NCBI GenBank assembly: GCA_947455285.1
Contig: CANGOK010000002.1
Span: 1-41,846 of the forward strand
DNA: 41,846 nucleotides
Origin: Beijerinckiaceae bacterium
GTDB lineage: Bacteria; Pseudomonadota; Alphaproteobacteria; Rhizobiales; Beijerinckiaceae
Direction of reading: 5' to 3'
Shown: piece by piece, positions 1-41,846 of the stretch
Numbering within the stretch: the stretch's first letter is position 1
Layout of the letters: each line of letters opens with the position of its first letter
Notes under the pieces: model-generated
What the model was told of the DNA's origin: nothing
Databases searched by the model: none
What the model saw: the letters and a program-made list of their open reading frames with translations, nothing else
Position numbers and translations under genes: made by a program

Positions 1-150
1 GATCTCCTTGAACTTGACCTCGGCTTCCTTGTCCCCGGGATTGCGGTCGGGGTGATGCTGCATGGCGGCCTTGCGGAAGGCCGATTTCAGCTCCGCTTCC
101 GTACAGGTGCGGGTGACGCCGAGGAGTTCGTAGTAGTCAGCCTTGGACAT
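1..150 (-). CDS. dnaJ: Chaperone DnaJ, N-terminal part (cut by window edge)
   Basis: The reverse strand from an ATG at 150 reads [13 protein letters not shown], followed by a J-domain that contains the HPD tripeptide ([14 protein letters not shown]). Only about 50 residues lie in the window and the ORF runs off the left edge in frame. DnaJ is the cytoplasmic Hsp40 co-chaperone; its J-domain stimulates the DnaK ATPase through HPD. The gene follows dnaK on the same strand with a 156-bp gap that holds a hairpin, the usual dnaKJ order. It is absent from the supplied ORF track because it is partial. Identity is secure from the J-domain and the dnaK neighbour, though a short DnaJ-like paralogue cannot be excluded without the rest of the protein. 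Confidence 0.9.
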
Positions 151-264
151 ATCGCACGCCGCTTGGGGAAAGATCGCAGGCGGCGCGCTGGCGCTCGCCT
201 CTCAACAAAAGTCGGAAACTTAAGATCATATCGCCAAGGCCTCGGCAAGGAGGCTTCAAGGCGT

Positions 265-298
265 GAAAATGGCGAGCGGGAGATGAGCCCCGCTCGCC
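265..298 (-). terminator. Hairpin with short T-run after dnaK
   Basis: A perfect 10-bp inverted repeat (ggcgagcggg / cccgctcgcc) with an 8-nt loop starts 9 nt past the dnaK stop. On the minus strand it is followed by ATTTT. It fits a weak intrinsic terminator or processing hairpin that sets a high dnaK to low dnaJ ratio. Partial read-through into dnaJ is inferred, because no separate dnaJ promoter is obvious. Confidence 0.55.
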
Positions 299-306
299 CC
301 GCGCCA

Positions 307-2226
<1,920 letters not shown>

Positions 2227-2331
2227 GTCTATTTCCTTTCGATACGCAGGACCCCGGACCCCGAAGCGATCCGATCTGCGGGCGGGGGCGATCCCAAGGG
2301 ATCGTGGCTCGCCCGGTCCCCGATGCTGCTG

Positions 2332-2360
2332 AGATTGGTATTCACCGCCCCGACTGCAAG
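2332..2360 (-). promoter_or_regulatory. Candidate sigma-32 promoter for dnaK
   Basis: On the minus strand CTTG is followed after 18 bp by CCAATCT. This resembles the alphaproteobacterial RpoH pattern (CTTG, 17-18 bp, CYTATnT). It sits 106 bp or more upstream of the dnaK ATG, which leaves a long 5' leader. The match is imperfect and was found by eye. Confidence 0.4.
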
Positions 2361-2478
2361 GGCGCCTGCGCAGTTGATCTCCATCTGCGGGCTATATGGG
2401 CGCCGCGATTTTCTGTCGCAACCGGCAGGGGATAGGAGAGGGGCGGAAACTGCGGCTTTGCATCCCGCCCCGGTCTTG

Positions 2479-2988
2479 TCAGGCCCGGTTGATCGTCAGT
2501 CCCAGTTTCGGGGGCTTGGCGAGGGTCTGGAAGATCACGCAATAGCGCTCGGTGAGCTTGATGAGCGTATCGATCTGCTCTTGCGAAGCCTCGGTGTCGA
2601 GGTCGAAGGCGAGCCGTATCTCGCGGAAGCCAACCGGCGCATCCTTGGCGACGCCCAGCGTGCCGCGGAAATCGAGGTCGCCCTCGGCGCGCACCACGCC
2701 CGCCTTCAGAGGAATGGCGAGGGCGGTGGCGACCGCCTTCAGGGTCACGCCCGCGCAGGCGACAAGCGCCTCAAGCAGCATGTCGCCTGAGCACAGCTCC
2801 GCGCCAGAGCCGCCGGTGGCCGGATGCAGGCCCGCGACGGCGAGAGCCCGACCCGTTTCGACCTTGCAGGCGATCTTGGACTCGTCGATCGAGCCATGCG
2901 CTTTCAGGGTGATGACGGCGGCGTCGGGGTCGGACTTGTACTTGTCCTTATAGGGGGCCTGCATGGCGCGCAGCGCGTCGGAATCCAT
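2479..2988 (-). CDS. OsmC/Ohr-family peroxide-reducing protein
   Basis: 169 aa. The OsmC fold is suggested by the central Cys in LVACAGVTLKAVATAL and the second Cys in LTERYCVIFQTL, which match the paired redox cysteines of the family. These are cytoplasmic thiol peroxidases acting on organic hydroperoxides. The start at 2988 is supported by a GGAG site 6-7 nt upstream. The gene lies between a TctC-type binding protein (26-bp gap upstream) and dnaK. Sequence alone does not separate OsmC from the YhfA-like subgroup. Family assignment is firm and exact substrate unknown. Confidence 0.82.
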   Translation of the reverse strand: MDSDALRAMQAPYKDKYKSDPDAAVITLKAHGSIDESKIACKVETGRALAVAGLHPATGGSGAELCSGDMLLEALVACAGVTLKAVATALAIPLKAGVVRAEGDLDFRGTLGVAKDAPVGFREIRLAFDLDTEASQEQIDTLIKLTERYCVIFQTLAKPPKLGLTINRA

Positions 2989-3014
2989 GGAATGCTCCTG
3001 TATGTTCGGCCCGA

Positions 3015-4040
3015 TCAGGGCGTGATCAGTTGCTTGGCTCGCTGCACCACTTCTTTGGGCGCAGCATAGAGTTTTGAAACGACTTCCTGAACCTTTTCGC
3101 CGCGCAGGGGCGAAATGTCGAGCCGGCCCTGTTTGGCGTCCGCAAGGAAGGCGTCGTCCTTCATCACGGCCTCAAAGGCGTCGCGCAGCATCTTCACCAC
3201 TTCGGGCGGGGTTCCGGGAGGCGCCACATAGGGCCGCCCGAAGACTTGTTGGCTGACGATCAGCTCCACGGGGGCCTTGTCGGTTTCCTTGGAGATGTAT
3301 TTCCAGATGCTCGGCACGCCCAGAGCGTCGAGTTCGTGCTCGCTCTCGATTCCGTCCTGCACCAGCACATTGACCGTCTTCTGCTCCAGCCATGCGGGAC
3401 GCTGCGATTTCAGGCTCGTCCAGTCGAGACCGCAGAGGCCATCGACCTCGCCGCGCTCGATGGCGAGCAGGATGTCGGCGGTGCCCTTGTAGCCGCTGAC
3501 GATGTCGAACTGCGCGCCCGCCGCATTCTTGTGGAAGGCGGCGTAATCGCGTGTCGAGCCGCCCGCCGCGCTCGCGCCGATCACGGTCTTCTGCTTTTGC
3601 GCATCCTCGAAGGTCTTCACCTTGGACGAGGGGCCGGTGATGCAGACGCGGGTGCCGCTGTCGGCTGTGGCGAGATATTCGAATTTATTGGGATCGAAGA
3701 GGTTCTGCGCCCGGTCTTCGAGCAGCGGCCCGACGATCACACCCGGGAAGAGCGCGCCGATGACCGTGCCATCCTTGGCGGACAGGCGAAACAGGGCCGC
3801 AGCCGCCGTGCCGCTGCCTGCGCCGGGCATGTTGCGGGGAAGAACGACGGGATTGCCAGGGAGGAATCGACCGAGATGCTTGCCGATGTTGCGCGCATAG
3901 ATGTCATATCCGCCGCCGGCGTCCGAGCCGATGACGAAATCGACCTTCTTGCCGGTATAGTAGTCGGCGGCGGTGGCGGCGCTGGTGCTGAGGGTCGCGC
4001 AAAGCAGCATCGCCGAGGCCTTCAAGCCTTTCGGTGACAT
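3015..4040 (-). CDS. TctC/Bug-family periplasmic solute-binding protein (copy 1)
   Basis: The ORF track opens at 4103, but the ATG at 4040 (MSPKGLKASAMLLCATL) has GGAGG 5 nt upstream and starts a clean signal peptide ending near ATAAD, so 341 aa is preferred. The mature protein shows the tripartite-tricarboxylate-transporter receptor pattern: GSDAGGGYDIYARNIGKHLG, NMPGAGSGTAAAALF, and a C-terminal helix region after VAPPGTPPEV. Family members bind carboxylates in the periplasm for TctAB or signalling partners. No tctA or tctB is nearby, so it is an orphan receptor. It sits inside a housekeeping block and belongs to the same subgroup as the protein at 37343-38362 (shared GGGYD and NMPGAGS segments). 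The ligand cannot be read from sequence. Confidence 0.85.
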   Translation of the reverse strand: MSPKGLKASAMLLCATLSTSAATAADYYTGKKVDFVIGSDAGGGYDIYARNIGKHLGRFLPGNPVVLPRNMPGAGSGTAAAALFRLSAKDGTVIGALFPGVIVGPLLEDRAQNLFDPNKFEYLATADSGTRVCITGPSSKVKTFEDAQKQKTVIGASAAGGSTRDYAAFHKNAAGAQFDIVSGYKGTADILLAIERGEVDGLCGLDWTSLKSQRPAWLEQKTVNVLVQDGIESEHELDALGVPSIWKYISKETDKAPVELIVSQQVFGRPYVAPPGTPPEVVKMLRDAFEAVMKDDAFLADAKQGRLDISPLRGEKVQEVVSKLYAAPKEVVQRAKQLITP

Positions 4041-4089
4041 AGGTCCTCCATGGAATGATTGAACGCCGCCTATAGAAGAGCCCCGCGCC

Positions 4090-4887
4090 TCACGCAAGCG
4101 CATCTCGTTGCGTGAATGGAGCCCCGTTCAGACGGCGCAGGAATCCTGCGAGATCATCGGTGGTGAAATCCACATGGGCCGGGATCACGCCCGGTTGCTC
4201 CCAGGATTCGCGATGGTCCACCTGCCCCTTCTTTGGCACGACAAGCGTCGTCACCATGCCGCGCGCATGGGGCGTCAGGAGATTGATGACGATGTCTTCG
4301 AACATGGCGGCGCGCGACGGCTCGACCTCATGCTTGTCGAAGAAACGATCATAGGTCTCCTGCGCGGGCTTTGGCATGAGATCGGCGGCGACGATATCGA
4401 AGACGTCCTCGAAAAGATGGTCGAGCCCGAGCTTCTTGGCGGTGCGCAGCGCATGTTCACGCGAGCCATTGGTGAGGATGAGCTTGCGTCCGCGCAGCGC
4501 CGCGATGGCGCCCGCCAGCGAATGATCGGGCGAAAGGCTGGAACGGTCGATGTCGTGGACGAATTCGAGAAACTGGCTGGCGCTGACGTCATGTTCCAGC
4601 ATCAATCCGTTCAGGGTCGTGCCGTAGCGCTGGTAATAATATTTTTGGAGGGCGCGCGAGGACATGGCGTCGAGGCCAAAGAGCTCGGCAAGAAACAGCG
4701 TGATGCGCGCGTCGATCTTCGGCCAGAGGTCGCTGTCGGAAGGGTAGAGCGTATTGTCGAGATCGAAAACCCAGGTGTCCACATGGGCGAAGCGGGCGAC
4801 GAGCTGCGCATCGCTCACCGCTTCAACCGGCGCTGCTGCGCCAAGGACGGGCGTCAGCGGGACGTCTTCCGTATGGTCGATTTTCAA
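4090..4887 (-). CDS. HAD-superfamily pyrimidine 5'-nucleotidase
   Basis: HAD motifs appear in order: motif I WVFDLDNTLYPS (two catalytic Asp), motif II ILTNGS, Lys in LMPKPAQETYDRF, and motif IV FEDIVINL. The DLDNTLYP form is typical of the SDT1/pyrimidine 5'-nucleotidase branch, which dephosphorylates UMP or CMP in the cytoplasm. No ATG precedes motif I. The track start at 4944 is TTG. A second in-frame TTG at 4887 has AGGAG 5 nt upstream and is preferred (265 aa); a GTG at 4818 is also possible. It lies 74 bp downstream of argB on the same strand, an arrangement common in this order. Function is well supported, start uncertain. Confidence 0.8.
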   Translation of the reverse strand: MKIDHTEDVPLTPVLGAAAPVEAVSDAQLVARFAHVDTWVFDLDNTLYPSDSDLWPKIDARITLFLAELFGLDAMSSRALQKYYYQRYGTTLNGLMLEHDVSASQFLEFVHDIDRSSLSPDHSLAGAIAALRGRKLILTNGSREHALRTAKKLGLDHLFEDVFDIVAADLMPKPAQETYDRFFDKHEVEPSRAAMFEDIVINLLTPHARGMVTTLVVPKKGQVDHRESWEQPGVIPAHVDFTTDDLAGFLRRLNGAPFTQRDALA

Positions 4888-4961
4888 TTGCGCTCCTGCG
4901 GATCGGGGGAAAGATAAGCTATATTCCCCCGGTCCGGTTTCCAACTATCTGGGCGGCGCCC

Positions 4962-5855
4962 CTATCGGGTGATGAGCGTTCCCGCCCCGCCATCGGTGAG
5001 AAGCTCGACCAGAACCGCATGGGGCGTTTTCCCGTCGAGGATGACGACGCCTTCCACGCCCTGTTCAATGGCGTAGATGCAGGTCTCGACCTTGGGGATC
5101 ATGCCCCCGGTGATCGTGCCGTCAGCGATGAGATCGCGGATCTGGCTGACGCTAAGTTCCTTGATGAGCTGCTTGTTCTTGTCGAGCACGCCGGGCACGT
5201 CGGTCAGGAACAGCAGCCGCTTGGCCTTGAGCGCGCCCGCGATGGCGCCGGCGAAAGTGTCGGCGTTGACGTTATAGGTCTCGCCATCGGCGCCTTGGCA
5301 AACGGGGGCCAGAACCGGAATCAGCTCGCGGCCGAGCACCTGCGAAAGAACCGTCGTATCCACCTTCGAGGGATCGCCGACGAATCCAAGGTCGAGATCG
5401 ACCTCCTGATTGAGGGCGGGATCATGCACTCGCGTCACCTTGGTCGCGGTGACCATGTTGCCGTCCTTGCCGCACAGGCCGATGGCGCGCCCGCCGGCGG
5501 CGTTGATGAAGCCGACGATCTGCTTGTTGATGGAGCCGGCCAGCACCATCTCGACGATCTCGACGGTGGCCTTGTCGGTGATTCGCAGGCCCGCCGCGAA
5601 TTCCGACTTGATGCCGAGCTTCTTGAGCATGGCGCCAATCTGCGGCCCGCCGCCATGAACCACGACCGGGTTCACGCCCGACTGCTCGAGCAGGATCATG
5701 TCTTTTGCGAAACTGCGGGCGACTTCTTCGTCGCCCATGGCGTGCCCGCCGTATTTCACCACCACGATGGTTTCGTCATAGCGCAGCATATGGGGCAGGG
5801 CCTGCATGAGGATTTCGGCCTGATGCTGGGGGCTGCTCTTGGAGGCGTCGGTCAT
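4962..5855 (-). CDS. argB: Acetylglutamate kinase
   Basis: 297 aa, normal for ArgB. It shows the amino-acid-kinase features VVKYGGHAM (ATP phosphate-binding Lys and Gly), [18 protein letters not shown] (acetylglutamate loop), [13 protein letters not shown] and [10 protein letters not shown]. It phosphorylates N-acetyl-L-glutamate, the second step of arginine synthesis, in the cytoplasm. The ATG at 5855 leaves a 78-bp gap to engB upstream. The position after yidC-engB is characteristic of Hyphomicrobiales. Feedback inhibition by arginine is usual for this long ArgB type but is inferred here. Confidence 0.97.
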
Positions 5856-5933
5856 GGCGTGTTTCCGGCGTGCGGGGACTGCGCCGTTGTAACGACTGAA
5901 AACGGAAAGCTCAATGCGGGGGGATGGTCCCGC

Positions 5934-6614
5934 TCACATCCCCATCTGCGCAAGGAGGCGCGCGACGCCGGCGCGTAATTCAGGAATGCCTTCGCCGGTC
6001 TGCGATGAGGTGAAGATCACTTCTGGATGGGCTGCGGGATGTTTGGCGAGGCCTTCGAGCACCTTTGCGATGCGGCTCTCGACCTCGGATTTCTTCACCT
6101 CGTCGCGCTTTGTCAGGACGATTTGATAGGAGACGGCGCTGGTGTCGAGCAGCTTGAACATCTCCTGATCGACATCCTTCAGCCCATGACGGCCGTCGAC
6201 CAGCACATAGACGCGCTTGAGGGTGGAGCGGCCGCGCAGATAGCTGCGCATGAGCTTGGTCCAGGATTCGATCTTCGTCTTAGACACCGCCGCATAGCCA
6301 TAGCCGGGCATGTCGATGAGGCGCATGCGCTCATTCGGCGGCTCGGCGCCCAGCGCGAAGAAATTCAGCTGCTGGGTGCGGCCGGGGGTGTGCGAGGTGC
6401 GCGCCAGCGCCTTGCGGTTCGTCAGCGCGTTGAGCAGCGAGGACTTGCCGACGTTCGAGCGGCCCGCAAAGGCGATCTCGGGCGGCCCCATGGGCGGCAG
6501 CCCGTCGATCTTGTCCGCGGCCCAGATGAAGTCGCAGTGGCCCGCGAAGAGCTTGCGCCCTTCCTCGGCGAAGTCTCTTCCCTGAGGCTCCCCTTCGCCG
6601 TCCCTGTCTTGCAT
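5934..6614 (-). CDS. engB: Ribosome biogenesis GTPase YihA/YsxC (EngB)
   Basis: The G motifs are complete: G1 GRSNVGKSSLLNAL, G3 DMPGYG, G4 TKRD, G5 SSQTGEG. EngB assists late assembly of the 50S subunit and is usually essential. The track starts at 6659. The ATG at 6614 ([14 protein letters not shown]) overlaps the yidC stop by one base (TGATG), which implies translational coupling, so it is preferred (226 aa). The core starts at the FAGHCDFIWAA segment typical of the family. Confidence 0.95.
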   Translation of the reverse strand: MQDRDGEGEPQGRDFAEEGRKLFAGHCDFIWAADKIDGLPPMGPPEIAFAGRSNVGKSSLLNALTNRKALARTSHTPGRTQQLNFFALGAEPPNERMRLIDMPGYGYAAVSKTKIESWTKLMRSYLRGRSTLKRVYVLVDGRHGLKDVDQEMFKLLDTSAVSYQIVLTKRDEVKKSEVESRIAKVLEGLAKHPAAHPEVIFTSSQTGEGIPELRAGVARLLAQMGM

Positions 6615-8449
6615 CAGGTGCTGGCCTGTTTGCTGAAGAGCTTCCGCAGATTGTCCCAAAGCTCGATCTTCACGCCCGCCTTGCGCATGATCAGATATTG
6701 CTGGGAGACCGAGAGAGTGTTGTTCCAGGTCCAGTAGATGACGAGGCCGGCCGGGAACGAACCCAGCATGAAGGTGAAGATCACCGGCATCCAGGAGAAC
6801 ATCTGCTTCTGCACGGGATCGGTCGGCTCGGGGTTCATCTTCATCTGGATGAACATCGAAACGCCCATGATCAGAGGCCAGACGCCGAGCACCAGGAAGT
6901 GACCGATGAAGGGGAGCTGCGTCGGATCGAAGGGCAGCAGGCCGAACAGATTGAACAGGTTCGTCGGATCAGGCGCCGAGAGATCGCGGATCCAGCCGAA
7001 GAACGGCGCCTGACGCATCTCGATGGTGATGAAGATCACCTTGTAGAGCGCGAAGAAGACCGGGATCTGCACGGCGATGGGCAGGCAGCCCGCGACGGGG
7101 TTGATGCCTTCGCGCTTGTAGAGCTCCATGAACTCCTGCTGCTGCTTCTGCTTGTCGTCGGGATAGCGCGCCTTGATGGATTCCATCTGCGGCTGCACGG
7201 CCTTCATCTTCGCCATCGACAGGTAGCTGCGATTGGCGAGGGGGAAGAAGACGCCCTTGACGATGACAGTGACGATCAGGATCGCGACGCCGAAATTGCC
7301 GACGATGCCGAAGATGAAGTCGATCAACCAGAACAGCGGCTTGGTGATGAAGTAGAACCAGCCCCAGTCGATCATCAGATCGAAGTTCTTGATGTTCAGC
7401 GCCTTCTGATAGGCGTCGATGGTGTGCGTCTCCTTGGCGCCTGCGAAGACGCGAGTCTGCGTCTGTGCGGCGGCGCCGGGCGCGATGGTGATGGCGTCGA
7501 GCAGGGCGTCGCTCTGGTAGGACTTCACAGCTTCGCCCGTGGAGGAGAAACGGCCCTTGAAGTTAGCGGCCTGCTCGGGGATGACCACAGAGGCCCAGTA
7601 CTTGTCCGTGAAGCCGAGCCAGCCGCCGGCGCCCTCTGTCGAATGGGTCGCTTTCGGCTCTTTCTCAATGGTGTCGTAGGTGAATTCCTGCACGCGGGAA
7701 TCCCCGACGATGCCGACGAAGCCCTCATGCAGCACCGCGTAACCATCGGTCTTCGGCTTGCCGCGACGCGTCACGAGCGCATAGGGGTAAAGGCTCACCT
7801 CGGCTGAGGTGGTGTTGCGCACCCCGTCCGTCACGGTGAACATATATTTGTCGTCGACCGCGACCGTGCGGGTGAAGATGACGCCCTGCCCATTATCATA
7901 GGTGAGCGTCACGGGCTTGGCGGGGGTGAGCACGTCTGAGTCCGCGCTCCAGAGCGTGTCGGCTTTCGGCAGGACGATATTGGCGCCGGGTTGTCCGACA
8001 AAGCCGGTGTCCGCATAGAAGGGATTGGGCGCAGCGGCCGGCGAAAGGAGCACGATGTTCGGGCTGTCCGCCTTCACGGTCTCGCGATAGCCCTTCAGGG
8101 AGATGTCGTCGATCCGGCCGCCCTTGAGCGCGATGGAGCCCTTGAGGGCGGGGGTGTCGATCTTGATGCGGGGGCTCGCGGCGAGAGCAGCTTCGCGGGT
8201 CAGCGCCGTTTCGGGCGTCGCGGCGGCTGGGGCGCTGGAAGGAGCGCTGGACGGAGCGGTCGAAGGCGCAGGTGCGGCTCCCGACGTTTGCGCGGTCGGC
8301 GTTGGGGCGCCCGGGACCACGGGTTGGGTCTGCGCGGCTATCTCTCTGGCGCGTTCCTGCTTGGGCCCGGCATAGAAATATTGCCAGGCGACAATGACCA
8401 GAAGGGACAGGCCCATGGCGAGGAAGAGGTTCTTCTGGTCGTCGCGCAT
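6614..8449 (-). CDS. yidC: Membrane protein insertase YidC
   Basis: 611 aa, the long Gram-negative form. An N-terminal membrane segment ([19 protein letters not shown]) is followed by an Ala/Pro/Thr-rich linker, a large periplasmic domain with [14 protein letters not shown], and the conserved C-terminal insertase core: [58 protein letters not shown]. It inserts and folds inner-membrane proteins with or without SecYEG. It lies 56 bp downstream of rnpA. No yidD lies between them, unlike many relatives. The ATG at 8449 fits the family N-terminus ([11 protein letters not shown]). Confidence 0.98.
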
Positions 8450-8505
8450 TGTCTCGATCAGCCTGCTTTGAGGTTTGAAAAGCCGTGCGGAGCGCCGCGC
8501 GGCGG

Positions 8506-8916
8506 TCAGGTCGGGCGGGCGGGGCGTGAGCCCGCAGCCGCGCGTTTGGGGTCGTTCAATTTCTGAATGGCGCGTTCCAGCTCACGGCTGAGCGCGCGAA
8601 ATTCCATGGAGAGAGCCTCGCGCCGCGCGATCAGCACATAATCATGATCTGGACGCAGGGGAAGCGTTTTTCCCAGGCGAACCGCCTCGCGCAGGCGGCG
8701 GCGGATGCGATTGCGCACCACCGAATTGCCAGTTTTCTTTGTCACCGTGAAGCCGACCCGGGCGCCCTCGAGAGCATCACTCTCGCGCTTGCGCGCCTGC
8801 AATGCGAAAGCGCGCGCGGTGACGCGCGCGCCTTTGGCGGCTCTCACGAAATCGGCTCGTATGCGAAGACGGTCAGGCTGCGGCGAACCACAGCCTTCAG
8901 GCGCTGGACCGGTCAT
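8506..8916 (-). CDS. rnpA: Ribonuclease P protein component
   Basis: The RnpA signature [15 protein letters not shown] is present, with [16 protein letters not shown] before it and the F-RxR start [16 protein letters not shown]. The protein assists the RNase P RNA in 5' processing of tRNA precursors. The track opens at 8982; the in-frame ATG at 8916 gives 136 aa, closer to the family, and leaves a 34-bp gap after rpmH. The C-terminal tail [13 protein letters not shown] is short and basic. Confidence 0.95.
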
Positions 8917-8950
8917 GGACGCAGCCCTTCGCTTGCAGGTCCTGACGAAA

Positions 8951-9085
8951 TCAGGCCGACAGCTTCTTGCGGCCGCGCGCACGGCGGGCGGCGATCACGC
9001 GGCGGCCGCCGACAGTGGCCATGCGGGCGCGGAAACCGTGGCGGCGCTTGCGCACGAGTTTGCTGGGCTGAAAAGTCCGCTTCAC
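8951..9085 (-). CDS. rpmH: 50S ribosomal protein L34 (GTG start)
   Basis: 44 aa reading (V/M)[19 protein letters not shown] and ending GRKKLSA, the full L34 sequence and length. The start codon is GTG at 9085, with GGAG about 7 nt upstream. The ORF track reports a longer frame (8951-9232) because it misses this start. rpmH leads the rpmH-rnpA-yidC block. The 313-bp region upstream is shared with the divergent histidine kinase. Confidence 0.97.
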
Positions 9086-9398
9086 GGGTATGCTCCGGTT
9101 TCTAGGGACAGCGGGCGCCCACGGTTGACCGCAGGTCGATCCAGAATGCGCTGTCGCAGTATGAGGATGGCGCTTATCCGTAAGAATGGCGACCTTGACG
9201 ACCGACCACGCGCACGGACGACCTCGGCGCAAGCCGAAATCTGTTGCGCGGCTTATAGGGCCAAGGCCGCGTGCGAGTCAATGCGGAGCCGTATATTGTG
9301 GCCTTCCGGGGGGCAGGTTTGGTCGAAATCCGTCGGCGGGGGTGCTTTGCGCTGCAGGACCGGCTAAAAGACACAGCTGAAGCAGGGCGCAGGAGCGC
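9086..9398. promoter_or_regulatory. Divergent promoter region, rpmH / histidine kinase
   Basis: This non-coding stretch must carry the rpmH promoter (leftward) and probably that of the kinase (rightward). I see no convincing -35/-10 pair, operator or RNA gene in it. The ORFs listed across it are shadows. Confidence 0.4.
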
Positions 9399-10889
9399 AT
9401 GGGGCAGGAGCGGGACATAGGTCAAGTGGAAGCGGCTGACCTTGTCGGGCGCGCTGGACGGCGTTTGCGTTTTGGGCTCGCGAACCGGCTTCTTGTCTTG
9501 CTTCTGCTCTTCATCATGCTGGCTGAAATCGCGGCCTATGTCCCAACCATCGCCAATTTCAGGAACGCCTGGCTCAGGGACCGGCTTGCGGCGGCGGCGA
9601 CCGCAGCGCTCGTTTTCGAGGCAGCGCCTGCTGGTCTTGTCCCTGAGCTCGAAGCCGCGCTCCTGCAAAGCGTGGGCGCCCGAACCCTCGTGCTGAAGAC
9701 AGGCGAAGAGCGCCGTTTGCTCGCCGCTTCCCGCATGCCGCATTATATCGATGAAAGTTTCGATCTGAGGGATCCCTCCAGTTGGGGCTCGGTCGTCGCG
9801 GCCTATCGCACCCTGACCGCAACCCAGAACCGTGTGCTGAGCCTGGTGGGTGAAATCCCGATGGGCGCGGATCTCATCGAGATCACCCTCGATGAAGCGC
9901 CCTTGCAAAGGGATATGTGGAGCCACTCGGCTGTTGTTCTTTCTCTATCATTGATGAGTTCAAGCTTTGTCGCGCTTGTGGCGGCGCTGGGCATCCATCT
10001 GATGGTTCTGCGGCCGGTGCGGCGGCTGACGACCAGCATCACCGCTTTCGGTCGTAATCCCGAGGGCGCCGGTCGAGTGATCGAGCCTTCGGGACGCAGC
10101 GACGAGATCGGCATCGCCGAAGATGAGCTGGCGATCATGCAGCAGGACCTGCTGCGCGAACTCAACCGCAAGAAGCGTCTTGCGGCTCTTGGCCTGGCGG
10201 TGGCAAAGATCAACCACGACATGCGCAATATGCTGGCCTCCGCCCAACTCTTGTCTGACAGGTTGGCGGATCTTCCCGACCCTGTGGTCGCCAGAATCGC
10301 GCCAAAACTGGTGGCGACGCTTGATCGGGCGATTTCCTTTTGCCAGTCCACTTTGGTCTACGGCCGCGCCGTGGAGCGGGCCCCAAAGTTCGGCAAACTC
10401 GTCTTGCATGCGCTGGTGACAGATGTCGTCGAAACCATCGCTCCGCTGGCGCCGGGCGTCGTCATCGACAATGCGGTCCAGCGGGATTTCGAAGTTTACG
10501 CCGATGCCGAGCAATTGTTCAGGGCGCTGCTCAATCTCGTGCGCAACGGGGTGGATGCGCTGATGGGCGCAGGCGCGGCGCCGGGAGCCGCCCCCATGGT
10601 GCGGATCCGCGCCCGCAAGGAGGCAGGCGCGACCGTGATCGAGGTTTGCGACAATGGCCCGGGGGTGCCTTCGCAGGCCCGCGCCAACCTTTTCCAGGCC
10701 TTTACAGATTCTTCCAGACCCGGGGGGACCGGTCTTGGCCTGTCGATCGCCGCCGACATCGTGCATGCCCATGGTGGCGAAATCATTCTTGTGCCAGCCA
10801 GCGCCGACCGGGGCCTCGGCGGCGCAACCTTCCGCATCACACTGCCGCAGAAGCGCAAGAAAACCGCGGCTTTGCCAGAGGTCGCCTGA
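9399..10889 (+). CDS. Orphan membrane sensor histidine kinase
   Basis: 496 aa. TM1 spans about residues 31-50 and TM2 about 178-205, bounding a roughly 125-residue periplasmic sensor without a recognisable domain. A HAMP-like segment follows (RPVRRLTTSITAFGRNPEG). The phospho-acceptor box is KINHDMRNML (His273). The catalytic ATPase domain has the N box LLNLVRNGVDAL, G1 DNGPGVP and G2 GGTGLGLSIA. It should autophosphorylate in response to an envelope signal. No response regulator adjoins it; the nearest receiver protein is the odd one at 12386-13864. AGGAG stands only 3 nt before the ATG, so a slightly later start is possible. The signal is unknown. Confidence 0.88.
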   Translation: MGQERDIGQVEAADLVGRAGRRLRFGLANRLLVLLLLFIMLAEIAAYVPTIANFRNAWLRDRLAAAATAALVFEAAPAGLVPELEAALLQSVGARTLVLKTGEERRLLAASRMPHYIDESFDLRDPSSWGSVVAAYRTLTATQNRVLSLVGEIPMGADLIEITLDEAPLQRDMWSHSAVVLSLSLMSSSFVALVAALGIHLMVLRPVRRLTTSITAFGRNPEGAGRVIEPSGRSDEIGIAEDELAIMQQDLLRELNRKKRLAALGLAVAKINHDMRNMLASAQLLSDRLADLPDPVVARIAPKLVATLDRAISFCQSTLVYGRAVERAPKFGKLVLHALVTDVVETIAPLAPGVVIDNAVQRDFEVYADAEQLFRALLNLVRNGVDALMGAGAAPGAAPMVRIRARKEAGATVIEVCDNGPGVPSQARANLFQAFTDSSRPGGTGLGLSIAADIVHAHGGEIILVPASADRGLGGATFRITLPQKRKKTAALPEVA

Positions 10890-11026
10890 TGTCGCCTTCG
10901 TCATGTGTGGTAAAAGACGCGCAAAAAGATCAGTCCCTATTGCAAAGACCATCCGAAGCCGCTACACGAACTTCGCCGGCTCAACCGGCCTGACCGTTTT
11001 ACGGGTTCGACCCGATCGATCAGAAC

Positions 11027-11103
11027 GCGCCCGTAGCTCAGCTGGATAGAGCACCAGACTACGAATCTGGGGGTCAGAGGTTCGAATCCTTTCGGGCGCG
11101 CCA
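11027..11103 (+). tRNA. tRNA-Arg (anticodon ACG)
   Basis: A full cloverleaf can be folded: acceptor GCGCCCG / CGGGCGC, D-arm with AGCTCAGCTGGATAGAGC, anticodon stem CCAGA/TCTGG around the loop CTACGAA (anticodon ACG), T-loop GGTTCGAATCC, discriminator G and encoded CCA at 11101-11103. It is 77 nt long. The gene borders a gene-poor segment with a small XRE regulator, and tRNA 3' ends are common integration targets. Confidence 0.97.
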
Positions 11104-11299
11104 TTGATTTCAAGAACTTAGCTGTCGGCGGCCATCGCCCAGTTTCCCAGAAAATCTAATTGGGAAGCATATGGGAAGCGCGTCGTGTACCGTGGGCTTG
11201 CAGCTGTGGTGCGGCCTTTATCTGAATCTGGCCCGCCATCCTCTTATGCGGCAGCGGCATCCAAGTCGGATCGCTATGCTGTCCTTGAGAGTCGCATAG

Positions 11300-11320
11300 C
11301 CGGAAACCGGTCACGCGCGC
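11300..11320 (+). repeat. Direct repeat, copy 1 (CCGGAAACCGGTCACGCGCGC)
   Basis: A 21-bp unit nearly identical to the one at 11380-11400, exactly 80 bp away. They share CCGGAAACCGGTC followed by a CG-alternating tract. It lies in the non-coding stretch between tRNA-Arg and the XRE gene. It could be an operator for the XRE regulator or debris of an integration event. Confidence 0.7.
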
Positions 11321-11379
11321 GCACCGTGTCTCATTGAGCCATCAGGCTTCTGCTTATCACGGAGCGCGCCGCCTCCTTA

Positions 11380-11400
11380 CCGGAAACCGGTCGCGCGCGT
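11380..11400 (+). repeat. Direct repeat, copy 2 (CCGGAAACCGGTCGCGCGCGT)
   Basis: Second copy of the unit at 11300-11320, 55 bp beyond the XRE gene's stop codon. The stretch 11104-11455 otherwise holds no supported gene. Confidence 0.7.
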
Positions 11401-11455
11401 GCGCGCGTACATGTCCGATAATTACCGCTTTTCGCCAACCCTGCCCGACCGGAAG

Positions 11456-11704
11456 TTATTTCGCCAATCTCGCCCCGGGCGTCGGCTCGGCGAAAAGAAT
11501 GACGCCGTGCTGCAGCAACGCCTGCTCTATGCGGGCGTCATTTGGGGCGCTGGTAGGCCGCCGGCCGTGCTTACACTCCCAGAAGCGGACGGCGCGCTCG
11601 TCAACGCCTAGAGCGGTACCAAAGGTGCGCTGAGTCAGGCCAGCCAAAACGCGGGCCGCACGCAGCTGGCGGCCGGTGACAAGGTTCTTGCAGTGTCTGG
11701 CCAT
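11456..11704 (-). CDS. Small XRE-family HTH transcriptional regulator
   Basis: The track start at 11863 is too far upstream. The ATG at 11704 (MARHCKNLVTGRQLRAARVL) has GGAGG with a 5-nt spacer and gives 82 aa. The helix-turn-helix reads LAGLTQRTFGTALGVDERAVRFWE, the alphaproteobacterial XRE pattern (LRAAR-L-x-Q-x-x-x-A-x-x-x-G-V-x-x-x-x-V-x-x-W-E). The tail GVILFAEPTPGARL is a variant of the C-terminus common in this group. Such genes are frequent in islands and prophages. It stands alone between a tRNA and the cellulose operon. Target unknown. Confidence 0.8.
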   Translation of the reverse strand: MARHCKNLVTGRQLRAARVLAGLTQRTFGTALGVDERAVRFWECKHGRRPTSAPNDARIEQALLQHGVILFAEPTPGARLAK

Positions 11705-12385
11705 AGGATCCTCCGTTGTTTGATGCGCGTCAAATGCGGCCGCCAAAGTGGCGGTCCGACAGCGAATAGAGCGCTTTGCGGATCGCTGTGTTGTCTTATC
11801 GACAATCTGCGCGAAGCAAGCCCCTACTGATCTGGGCGACGAATTCGCTCTCCCGCTCCCCAAGCGTCAGGCGGCGCAACCCGACGATTATACGGGCGCA
11901 GTCGAGGTGCATGCGAATAGCGTTTCGCGAAATCGTAGCGGGAGGAAGAAACATCTATATTTGATAATATCTCAAAAAGAGAAAATTTAAAGAAACAGGC
12001 TGCGCTTAAAACACACCCCCGCGGCCCAGAAAGATATGCGACACGATTGTGCGCAACGAAGCGGGGCAACGGGAACGAAAGTTGCCCCCCATAAAACGGC
12101 CCGCGCAATACCTCCGAGACCCGCCACCCCTATGCCATCCGCAATGAGCCGTCAGGCGCCTGAAACAAAAGTGTAGCATAGCGTTGAACGCAGCGCATGC
12201 CAAGAACAAGGCTTCCAAGAACAGCTGATAGAGGCAAGCGGTTGCTGGCCAAAGACCGCTTTGCCTTTGTGCGTACAATCTGCCTTCCGCCTACCCGACA
12301 AAAATTTCAATCTCGGCGATTAATTCAGGCATTAGACCAAAGCAGAGATATCTCCCCGAGGTCGATACATCGGCGAACAGACGGA
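11705..12385. other. Non-coding junction, no supported gene
   Basis: About 680 bp between the XRE gene and the end of the cellulose operon. Base composition drops near 11940-12000 (ATATTTGATAATATC and A-runs). The predicted ORFs lack ribosome sites and family resemblance. It probably contains the XRE promoter at its left end. No terminator with a clear T-run was seen for the cellulose operon. Confidence 0.5.
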
Positions 12386-13864
12386 TTAATGCACGCCTGA
12401 CAAATGCGAACGAGGACTACCATCAGAAATGGCGGCAGAAACCGCCTCAACTAAACTTTCTTGTGCATTCGCCTTTGCAAGAAGCGAGATACCCCCCGCC
12501 CTCGCAATATCACACCTATCCTTTTCACCAAGCGCACATCCAACCAGTATAATTGGCAAACCCCGCTGAACGCCTCGCAAGGACCGCACCAACTCAGGCA
12601 GGTCGATGTGCGGTGCAGAACATGCATCCATATCAATCACGCCCACATCAAACGGCGTCCCAGCGGCTGCGAGCCTCGAGGCCTGAGGATCCTGAACGCG
12701 GCAGATGATATGCCCTGCTCTCGCCAGAGCCAGCGTTAGACCGGGGCTACCAATTTCGTTGCCTTCAATGAGAAGCACGTGGGCGCCCGCGCCAACTTGG
12801 GCGTCCGCGTTCCAGCCATGAGACTGTGGAGCCTGATTATTGATTTGCACCGTTTTGAACGGGTTCGTCCAGTGATCCCCTGCGCTGACGGCGCTTTCAC
12901 CTACGCTCGCCAAGGGCGCTCTTTGTCCTCGCTTCTGATCTACTTCCCGCAAAGTATTAGGCCCATCATCAAAAGGATTCGTTTGAGGAAGAGCGATCTC
13001 ATCAACACTTCTCACTGAGATTTGCGGGTTTACTCTATCGACATCAGCCAAAGCACCCAAATCAGCCTCAACTTGAGGAGCTATGGCAGAGGGCGTCGGG
13101 CCTCGACGGATTAACGATGCAATTTGGCGCCATGACGTTTCTGAAGTTATTGCAAACACCGCTTCACAAAGGTCGGCATGATCCGGACTTAATGCGATGA
13201 CTGGGCGATGACCCTTATCGGCGGAAGCAGCCAACTTTTTCGCCTCACTCATTCCATGACGTTCGAGCAAAATGATAAGATCGGCATCTTGCGGGCTGAC
13301 CATATCGAAGCATAGTTTCAGGGCTTTTTCCTGATCCATTGTTGGTTTGGGACAGGCAAACACTCTGGGCCGCGTTTGCAGGCCCAAGCGTCTCCAATGC
13401 GCTTTTGATAGATCGCGCGCAGCATGCGGCGCTTCCGTACGATTGAGCCCATCGCCCTGTGGTGGCAACCCAGCAGCCATCGCCATAGGCCTAATGTCGG
13501 CGGCGGCTATTGCATCGAGCAGTGCCCCCGAGCGAAGGGGTTTCGACAGAATAGCTTTGAAAACCCCTCCGCACACCGCACTCACCGCAAGCGCATAGCG
13601 ATGCTCCACCAAGCCTATCAGCGATGGCGAGGGGGCCTGCCCGCGCACGCCATCCGCATTCAGCAAACTCCCAAGAAAGCTACTCCCCATAACGGCAAGG
13701 CTAAGATCCATTATCACGGTGTCGAAAGGGGACCTCCGCGACCGCTCAACCGCTTGGGCGCCGTTTGCTGCCAAATCAACCTGATGTCCCTGGGCGCAGA
13801 GAAGCCGCCATATGGCGTCTCTTTGAACAGAATCGCTTTCGACCACTAGAATACGCTGGTGCAT
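12386..13864 (-). CDS. Multi-receiver (REC-like) protein at end of cellulose operon
   Basis: 492 aa, no membrane segment or output domain. The N-terminal receiver (about 1-120) has RILVVESDS (acidic pair E9/D11), IMDLSLAVMG (phosphoacceptor D53) and the ILSKPL Lys-Pro pair. A middle block (about 165-252: RVFACPKPTMD, DADLIILLERHG, HRPVIALSPDHAD) looks like a degenerate receiver. The C-terminal block (about 359-480) repeats the fold: HVLLIEGNE, FDVGVIDMDA, LPIILVGCAL, SLLAKAN. The linker carries two TNPF motifs. The gene follows the TPR gene by 41 bp. It may relay a kinase or c-di-GMP-linked signal to the cellulose machinery, which is inference. No named family was recognised beyond REC. Confidence 0.75.
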   Translation of the reverse strand: MHQRILVVESDSVQRDAIWRLLCAQGHQVDLAANGAQAVERSRRSPFDTVIMDLSLAVMGSSFLGSLLNADGVRGQAPSPSLIGLVEHRYALAVSAVCGGVFKAILSKPLRSGALLDAIAAADIRPMAMAAGLPPQGDGLNRTEAPHAARDLSKAHWRRLGLQTRPRVFACPKPTMDQEKALKLCFDMVSPQDADLIILLERHGMSEAKKLAASADKGHRPVIALSPDHADLCEAVFAITSETSWRQIASLIRRGPTPSAIAPQVEADLGALADVDRVNPQISVRSVDEIALPQTNPFDDGPNTLREVDQKRGQRAPLASVGESAVSAGDHWTNPFKTVQINNQAPQSHGWNADAQVGAGAHVLLIEGNEIGSPGLTLALARAGHIICRVQDPQASRLAAAGTPFDVGVIDMDACSAPHIDLPELVRSLRGVQRGLPIILVGCALGEKDRCDIARAGGISLLAKANAQESLVEAVSAAISDGSPRSHLSGVH

Positions 13865-13905
13865 CGTATCACTCGCTTTTGGGTAAAGCCGTTACGCTCA
13901 AGGTC

Positions 13906-15732
13906 TCAGCGCTTTAAGCGCAGAGCGACCGCCTGGGCGCCGATGGCGTCGGCGCTGTATGTCAGCATCCCGCTGGCACCTGCAGCGGATGATGAATGTC
14001 GAGAAGCTTGTGAAGCGATCGTCCCCTGCGCCGGCGCGCTATCGACGGAAGGCGCGGCGCTTGGAACGCTTTCGCCGTTCCAGCCTGGAGAAAGTTTCAG
14101 GTCAGGCCGCTCATAGGGCATGGCCACCACGCCCGACACACGTCGTGCGTTGAGGGGTCTATGCTCGGGCCCTTGAGGGCGCGCTACAATCGACTTCAGT
14201 TTTAAGTCTGTGGATTCAGGAAAGCGCAGGGGGTTCTCCGCCGCTACAGAAATCGGGAAGTCCTTTGCCTGTAACGACTGACTTGAAACAGCCATCTTAT
14301 TATAAAAATGGCTTGGCTGTGGCACTAACATCATTGATGCCTTTCCCTTCAGGCTGACGATCTCCAAGCGCGGCTGCTCACGCTTATCAGGTCCATTGCA
14401 AGCGCCGCCAAGGGCTTCGCTCCCATCCTTGAAAACCAAACCAACCACAGTCGGGAACAATCCATCGTAGCGGTTGACTAGTTCCGAGAATTCCTTTTGC
14501 TTCTTTAATCGTTGCAAACTGACCGCTTGACCAAGGATCGTCGTTTCCCTCGGCAGCCATGCGCTTGCGCGTCGGAACCAGTCGAGAGCCGTTGCAAATT
14601 GGCAGGACTTATAGGCGTACCAGCCGAGCGCCTGTGCGCCTTCACCAGAGCGCGCTTCCAAGGTGACCTTGACGTAGCGCAGCAACCTGTTGGGCTCGAT
14701 GGGTTGCATGGTCGCTTTGGTAAGTTGCGAATCGAACATATCGATGAAGAGGATCATGTTCGCCGTGACAGTGTCGCGCGAGTTGAAGGCAACATCTTCG
14801 GCCTCGCGCAGCTTGCCAAGCCGCCAAAGCGTCTGCGCCAGACCGTGTGCGCTGATGGGATCGGCCCCCCGCGCACGCGCTGCCTGAAACCATTTCAGCG
14901 CAGAGTCCAGCCTGTTTTCGTGCAAGGCGAGCCAAGCCAGAAGCTCCACCGCGCCTCCCTCTTTCGAGGTCTCGGCATAGGTTTCGAACTCTGTAAGTTG
15001 CGCGGCGTCTATGGGGTCGTTCCGTTCGCCCTGCAGTATGGCCGCGATACGACCGCGCGTGAGATCGTTCGCGAGTTCCGAGAATTCGGCAGCTTCGGTG
15101 GCCGTTTTTCGGCCGATATCAAGCAATTGTTCCACATCCGCCATGGGTAAGGCGCCAAGCGCTTTCAAAATAGTGACGCGGCGCTCCTTTAGATCCGTGC
15201 TGCGTTGTAGGAGGCGCGAGAATATCGACCGCGCCTCAACCTTTCGATCGCAGCGCGCATAAGCCTCCGCGATGGACCAGGAAAGCGCTGCATCATCGGC
15301 GAAGCCGCCTGTCAGACGCTCGCTTGCGAGATCGCAGACTGCGAACCATTGCGCCTTCGCGGCCTTGCTCAAGATCTGATCGCGCACCTCCTTTCGCTTG
15401 ATCTTCCGTAGCAGATCATCGGATGGCCGCCAGCCCGGCTCCACAGTCTGGCGTTGGGCGATCGCGCGCTTAAGCCCGCCCAGATCGTCCGCTGCATACA
15501 ATTCCCAGAGCGGCTCCTCGTCGCCCATGGGCAGGCGCGCCGACCAGATATCTTCGGGCATGGACCAGCCGGGAAAAAGACCCGACAAGCGCCGCGCTTC
15601 GGCCTCGACACGCAGCGTCTGGCCCTGGGCCGCATAATATCGCAAGGCGGTCTCATCGATCTCTTGGGCCTGTGCGCAGGACACGGAGCCGCAGCCCAGA
15701 ACAAAGGCCAGCAGACTCGCCCGTAAAGACAT
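13906..15732 (-). CDS. Periplasmic TPR protein of the cellulose operon (BcsC-TPR-like role?)
   Basis: 608 aa from the ATG at 15732, which overlaps the bcsZ stop by one base (TGATG); the track uses a GTG at 15747. A signal peptide is clear (MSLRASLLAFVLGCGSVSCAQAQ). The body is helical with TPR-like pairs, for example LLAWLALHENRLDSALKWFQAARARGADPISAHGLAQTLWRLGKLREAED and ALGWYAYKSCQFATALDWFRRASAWLP (cited in parts). The last 150 residues are Pro/Ser/Ala rich and disordered. There is no beta-barrel, so it is not a full BcsC. In other systems the BcsC TPR region spans the periplasm and contacts the BcsAB-BcsZ machinery. The same scaffold role is inferred here. Confidence 0.75.
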   Translation of the reverse strand: MSLRASLLAFVLGCGSVSCAQAQEIDETALRYYAAQGQTLRVEAEARRLSGLFPGWSMPEDIWSARLPMGDEEPLWELYAADDLGGLKRAIAQRQTVEPGWRPSDDLLRKIKRKEVRDQILSKAAKAQWFAVCDLASERLTGGFADDAALSWSIAEAYARCDRKVEARSIFSRLLQRSTDLKERRVTILKALGALPMADVEQLLDIGRKTATEAAEFSELANDLTRGRIAAILQGERNDPIDAAQLTEFETYAETSKEGGAVELLAWLALHENRLDSALKWFQAARARGADPISAHGLAQTLWRLGKLREAEDVAFNSRDTVTANMILFIDMFDSQLTKATMQPIEPNRLLRYVKVTLEARSGEGAQALGWYAYKSCQFATALDWFRRASAWLPRETTILGQAVSLQRLKKQKEFSELVNRYDGLFPTVVGLVFKDGSEALGGACNGPDKREQPRLEIVSLKGKASMMLVPQPSHFYNKMAVSSQSLQAKDFPISVAAENPLRFPESTDLKLKSIVARPQGPEHRPLNARRVSGVVAMPYERPDLKLSPGWNGESVPSAAPSVDSAPAQGTIASQASRHSSSAAGASGMLTYSADAIGAQAVALRLKR

Positions 15733-16847
15733 CAATCTTTCAGGCACGACGGATACCTCATCCTGGCGGCGGTCAAGGATAGTAAGTGCAATGTCACTGG
15801 ATAATAATGATCAAGCGATTGCACCGAGCGGAGTTGGCTCGGAAACAAAGCGCCTTTCATGGCGCATGCGCTCAATGCCGGTATGCTTTCGTAACTGGCT
15901 TCCTCGATCCATTCAGAGACCTGGCCCTTAGCCAGATCGACGAGCGGGAAACCGCGCGGCCCACGCTTGCCCCAGATCTGCAGAAAACCGGAATGGTGTC
16001 GCGGCTGGTCGAAACCCGCCCAGGCCAGATAGAGGGGAATGCGGATGGCATTATAGGAGAACTGCGCCGCGAATCCCGCCGCTGGCTGCGGCTGGCCGGA
16101 TGTGAGCGTCACCCAATCGCTTGGTAATTTGGCGGGGCCAAATTGCGAATTGTAAATCAGACGCAGGCCCGTCGTGACAAGACTGTTCCAATCGAACTCC
16201 GGCGCGACAAGCGGCAGGCGCGCAAAGGCGGGAAAGATATAATATGAAAGGTTCAGGACAGGCCCGTCCGCGCGATCTTCTGTTGCGAACCCGCTTGCGC
16301 CCGGCAGCAGCAAAGATCCCATCGGCGTATTGAACAGCACCAGTTTGCGACCGATGTCGAGTGCCATGCGCCGCGCAGCGACACGGTAGCTTGGATCAGG
16401 CCAGGCGACCGCCGCTTCAACCAAAGCCCAGGCGATCAGAATATCACCATCGGACGCATTATTGACGTCGGCTACGGCGGGCCTTTTGTCTGGCTCCCAA
16501 CGCCACGCGGCCAGTTCATCATTGCGGATGAACAGGTTCGCTCTTGTCCAGCCCCAGATACGTTCAAAGCTGGCCCGGTCGTCAGCGGCGACGGCGAGCA
16601 GCATGCCGTAACCCTGCCCTTCGCTATGGCTGACAAGGCCGTTGGCAGTATCCACCACCCTGCCCTGCGCTGTCACGAAACGCGCCTTGTAGGCGCGCCA
16701 AGCATCCTTCTGCTGCAACATGCCATGCAACGCTACATCTCCGCTCACGGCTTCGGCGACAGCGCTGCCGGTCAAGATCAATATGGCGAAAGCCAAGGCG
16801 ACAAGACCGCGCATTGCTTGCGCTTTGTAATAGCGATATCCGGTCAT
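15732..16847 (-). CDS. bcsZ: Endoglucanase, glycoside hydrolase family 8 (BcsZ)
   Basis: 371 aa with an N-terminal hydrophobic export segment (GLVALAFAILILTGSAVAEA). The GH8 core has VSHSEGQGYGML with the general acid E76, NNASDGDILIAWAL with D133, and aromatic substrate-groove residues such as ERIWGW and WRWEPD. BcsZ cuts beta-1,4-glucan in the periplasm and is needed for proper cellulose export. The ATG at 16847 overlaps the bcsB stop (ATGA), implying coupling. Length fits the family (about 340-370 aa). Confidence 0.93.
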   Translation of the reverse strand: MTGYRYYKAQAMRGLVALAFAILILTGSAVAEAVSGDVALHGMLQQKDAWRAYKARFVTAQGRVVDTANGLVSHSEGQGYGMLLAVAADDRASFERIWGWTRANLFIRNDELAAWRWEPDKRPAVADVNNASDGDILIAWALVEAAVAWPDPSYRVAARRMALDIGRKLVLFNTPMGSLLLPGASGFATEDRADGPVLNLSYYIFPAFARLPLVAPEFDWNSLVTTGLRLIYNSQFGPAKLPSDWVTLTSGQPQPAAGFAAQFSYNAIRIPLYLAWAGFDQPRHHSGFLQIWGKRGPRGFPLVDLAKGQVSEWIEEASYESIPALSACAMKGALFPSQLRSVQSLDHYYPVTLHLLSLTAARMRYPSCLKD

Positions 16848-19210
16848 TCAACCCTCCGGCCGGCGTTCAGGACCAGCCACAGCGTGGACGCAGCCAGACA
16901 TAGAACCAGACCAATGCAAGCAGCCACATAAGCGGCGGGGTTCAGAGAGAGCCACGCCGCGCCGATCAGGCGCAGATTGCCAAGGCTCCACGAGGTGGGC
17001 GCGTAGAAACGCCGCCCCTCGTCATCACGAACCGATAGGACCGTTTCGTTCACTTGCAACGCGCTCAGGCGGCCGCTGACGGTGGCCCAGATGCGCGGAT
17101 GGGTGAGACAATCGACGCCAGCCTTTAACGAGGCGGCGTCAGGCGCGGTGACGAGGGTCCAGAGATTGCGAGAATCTGCCGCGGGAAAGCCCTGGCTCAT
17201 GGTGAGCACGGATGCTTGCGACAGCGCGCCCGCTTCCGACGCGCGTACCTCTTGCGCGTTCGATTGGCGAAAAAACAAGGTCGGCATATTGAACTGCTTC
17301 TCGAAGCTGGCGGGGGAGAGGGACGGGGCGGACGGCGCGCCTCTGGCTTCAACCTTGGCGGCGGCTGGCTCGGCGCCCGGCAGATCGCAATGGCGCTTCG
17401 AGCCCAGCGCAACGGGCCGCGCGCCGTTGCTGACTGGCTTTTTTGGCTCGTTGCGCCAGACGAGGTGCACACGCTCGGGATCAAGCCCGGCTGCTTGCAT
17501 CAATTGGGGATCGAGCGTCGGCGCCGGAGAAACCATCAGCACATCTCCCGCATCAAGGGCGGGCGCCGTCATCGTGAAGGTGAAATCGACCGGGCGGCGG
17601 TCTGCGACGGCGATGCGCGCAGCAAGGGTCGCCGCCGCCGACATGGTGGCGCGATCAGGATTGGGGACAAACAGGATCGGCCGCGCGCCCTCTTGCGCGA
17701 AGGGAAAGCCCCCCGCCGCTGTCATTGCCAGATCAGGCGCGCGCGCCACCCTGGCGACTTTCGGCAAAGTGAGCTCGCTACGGTCAAGAAGATGCAGTCG
17801 GTTTGATTCGACGCTTCCGCCATGCGGACAGGCGGTATCTCCCGCCGTAGGCAGTTCAGCCGTAATATCGATTCGGTTTACGCCCGGCCGCATCAAGGCC
17901 AGCGGCAGGAACATGCGGTTCAAAGAAAGATCGCGGGCGCCGCTGCGGGCGAGGGGCTGCATGGCTGCGTCGGCGCCATTGATGGAGACCAGAATGCGCG
18001 CGTCCCGATCAAGCGCGTCGCTGTAGGAGCCCCCGAGTTGCAGCGTTATGCGGTCATAATCGGCGCTCATGAAATCCATGGGCATCGCCACATTCAGACC
18101 CACGCGCAAATGCCTGCCAGAGAAAACCGCGCCGCCAAACCCGGCTTCGCTGATCGCCATAGTTTCCCGCTCGCCGCTGGCCTCGCGCCCCGCTTGCCGC
18201 ATGGCCGCGCGTAAGCCGGGCTCCGCGCCGCGCAGTTTTGGTGTCTGCGCCTCTAGCGCCAGTCGGTCGAGCGCCCGATCGAGATCGGCGGCTCCAAGGC
18301 CAGTGATGACAAATGTAGGGGCGCGGCTGGGCCGCTCTGGCAGAAATCCATAACGAGGACCAGTTACGGAGCCAAAGTCGGCGAAATCGGGAAGTGCGCG
18401 CAGTTCCTCAAGCGTACCCACGGCGAGATCGAGCCCCGAGCCATCAGTCCCTGCCGAGCCAAACTCCACCAGCGGCTGCAATGACCCGCTGTTCACTGCA
18501 ACGATCTGGCTCGCTCTGATGGCGCGGCCCGCCATGTCAGGCGTCAGCTTGCCGGACATAAGGATGCGGATCACGGAGGCGCCATCGCCTCGCGGTGCGA
18601 TCGCGGCCATATCCGCCACACGCTCCATCCCCGTTGCACGCCGTTCGCCTGCGAAGACAAACCCCGTCTGTTCCGGCCGGATCTCAGTCAGCAGTTCGTA
18701 CGTCGCAGCCAGCGTGCAATCGACCCGGTGGCGCTGCTGCGCCTTCAGGCGGATGGCGTTGAAACCGGGCTTCAACACGCCCTTCGGTAGATCAAAGCCA
18801 AGTTTTGAAAAGCCGCTCGTCGCTCCGAGCCGCTGACGGCCGACGACTGTGTCATTGACGCTGAGCGTCAGGCCTGACGCCTCCGGGAGGACGGAGATGG
18901 AGGATTGAGCGATAACCTGAAAGCTCGCGGCGTCCCTCGCTTGTGCGTCGGTCAAATAGACCGGCCATTCCCTTTCGTCCCACTCGCCGTCGAAGCGGAA
19001 ATCCTTCAAGCCTACTGGCAATCGGCGGATATCCTTGCGTTCGGCGCGGACCGAGACTGCGTCTGTCGCTTTGCCAAGACCCGCGAAAACCGGGATCCGC
19101 GCTCCAGCCGGCGCGACTGGGGTCCAAGCCGGCGTGTCGGTCTGCGCCAAAGCGGGTGCTGCGCAAAGAGCCAGCACGAGGCCTGTGAAACGCTTGGAGA
19201 ACATTCGCAT
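16844..19210 (-). CDS. bcsB: Cellulose synthase regulatory subunit BcsB
   Basis: The track start (19561) lies inside bcsA. The ATG at 19210 is 4 nt after the bcsA stop and begins a signal peptide (MRMFSKRFTGLVLALCAAPALAQ), giving 788 aa. The periplasmic part shows repeated carbohydrate-binding/flavodoxin-like modules: FQVIAQSSISVLPEASGLTL, GFNAIRLKAQQRHRVDC and FVITGLGAADLDRALDRL (cited in part). A C-terminal membrane helix (YVAACIGLVLCLAASTLWLVL) anchors it to BcsA. BcsB guides the nascent glucan across the periplasm and is required for BcsA activity. Gene order bcsA-bcsB-bcsZ supports the call. Confidence 0.93.
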   Translation of the reverse strand: MRMFSKRFTGLVLALCAAPALAQTDTPAWTPVAPAGARIPVFAGLGKATDAVSVRAERKDIRRLPVGLKDFRFDGEWDEREWPVYLTDAQARDAASFQVIAQSSISVLPEASGLTLSVNDTVVGRQRLGATSGFSKLGFDLPKGVLKPGFNAIRLKAQQRHRVDCTLAATYELLTEIRPEQTGFVFAGERRATGMERVADMAAIAPRGDGASVIRILMSGKLTPDMAGRAIRASQIVAVNSGSLQPLVEFGSAGTDGSGLDLAVGTLEELRALPDFADFGSVTGPRYGFLPERPSRAPTFVITGLGAADLDRALDRLALEAQTPKLRGAEPGLRAAMRQAGREASGERETMAISEAGFGGAVFSGRHLRVGLNVAMPMDFMSADYDRITLQLGGSYSDALDRDARILVSINGADAAMQPLARSGARDLSLNRMFLPLALMRPGVNRIDITAELPTAGDTACPHGGSVESNRLHLLDRSELTLPKVARVARAPDLAMTAAGGFPFAQEGARPILFVPNPDRATMSAAATLAARIAVADRRPVDFTFTMTAPALDAGDVLMVSPAPTLDPQLMQAAGLDPERVHLVWRNEPKKPVSNGARPVALGSKRHCDLPGAEPAAAKVEARGAPSAPSLSPASFEKQFNMPTLFFRQSNAQEVRASEAGALSQASVLTMSQGFPAADSRNLWTLVTAPDAASLKAGVDCLTHPRIWATVSGRLSALQVNETVLSVRDDEGRRFYAPTSWSLGNLRLIGAAWLSLNPAAYVAACIGLVLCLAASTLWLVLNAGRRVE

Positions 19211-19214
19211 GCGC

Positions 19215-21572
19215 TTACTCGGCCCCCTGCATGAAGGGCCCAGCATCTGAATTGGCGTTAGCAAAGCCTCCTCGAATGGGAACGCCTGATAGCTCGGCGA
19301 TGGCGGCCAGCCAGGAGGCCTCGTTGATCTCGCCCGCCGATGGAATTGTTTGAGCGCTTGCGGGAGTACCGCTCGCGCCCATGCCCTCAGAGGTCGCCGG
19401 GCTTTCGGCGGACCGTAGATCAGGCCTCTTGCGGAACGCCAGAACGAGCGCGCGGAAAGGCTCGGTGATGCCCCAAATCGCGAACTGGAGCGAGCCGCGC
19501 AACAGGCCGATGGGTTTGTGACGGCGCGAAAGAAACCGACTGATCGCCTCTGTATCCCCATACATCAGCTCGGCGACCGTCTGGTAGTTTTGGGGCCGCA
19601 GATCATCGAACACGAGCTCCAAGCCAGCGCCCGAGGCTTTCGTGCAGCGCACGGCGACTTGCCCATGGGGCGCGCCCCCATGGGCGGGAATAACCGTAAG
19701 CCAACCGGTGGCGGCTTCATCCACATTCGATGGAAGGTTCTGGGGGCCGAGCGAAGCGACGCCACAGTCGGACGCGGACACATAGTTGATCCGGACTCGA
19801 ACCTCCTCGTCTCCCAGAGTAAGGAGTCCAGTGCGGCTGATCGCAAGGCGCGGGTTCCGCTCTGCCTGGCGCCTTTCCGCGACCACGCCAAGAGCGACCC
19901 CAGCCACGATCAGGTTAAAGCAGCTCCAGATGCCGACCACCTGCATCGTTCCGGCGACGCCGGGTTCGTTGACATAGCGCCACGCCGCCGTCCCAGTAGC
20001 CACAATAAGGAATAGAAAAATAGCAACGAAAGGCCAGGCAAGGTCAGAGAGATGATCATGCTCCAGCGACACACCCTTAGAGGTGACGTTGAAAGTGGGC
20101 TTGCGCGGCGACAGGGCGACGGAACCGAGGGCCTTGATCAGGAAGACCCCCTGCACATACTCGTAAAGCTCCGACATCAAGGGCCAGCGGACATGCCCAT
20201 ATACATAGCTCTGCATCAGCATGTTCACGCTCATGTAGGACAGCGTGTAGGCCAAGGTCTCATCGAGGCTCGATACGAATATCTTGATGTCGAAAAAGAT
20301 ATGAAGCAGCGGCGCGATCATGAAAACGCAACGCGGAATCGGGAAGAACCAGAAGGCCATGCTAGACAAATAAGCGATGCGCTGGATCGGCTTTAGCCCC
20401 GCAAGCCGCATGGGATTCTTCAGTAGAAAAATCTGGAACATCCCCTGACACCACCGCGAGCGCTGCCCGATGAAACTCGAGAACGTCTCGGGTTGCAGGC
20501 CCGCGATGAGCGGCTTGTCCACATAAATACTCGTCCAGCCTTGCGAATGCAGCGCAAGCGCGGTCTCGCAATCCTCGGTGATGGTGATTCCCGAAAAACC
20601 GCCGGCGCTCGCCAGCGCCGCGCGCCGCAGCAACGCGGCCGAGCCACAGAAAAACGAGCCGTTCCATTTATCGAGGCCGCATTGCGTGACGCCGTAAAAC
20701 ATTTCGTTTTCCGACGGCATGCGCTCGAATGTGCGCAGGTTCCTCTCGATGGGATCGGGATTAAGGAACACATGGGGCGTCTGCACAAGAAAAAGCTTCG
20801 GATCCTGACTAAAATAGCCGACGGTCTCCCGCAGGAACCTGCGGAAGGGTGCGTGGTCAGCATCGAACACGACGACCACTTCGCCCGTGGAATGAACCAG
20901 TCCGTTGTTCAGATTGCCGGCCTTGGCATGTTCATTTCGAGCGCGTGTCAGATAGGTGGCGCCAAGCTCGCGACACAGGCCCTGCAGGGATAGGCGCCGA
21001 CGGTAGGCCGCAGCGGCCTTGACCGGGTCCTTGTCGGCGCATTTCTGGTCCGTGCCGCCATCGTCCAGGAGCCATACCTTTAGTTTCTCGGAGGGATAAT
21101 CCATGCCTTTGGCGGCGCAGATCGTCATCGCCAGAATGCTCTCGTCCTCATTGTAGCTGGGAATCAAGACGTCGACGGTCGGCAGTTTGGCGTCGTCTTC
21201 GCGCGGCAGCGATTTGCGGCGTAGGGGATCGACATTGATCAAAAGACTGATCGCCATGATGAACGCGCAAAACATCTCGGCGGCGAGCACGATGCAGCCG
21301 AAGCTGAAGCCCGCCACATCCGAAACCGGCGGGAGCGTGCTGGACAGACGCCAATATAGATAACGAAGCAGCACAGTACTCCCGAGCGCGAGAAAGAGCT
21401 GCTGCACCCAACTCCATCGCGGCAGGAACGAGAAGACGATAAGGCCGCAGACGGCGGTGGCGCTCAGGGCCGTCTGGGCCTGAACGCTGACCGGGTGGGT
21501 CAGGAGAAGAAGCATCATCGACCCGAAGAGGCCCCAGCAGACCCACCTCAGGCGGTGCAAGAGGCCGCTCAA
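19215..21572 (-). CDS. bcsA: Cellulose synthase catalytic subunit BcsA
   Basis: 785 aa GT2 synthase in the inner membrane making beta-1,4-glucan from UDP-glucose. Motifs: DD in LLDDGG (170-171), DxD in FDADH (237-239), TED (332-334), QRSRW (370-374) and gating loop FNVTSKG (494-500). About eight membrane helices surround the GT domain. The C-terminal PilZ region is atypical. Where c-di-GMP-binding BcsA has RxxxR, this reads ERRQAERNPR, so the first Arg aligns with E571. Where DxSxxG is expected it reads SASDCG (S599 in place of Asp). The start is a TTG at 21572 in a TTGA overlap with the bcsS stop; a later start at the SMMLLLL methionine is possible. Confidence 0.95.
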   Translation of the reverse strand: MSGLLHRLRWVCWGLFGSMMLLLLTHPVSVQAQTALSATAVCGLIVFSFLPRWSWVQQLFLALGSTVLLRYLYWRLSSTLPPVSDVAGFSFGCIVLAAEMFCAFIMAISLLINVDPLRRKSLPREDDAKLPTVDVLIPSYNEDESILAMTICAAKGMDYPSEKLKVWLLDDGGTDQKCADKDPVKAAAAYRRRLSLQGLCRELGATYLTRARNEHAKAGNLNNGLVHSTGEVVVVFDADHAPFRRFLRETVGYFSQDPKLFLVQTPHVFLNPDPIERNLRTFERMPSENEMFYGVTQCGLDKWNGSFFCGSAALLRRAALASAGGFSGITITEDCETALALHSQGWTSIYVDKPLIAGLQPETFSSFIGQRSRWCQGMFQIFLLKNPMRLAGLKPIQRIAYLSSMAFWFFPIPRCVFMIAPLLHIFFDIKIFVSSLDETLAYTLSYMSVNMLMQSYVYGHVRWPLMSELYEYVQGVFLIKALGSVALSPRKPTFNVTSKGVSLEHDHLSDLAWPFVAIFLFLIVATGTAAWRYVNEPGVAGTMQVVGIWSCFNLIVAGVALGVVAERRQAERNPRLAISRTGLLTLGDEEVRVRINYVSASDCGVASLGPQNLPSNVDEAATGWLTVIPAHGGAPHGQVAVRCTKASGAGLELVFDDLRPQNYQTVAELMYGDTEAISRFLSRRHKPIGLLRGSLQFAIWGITEPFRALVLAFRKRPDLRSAESPATSEGMGASGTPASAQTIPSAGEINEASWLAAIAELSGVPIRGGFANANSDAGPFMQGAE

Positions 21573-22315
21573 AACAGCACCCGTAAATCCGCGGAGCCAT
21601 AAATACCGGACTTCTGGTCTTTGTCCTGCTGGTAACCGAAGGACAGCCCGCCCTGAACCGGCCCGAACTGCACACCTGTCAGGAAAGCGCCAACCTGCCA
21701 GAGCGCATAAGTATTGTTGCCCATGAATGCCGACTCAGGCCCCAGGTAGAAGCCTTCAGGGAGCATGTAACCAACCCTCAGACGCGTGAAGAACTGGCTG
21801 TCATTCGTCGCGAAAGCGCCAAAAGCGGAGACCATGGTCCGCTCCGAGGGACGCGCGTAATAGTCGACGGCCCCCTTAAGGCCCAGGCTCGCGCCATTCG
21901 CTGAATTTTTGGGATCGGGCCGTGAAAGCGCGGTATTGAGCGCCATGCCGCCAAGGTAAACCGCGAACTTAGAACGGGGACCAACCCACTCATAACCACC
22001 CAGGGCTGCGGCTTCGACCTGCCGGCCTCGGATCTGCAAGTTGGTTGCGGAGAGATACTCATACGTCCCCGCAAGTGCTTCCACTCGCAGCCTTGCGCCG
22101 CTGGTGGACAGGGAGCCGGGGATGGCGGCGGTCGCGCCTGCTTCCAAAAAATAGGACTTCGATGACGAGCCGGTCGTCGATGCGTCAACGCTGACGATCC
22201 AGTCATCGATGATTTTGGGCGACGGCGTCGCGGGATACCAATCGGCCGAACGGGCTGGACTGATCATCAATGCGAACAGCACGCTTTTGGATACAGAAAA
22301 ACCCACTCGCAACAT
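21569..22315 (-). CDS. bcsS: Cellulose biosynthesis protein BcsS (beta-barrel-like)
   Basis: 248 aa with a signal peptide (VLFALMISPARSA, cleavage near DW). The mature part is made of alternating amphipathic strands with aromatic girdles (AALGGYEWVGPRSKFAVYLGG, FFTRLRVGYMLPEGFYLG). It ends in ADLRVLF, a C-terminal Phe as in BAM-recognised outer-membrane proteins. BcsS is a small family found with alphaproteobacterial bcs operons; its biochemical role is not established to my knowledge. Here it is the first gene, coupled to bcsA through a TTGA overlap. It may form the outer-membrane pore in place of the missing BcsC barrel (inference). AGAGG lies upstream of the ATG. Confidence 0.75.
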   Translation of the reverse strand: MLRVGFSVSKSVLFALMISPARSADWYPATPSPKIIDDWIVSVDASTTGSSSKSYFLEAGATAAIPGSLSTSGARLRVEALAGTYEYLSATNLQIRGRQVEAAALGGYEWVGPRSKFAVYLGGMALNTALSRPDPKNSANGASLGLKGAVDYYARPSERTMVSAFGAFATNDSQFFTRLRVGYMLPEGFYLGPESAFMGNNTYALWQVGAFLTGVQFGPVQGGLSFGYQQDKDQKSGIYGSADLRVLF

Positions 22316-22671
22316 CCACAGACCTCTTTACGAGCGCGCTATCGCCAACCGGCGAAAAACCAATGCGGTTGGGATAATATTGATGCTCGCAGGTAAAGTT
22401 CTGATTAAATATGGTGAAAAATTTTTATTTGAAATAAGATTACTATGCGTCAAATTTTCGATTAATATTCAGTAATCATGATTTTAGTACTTTAATGCAC
22501 CGCTATAGGTATTTCTTATGCTTGGCAATTTAACTGGCAAAAGATTCGCGGACAGAACAAATCTTACGTGTTCGACAACCTCGCATTAAAAAACAGCTGC
22601 TTCGATTGATCTGTCACCATCGGCTTATCAAAGTTGAAAAGGGGAGTTAGGGCGAAGGATGAAAATAACAT
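22316..22671. promoter_or_regulatory. AT-rich region upstream of the cellulose operon
   Basis: 356 bp with no gene. It is markedly AT-rich from 22370 to 22520 (ATTAAATATGG, TTTATTTGAAATAAGATTA), unlike the GC-rich flanks. The bcsS promoter must lie at its left end, but no single promoter stands out. The composition suggests transferred or decayed DNA next to the prophage-like relics. Confidence 0.45.
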
Positions 22672-23058
22672 TCAGGTCTCTTGCCACAACTTCCCTTTAG
22701 CCACGCGGTAATGGGTGGTTGCGGTGCGCGCGGCGATGATCCGGATCACATGGGGGATGGTCTTCAATTTCCGAAGGATCACCTCCCTGCGCTTTGCGGA
22801 TGGGGAACCAGCGCACTTCCATATCGCCTCGTTTAGCGGCGTCTCATCCCGCCTTGTCGCCGTCAGTTGCCGGTGGATGGCCAGCACCAATGGCAAGGCC
22901 ACCACTGCGTCAGCCTCGACAATTCCCTGGATAACGCTCTGAGGAAACGAAGGGATGTAAGCCTGCTTTGCCCCGGCGCTTACCTTTTCAAGCGGCATCA
23001 ACTCCTTGTCCGTCAGCGTGTTGAGCGAGGGGGAAGACTGGGGCGGATCAGGACGCAT
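22672..23058 (-). CDS. Hypothetical protein, phage/island context
   Basis: 128 aa from the ATG at 23058, which has a strong purine-rich site (GGGAGGGGGGG) upstream; the track start at 23148 is longer and less likely. I do not recognise the family. It is mostly helical, with a middle segment VIQGIVEADAVVALPLVLAIHRQ and a basic C-terminal half (KRREVILRKLKTIPHVIRIIAARTATTHYRVAKGKLW) that could bind nucleic acid. It lies downstream of the polA relic on the same strand, so a phage or plasmid origin is likely. Function unknown. Confidence 0.55.
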   Translation of the reverse strand: MRPDPPQSSPSLNTLTDKELMPLEKVSAGAKQAYIPSFPQSVIQGIVEADAVVALPLVLAIHRQLTATRRDETPLNEAIWKCAGSPSAKRREVILRKLKTIPHVIRIIAARTATTHYRVAKGKLWQET

Positions 23059-23128
23059 GACCACCCCCCCTCCCGGGATACTATCTACAGTAATAGAATG
23101 AATTATATAGAAAGGTACCCTGCATACC

Positions 23129-23160
23129 CCCAAACGGGGGGATGCCACCCCCTGTTTGGG
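23129..23160. repeat. Inverted repeat (CCCAAACGGGGG / CCCCCTGTTTGGG)
   Basis: A 12-bp inverted repeat with one bulged T and a 7-nt loop, between the polA pseudogene and the hypothetical ORF. It has no T-run, so a protein-binding site or a hairpin between the two minus-strand ORFs is as likely as a terminator. Confidence 0.55.
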
Positions 23161-23196
23161 TGAATGGGGACCGGCTCGGTTTTCGACATAAGTGGA

Positions 23197-24507
23197 CTAC
23201 GCGGCGGCATTTAGCGCCGCCTCCAACAGTGCCATCACGCGTTCAAACATGACGCTGCCACGCGCCTCATCCTCGAAGCGATCCGGGTAGCCTACGATCT
23301 TGATGTCCGAGCGGCAGCGTTTGCCGGGGCCCAGAACGATCTCCGACGCCTGCGCCATGATCTCTGCAACGGCTCGGGCCTGCTCATCGATCTGGTCGAT
23401 GGGAGCCTCGAGCAGCAGAGCGTCATGGATGGGGGCACAGATCATGAAGCCCGCCTCCACCGCCATCGACAGGCCAAGGCGCATCATCGCTGCGCCATGG
23501 CTCTGCATCGGCCAGTTGAGGATGGAGCGTCCGTTGATGTCCGCGTGACAGCCCGGCGGATACTGGATGCGCCAACCGAAGACTATTTCCAGTGGCAGAC
23601 CCAGCAGCGCGCGGTCCACATTCTCCTCCGCCCAGCGCCAGAACACGCGGTAGGTATCGCGATGCAGGCGCAAGAGTTCACGGGCCCTGACGACATGGAT
23701 CCCCGACTGGGCGGCGATGCTCTCTGGCCCCATGCCGTAGTTGACCCCCAGCACGATGGCCTTACAGGCGTTCCTGATGTCGGGATGGGACTTCTTCGTA
23801 GCGTCTGGCGGAGCAAGGCCAGCCTGCTTGGCGAAGGCGATGTACGGATCGCCGCTGGGGTACGCCTCCCACAAGGCGTTGTCGCCTGAGAGCGCCCCGG
23901 CGTTGGCGATCTCCTGCGACGACCAGTCGATGTAGGCGATAGCCCTCCCCGGGGTAGGCTTGATCAGGTGGCGGATCTAGACAAAAGGACCAAAGATGAA
24001 CCGGCTGTTGGACGGCTGGTTGCGCCCGGTCTTAGCCCGGAAGGTCGACAGGAGAGTCCGGTTGCGGCCATCGGGGCCGATGGTCAACTCATTCAAGCGA
24101 AGTTGGCCAAGCGAATGGCGCAACTCCCGCAGGGGCGAGATCACCGGGTAGGCGCGCGCCTGAGTGCGTAAGGTCTCGTCATCCAAGGCGATTGCGCCCG
24201 AGGGCAAGCGCGGCCACGGGATGCCACGCGATGAGAGGAACGCTGCAAACTTGGCGACAACGAATCTGCCGTGCTCGTCGACGCCAAAGTCAGCGTCAAC
24301 GACTTCGATGAGACCGCGTTTGATAGCTGGCCAGTGCTTGACCAGCTGCATCCGAAGGCCGACGTCTACTGGAATGCCGTTGTTTTCCACAATGCCCACC
24401 GCAGCCATGTAGCGGCCCCGCAGAAGCGCCTGGGTGCATGTCGCAGCAGCACTCCATGGAGCAGGCTTGATTAGCAGGCGGATCCATAGTGCTGGTTGCG
24501 TTCGGCC
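23197..24507 (-). pseudogene. Phage-type DNA polymerase I (family A), nonsense-interrupted
   Basis: Two track ORFs (23977-24408 and 23197-23874) are one frame split by an in-frame TAG at 23977-23979. The joined reading is NSRFIFGPFV*IRHLIKP, then motif A AYIDWSSQEIANAGALSGD, the O-helix region NACKAIVLGVNYGMG and motif C PIHDALLLEAP. Homologous polymerases carry Trp at the stop position as I recall them, so TGG to TAG is the likely change. The upstream end reads QALLRGRYMAAVGIVENNGIPVD and then runs into a scrambled duplicate. The exonuclease-like N-terminus is missing. It represents the C-terminal polymerase part of a phage or plasmid enzyme, now decayed unless an amber suppressor exists. 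Confidence 0.85.
23954..24060 (-). repeat. polA segment, copy A of an internal duplication
   Basis: This part of the polymerase relic (FRAKTGRNQ...IRHLIKP) matches the shorter copy at 24461-24536. The copies share GGCTTGAT-A/C-AG and GCTGGTTGCG...CTTAGCCC, with about 30 bp present here and absent there. Confidence 0.65.
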
Positions 24508-24536
24508 TTAGCCCTTCCTTACAGGAGTAGATTCGA
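24461..24536 (-). repeat. polA segment, truncated copy B
   Basis: Diverged copy of 23954-24060 lacking about 30 bp. Its frame still reads WIRLLIKPAPW with the Trp codon intact (TGG), and then fuses to the upstream part of the polymerase frame (QALLRGRYM). It indicates recombination between two polymerase copies. Confidence 0.6.
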
Positions 24537-24539
24537 CCT

Positions 24540-24973
24540 GTGAAAGGCTTAAACTTGAATTGGAATCGCCATGTCAATCGGAGCAGCAACACGCCATCCC
24601 CACACGATTTATGCTGAAAGCTCTTTGAGCGATAATGCAGGCTAAAATTCAGAATGGTGAATGGCGTTTCGCGAGTTTATCGAAATTGACATCGCTCTAG
24701 TTTCAGGGAAAATCCACTTAAAGCGGCTACGACCTCAGCAAGTGCTTTTTGTTTCTTTATCTAAAATAGCTACGAATTCCGATTTATTGGCGGTCACAAC
24801 GAAAGCTTGCGGCAACGTCCCCAAATCGACTCTCCCGCAGTAGCATGAAGAATTTGTCAGTCACCGACCCAGCAAGTTCAGTTTGCGTCCCGCTCCCCGC
24901 ACTATTTACTATTTATAATGTAGGGCCAATCCGCCAAGCACTTTCGAAAAGCGCGGATACCGGTGGTTGTAAG
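24540..24973. other. Gene-free, AT-richer stretch
   Basis: 434 bp between the polymerase debris and the ABC transporter operon. The two small plus-strand ORFs here have no ribosome sites and no family resemblance. I see no terminator with a T-run for the transporter operon and no RNA gene. Confidence 0.45.
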
Positions 24974-26053
24974 TTAGGGGGCGATCAGTCGAACATCGCC
25001 AGGCGCAATGCGCAGGTGGACCGTCTCGCCGCAGGTGTAGTCGTCGGACGCGCGAGCGGTAAGGCGAAGTCCGTTGGCTTCGAGGCGATAGAGGCTGTTG
25101 CCGCCAAGGTAGGTCGCTTTCGTCACTGTCGCGGCGAACACGTTCTCCCCCTCCGGCGCTGACGCGTGCAGCTCCACTGCCTCCACGCGCACTGCGATGG
25201 AGGGTTTGGCGCCCCCGGCATCAGGCGCCTGTGTCGAGCGTAGCTTGACGGAGCCGAAATCGATAAGGCTCCCACCCTGCGCCGCCTCGATCCCGAGGGG
25301 TTCGAGAATGTTCGACGAACCGATGAAATCCGCCACGTATCGATTGACCGGCGAGCGATAGACGTCTCGTGGGGCGCCGATCTGCTCGATGCGGCCGTTG
25401 CGCATGCAGATGATGCGATCAGCCAGGGCCATGGCCTCTTCCTGATCATGGGTGATGTGGATCGCCGTCATGTCGAAGAGGCGAATCATCTCCTGCAGCT
25501 CATCGCGCATGTGCTCGCGTAATTTGGCGTCTAGATTGCTGAGCGGCTCATCGAGCAATAGCAACTTCGGGCGAAGGACGGCGCTTCGAGCGAGCGCGAC
25601 GCGTTGCTGCTGGCCGCCGCTGAGGCTTGAGGGAAAGCGTTGGGCGAACTCTTGGAGGCCAACTTGCGTCAACGCTTCATCCACTCTCGATCGGATCTCC
25701 TGAGTCTTGAGGCCGCGGCGCTCCAGCCCATAGGCGACATTTTCGAAAATCGTCTTGTGCGGCCATAGCGCATAAGACTGGAACACCATGCCGATGCCCC
25801 GGCGCTCCGGCGCCATTGAATGCTGGGCGGAGGCGATGAGCACGCCATCCAAGTGTATTTCGCCGCCAGTAGGCTCCTCAAGGCCCGCGATGCAGCGCAG
25901 TGTCGTCGTTTTGCCGCAGCCGCTGCCCCCCACAATGACGAGAATTTCGCCTGCGTGAACGGAGAAGGAAATGTCGTCGACTGCCTTTGTCGCGCCAAAG
26001 GCCTTGGTGAGGGAGCGGACATCGAGGACGGGAGTGGCGTGAATTTCCTGCAT
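24974..26053 (-). CDS. ABC transporter ATP-binding protein (Fe3+/polyamine type)
   Basis: The track start (26323) is inside the permease gene. The ATG at 26053 (MQEIHATPVLDVRSLTKAFG) is 3 nt past the permease stop and gives 359 aa. Walker A GGSGCGKTT, Q-loop FQSYALWP, signature LSGGQQQRVALARS, Walker B LLLLDEPLSNLDAKLR and the switch His HITHDQEEA are intact. The C-terminal 110 residues form a TOBE-type regulatory domain. This is the PotA/FutC class energising import from the periplasm. It is the last gene of the five-gene operon. Confidence 0.93.
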   Translation of the reverse strand: MQEIHATPVLDVRSLTKAFGATKAVDDISFSVHAGEILVIVGGSGCGKTTTLRCIAGLEEPTGGEIHLDGVLIASAQHSMAPERRGIGMVFQSYALWPHKTIFENVAYGLERRGLKTQEIRSRVDEALTQVGLQEFAQRFPSSLSGGQQQRVALARSAVLRPKLLLLDEPLSNLDAKLREHMRDELQEMIRLFDMTAIHITHDQEEAMALADRIICMRNGRIEQIGAPRDVYRSPVNRYVADFIGSSNILEPLGIEAAQGGSLIDFGSVKLRSTQAPDAGGAKPSIAVRVEAVELHASAPEGENVFAATVTKATYLGGNSLYRLEANGLRLTARASDDYTCGETVHLRIAPGDVRLIAP

Positions 26054-26055
26054 GA

Positions 26056-27762
26056 TCAGCGTTCCAAAGTCTTGCGCAGGAGGCCGAACTTCCGGTCGGC
26101 CAGGTAGAGCACGATGAATACGAGGCTCGCTTGCGCCACTGCTATGGCGAAGGCGTGGGGCTGGGAGCCTGAACTCATATAGTTCCAGAGCACTGTCGGC
26201 ATGGTGCGCGTGTCTGGCGTATAAAGCAGGATCGTGGCGCTCACCTCCATGAAGATGAAGATGAACAGCATGGTCCAAAGCGACAGGATCGCAGGCCGGA
26301 TGAGCGGGATCGAAATATCCCACAGGGCGCGCAGGCGGCTCGCGCCGTTCATTCGCGCAGCCTCGGTCAATTCGCGCGCGATCTGGCTGAAGGCGTTGTT
26401 GGCCTGCCGCAGCCCATAGCCGAGATTGCGCAGGAAATAAGCGATCAGCAGAATGGCCATCGTGCCATAGATTGGGACGGACCAGCCGACGAAGGTCCAG
26501 ATGAGGCCTACGCCAAGTATCAGCGCCGGGATGGCCGAGGGCAGGATGGTCACATATTCGACCAGCCGCGCGAATGTTTTGCTGGCCTGCGCCAGAACGA
26601 AGCTCATGCCTAGATAAAGGATCGTGAGGCCAAGGCCGCCGCCCGCCGATAGGATCAGAGAGTTAAATACGGGTGCGAGGTTGTCGCCGACGAGAATGGT
26701 CGCGTAGTTCTCGAGGGTGAAGACGCTCGGACGGATGTTCGCTGTCAGGAAGCTCATGAACGAGCCGAGCATCAGCGCGAAATAGGGCAGGATGACTGCT
26801 AGAAAAAGATAAAGCGCCACGAAGCAAAGGGCGGGTATGCGCCAGCCCCCGAGCTTCGCTGAACGCAGGCGCGCGCCTTTGCCAGTCACTGTGATGTAAC
26901 GGCTCGCATTGCGTGTGATGCGGCGCTGGATGGCGGCGCCGATCAGCGCGACCCATAGCAAAAGGGTGCCCGCCGCCGCCGCAAGCGTTGGGCGCGCCGG
27001 CGTCACCGCCATATTCTGGTAAATGAGCGAGGGCAGGGTGTGAAAGCCCACGGGCGAGCCGAGAAGCGTCGGCACGGAGAAGTTCTCGGCCACCAGAACG
27101 AAGATGATGAGGAAGCTCGTCGCCAGCGTGGGAGCGATCAAGGGCAGTGTCATGCGCAGGCCCGTCCCTAGCGGCCCCACGCCCAGCATATAGGAGGCCT
27201 CTTCAAGGGAGGCGTCGATGGAGCGCAGGGCGGCGAAGATCGCCAGATAAGCGAAGGAGGCGTAGTGCAGCACATGCACCAGAACGATGCCCTGAAATGA
27301 ATAAATGTCGAACAGGGTCCGCACCCCGGTCATCGAGCGAAACCAGGCGTTCAGGAACCCGGCATTGGGCGCGGCGAGCGCGATCCATGCCAGTGTCGTG
27401 ATGAGGTTTGAGATTAGCAGCGGCACGAGAAGCAAAAGGGCCATCTGCGTGCGGCCGGGCATATCCGTCCGGGCGACGAGCCAAGCCAACGCCCCCCCCA
27501 GCATCAAGGCGAGGACCGAGACGATGGCGCTGAGCGCCATAGTGTTCCATAGCGCCTTGAGATAGGCGGAGGAGAGATAGGCGGTGCGCCAGTTCTCCAG
27601 TGTGAAGCCCGCATCGGCGGCGCCGGGCGCCCCGGTGCGCAGGGAGCCATATATGACGTAAAGGATCGGCGCGGCGATGAGCGCGAGCAAAAGGGCGAGG
27701 AACAGGAAGCCGCCGATGCGGCCTCCATCGAACGATCCGTGTTGCGCGCGCGTCTGGGTCAT
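26056..27762 (-). CDS. Fused two-module ABC permease (iron(III)-type)
   Basis: 568 aa with about 12 membrane helices in two homologous halves, each with an EAA-like loop (DASLEEASYMLGVGPLG and ELTEAARMNGASRLRALWDI). This fused layout is typical of the FbpB/AfuB iron(III) and related importers. The start ATG at 27762 overlaps the binding-protein stop (ATGA) and the ATPase follows after 2 nt, so the three transport genes are translationally coupled. Substrate class is inferred from architecture. Confidence 0.92.
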   Translation of the reverse strand: MTQTRAQHGSFDGGRIGGFLFLALLLALIAAPILYVIYGSLRTGAPGAADAGFTLENWRTAYLSSAYLKALWNTMALSAIVSVLALMLGGALAWLVARTDMPGRTQMALLLLVPLLISNLITTLAWIALAAPNAGFLNAWFRSMTGVRTLFDIYSFQGIVLVHVLHYASFAYLAIFAALRSIDASLEEASYMLGVGPLGTGLRMTLPLIAPTLATSFLIIFVLVAENFSVPTLLGSPVGFHTLPSLIYQNMAVTPARPTLAAAAGTLLLWVALIGAAIQRRITRNASRYITVTGKGARLRSAKLGGWRIPALCFVALYLFLAVILPYFALMLGSFMSFLTANIRPSVFTLENYATILVGDNLAPVFNSLILSAGGGLGLTILYLGMSFVLAQASKTFARLVEYVTILPSAIPALILGVGLIWTFVGWSVPIYGTMAILLIAYFLRNLGYGLRQANNAFSQIARELTEAARMNGASRLRALWDISIPLIRPAILSLWTMLFIFIFMEVSATILLYTPDTRTMPTVLWNYMSSGSQPHAFAIAVAQASLVFIVLYLADRKFGLLRKTLER

Positions 27763-28868
27763 TGGGGCCGGGCGACCAGCTTGCGATAGGCGTCCATGAC
27801 CGGCTGCAAGTTGGTCGAAGCGTCGGCGCGGTCATAGGGCGCGAAGGTGGCGGGCACCTTGTACCACTTCTCCTGCGCCACCGGCCGCTGATCCCTGAAA
27901 TTGCGTCGCGCTGGGGCTCCGCCGAGCTTCTGCCAGATTCCATATCCTTCCTCAGTGAAGGAATATTCCTGGAAGAGCTTCGCGGCGTTTGGATGGGGCG
28001 CGTGGCGGGCGATGGCTTGTCCTGTCATCGGGCCGATGCCGGGCTCGGGCAGGGACCAGCGGATGGGCGCGCCGCGATCGAGAAGGGGCAAGAGCCCCGT
28101 CTCGCTGGCGTTGAAGAGAACCGCGATGTCGCCTGAGGCCAACGAGGCGGAGGCGGGCACAATGGCCGCGATGACGCGCGGCTTCAGGTCTCCGATCTTC
28201 TGCAGGAAGTCCGGGCCATATTGCTTGAGCCAGACATACCAGGGCAGATAGGCGACGCCGCCCGCCGCAGGATCCACCACGGCCGCTCGTCCCTTCCAGA
28301 TGGGATCGACGATCCCCTCCCAGCGAAGCAGCTTCTTCGCTTCCTCATCGCTGACGAGGTCTGTGTTCCAGGCGATGCCGACAAGCGCGACGCGGGAAGC
28401 GTACCAGTAACCCGACCGCTTGGCGGCTTCATCGAAGGCAGCGTCATTCGAGATCTTGTATTCCAGCAGGGTTCCGGTGGCGGATTGCGCGTCGAGGAAG
28501 CCGGGATCGGTGTCCTGCACGATGTCGGCCACATGGCGGTTGGCGCGGATCTCCGCCAGCCAACGTTCCTGCCGCTGTCCGGTGTCGGCGGTGAATTTCT
28601 CCACCTTCACGCAGGGGAAGCGCTCCTGAAACCGTTTGACCTGTGCGTCCTGCGCCTGCACCCAGGTGCCATGATAGAGCATCACGCGCCCTTCCTTGCA
28701 GGCTTCCTCCAGCAGGGAAGCGGGCACGCCGGGCATTTCTTTCTGCATGAAGGCCCAGGAGGCCTGGAGCTTGGGGTCGGCGAGGCCTGCGCCTTGTGCG
28801 ATGGCCATTGTCGCCCCTGCGGCGAGAAGACTCGCCGTCATGGCGAGGCGGGTGCATGCGTTTCTCAT
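27759..28868 (-). CDS. Periplasmic extracellular solute-binding protein (family 1/AfuA-like)
   Basis: 369 aa with signal peptide MRNACTRLAMTASLLAAGATMAIAQG. The mature protein has the iron/polyamine-type fold: CKEGRVMLYHGTWVQAQDAQVKRF, FLDAQSATGTLLEY and WKGRAAVVDPAAGGVAYLPW (cited in parts). A good AGGGGGGAAGA ribosome site precedes the ATG. The Tyr pair expected of ferric-binding FbpA was not confirmed, so the ligand may be an organic anion or metal complex. It follows the racemase gene by 22 bp in the same operon. Confidence 0.88.
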   Translation of the reverse strand: MRNACTRLAMTASLLAAGATMAIAQGAGLADPKLQASWAFMQKEMPGVPASLLEEACKEGRVMLYHGTWVQAQDAQVKRFQERFPCVKVEKFTADTGQRQERWLAEIRANRHVADIVQDTDPGFLDAQSATGTLLEYKISNDAAFDEAAKRSGYWYASRVALVGIAWNTDLVSDEEAKKLLRWEGIVDPIWKGRAAVVDPAAGGVAYLPWYVWLKQYGPDFLQKIGDLKPRVIAAIVPASASLASGDIAVLFNASETGLLPLLDRGAPIRWSLPEPGIGPMTGQAIARHAPHPNAAKLFQEYSFTEEGYGIWQKLGGAPARRNFRDQRPVAQEKWYKVPATFAPYDRADASTNLQPVMDAYRKLVARPQ

Positions 28869-28890
28869 TCTTCCCCCCTGAGTCCAGTTT

Positions 28891-29541
28891 TTATGACAAC
28901 AACCTGCGCATCATTTTGACAGAGGCGTCCGGGCTGACCAGCACGCGCGCCGCGCGCTCTGGCGACAGAAGCTCGCGCGCAGGAGCCATTGTGATCTGGC
29001 AGAGCGCCAGCATGGCGTAGTCGTCCAGCCCTTCCATCGCCTCCGCGATCAACCTGTCGTGGCGCTCCTTGTCTCCCGCCACGAGGGCGTCCTTCGCCCC
29101 CTCGACGCAAATGTCTTCGATCTGCGGGGTCGGCCCGCCCTTTGCCGCCGCCGCGACGCCCGCCCGTATGACGGGTAGGGCGCGTTTTGCGGTGCACAGG
29201 ATCGCCACGCGGCCCGCAGAAGCGGCGATCTCCGCGCACATGGCCTCGTCCGCCTTCAACACGGGCAGTTCGAGGTGGGCGCGGGCGGCTTCGACCGCTG
29301 GACTGAATGTGGCGCCGGTGAAGATCACCCCGTCGGCCCGACTTGCGCAGGCGTGGCGCAAAAGCGCCGCTATGCGTTCGAAAACATCATCGGCAAGCAC
29401 GCCATCAGCGCCGACATCCGCATAGAGGCTCTCGTCCAGAAGGTTCAGCACCTGCGCCTGCGGCCACAGGCGTGCGAAAGCCTCGATGATCGGCGCCATG
29501 GTGGGCCGATAGGGATGAACAAGGATGACGCGCTTGGCCAT
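28891..29541 (-). CDS. Asp/Glu/hydantoin racemase-family protein, one Cys only
   Basis: 216 aa. The fold is suggested by RVILVHPYRPTMAPI, ADGVIFTGATFSPAVEAA, GRVAILCTAKRALP and YAMLALCQITMAP. Racemases of this family use two Cys. The second is present (C181), but the first position reads TGAT (around T75-T78) with no Cys. It may be a one-base epimerase, isomerase or decarboxylase-like member such as those using a single Cys. The ATG at 29541 lies 4 nt after the lyase stop, with GGAG abutting it. Pairing with an ASL-like lyase and importer suggests it adjusts stereochemistry of the imported compound. Confidence 0.75.
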   Translation of the reverse strand: MAKRVILVHPYRPTMAPIIEAFARLWPQAQVLNLLDESLYADVGADGVLADDVFERIAALLRHACASRADGVIFTGATFSPAVEAARAHLELPVLKADEAMCAEIAASAGRVAILCTAKRALPVIRAGVAAAAKGGPTPQIEDICVEGAKDALVAGDKERHDRLIAEAMEGLDDYAMLALCQITMAPARELLSPERAARVLVSPDASVKMMRRLLS

Positions 29542-29545
29542 CTCC

Positions 29546-31021
29546 TTACGCGCTCACCAGCCGCTCGCCTTCCGCGACCAGTTTTTCGATGGCCTCTTCG
29601 ACGACGTTCGGCCAATTAAGCGTTTCGATGTTCTTCAGGTTGGCGCTGACTTCGTCATAGACCGACTGGAAAGCCGGTACATTGAGCTGGATGGCCTCGG
29701 TCGACTCGCCCGTTGCGATGCGCACCAGCCGGTCGCAATCAATGGCGGGATGGTCCTGGAGCCTTGCAGCGACGGTCTTGACGATTTCTTCGTGCGAGGC
29801 GCCATCCGTCCCTACGCGCACCAGTTCGCCACAGACGCGGTGGGCGAAGCGGTAGGGAACCTTGTGCTCGTAAACGAGCACGTCGAGCGCCTCACGGGCG
29901 CCGGCGAATCCCAGCCGCGACTTGGATTCGAGTTCTCCCAGCTTGAAGTCGCCCTTCTCGATCACATCGGCCATGAATTCGGTCCAGGCGGCGACGTCGC
30001 GGGAGAATTCGTAGAGGTGATAGGCGTGATAGGTGGAGTCCGCCTCCTCTGAGAGGGTCACGTTAGCTGCGAACTGGCTGGCCAGACGGCCCGCGCCAAT
30101 AGACGCGCCATTGATGACCGCTTGCAAGCCGAAGGGGTTCTTCTTTTGCGGGCGCCCGCTGCTGCCAGACGCATGTTCGTCGGCGAGTTCGAAGAAGTCG
30201 AATTCCGAGGTCATGAATAGGCGCAGGTCTTCGGCGAGGCGACCAAGTCCGACCGCGATCTGCGCCAGGATGAAGAAGGGCTCGGAAAAATGTTCTTCGG
30301 TGATGAAGAGTTCCTGCCAGACCTTGCCCACTTGCGAAAAGCCGAGGCGATGGCCGACCCGGTTGATGAGGTCCACCACAATGTCCCGGCCGCAATTGGG
30401 CGGCGGGGCGAGATCAAGCCGCTTGTCAGCCTGTTCGATGCGCTCGAAATGCTTATTGAAGCTCGCGGCCCAGGACAGAAGGTATTCGCCCAGCGAGGTG
30501 CGTCCTGCGTGTTGCAGGTGGTGATAGAAAGGCGCGATGGCCGTCATGTTGGGCTCGGCTCGGTCGAGCAGCGCCTTGACGAGACGGCGCAGGGCCACAT
30601 GCTCGCGATGAAGGGCGTCGCGGAAGAACATGCGCGGCAGGGAGCCGCGCAGGCTTTCGGCGCGGTTGCGGCCCACGTGCAGCCAGGAGCCAGCGTCCTG
30701 TCCCACGGCTTCCACAATCCACAACTCGCGCGAGACCACGATGTCGCCGATGGAACGGTCGCGCGAGATGCGCTCGCAATCCGGGAGGAGGTCGATGATG
30801 CAGCGAGCTAGCGCCTTGGCGTCCGCGGTGGGAGTCACGCCCAGTTCGTGTGACGAGAGCACGCAGGCGAGATCGCCCGCCAGCATATATTTCGCGATGA
30901 AGGGATTGTTGCGGCCTTCGATGGCCAGAACGCCGTTGGCATATGTCTGCGACTTGGAGGCGGCGAGGCGTCCGCCCACGCCCTCGACGAATTTCCGCGC
31001 TTCCACCGGCGTTCCGCTCAT
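29546..31021 (-). CDS. Argininosuccinate-lyase-like C-N lyase (fumarase/aspartase superfamily)
   Basis: The track opens at a TTG (31084). The ATG at 31021 (MSGTPVEARKFVEGVGG) with GGGAG 8 nt upstream gives 491 aa. Superfamily marks: LHVGRNRAESLRG (114-126), FYHHLQHAGRTSLGEYL (166-182) and the signature GSSGRPQKKNP (286-296), which replaces the usual GSSxMPxKxNP. The Ser-loop and Lys are kept, but the LPLGSGA segment of true ArgH is replaced by LDLAPPPNCGR and the Thr before the catalytic His is His. These point to a paralogue acting on another N-substituted aspartate, releasing fumarate and an amine (inference). It heads the operon. It is not the arginine pathway enzyme. Confidence 0.82.
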   Translation of the reverse strand: MSGTPVEARKFVEGVGGRLAASKSQTYANGVLAIEGRNNPFIAKYMLAGDLACVLSSHELGVTPTADAKALARCIIDLLPDCERISRDRSIGDIVVSRELWIVEAVGQDAGSWLHVGRNRAESLRGSLPRMFFRDALHREHVALRRLVKALLDRAEPNMTAIAPFYHHLQHAGRTSLGEYLLSWAASFNKHFERIEQADKRLDLAPPPNCGRDIVVDLINRVGHRLGFSQVGKVWQELFITEEHFSEPFFILAQIAVGLGRLAEDLRLFMTSEFDFFELADEHASGSSGRPQKKNPFGLQAVINGASIGAGRLASQFAANVTLSEEADSTYHAYHLYEFSRDVAAWTEFMADVIEKGDFKLGELESKSRLGFAGAREALDVLVYEHKVPYRFAHRVCGELVRVGTDGASHEEIVKTVAARLQDHPAIDCDRLVRIATGESTEAIQLNVPAFQSVYDEVSANLKNIETLNWPNVVEEAIEKLVAEGERLVSA

Positions 31022-31090
31022 GCCCGATACTCCCTCGATCCCCATTGGTTGAAGCAAGCCTATGGCGGGCGCGTGATTTGACAAAGCGCA

Positions 31091-31107
31091 ATTATCAGAT
31101 CGATTAT
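31091..31107. promoter_or_regulatory. Candidate LysR operator in divergent promoter
   Basis: ATTATC-AGATC-GATTAT is an interrupted palindrome (ATnATC, 5 bp, GATnAT) with the T-N11-A form recognised by LysR regulators. It lies just upstream of the LysR gene and within 70-90 bp of the divergent lyase start. Assigned by eye. Confidence 0.5.
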
Positions 31108-31113
31108 CCCAGA

Positions 31114-32022
31114 ATGCGCATCAATCTTGAAGTCAATGACATCGAGGCCTTCGTCGCCGTCGCCAGCGTCCTCAATTTCAAGGCCGCCGCCGCGCGGCTC
31201 CACATGTCGGCCTCAGCGCTCAGCCGCCGGGTGCAAAAGCTGGAGGATCTGCTTGGCGTGCGCCTGCTTGACCGCACCACGCGGCAGGTCACGTTGACCC
31301 TTGGCGGGCGGCAGTTGCTGGAGCGCTCATCGGAGATCCTGGCGCAGCTCGACGAAGCCGTGATCTCGCTGAAGGGAAACGACAGCCCACGCAACGCCAG
31401 CATAGCCATCGCCGCCATTCCCTCCATCGCGCACCGCTTGCTGCCCGACGCCTTGCGCCTGTTTCACGAGCGCTATCCCGCGACACGCGTCAGCGTCCGC
31501 GACATGACCACGAATGAAGTCGTCAACGCCGTGAGTTCCGGAGAGGCCGCCTTCGGCATCACCTCCTTCGTGCAGCATGACCCGACGCTTGAATTTCGCC
31601 CGCTAATCCGCGGGCGCATCGTCGCAGCCATGCCCAAGGATCATCCGCTCGCAGCCAAGGAGCGCCTGCGCTGGACGGATCTGCGCGATCACGCTGTCAT
31701 TAGCACGTGGAAAGGAGCGGGCATCCGCATGGTGATGGATGTCGACCTTGCGCGGGCCCGCGATCGCCTCTCCCCCCTTTTCGAAGTGCAGCAGATGTAC
31801 ACAGCGCTGCGTTTCGTCGAGGAGGGGCTGGGGATCGCTCCTGTGCCGGATTTCTTTCTCGGCCCTAACGAGCGTGAGCGACTAAACGTTGCGCCTTTGA
31901 TCGAGCCCACTATTTCAGTCGATTTGGGCGCAATCCTGTCGCGCCGCCACAAGATGACCTCGATGGCCCAGCATTTACTGGATTCCATCGTCGCCAGATT
32001 CACGTCGCCGAACGAGAGCTGA
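31114..32022 (+). CDS. LysR-family transcriptional regulator
   Basis: The track begins at 30943; the ATG at 31114 (MRINLEVNDIEAFVAVASV) fits the family N-terminus and gives 302 aa. The winged HTH reads LNFKAAAARLHMSASALSRRVQKLEDLLGVRLLDR, and the substrate-binding domain starts near ASIAIAAIPSIAHRLLP. It is divergent from the lyase-racemase-ABC operon, the classical layout for an activator of that operon. The co-inducer is probably the transported compound or a breakdown product (inference). Confidence 0.92.
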   Translation: MRINLEVNDIEAFVAVASVLNFKAAAARLHMSASALSRRVQKLEDLLGVRLLDRTTRQVTLTLGGRQLLERSSEILAQLDEAVISLKGNDSPRNASIAIAAIPSIAHRLLPDALRLFHERYPATRVSVRDMTTNEVVNAVSSGEAAFGITSFVQHDPTLEFRPLIRGRIVAAMPKDHPLAAKERLRWTDLRDHAVISTWKGAGIRMVMDVDLARARDRLSPLFEVQQMYTALRFVEEGLGIAPVPDFFLGPNERERLNVAPLIEPTISVDLGAILSRRHKMTSMAQHLLDSIVARFTSPNES

Positions 32023-32750
32023 TACGCTTGAGCGTCTTGATCTGTTCAATTAGGAGCCCGAAAGACCAAATCAAGCGTTGCCTACTCGCCGAAGAGCCCC
32101 GCCGTCAGAATCGAGGGTTGATCAGGCTGCGCACATCGCGCTCGCTGCCGCCTGTAGATGAACCATTAGATTAATTCGTAATTTCAATAATATAAACGTT
32201 ATTTCCTTTATCCCTATAGGCGCGCCATTCAAACCTCTGAAAACCGTACACTCACCGCATCTCTGCGTTTGCGCGTGCTTCCTGTTGGATTTTTTGCGGA
32301 GCCACAGGGACAAGCATGTGCATGGCGCTGTCGCGCCTTTCACGAAGCGGTAGCGCTCGCCGATGAGATCATATGCGCGCTTCAAATTGTGCGACATGGC
32401 GTGAGCGAATGGTCGGTCGAGATGTCCACGGGAAGAACAGGGTTGAGTTTCTCAGTATCCTGACCCGCCTCTGCGAGCACCCAGCGGATGCCCAGATGAC
32501 GCTTGGGCTTGATTCGTAATTTCGCGCAGCTTGAACTCGTTCGTCATGCGCGCAAACCATGTCAATCAGCAATGACAGCCTGAATAGCCCGCTCAGTACA
32601 GACAAAGCCGGCGAGGTCCCGTTGATGGCCAGGCTGACCGGCGCTGTTCCTAGCCGAACGCTTTCGGTCGGATCCTTCGGAAGTCTGCAAAATTAATTGC
32701 TCTTGCGGAGACAGATATTCGATGAAAGTATTCCCATTGGAGGAAAAACG
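32023..32750. other. Decayed junction, no supported gene
   Basis: 728 bp with AT-rich parts (32160-32215). ORFs in it lack ribosome sites and recognisable domains. It contains an 11-bp exact match (GGCGCGCCATT, 32219-32229) to the end of tRNA-Arg plus flank. It may hold the promoter for the catabolic cluster near its right end. Confidence 0.45.
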
Positions 32751-32843
32751 ATGCGTTTTACTGCTTTCGAATCTGTAGCCGAGAAGTCGGCCGGACGCAT
32801 TGAAGCCGCCTACGCCGAGGGTAAAGAAATACAGGCAGCCTGA
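32751..32843 (+). CDS. 30-aa ORF with strong ribosome site (leader peptide or gene remnant)
   Basis: ATG at 32751 preceded by TTGGAGGAAAAACG, an optimal GGAGG at 7 nt. It encodes MRFTAFESVAEKSAGRIEAA and ten more residues, stopping at 32843. It ends 22 nt before the dioxygenase ATG, which has its own AGGAG site. It may be a translated leader. The opening also resembles the N-terminus of fumarylacetoacetate-hydrolase-family proteins (MRxxxF...GxIE), so a truncated remnant is possible. It is too short for the ORF track. Confidence 0.4.
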   Translation: MRFTAFESVAEKSAGRIEAAYAEGKEIQAA

Positions 32844-32865
32844 CACCGCCGAACAGGAGCTACCT

Positions 32866-33822
32866 ATGACCGCCAACCATGGATACATCGCGCCTTCCCG
32901 CAGGCCGGGGGAATTGGGCGTTCATTCGATTGATCACTGCCACATGGTCGTGCCTGATCTGAAGGACGCGCAACATTTCTATGAATCGTTCGGGTTGGAC
33001 GTTCGCGAAAAAAACAATGGGCTCAGTCTGCATGCCCATGGCGATCCCCATAAATGGGTCTCGATCGGCGAAGGCGCGCGCAAGCGTTTCGGCTATCTTT
33101 CCTTCGCCCTTTTCGAAGAGGACTTCGCGGCCTTCGGCAAACGCCTTCAAGATGAAGGCGTGGCTCGCATGGATCCGCCGGCCGGAATGGATTCAAACGG
33201 CTATTGGTTCCGCGATCCCGACGGCAACGCGATCGAGGTGAAGATCGCCGCCAAGACTTCGCCCAATGCGAAATCGATCTTTGCGGAACCCTCGGTGCCG
33301 GGCGGCCAACGCGGGGCGCCCTATCGCAGCACCGCATCGCGGACACGGCCTCGTCGTCTTTCGCATGTTCTATTGTTCACGCCTGATGTATCACGCGCGC
33401 TCAGCTTCTACTCGCGCATCTTGGGCCTGCGGCTGTCGGACCGCTCCGGCGACATCATCGCCTTCATGCACGCCATCCACGGCAGCGATCATCATCTGGT
33501 CGCCTTCGCAAAGTCGAACGCGCCCGGACATCACCATTACAGCTGGGACGTCGGATCGGTCTCAGATATTGGCCTTGGCGCGACCTATATGCTCGAGCAG
33601 GGCTATGAGCGCGGCTGGGGGCTGGGCCGGCATGTTCTTGGCTCCAACTTCTTCCACTATGTGCGCGACCCCTGGGGCAGCTACAGCGAATATTCGGCGG
33701 ATATCGACTATGTCCCCGCCGATTGCGATTGGGATTCCGGCGACCATCCCCCACACGACAGCCTCTATGTCTGGGGGCCCAACCTGCCGGAAGACTTCAT
33801 TCAGAACTTCGAAGCTCCATGA
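32866..33822 (+). CDS. VOC-superfamily two-domain extradiol dioxygenase
   Basis: 318 aa from the ATG at 32866 (AGGAG 6 nt upstream); the track start at 32800 is upstream noise. Two glyoxalase-fold modules are seen: residues about 18-128 (SIDHCHMVVPDLKDAQHFYE...GYWFRDPDGNAIEV) and 163-280. The Fe(II) triad of type I extradiol enzymes appears in the second: H167 (RRLSHVLLF), a His in GHHHYSW (222-224) and E275 (GSYSEYSADID). Such enzymes open catechol-like rings next to the hydroxyls using O2. The first protein-coding gene of size in the cluster, followed by a flavin-monooxygenase remnant. Substrate not known. Confidence 0.85.
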   Translation: MTANHGYIAPSRRPGELGVHSIDHCHMVVPDLKDAQHFYESFGLDVREKNNGLSLHAHGDPHKWVSIGEGARKRFGYLSFALFEEDFAAFGKRLQDEGVARMDPPAGMDSNGYWFRDPDGNAIEVKIAAKTSPNAKSIFAEPSVPGGQRGAPYRSTASRTRPRRLSHVLLFTPDVSRALSFYSRILGLRLSDRSGDIIAFMHAIHGSDHHLVAFAKSNAPGHHHYSWDVGSVSDIGLGATYMLEQGYERGWGLGRHVLGSNFFHYVRDPWGSYSEYSADIDYVPADCDWDSGDHPPHDSLYVWGPNLPEDFIQNFEAP

Positions 33823-33857
33823 GCCGTCTGAAAAGCGGCGCGCAATAACAGGAATGA

Positions 33858-33992
33858 ATGATGTCGGAAGGCTTGAAAGCGGTTGAAGGCGATACGATCG
33901 AGACGCCGGTCCTGATTGTCGGCGGCGGTCCCTGCGGGCTGATGCTCGCGAATGAATTGGGACGTCGCGGCGTTGAGGCGACCGAACGATAG
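33858..33992 (+). pseudogene. Truncated FAD-dependent aromatic monooxygenase (N-terminus only)
   Basis: A 44-aa frame starting MMSEGLKAVEGD and reading VLIVGGGPCGLMLANELGRRGVEAT, the Rossmann FAD motif (GGGPxGL) of PheA/TfdB/MhpA-type hydroxylases. It ends at a TAG after TER, about 58 bp before the next gene, so some 500 residues are missing. A deletion has removed the body. It is not in the ORF track. Its position after the dioxygenase suggests the ancestral operon made a ring hydroxylase here. Confidence 0.75.
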
Positions 33993-34049
33993 CAACCACT
34001 CTTGCAACCACGCGGCGCTTTGGAGGCGTCGCCCTAGTGAGCAGCAACC

Positions 34050-35036
34050 ATGATCATCGACATCTACACCCATCTCGCCCCGAAGACCTTTCTCGACCGC
34101 ATGGTCGCTCTGGCTCCCAAGCTGGGGAACATCGCCAATCGTCTTCTGGCGGTGAAGCCGCTCTATGATCTCGATCTGCGGTTTCGCGATATGGATACGG
34201 TTCCCGACTATAGGCAGCTCATCAGCCTTCCCAATCCTTCGCTCGAGGAGATCGGGCCCGCCGAAACCGGGCGCGAACTGGCGCGTATTGCGAATGACGA
34301 AATGGCTGAGCTCTGCGCAAAGCATCCCGACCGCTTCGTTGGATTTGCAGCATCCGTTTATCTTGACGATGTCGACAGCGCGATCCTTGAGGCGGAACGC
34401 GCCGTTCGCCAACTCGGGGCGAAGGGCGTGCTCATTTATAACCATGTCGCTGGCCATCCTCTCGATGAGGCGCGGTTCCGTCCCTTCTTCGCGGCAATGG
34501 CGGCGCTCAATCGCCCGATCTGGCTGCATCCTACGCGCACAGCTGCGGTGAAGGATTATGCGAGCGAAGAGAAGTCCCGCTTCGAGATGTGGTGGTGCTT
34601 CGGCTGGCCCTACGACACCTCCGTCGCCCTGACGCGCCTCGTTTTCGACGGCCTTTTCGATCGCCATCCCGATCTTGAGCTCATCACCCATCACTGTGGC
34701 GGCATGATTCCGTTCTTCGATGGCCGCGTCGGCCCCGGCCTTGAGGTGCTGGGCGGGCGCACCACGGACGAAGACTATTCGCATGTGCTGCCGTCGCTGA
34801 AGCGTCCGCACATGGAGTATTTCAAGCTTCTCTACGGCGACACGGCCATGTTCGGCGCCACAACCGGCGTGAAATGCGGACTTGATTTCTTTGGTCCTTC
34901 GAAAATCGTCTTCGCCACTGACGCCCCACTTGGGCCCATTCGTAAGACATATGACGGCATCGCCGCCATGGAGCTGAGCCCGGCTGACAAGCAAGCGATC
35001 TTCTATGGCAACGCTGCGAAGCTGCTGCGGCTTTGA
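34050..35036 (+). CDS. ACMSD-like amidohydrolase-2 family enzyme
   Basis: 328 aa TIM-barrel metal enzyme related to aminocarboxymuconate-semialdehyde decarboxylase. Seen: H8 in DIYTHLAP, H160 in IWLHPTR, H214/H215 in LITHHCGGMIPFF and D291 in FATDAPLG, the Zn and catalytic positions. The first metal His of the usual DxHxH is Tyr here (D-I-Y-T-H). Relatives decarboxylate or hydrate ring-cleavage acids. Following an extradiol dioxygenase, it likely acts on a ring-fission product (inference). The ATG at 34050 is the first clear start after the monooxygenase remnant. Confidence 0.85.
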   Translation: MIIDIYTHLAPKTFLDRMVALAPKLGNIANRLLAVKPLYDLDLRFRDMDTVPDYRQLISLPNPSLEEIGPAETGRELARIANDEMAELCAKHPDRFVGFAASVYLDDVDSAILEAERAVRQLGAKGVLIYNHVAGHPLDEARFRPFFAAMAALNRPIWLHPTRTAAVKDYASEEKSRFEMWWCFGWPYDTSVALTRLVFDGLFDRHPDLELITHHCGGMIPFFDGRVGPGLEVLGGRTTDEDYSHVLPSLKRPHMEYFKLLYGDTAMFGATTGVKCGLDFFGPSKIVFATDAPLGPIRKTYDGIAAMELSPADKQAIFYGNAAKLLRL

Positions 35037-35073
35037 TCAGTGGCGATGATCTTGCGTTGCTAGGAGAACGGGC

Positions 35074-35889
35074 ATGTTGAAGCTCTATACTTTTCATAAT
35101 TCGATCTGTACGCAGAAGGTGTTCATCACTCTTGCGGAAAAGCAGATCGAATATGTGACGCATAACGTCAACTTGTTCACCAACGAACAGTTCAGCCCTG
35201 AATATCTGAAGATCAATCCCAAGGGCGTCGTTCCAGCGCTCGACCATGACGGGCGAATTGTGACGGAGTCGACGCTCATCTGCGAATATCTCGACGATAT
35301 GTTCCCGGAGCGTCGGCTGGTTCCTGCCGATCCGTTTCAGCGGGCGCGCATGCGTCTTTGGAGCAAGGCGGTCGATGAAAATCTTTTTGAGGCCACGCGC
35401 GAGTTGAGTTTCTCCGCGATGTTTCGCGATCGCATGAAAAGCATGACGCCTGAACAACGTGAAGGACGGTTCCGTAATGTCGGCGATCCCATCAAGCGCG
35501 CTCGTCTGGAGTCAGCTTACGCGGAAGGCGTCGAAAGCCCTTACGTTTATCAGGGAATCGCAGCCTTCGAGACAGCGTTCTCGAAGATGGAGAAAGACCT
35601 TCAAAGCAGCCCCTGGTTGCTTGGCTCAGAAATGAGCTTGGCTGACGTCAACCTGATGCCGTTCGTTGCGCGTATCGCATATCTCGATCTCCTCGATATC
35701 TGGATCGCGAATCGACCCGCGACGCAATCATGGTGGGCCAGCGTGCAGAAACTGCCCACGTTCAAGGCGTCGGTTCCGGACAAGCTCGAAGCCGCCGACT
35801 TTGCTGCGATGGCGACTTCAGGCGACAAGATCAAAGACCGGGTCGCCGCGCTGCGAGATCAATATGTAGCGCAATGCGCGGCTATCTAA
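35074..35889 (+). CDS. Glutathione S-transferase family protein
   Basis: 271 aa with an N-terminal thioredoxin-like domain: MLKLYTFHNSICTQKVFI (C12 in the S-x-C site), KGVVPALDHDG (cis-Pro loop) and ESTLICEYLDDMFPE (glutathione gamma-Glu contact). A long helical C-terminal domain has LGSEMSLADVNLMPF. AGGAG precedes the ATG. The protein is longer than maleylpyruvate/maleylacetoacetate isomerases (about 215 aa) and more like LigE/LigF-type or dehalogenase-related members. It may isomerise a ring-cleavage product with glutathione; this is inference. Confidence 0.82.
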   Translation: MLKLYTFHNSICTQKVFITLAEKQIEYVTHNVNLFTNEQFSPEYLKINPKGVVPALDHDGRIVTESTLICEYLDDMFPERRLVPADPFQRARMRLWSKAVDENLFEATRELSFSAMFRDRMKSMTPEQREGRFRNVGDPIKRARLESAYAEGVESPYVYQGIAAFETAFSKMEKDLQSSPWLLGSEMSLADVNLMPFVARIAYLDLLDIWIANRPATQSWWASVQKLPTFKASVPDKLEAADFAAMATSGDKIKDRVAALRDQYVAQCAAI

Positions 35890-35931
35890 AATGCATTGTG
35901 CAGCATCTCGGACGAGGAAGCGACTGACCAG

Positions 35932-37341
35932 ATGAGTGCAGAGCAGCGCCGTATTTGGGAAGAACTAGACCGCCAATATGAAACCAGTTGCTGCGCGCAG
36001 ATCGCTCGTCATGCCTTGAAGGTTTCCTTTGCTGATCTGCCTCCCGATGTGGTGCATCATGCCAAGCGAAACCTGCTTGACGGATTGGGTTGCGCCATTG
36101 GTGGTTTCAAGGCGCCGGGTCGCGCGGCCTGCGAGGCGACGGCGCTCGCTCTTGGCGGGCCACCGGAAGCGACGATTTTCGGTAGCGGCCTGAAGACGGG
36201 CGCCAGCAGCGCGACGCTCGTCAATTCATTCATGCTCCGCTTTCTGGAATATAATGACATTGGCGGCGGCAATCACAATGAGGAGGCCATTCCGGCGCTC
36301 TTTGCGGTTGCAGAGGCGCATCGCCGGTCGGGTGCTGATTTTCTAACGGCCCTCGTCATCTCCTATGAGATTGGCGCCCGCGTGATTCTAGCAGCGCAAG
36401 GCGGCGCATCGGCCTATGATCGGCATGGATGGTCGACGGACGCTCGTGGGGGCATAAACATGCCTCCCGCCATCGCGCGTCTGATGGGGCTGAGCGTTTC
36501 GCAGGCTGCGCACGCCATCGCAATATGCACCAGCCGCGGCATTCCGCTTGGAATTCTTGACGCTGATGGCGAAGAAAATTCCATGGCCAAGAACCTGCGG
36601 TTCGGCGCCATCACGCGCGACGCGATACTCGCCTGCACGCTGGCTAAGAATGATTTTACCGGGCCCTTGCGCGTGATCGAAGGCGAGGGGGGCTATCAGC
36701 GTAGCGTCATGTGCGGCGAGATGGATCTCTCCGCGCTCACGGATTTTTCCGGCTGGAAAATCCGTGACACGCGCCACAAGACTCTATGCGTCAATGGCAG
36801 CACTCATGGCCATGTATTCGCCACCATCGCGATCGTGACTGAACATGATCTCAGGCCGGCCGATATCGAGCGCGTCATCATTGGCGCGAGCGCGCGTGAG
36901 GCTCGCCATACGACCGCCATCGCCAAGAAATATCCGCGCAACGCGGAGACGGCGGACCACAGCGCCTATTATGCGAACGCATTCGCGATCAAGCATCGAG
37001 GATTCGGGCCAAGCTCGGCGGATCCAATTCATTTCACCGATCCGGAGATCGTCGAACTTATCGAGCGGATCGAAGTTCATGCGGATCCGCAACTTCCTCC
37101 GCGCGGTCGCGGCGGCGTCAGCGAGATACATACTAGGGATGGGCGAGTCTTCCGAAAACATTGCGAAGCGCTGGTCGATGAGCAGAGCGACGCTGTTCTT
37201 GAAGCCAAGTTCCGCGAGATGGCTGAGGAAGCGATGCAGCGCGCCGCCGTCGATGCGCTGATTGACGCCATCTGGACTGTGGATCGCGCGCCGAACCTTG
37301 ATAATCTCGCAAAGATGATGACTTTCGCTCCCCGAGGCTGA
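35932..37341 (+). CDS. MmgE/PrpD family protein
   Basis: The track starts at a TTG (35896); the ATG at 35932 (MSAEQRRIWEEL) gives 469 aa and lies downstream of GAGGAAG. Family marks: HHAKRNLLDGLGCAIGGF, FLEYNDIGGGNHNEEAIPALFAVAEAH, KTLCVNGSTHGHVFATIAI and AYYANAFAIKHR (cited in parts). Family members include 2-methylcitrate dehydratase and cis-aconitate decarboxylase, acting on tricarboxylates or related acids. The TctC gene starts 2 nt after its stop. In this cluster it may dehydrate or decarboxylate a pathway acid. Confidence 0.85.
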   Translation: MSAEQRRIWEELDRQYETSCCAQIARHALKVSFADLPPDVVHHAKRNLLDGLGCAIGGFKAPGRAACEATALALGGPPEATIFGSGLKTGASSATLVNSFMLRFLEYNDIGGGNHNEEAIPALFAVAEAHRRSGADFLTALVISYEIGARVILAAQGGASAYDRHGWSTDARGGINMPPAIARLMGLSVSQAAHAIAICTSRGIPLGILDADGEENSMAKNLRFGAITRDAILACTLAKNDFTGPLRVIEGEGGYQRSVMCGEMDLSALTDFSGWKIRDTRHKTLCVNGSTHGHVFATIAIVTEHDLRPADIERVIIGASAREARHTTAIAKKYPRNAETADHSAYYANAFAIKHRGFGPSSADPIHFTDPEIVELIERIEVHADPQLPPRGRGGVSEIHTRDGRVFRKHCEALVDEQSDAVLEAKFREMAEEAMQRAAVDALIDAIWTVDRAPNLDNLAKMMTFAPRG

Positions 37342-37342
37342 C

Positions 37343-38362
37343 ATGAAATCTTTGACACACCAGCTGGCGGCGTTCGTCGCTTTTTGCGCGACGGCTTGCG
37401 CGGGCGCCAAAGTCTATGCAGCCGATTTCTATCAGGGCAAGACGCTTACGATCATCGTGGGGTTCAGCTCTGGCGGCGGCTATGACATGACGGCGCGGCT
37501 CTATTCGCGTCACTACGGTCGGCACCTGCCAGGAAATCCGCAAATCGTCGTCAGCAATATGCCGGGCGCTGGAAGCGTCGTGGCGGCGACCAATCTTTAT
37601 GGCGCGCAGCCGCAGGACGGCACCCGCCTTGGCATCGTCGCTGGCGGCGCCGTCATTGAGCCGTTGCTTGGCGTGCAGGCCAAATATGATGCGCGCAAGT
37701 TCCAGTGGATTGGCGGGCGTAGCGTCGAGCCGAGCATTTGCGCCATCTGGCACGAGTCCCCCGTCAAGACGATGCAGGATGCGATGACGAGTGAAGTGAT
37801 CGTCGGCGCTTCTGGGCCGGGGTCGCGTACGCTGACCTATCCAAAATTGCTGAATGAACTGATCGGTACGAAGTTCAAGGTCGTTACGGGTTATCCCGGC
37901 AGTAACGAAATCAGGCTCGCCATGGAGCGCAAGGAGGTGGGCGGTCAGTGCGGGCTTGCATGGGGCACGGCCAAGACGCGCCTGCCCGATTGGCTCACCG
38001 AACGCAAACTGACCTTGCTCACGCAATTTGGGCTGACGCCAGCCAGCGATCTGCCGGACGTTCCGCTTGCCGCCCAATTCGCCAAAAATGAACGCGATCG
38101 AAAGGCGATTGAGTTTCTCGAATCCGACGCCATTCTCGCCTGGCCACTCTTTGCGCCGCCAGCCACGCCGCAAGAGCGCATGGCGGATCTGCGCCAGGGT
38201 TTCTCCGCCATGCTCAGGGATCCAGAACTTCTCGCCGATGCGCAGAAGCAGGGGCTCGACGTGGAAGAAGTTTCAGGGGCGACGTTGCAGAAAGTGATCG
38301 AGGATCTCTATGCGACCCCGAATGACGTTCTCGAAGTGGTGAAGCGTTCGATGGCGGAATAG
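37343..38362 (+). CDS. TctC/Bug-family solute-binding protein (copy 2)
   Basis: 339 aa with a signal peptide ending near KVYAAD. FYQGKTLTIIVGFSSGGGYD and NMPGAGSVVAATNLYG match the receptor family and resemble the orphan protein at 3015-4040 more than the neighbouring copy 3. It starts 2 nt after the PrpD stop, so it is co-translated with the pathway. No tctA/tctB genes are in view. The ligand is probably an aromatic or carboxylic substrate of the cluster. Confidence 0.86.
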   Translation: MKSLTHQLAAFVAFCATACAGAKVYAADFYQGKTLTIIVGFSSGGGYDMTARLYSRHYGRHLPGNPQIVVSNMPGAGSVVAATNLYGAQPQDGTRLGIVAGGAVIEPLLGVQAKYDARKFQWIGGRSVEPSICAIWHESPVKTMQDAMTSEVIVGASGPGSRTLTYPKLLNELIGTKFKVVTGYPGSNEIRLAMERKEVGGQCGLAWGTAKTRLPDWLTERKLTLLTQFGLTPASDLPDVPLAAQFAKNERDRKAIEFLESDAILAWPLFAPPATPQERMADLRQGFSAMLRDPELLADAQKQGLDVEEVSGATLQKVIEDLYATPNDVLEVVKRSMAE

Positions 38363-38504
38363 CGCGCAATCAAACCGGCCTGCCTCGATTGGCTGCAGCC
38401 CGCGAACCCTTGCGGGGTATCCAAGCCGAATGACGAAGGTTAGATTGCGCGCGCGGCCGCCAAGCGACGCAGCTTGGGCGGAACTTTGGGGGAGGTCGAT
38501 AGCC

Positions 38505-39476
38505 ATGAAATTTGGACAGAAGGCAATGGCATGTATGGCGCTTGCTTTCGGCCTTTGGGCGGGCGCATCCGCACAGGGGCAGGCCCAGCCCTTTCCAAGC
38601 CAGACGATCCGCATCGTTTCGCCCTATCCCGCCGGGGGCCTCGGAGACATTTTGCCGCGCATCGTGGCGGCGGGAATGAGCGAGCGAACTGGCGCCCTTG
38701 TCATCGTTGAAAACGTTCCCGGCGCAAGTCAGGTGATTGGCGTTGAGGCGGTAATGAAAGCCAAGCCCAATGGCTACACCCTGCTTTTCGCAAGTTCGAC
38801 GAGCATGGGCATCAACGTCGCAGCGTCCAAAAGCCTGCGCTATGACCCCGTTCGGGATTTCGCGCCCATCGGCATCTCTTTCTCAACCCCGCTTTATCTC
38901 GTCGTAAATCCCAAGCTTCCCGTCCATTCAGTGAAGGAGCTGGTCGATTACGCGAAGAAAAATCCGGGCAAGCTGTCCTTCGCATCTGGTGGAACAGCTT
39001 CATCGAACCACCTTGCAGGCGAAATGTTCAAGGAGCTCGCGGGCGTCGATATCATTCATGTTCCCTTTAAAGGCATGGGCCCCGCGCTCACGGACCTCCT
39101 TGGTGGACATGTGGATATGATGTTCGGTAGCGAGGGCGCTGAACAGGCGCGGCAGGGAACGGTGCGGGCGCTCGCGGTGAGCACTGCTGAAAGATCCCTC
39201 ACGGCGCCGGAAATCCCGACCATGCAGGAAGCAGGGGTCGCTGGTTATGACCTGAGCATCTGGTTCGGCTTCATGGCGCCCACAGGCACGCCGGAGCCCA
39301 TCATCGACTATCTTTCACGCGAGATTCAGGCGGCGCTCTCCGATCCAAAGGTCAAGGCGCGGGCGAATGGCGCGGAAGTAACCCCCACCACCCCGCAAGA
39401 GATGGGGCGGCGCATTCCCCAGGACATCACGATGTGGCGCAAGCTGATCCAGGACGCCCACGTGACCCTTCAATAG
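38505..39476 (+). CDS. TctC/Bug-family solute-binding protein (copy 3)
   Basis: The track start at 38430 is unlikely; the ATG at 38505 follows GGGGGAGG and a signal peptide (MKFGQKAMACMALAFGLWAGASAQG), giving 323 aa. It is a typical Bug receptor: PSQTIRIVSPYPAGGLGD, VENVPGASQVIG and FVPFKGMGPALTDLLGGHVD-like stretches. It belongs to the more common Bordetella-type subgroup, so it differs from copy 2. The following monooxygenase ATG is 11 nt past its stop. Confidence 0.9.
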   Translation: MKFGQKAMACMALAFGLWAGASAQGQAQPFPSQTIRIVSPYPAGGLGDILPRIVAAGMSERTGALVIVENVPGASQVIGVEAVMKAKPNGYTLLFASSTSMGINVAASKSLRYDPVRDFAPIGISFSTPLYLVVNPKLPVHSVKELVDYAKKNPGKLSFASGGTASSNHLAGEMFKELAGVDIIHVPFKGMGPALTDLLGGHVDMMFGSEGAEQARQGTVRALAVSTAERSLTAPEIPTMQEAGVAGYDLSIWFGFMAPTGTPEPIIDYLSREIQAALSDPKVKARANGAEVTPTTPQEMGRRIPQDITMWRKLIQDAHVTLQ

Positions 39477-39487
39477 GAGAAGTTTTT

Positions 39488-40627
39488 ATGGCCAGTGGTC
39501 CGATCCATATCGGGATCGTCGGCGCGGGCATCGGCGGTCTCGCCGCCGCGTCCTTATTGTTGAAACGCGGCTTCGAGGTCACGGTTTTTGAACAGGCGGG
39601 AGCTTTTGCGCGCGTCGGCGCAGGCATTCAGCAAAGCCCGAATGTGATGAAGGTGCATCGTGGACTCGGCATTGAGAAGCGCTTGCGTGAGTTGGCTTTC
39701 GCGCCGTTGACTTCACTTAACCGTGACGCCGTCACGGGCGCGACGACGAATGAATTTCCGCTCGGCCGCGAAGTTGAGGAACGTTATGGCGCGCCCTTCC
39801 TCGCCATGCATCGCGGCGATTTGCATGAGGCGCTGGCCGATCTCGTTCCAACGAGCAACTTGCGGCTCGGTTACAAGTTGAAGGCGATCGATCAGGATGG
39901 ATCGAAGGTCCGCTTGAGCTTTGAAAATGGCGAGATCGCCAGTCTTGACGCAGTCGTCGCGGCTGATGGCGTGCATTCGCTGGTGCGCGACTATGTGTCG
40001 GGTCCGGAGCAGCCGAAGTTCACGGGCCGCGTCGCCTATCGAACGACCTATCCGACTTCGCTCCTGAGGGGCGTTGATATCGGTTCATCACGCACCAAGT
40101 GGTGGGGCGCCGACAGGCATATCGTCATCTATTACACGACCGCCGCGCGCAATGAGGTTTATTTCACCACCAGCACGCCGGAAAAGGCCGACTGGATGAC
40201 GCGTGAAAGCTGGTCCACCAAGGGCGATCTGGAAGAACTGAAGGAAGCGTTCAAGACGTTTCATTCGGACGTTCGTGCGGTCATCGCAGCGGCGCCTGAG
40301 GTTCACAAATGGGGCATCTTCGAACGCGATCCCTTGCCCAACTGGACCAAGGGCCGCATCACTCTGCTTGGGGACTCATGTCATCCAATGACGCCTTATA
40401 TGGCGTCAGGCGCCGCCATGGCCCTTGAGGATGCCGTGATACTCGCCCGCGCGTTTGATAGTTTCGATGGAGTGGAGCGCGCCTTTGGGGCTTATGAAGC
40501 GACGCGCAAGCCGCGGACATCGGCGGTTCAGGCTGGCTCTGGCGCGAATACCTGGATGCGCAACGCCACCAATCCCGACTGGCTCTATGGCCATGATGTC
40601 TGGACCGAGCAGTTGACGCTGGGCTGA
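39488..40627 (+). CDS. NicC-like FAD-dependent monooxygenase
   Basis: 379 aa from the ATG at 39488 (AGGAGAAG upstream); the track start at 39434 is inside the previous gene. GIVGAGIGGLAAAS, DG motif AADGVHS and GRITLLGDSCHPMTPYMASGAAMALEDA place it among class A flavin hydroxylases. It strongly resembles 6-hydroxynicotinate 3-monooxygenase (NicC): KWWGADRHIVIYYTT and C-terminal NPDWLYGHDVW. From memory NicC has an active-site His in GAGIHIGPNVMK; here the position is Gln (Q48, GAGIQQSPNVMK). So the substrate may be a related hydroxy-heteroaromatic or hydroxybenzoate. It is the last plus-strand gene and converges with the molybdenum hydroxylase. Confidence 0.85.
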   Translation: MASGPIHIGIVGAGIGGLAAASLLLKRGFEVTVFEQAGAFARVGAGIQQSPNVMKVHRGLGIEKRLRELAFAPLTSLNRDAVTGATTNEFPLGREVEERYGAPFLAMHRGDLHEALADLVPTSNLRLGYKLKAIDQDGSKVRLSFENGEIASLDAVVAADGVHSLVRDYVSGPEQPKFTGRVAYRTTYPTSLLRGVDIGSSRTKWWGADRHIVIYYTTAARNEVYFTTSTPEKADWMTRESWSTKGDLEELKEAFKTFHSDVRAVIAAAPEVHKWGIFERDPLPNWTKGRITLLGDSCHPMTPYMASGAAMALEDAVILARAFDSFDGVERAFGAYEATRKPRTSAVQAGSGANTWMRNATNPDWLYGHDVWTEQLTLG

Positions 40628-40636
40628 TGATGGGGC

Positions 40637-40659
40637 GGCGCCGGGAATGTCCCGGCGCC
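40637..40659. terminator. Bidirectional hairpin between convergent genes
   Basis: A perfect 10-bp stem (GGCGCCGGGA / TCCCGGCGCC) with a 3-nt loop in the 39-bp gap between the convergent monooxygenase and molybdopterin genes. No T-run on either side, so it is a stable stem that probably limits read-through both ways. Confidence 0.6.
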
Positions 40660-40666
40660 AACTCGC

Positions 40667-41846
40667 TCAGGTGCGCTGCGGTCCTTCCAGCGCCTTCAGC
40701 ACTCGCTCAGGCGTCATCGGGAACTGACGCATGCGCACGCCTGTCGCATCGAAGAACGCATTGGCTATGGCGGCCGCTGTGGCGCCCATGACCTCTTCGC
40801 CGGCGCCGGTGGAAGGTTCGTTCATGCGCTGAACGACGACTGGCGTGACTTCGGGATGTTCGGCGAAGCGCAAGACCTGATAGGTGCTCCAGTCGAGGCT
40901 GGTGACGCCATTGTCGTCGAATGCCACTTCCTCCTTCAGCACACGGCTTACAGACTGGATCATCTGGCCGACCATCTGGTTTTCGACGAGCGCCGGATTG
41001 ACCGTGAGGCCGCAATCCATCGCGCCATAGAGCTTCTTGGTGATGATGACGCCAGTCTTGCGGTTGACCTCGATCTCGGCGACGGCCGCGCCATAGGACA
41101 CATGGTGCGTGCCTAGCGCGACGCCACGGCCGCGAACGACATCGCCGCTGGGCGCCTGCGAGCCCATGACCTTCGGTTGCCAATTAGCGGCTTTGATTGC
41201 GGCGTCGAGCACGCCGAGCCAACGCTCGTCGCCAATGTTGCGGCGACGGAAGGCGACTGGGTCCATCTTAACGGCGACCGCGAGTTCATCGATCGTCTGC
41301 TCGGAGGCGAATGCGAAAGATAGATCGAGGGGCGAACGCAGCGCTGCGCCGCGCAGATAATTCACCATCGGCGCCGCATGGCTCGTCACGCGGCGGTTGG
41401 CGATCTTGTACATGGAGCCGGTGCTGATGGGATTTACCGTGATCGATCCCGACCCGCTTGCGCGCTCCACGCCCGCCTTGGTCCTTGCGCTGTCCGAGAC
41501 CGTTGAAGTGATGGTCCAGCCGTGCTGCCAGCCATCATATTCATAGGCGATGATATCGCCTTCGGCGTTCACGCCCGCGCGCACTTCAGCGGCATGGGCC
41601 GGCCCGTAGTTGTCCCATCCGAGTTCATCCCAGCGCATGAATTGCACACGCACGGGCTTGCCGGTCTCCGTCGCCATTATGGCGGCAGCCTGTGTTGCGT
41701 CCTCATAGCAGGAGCGACCGAAGGTGCCGGAACCCTCGAAATACTGAACGCGGATCTTGCCTTCGGGAATGCCGAGCACTTCGGAGACCTGCTTGCGAGA
41801 ACTATAGACGTCCTGCGTCGGCGATTTGATCACCAGCTGTTCGCCC
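40667..41846 (-). CDS. Xanthine-dehydrogenase-family molybdopterin-binding subunit (partial)
   Basis: About 393 residues of the C-terminal part, open to the right edge (frame continues as GEQLVIKSPTQDVY before the track start). Visible: GTFGRSCYEDATQAAAIMA, LRGAALRSPLDLSFAFASEQTIDELA, GAAVAEIEVNRKTGVI, DCGLTVNPALVENQMVGQM, the latter like the Mo-cofactor segments of CoxL/isoquinoline/nicotinate-type hydroxylases, and EPSTGAGEEVMGATAAAIANAFFDATG with the catalytic Glu. These enzymes hydroxylate heteroaromatic rings with water. Facing a NicC-like enzyme, it could supply the first hydroxylation. The small FeS subunit is beyond the window. Confidence 0.88.
   Translation of the reverse strand, partial: GEQLVIKSPTQDVYSSRKQVSEVLGIPEGKIRVQYFEGSGTFGRSCYEDATQAAAIMATETGKPVRVQFMRWDELGWDNYGPAHAAEVRAGVNAEGDIIAYEYDGWQHGWTITSTVSDSARTKAGVERASGSGSITVNPISTGSMYKIANRRVTSHAAPMVNYLRGAALRSPLDLSFAFASEQTIDELAVAVKMDPVAFRRRNIGDERWLGVLDAAIKAANWQPKVMGSQAPSGDVVRGRGVALGTHHVSYGAAVAEIEVNRKTGVIITKKLYGAMDCGLTVNPALVENQMVGQMIQSVSRVLKEEVAFDDNGVTSLDWSTYQVLRFAEHPEVTPVVVQRMNEPSTGAGEEVMGATAAAIANAFFDATGVRMRQFPMTPERVLKALEGPQRT

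Follow-up and report, generated by a model that had tools for sequence, protein, structure and literature searches.

The window (the whole stretch of 41,846 nucleotides analysed here) carries a real cellulose operon of type III, without BcsC and variant in form, in which a gene for a predicted outer-membrane barrel, bcsS, stands directly upstream of the synthase gene bcsA. We propose, with a probability of roughly one half, that this operon exports cellulose by means of a separate periplasmic scaffold, BcsK, and an exit channel formed by BcsS. In our computations BcsS has a barrel fold, BcsK consists of TPRs only and no BcsC is detectable; that BcsS is the missing cellulose pore is plausible but unproven, and it is a good candidate for this role. 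BcsC-less operons with a TPR-only BcsK are the published architecture of type III (PMC6559018, PMC9012009, PMC11470070, PMC7112194), so the division between scaffold and barrel was already known, and the loss of BcsC has been taken to suggest a novel export mechanism (PMC7112194). What is new here is a candidate barrel partner for a known kind of operon, rather than the split itself.

The five genes follow one another on the minus strand in the order bcsS-bcsA-bcsB-bcsZ-bcsK, as an earlier reading made from the letters alone (the sequence-only reading) had described them, and a sixth gene lies behind them:

21569..22315, minus strand: bcsS, 248 aa (PF17036, 2e-39)
19215..21572, minus strand: bcsA, cellulose synthase catalytic subunit (TIGR03030, 808 bits)
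16844..19210, minus strand: bcsB, periplasmic co-catalytic subunit (PF03170, 5.3e-34)
15732..16847, minus strand: bcsZ, GH8 periplasmic endoglucanase (PF01270, 3.2e-52)
13906..15747, minus strand: bcsK, exported TPR protein (TPR profile matches, AF2 model, Foldseek, homologues)
12386..13864, minus strand: two-receiver-domain protein (Response_reg, two stretches)

The coupled overlaps noted in that reading are present at three junctions: the TTG start of bcsA overlaps the stop of bcsS (TTGA, unchanged in two sister genomes), bcsB and bcsZ share an ATGA (the start of bcsZ being GTG in the sister genomes), and the bcsZ/bcsK junction reads TGATG. The genes bcsA and bcsB do not overlap (TAA, 4 nt, ATG). 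The ATG within TGATG is probably not the bcsK start actually used, since it is absent in one sister genome and a start 15 nt upstream is common to all three. No RNA family was found upstream of bcsS, and a promoter and terminator scan did no better than shuffles. A partial ORF for a family-A DNA polymerase, possibly a mobile-element remnant, lies upstream of bcsS (23197-23874, minus strand).

Both bcsA and bcsB are present, and BcsK, a TPR protein without a barrel, takes the place of BcsC. None of the operon proteins joins TPRs and a BCSC_C barrel in one chain, as BcsC does, which bears out what the sequence-only reading had observed. The source genome, that of a Rhizobiales bacterium, is a 3.05-Mb draft, 84% complete and in 326 contigs; the closest relatives that carry a name are bins from metagenomes with the labels uncultured Rhizobiales and Beijerinckiaceae. 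A BcsC encoded elsewhere might have been missed in such an assembly. However, a profile search for the BcsC barrel (BCSC_C, PF05420) found it in 0 of 61 genomes, namely the source genome and 60 relatives, several of them about 100% complete, whereas the same model detected the E. coli control and matched five other alphaproteobacteria above cut-off; a missed BcsC is therefore extremely improbable. The bcsC elsewhere in the genome that the earlier reading had named as the finding to speak against it thus did not turn up in these searches. BcsG was not found in the genome either (E. coli control positive), the alginate-type exporter PF13372 had no match there, and no BcsD or BcsE was seen among the operon genes.

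The AF2 model of BcsK shows a helical solenoid (residues 33-435) and a disordered tail (441-613), with no barrel, in agreement with the earlier description of an exported TPR protein lacking one. Its Foldseek neighbours are TPR superhelices, and the sequence gives weak matches in the PDB, mainly to designed repeat proteins. Homologues of BcsK were found in 18 relatives and are often longer than the protein of the window. A barrel hidden in these longer homologues was considered and rejected; their extra sequence reads as a Pro/Ala-rich linker and more helical repeat.

BcsS matches PF17036 with 135.9 bits (curated cut-off 24). To the eye its N-terminus resembles a signal peptide, and its last residue is Phe. 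Its AF2 model places 12 strands over residues 40-247, with moderate confidence (pLDDT 75.5, pTM 0.71; alignment of 9 sequences). The alignments used for folding BcsS were shallow because the homologue search in named genomes supplied only 8 loci, and they left out the loci from the wider genome search. The Foldseek neighbours in the PDB are outer-membrane barrels, including OmpG, autotransporter barrels and KdgM (target TM 0.65 at 4.9 A), with the polysaccharide outer-membrane secretin 4y25 lower in the list; these barrel matches are generic. Hydrophobic alternation along the strands, as taken from the model itself, exceeded that of all 5000 shuffles. Of the two strand faces, the more polar one, which presumably lines the lumen, has 34 conserved residues of 78, among them Arg, Asp, Tyr and Trp, and the other has 11 of 75. 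BcsS thus combines in silico the signal peptide, the amphipathic closed strands and the C-terminal aromatic residue of outer-membrane beta-barrels, and we predict from the model that it is a 12-stranded one. Sequence searches gave no relative of known structure, and the literature search turned up no published study of its function or structure.

These results fit the sequence-only reading, which had called BcsS small, exported, strand-rich and Phe-terminated and had expected 8-12 strands; the model reaches the top of that range. The structure prediction of BcsS which it had suggested as a check returned a barrel, and not the barrel-less model that would have counted against it. Its further idea that a pore could need oligomers is not supported by the 12 predicted strands. 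Barrels of 12 strands such as KdgM are channels as monomers, and oligomers therefore need not be invoked for BcsS.

Within the family of the source genome, the distribution of bcsS follows that of bcsA. PF17036 occurs in 15 of the 16 genomes of the same family that have bcsA (two bcsA fragments included) versus 3 of 21 without it (Fisher 1.3e-6, with shared ancestry ignored), and in the single bcsA genome without bcsS the bcsA gene lies at a contig edge. In every case observed on a single contig the two genes are neighbours; genome G020 has them on two different contigs. Five of the sampled alphaproteobacteria have a BcsC barrel that passes the cut-off, and BcsS was present in none of these five. 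No BcsS was found on plasmids.

Members of PF17036 were also seen in other surroundings. In a distant alphaproteobacterial genome of 1.5 Mb (locus L107, 8460-11475) the gene immediately after bcsS encodes a CelA-like GT2, and neither bcsB nor bcsK lies in the vicinity. At two other loci (L098, 256-3434; L102, 87-3268) a BcsS-like gene lies immediately 3' of a different membrane GT2 synthase, and these pairs suggest a second polysaccharide system that uses the BcsS barrel family. Orphan PF17036 genes adjoin groES/groEL-like and hisG/hisZ-like genes (L090, L091). These orphans stand well away from cellulose genes, and PF17036 is therefore not restricted to cellulose systems.

Conversely, PF17036 was found nowhere in the genome in at least nine BcsC-less genomes of other families that have BcsA and BcsK (G046, G051, G053 and G059, and G075, G093, G111, G219 and G222 of the class-wide sample). 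Their operons carry A-B-Z-K, with N in most, and no barrel gene beside them is apparent by eye. BcsS is therefore not a universal type III pore and would at most be a lineage-specific one; the BcsK core apparently works with another exit in these genomes, so that at least one more exit solution must exist.

Most relatives in the family have the operon S-A-B-Z-K-N, from which the window genome and its two sister genomes depart. bcsN, common in type III operons and not treated here as required, was not found in any of the three; BcsK is shortened, and the two-receiver-domain gene sits at the position held by bcsN in relatives, following bcsK in both sister genomes. This gene is possibly co-transcribed with the operon and is the fastest-evolving of the cluster (dN/dS 0.35-0.42). 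The [DN]xSxxG motif of the PilZ domain of BcsA (residues about 566-615) is degraded, reading YVSASD in the window and, across the three genomes, YVSASD, HVSASA and HVSASD. Even with E values up to 5 allowed, the Pfam PilZ model gave no match to BcsA of the three genomes, but it matched in 6 of 6 relatives tested, partly below cut-off. This three-genome clade is thus a distinct variant. Control of its BcsA by c-di-GMP may have been lost or altered, as far as the motif tells, and our guess is that control has shifted from c-di-GMP to the receiver domains. In an alignment of BcsN (L062, L064, L072, L075, L076, L078, L109, L110, L112, L113) a lipobox-like Cys and two further Cys are invariant, a pattern that suggests a lipoprotein with a disulfide.

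In the export path that we propose, BcsA and BcsB would polymerise the glucan and extrude it into the periplasm, as is established for these families. By homology, the TPR solenoid of BcsK would guide or scaffold the chain across the periplasm, as AlgK and the TPR region of BcsC do, and BcsZ would trim misplaced glucan. BcsS, a monomeric 12-stranded barrel of KdgM type, would be the exit channel with BcsK in this lineage, and the two together would represent an AlgK/AlgE-like split of BcsC. The division of the export path between BcsS and the TPR protein, as conceived in the earlier reading, is partly supported, by the separate genes, the failure to find BcsC, the barrel model and the association of bcsS with bcsA within the family; for the pore BcsS is a candidate, and other BcsC-less A-B-Z-K operons have no PF17036 protein in their genomes. 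In favour of a pore, dN/dS between the window and its sister genomes is lower for bcsS (0.105, 0.120) than for the other genes of the operon. Against it, the barrel lumen may be closed by salt bridges, and the pores of AlgE and BcsC have 18 and 16 strands versus the 12 predicted for BcsS. Tentatively, and with somewhat less confidence than in the export path itself, we suggest that BcsS may be the founder of a small, 12-stranded class of exit pores for polysaccharides, which as a family would stand apart from the barrels of BcsC, PgaA and AlgE. Such pores would pair either with a GT2 synthase itself or with a separate scaffold in the periplasm, and in one lineage of the alphaproteobacteria they would take the place of the barrel of BcsC.

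The BcsK systems without BcsS in several families, with no barrel-like gene apparent by eye beside their operons, fit another possibility, namely that BcsS assists cellulose by anchoring, by tethering BcsK or by surface retention, and that all BcsK systems have in common, as their pore, some outer-membrane protein encoded elsewhere in the genome. We take this seriously while rating it rather doubtful: bcsS is tightly coupled to bcsA and strongly constrained, it is kept where bcsN is missing, and it is paired with a GT2 gene where neither bcsB nor bcsK is nearby. Alternatively, the type III lipoprotein BcsN could form or recruit the outer-membrane exit together with BcsK, BcsS being an add-on. 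Almost all of the BcsC-less loci examined do have bcsN along with bcsK, and the lipobox-like Cys of BcsN is invariant; however, bcsN is undetectable in the window clade, whose genes are still under purifying selection, and at locus L111, and we consider this reading unlikely.

The degraded PilZ motif, the missing bcsN and the shortened BcsK could also be signs of an operon that is decaying and exports nothing. Yet all reading frames are open in the three genomes, the catalytic (glycosyltransferase) motifs of BcsA are intact, and dN/dS is 0.10-0.25 for bcsS, bcsA, bcsB, bcsZ and bcsK, which indicates an operon under selection and leaves decay with very little probability. Export through BcsK and BcsS is thus the reading that we prefer, and an operon-linked barrel candidate makes the question of how cellulose exits BcsC-less alphaproteobacteria testable in one lineage.

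The type III operons of Starkeya N1B, Shinella zoogloeoides and Agrobacterium likewise have the A-B-Z-K core (in Shinella N-A-B-K) and a TPR-only BcsK, with no BcsC and no BcsG found. Unlike them, the window operon has bcsS upstream of bcsA, no bcsN, a shorter BcsK, a degraded PilZ motif in BcsA and an adjacent two-receiver-domain gene. With the AlgK-AlgE alginate exporter it shares a TPR scaffold and an outer-membrane barrel on separate genes, although BcsS, with its 12 predicted strands, belongs to a Pfam family of its own, and AlgE, the PF13372 type for which the genome gave no match, is a barrel of 18. KdgM, a 12-strand channel that imports oligogalacturonate, resembles the BcsS model in its barrel, whereas the two proteins have about 9% identity and no detectable sequence homology. 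In E. coli a single polypeptide, BcsC, which combines 19 TPRs with a barrel of 16 strands (PMC11379886), does the job that we propose for BcsK and BcsS jointly.

Follow-up and report, generated by a model that had tools for sequence, protein, structure and literature searches.

The bcsA gene of the window (the whole stretch of 41,846 nucleotides analysed here) most plausibly encodes a functional cellulose synthase catalytic subunit that is no longer controlled by c-di-GMP, that is, a derepressed synthase whose control would lie in expression and substrate; we give this reading a probability of roughly three in four. Judging from the sequences compared, c-di-GMP control was very probably lost in the window lineage. 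The preliminary description had suggested weak or lost c-di-GMP control from two altered PilZ motifs, and this is now strongly supported, both by the residues and, independently, by a genome that, like those of its sister species, has almost no c-di-GMP enzymes or receptors. The features are listed in Table 1.

Table 1. Features of the bcs operon, of BcsA and of the single GGDEF-EAL protein; positions are those of the window unless another locus is given
Feature	Position	Strand	Basis or remark
bcsS (PF17036 CBP_BcsS)	21569..22315	-	136 bits
bcsA, cellulose synthase catalytic subunit, PilZ domain without c-di-GMP ligand residues	19215..21572	-	TIGR03030, 4hg6 phmmer, AF2 model
E362, equivalent to R. 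sphaeroides E371, which pairs with R580 in the autoinhibitory salt bridge; kept	20487..20489	-	
Gating loop FNVTSK (FxVTxK), residues 494-499, intact	20076..20093	-	motif reading and alignment
RxxxR position: A570 E571 R572 N573 P574 R575	19848..19865	-	alignment to R. sphaeroides BcsA
DxSxxG position: Y597 V598 S599 A600 S601 D602	19767..19784	-	gap-free family alignment
PilZ linker and six-stranded barrel, residues ~565-660, fold retained	19593..19880	-	AF2 strands
bcsB, periplasmic subunit with C-terminal membrane anchor	16844..19234	-	PF03170
bcsZ, GH8 endoglucanase	15732..16847	-	PF01270
TPR protein behind bcsZ, conserved, 613 aa	13906..15747	-	possible BcsC-like scaffold without barrel
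Multi-receiver protein, 492 aa	12386..13864	-	REC1 and a second degenerate REC near 362-475
Lone GGDEF-EAL protein of the window genome	L122 (G000:C178) 2242-5229	-	

By its sequence, the gene is a bona fide BcsA (TIGR03030), and beta-1,4-glucan synthesis is predicted for it. Its reading frame, for 785 residues, lies on the minus strand and opens with a TTG start that overlaps the bcsS stop. The product scores 808 bits against the TIGR03030 (CelA) profile, whose curated cut-off is 699, and 588 bits against Rhodobacter sphaeroides BcsA (4hg6) with phmmer. The GT motifs are unbroken (DDGGTD at 170-175, DADH at 237-240, TEDC at 332-335 and QRSRW at 370-374), and the preliminary description was right to call these motifs and the gating loop intact. 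Membership of the BcsA/CelA family is thus indicated by the profile score, by the catalytic D, DxD, TED and QxxRW residues with FxVTxK, and by the presence of bcsB and bcsZ in the operon. Purifying selection acts on the GT domain, and the PilZ region is much less constrained (dN/dS in the window's group of about 0.11 versus 0.3-0.5). Part of the PilZ divergence is ordinary, since PilZ outpaces GT even in BcsAs that have R580: the PilZ:GT distance ratio is 2.9 in such outgroup BcsAs versus 3.9 in Beijerinckiaceae.

The damage to the ligand motifs is seen most directly in the alignment with R. sphaeroides BcsA, where phmmer pairs AERRQAERNPR of the window gap-free with AEKQQRRAAPR of 4hg6. This puts A570 and E571 at the positions of R579 and R580, which are both replaced, and R575 at that of R584, which is kept, bearing out the earlier reading of ERRQAERNPR with Glu at the first Arg of RxxxR. 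That the second motif is altered also holds, while the substitution first proposed, Ser for Asp in SASDCG, was read in a register off by two, the same register in which phmmer itself set SASDCG against DASTSG. The gap-free alignment (NYVSASDCG / DHVSASACG / ENVSAGGCA, with CNVSAGGCG as a further family sequence) places Tyr597 at D609, Ser599 at S611 (kept) and Asp602 at G614, so the second motif is more damaged than had been described, with both D609 and G614 lost. Two sister species carry a like pattern, with AERNPR or TERNPR, H at 609 and D or A at 614, and the loss is therefore no product of chance or sequencing error. No intact pair of RxxxR and (D/N)x(S/A)xxG was found elsewhere in the C-terminal region of BcsA. 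The string RQAER (568-572) is off register, three residues upstream, and the sole DxSxxG-like string, DEAATG (618), comes 21 residues after the point where the motif belongs.

The fold around these motifs persists. An AlphaFold2 model of BcsA built from 42 sequences (mean pLDDT 83) matches c-di-GMP-bound R. sphaeroides BcsA (4p00) over the whole chain, with a TM of 0.92 by target length, and predicts barrel strands at 576-586, 589-598, 602-607, 622-627, 639-647 and 650-655. PF07238 (PilZ) has no match in the window BcsA at 1e-3; it does match the BcsAs of three other genomes (G057, G024 and G010). Of the marks of a c-di-GMP-binding PilZ domain, the six-stranded barrel is present, and RxxxR, (D/N)x(S/A)xxG and the Pfam match are missing. 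In the model, the PilZ barrel is still there as a structural element, without its ligand residues. Since its two defining motifs fail in the alignments, we file the protein as a BcsA and not as a c-di-GMP-binding PilZ protein.

R580 of R. sphaeroides BcsA has a double role, as the gating-loop lock, through a salt bridge with E371, and as a c-di-GMP ligand. In 79 Beijerinckiaceae BcsAs, the residue at 580 (R. sphaeroides numbering) is Glu in 44, Asp in 31, Ala in 2, Arg in 1 and Thr in 1, making it acidic in 75/79, and residue 371 is Glu in 56, Asp in 21, Ala in 1 and Gly in 1. A charge swap compensating the lock (K/R at 371) occurs in 0/79. R580 is mostly kept in the other families of the order. 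A BcsA tree computed without the PilZ columns is consistent with the acidic residue having arisen once, close to the root of Beijerinckiaceae, and having reverted to Arg in one case (L006). The likely Arg return, L006 / L060 (G057), is the lone family member with R580 and DVSAGG and is nested among D580 sequences. In the same tree, the window's three species group as sister to Bosea-like BcsAs that have D580, an intact R584 and NVSAGG. As read from the alignments, the second motif has gone in at least two separate events, one in Methylobacterium (S584, R609) and one in the window's three-species group. Among the family BcsAs without RxxxR, 29/79 retain (D/N)xSxxG, many of them in hosts with many GGDEF proteins, and acidic 580 alone may therefore not abolish binding.

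In outgroup BcsAs with Gln or Ala at 580, residue 371 is also changed, to Thr or Ala, in 4/5, as expected if the two residues form the lock. In L026, L028, L199 and L206, sequences from other families of the order with Gln or Ala at 580 and Thr or Ala at 371, R584 and (D/N)xSxxG stay, and the R580-E371 lock seems to have been lost as a pair while the c-di-GMP site persists.

The host of the window BcsA appears to have little with which to make or sense the messenger. Genomes were searched with profiles of the PilZ, GGDEF, EAL and HD-GYP families; the window genome (G000) is a MAG of 84% completeness. Six species of the genus have exactly one GGDEF match: G000, G033, G005 (99% complete), G032 (100%), G016 and G036. 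The profile search returned no PilZ match in any of the six and no HD-GYP domain in the clade's genomes searched; the same search gives 2-22 GGDEF matches in other genus members. In G000, G033 and G005, a single protein of ~990 aa accounts for the only GGDEF match and the only EAL match of each genome. In the six species, this lone GGDEF-EAL protein has ASDQF or SSDQF for GGDEF and ESQ for EAL, and its EAL metal ligands are lost, with RIP or RIS where the metal-binding NxS should be and GD, GG, AD, AE or GE replacing the DD of DDFGTG; many of its relatives in the genus keep EAL, NVS and DDFGT. Both active sites look dead, and the protein is probably non-catalytic. Strong purifying selection still acts on it (dN/dS 0.04-0.13) despite its degenerate sites, which argues that it has some other role.

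The six species form one clade in the YidC tree (support 98), with G028 (3 GGDEF, no PilZ) as sister. By this gene content, the clade, with genomes of 3-4.4 Mb, has apparently lost c-di-GMP signalling completely. An artefact of MAG assembly is rejected as the cause of the missing genes, as the pattern recurs in six genomes, two of them at least 99% complete, and the same search succeeds elsewhere in the genus. Loss of motility is likewise rejected as the cause, because the whole clade carries flagellin genes. Bosea and its allies, the closest BcsA relatives, have 13-21 GGDEF proteins, and Methylobacterium has 20 (G058) and 28 (G184), so that BcsA can also become decoupled in cells with many c-di-GMP genes.

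Another protein of the operon could have taken over. The preliminary description raised this for the multi-receiver protein, which might act directly on BcsA, somewhat like BcsE in the activation by proxy of Escherichia coli. In each of the group's three species with bcs genes, the gene comes after the TPR gene, and its product has receiver-like regions, with further receiver-like folds predicted at lower confidence. A dead-receiver protein can still act on BcsA: in E. coli, c-di-GMP-free BcsA appears competent when complexed with BcsE, which carries a REC that cannot be phosphorylated (PMC11470070). However, a homologue lies beside bcs in a minority only, and most relatives with D/E580 lack it there. 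REC1, canonical in Bosea and Methylobacterium, has lost one acid-pocket Asp (ED to ES/EG) and the switch Thr (LTADR to LVEHR) in the window group; it keeps D53 and K108 of a phosphorylatable receiver (PF00072), and these residue losses make the protein a poor candidate for a phosphorylation switch. It is also the fastest-diverging protein of the operon, at 79% and 60% identity versus 92% and 85% for BcsA. The replacement proposed earlier is accordingly disfavoured, and we regard it as unlikely. A further reading, in which the retained barrel is re-used as a docking or sensing surface (for example, for the degenerate multi-receiver protein or another nucleotide) and gives a new type of control in a bacterium without c-di-GMP, seems to us about as improbable.

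It is more doubtful still that BcsA binds c-di-GMP through re-positioned arginines (R572, R568 and R575) and stays regulated. Many family members have an arginine like R572 (D/E-R at 580-581), RQAER does supply an RxxxR string, and the beta-glucan synthase BgsA binds c-di-GMP without PilZ motifs (PMC5567048). Against this, the DxSxxG partner is gone as well (Y597, D602), and neither plausible c-di-GMP synthesis nor other PilZ receptors were detected in the clade. Weak or different contacts with c-di-GMP might still be made, given that R572, R575 and the off-register RQAER remain near the motif.

The surroundings of the operon bear on its origin. The order bcsS-bcsA-bcsB-bcsZ-TPR is common in Beijerinckiaceae. 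The TPR protein, with no evident barrel, and BcsS flank the synthase and together could stand in for BcsC as separate chains, one the scaffold and the other the outer-membrane barrel. The bcs cluster is absent from G032, G016 and G036 and occupies different places in the genomes of G000 and G005, and the position of the window group in the BcsA tree conflicts with the YidC tree. Synteny with G032 and G005 ends near 11720, just before the bcs cassette, and this break, together with the absence from G032 and the other location in G005, suggests that the cluster is mobile or island-borne. The cassette starts ~1.3 kb past a tRNA-Arg (11027-11103), and its region spans 11027-22851 of the window; a search for att-like repeats around it gave nothing clear. 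A DNA polymerase A-type fragment (PF00476; 23197-24408, minus strand) adjoins the operon and is possibly what remains of a phage or plasmid gene. Least probable of all is a reading in which the operon, acquired by horizontal transfer, is now decaying and yields no cellulose: its patchy presence, shifted location and tree conflict would fit, but three species have every Bcs frame open, GT dN/dS is as low as given above and no catalytic motif is broken.

We return to a working but derepressed synthase as the preferred reading. E571 would face the retained E362, and the lock would not form; with the equivalents of R579, R580, D609 and G614 gone, c-di-GMP would not be bound. The synthase would be active whenever it is made, and how much cellulose it makes would depend on operon expression, the supply of UDP-glucose and BcsZ. 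The R580A mutant of R. sphaeroides BcsA is constitutively active, according to Morgan et al. as cited in PMC5567048. As for the history, the change of R580 would have come first, near the base of Beijerinckiaceae. The ancestor of the window lineage would have lost c-di-GMP signalling, the clade would have acquired the operon from a Bosea-like source, and what was left of the binding site would have decayed in a host without c-di-GMP, with the order of the last two steps as we infer it. The Bosea-like source is suggested by the conflict of the BcsA and YidC trees, the different sites in G000 and G005 and the absence from G032.

With R. sphaeroides BcsA (4hg6, 4p00), the window BcsA shares the whole-chain fold, the GT motifs, the gating loop, E371, R584 and S611; it differs in the replacement of R579, R580, D609 and G614 and in a host clade without a detectable c-di-GMP network. 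It resembles the R580A mutant, as that is cited in PMC5567048, in the missing lock arginine and the predicted derepression, whereas its own change is natural and charge-reversing (Glu) and the ligand site is lost as well. The BcsAs of Methylobacterium and Methylorubrum (such as L066, L069 and L077) likewise have E580, a lost second motif and the bcsS-A-B-Z-TPR order, but theirs is an independent loss, with S584 and R609, in genomes that keep many GGDEF proteins. Sinorhizobium meliloti BgsA is also a GT2 beta-glucan synthase without PilZ motifs, yet it lacks a PilZ fold and uses a different domain to bind c-di-GMP (PMC5567048). Loss of the c-di-GMP network has been described, for instance, in Morganellaceae, where Proteus keeps cellulose synthase in a lineage nearly without c-di-GMP; Proteus, however, retains a diguanylate cyclase and intact PilZ motifs (PMC10333796), both of which are gone in the window clade. 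Among the titles and abstracts returned by searches of open-access literature, we found no description of BcsAs with an acidic residue at 580, nor of a cellulose synthase kept after c-di-GMP loss with its PilZ site erased.

c-di-GMP was discovered through BcsA, and regulation by PilZ is commonly regarded as intrinsic to the enzyme. The annotation 'c-di-GMP-activated' BcsA should not pass unchecked to Beijerinckiaceae. The BcsAs compared here form a natural series: R580 intact; R580 reversed with the rest intact; the site lost amid many c-di-GMP genes, as in Methylobacterium; and the site lost in a clade seemingly without c-di-GMP. With this series one can test directly whether R580 gives up its part in the lock or its part as ligand first, whether the enzyme requires the lock at all, and by what means cellulose is regulated when the messenger is missing. 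The window BcsA would then be a natural test of an enzyme running without its switch.
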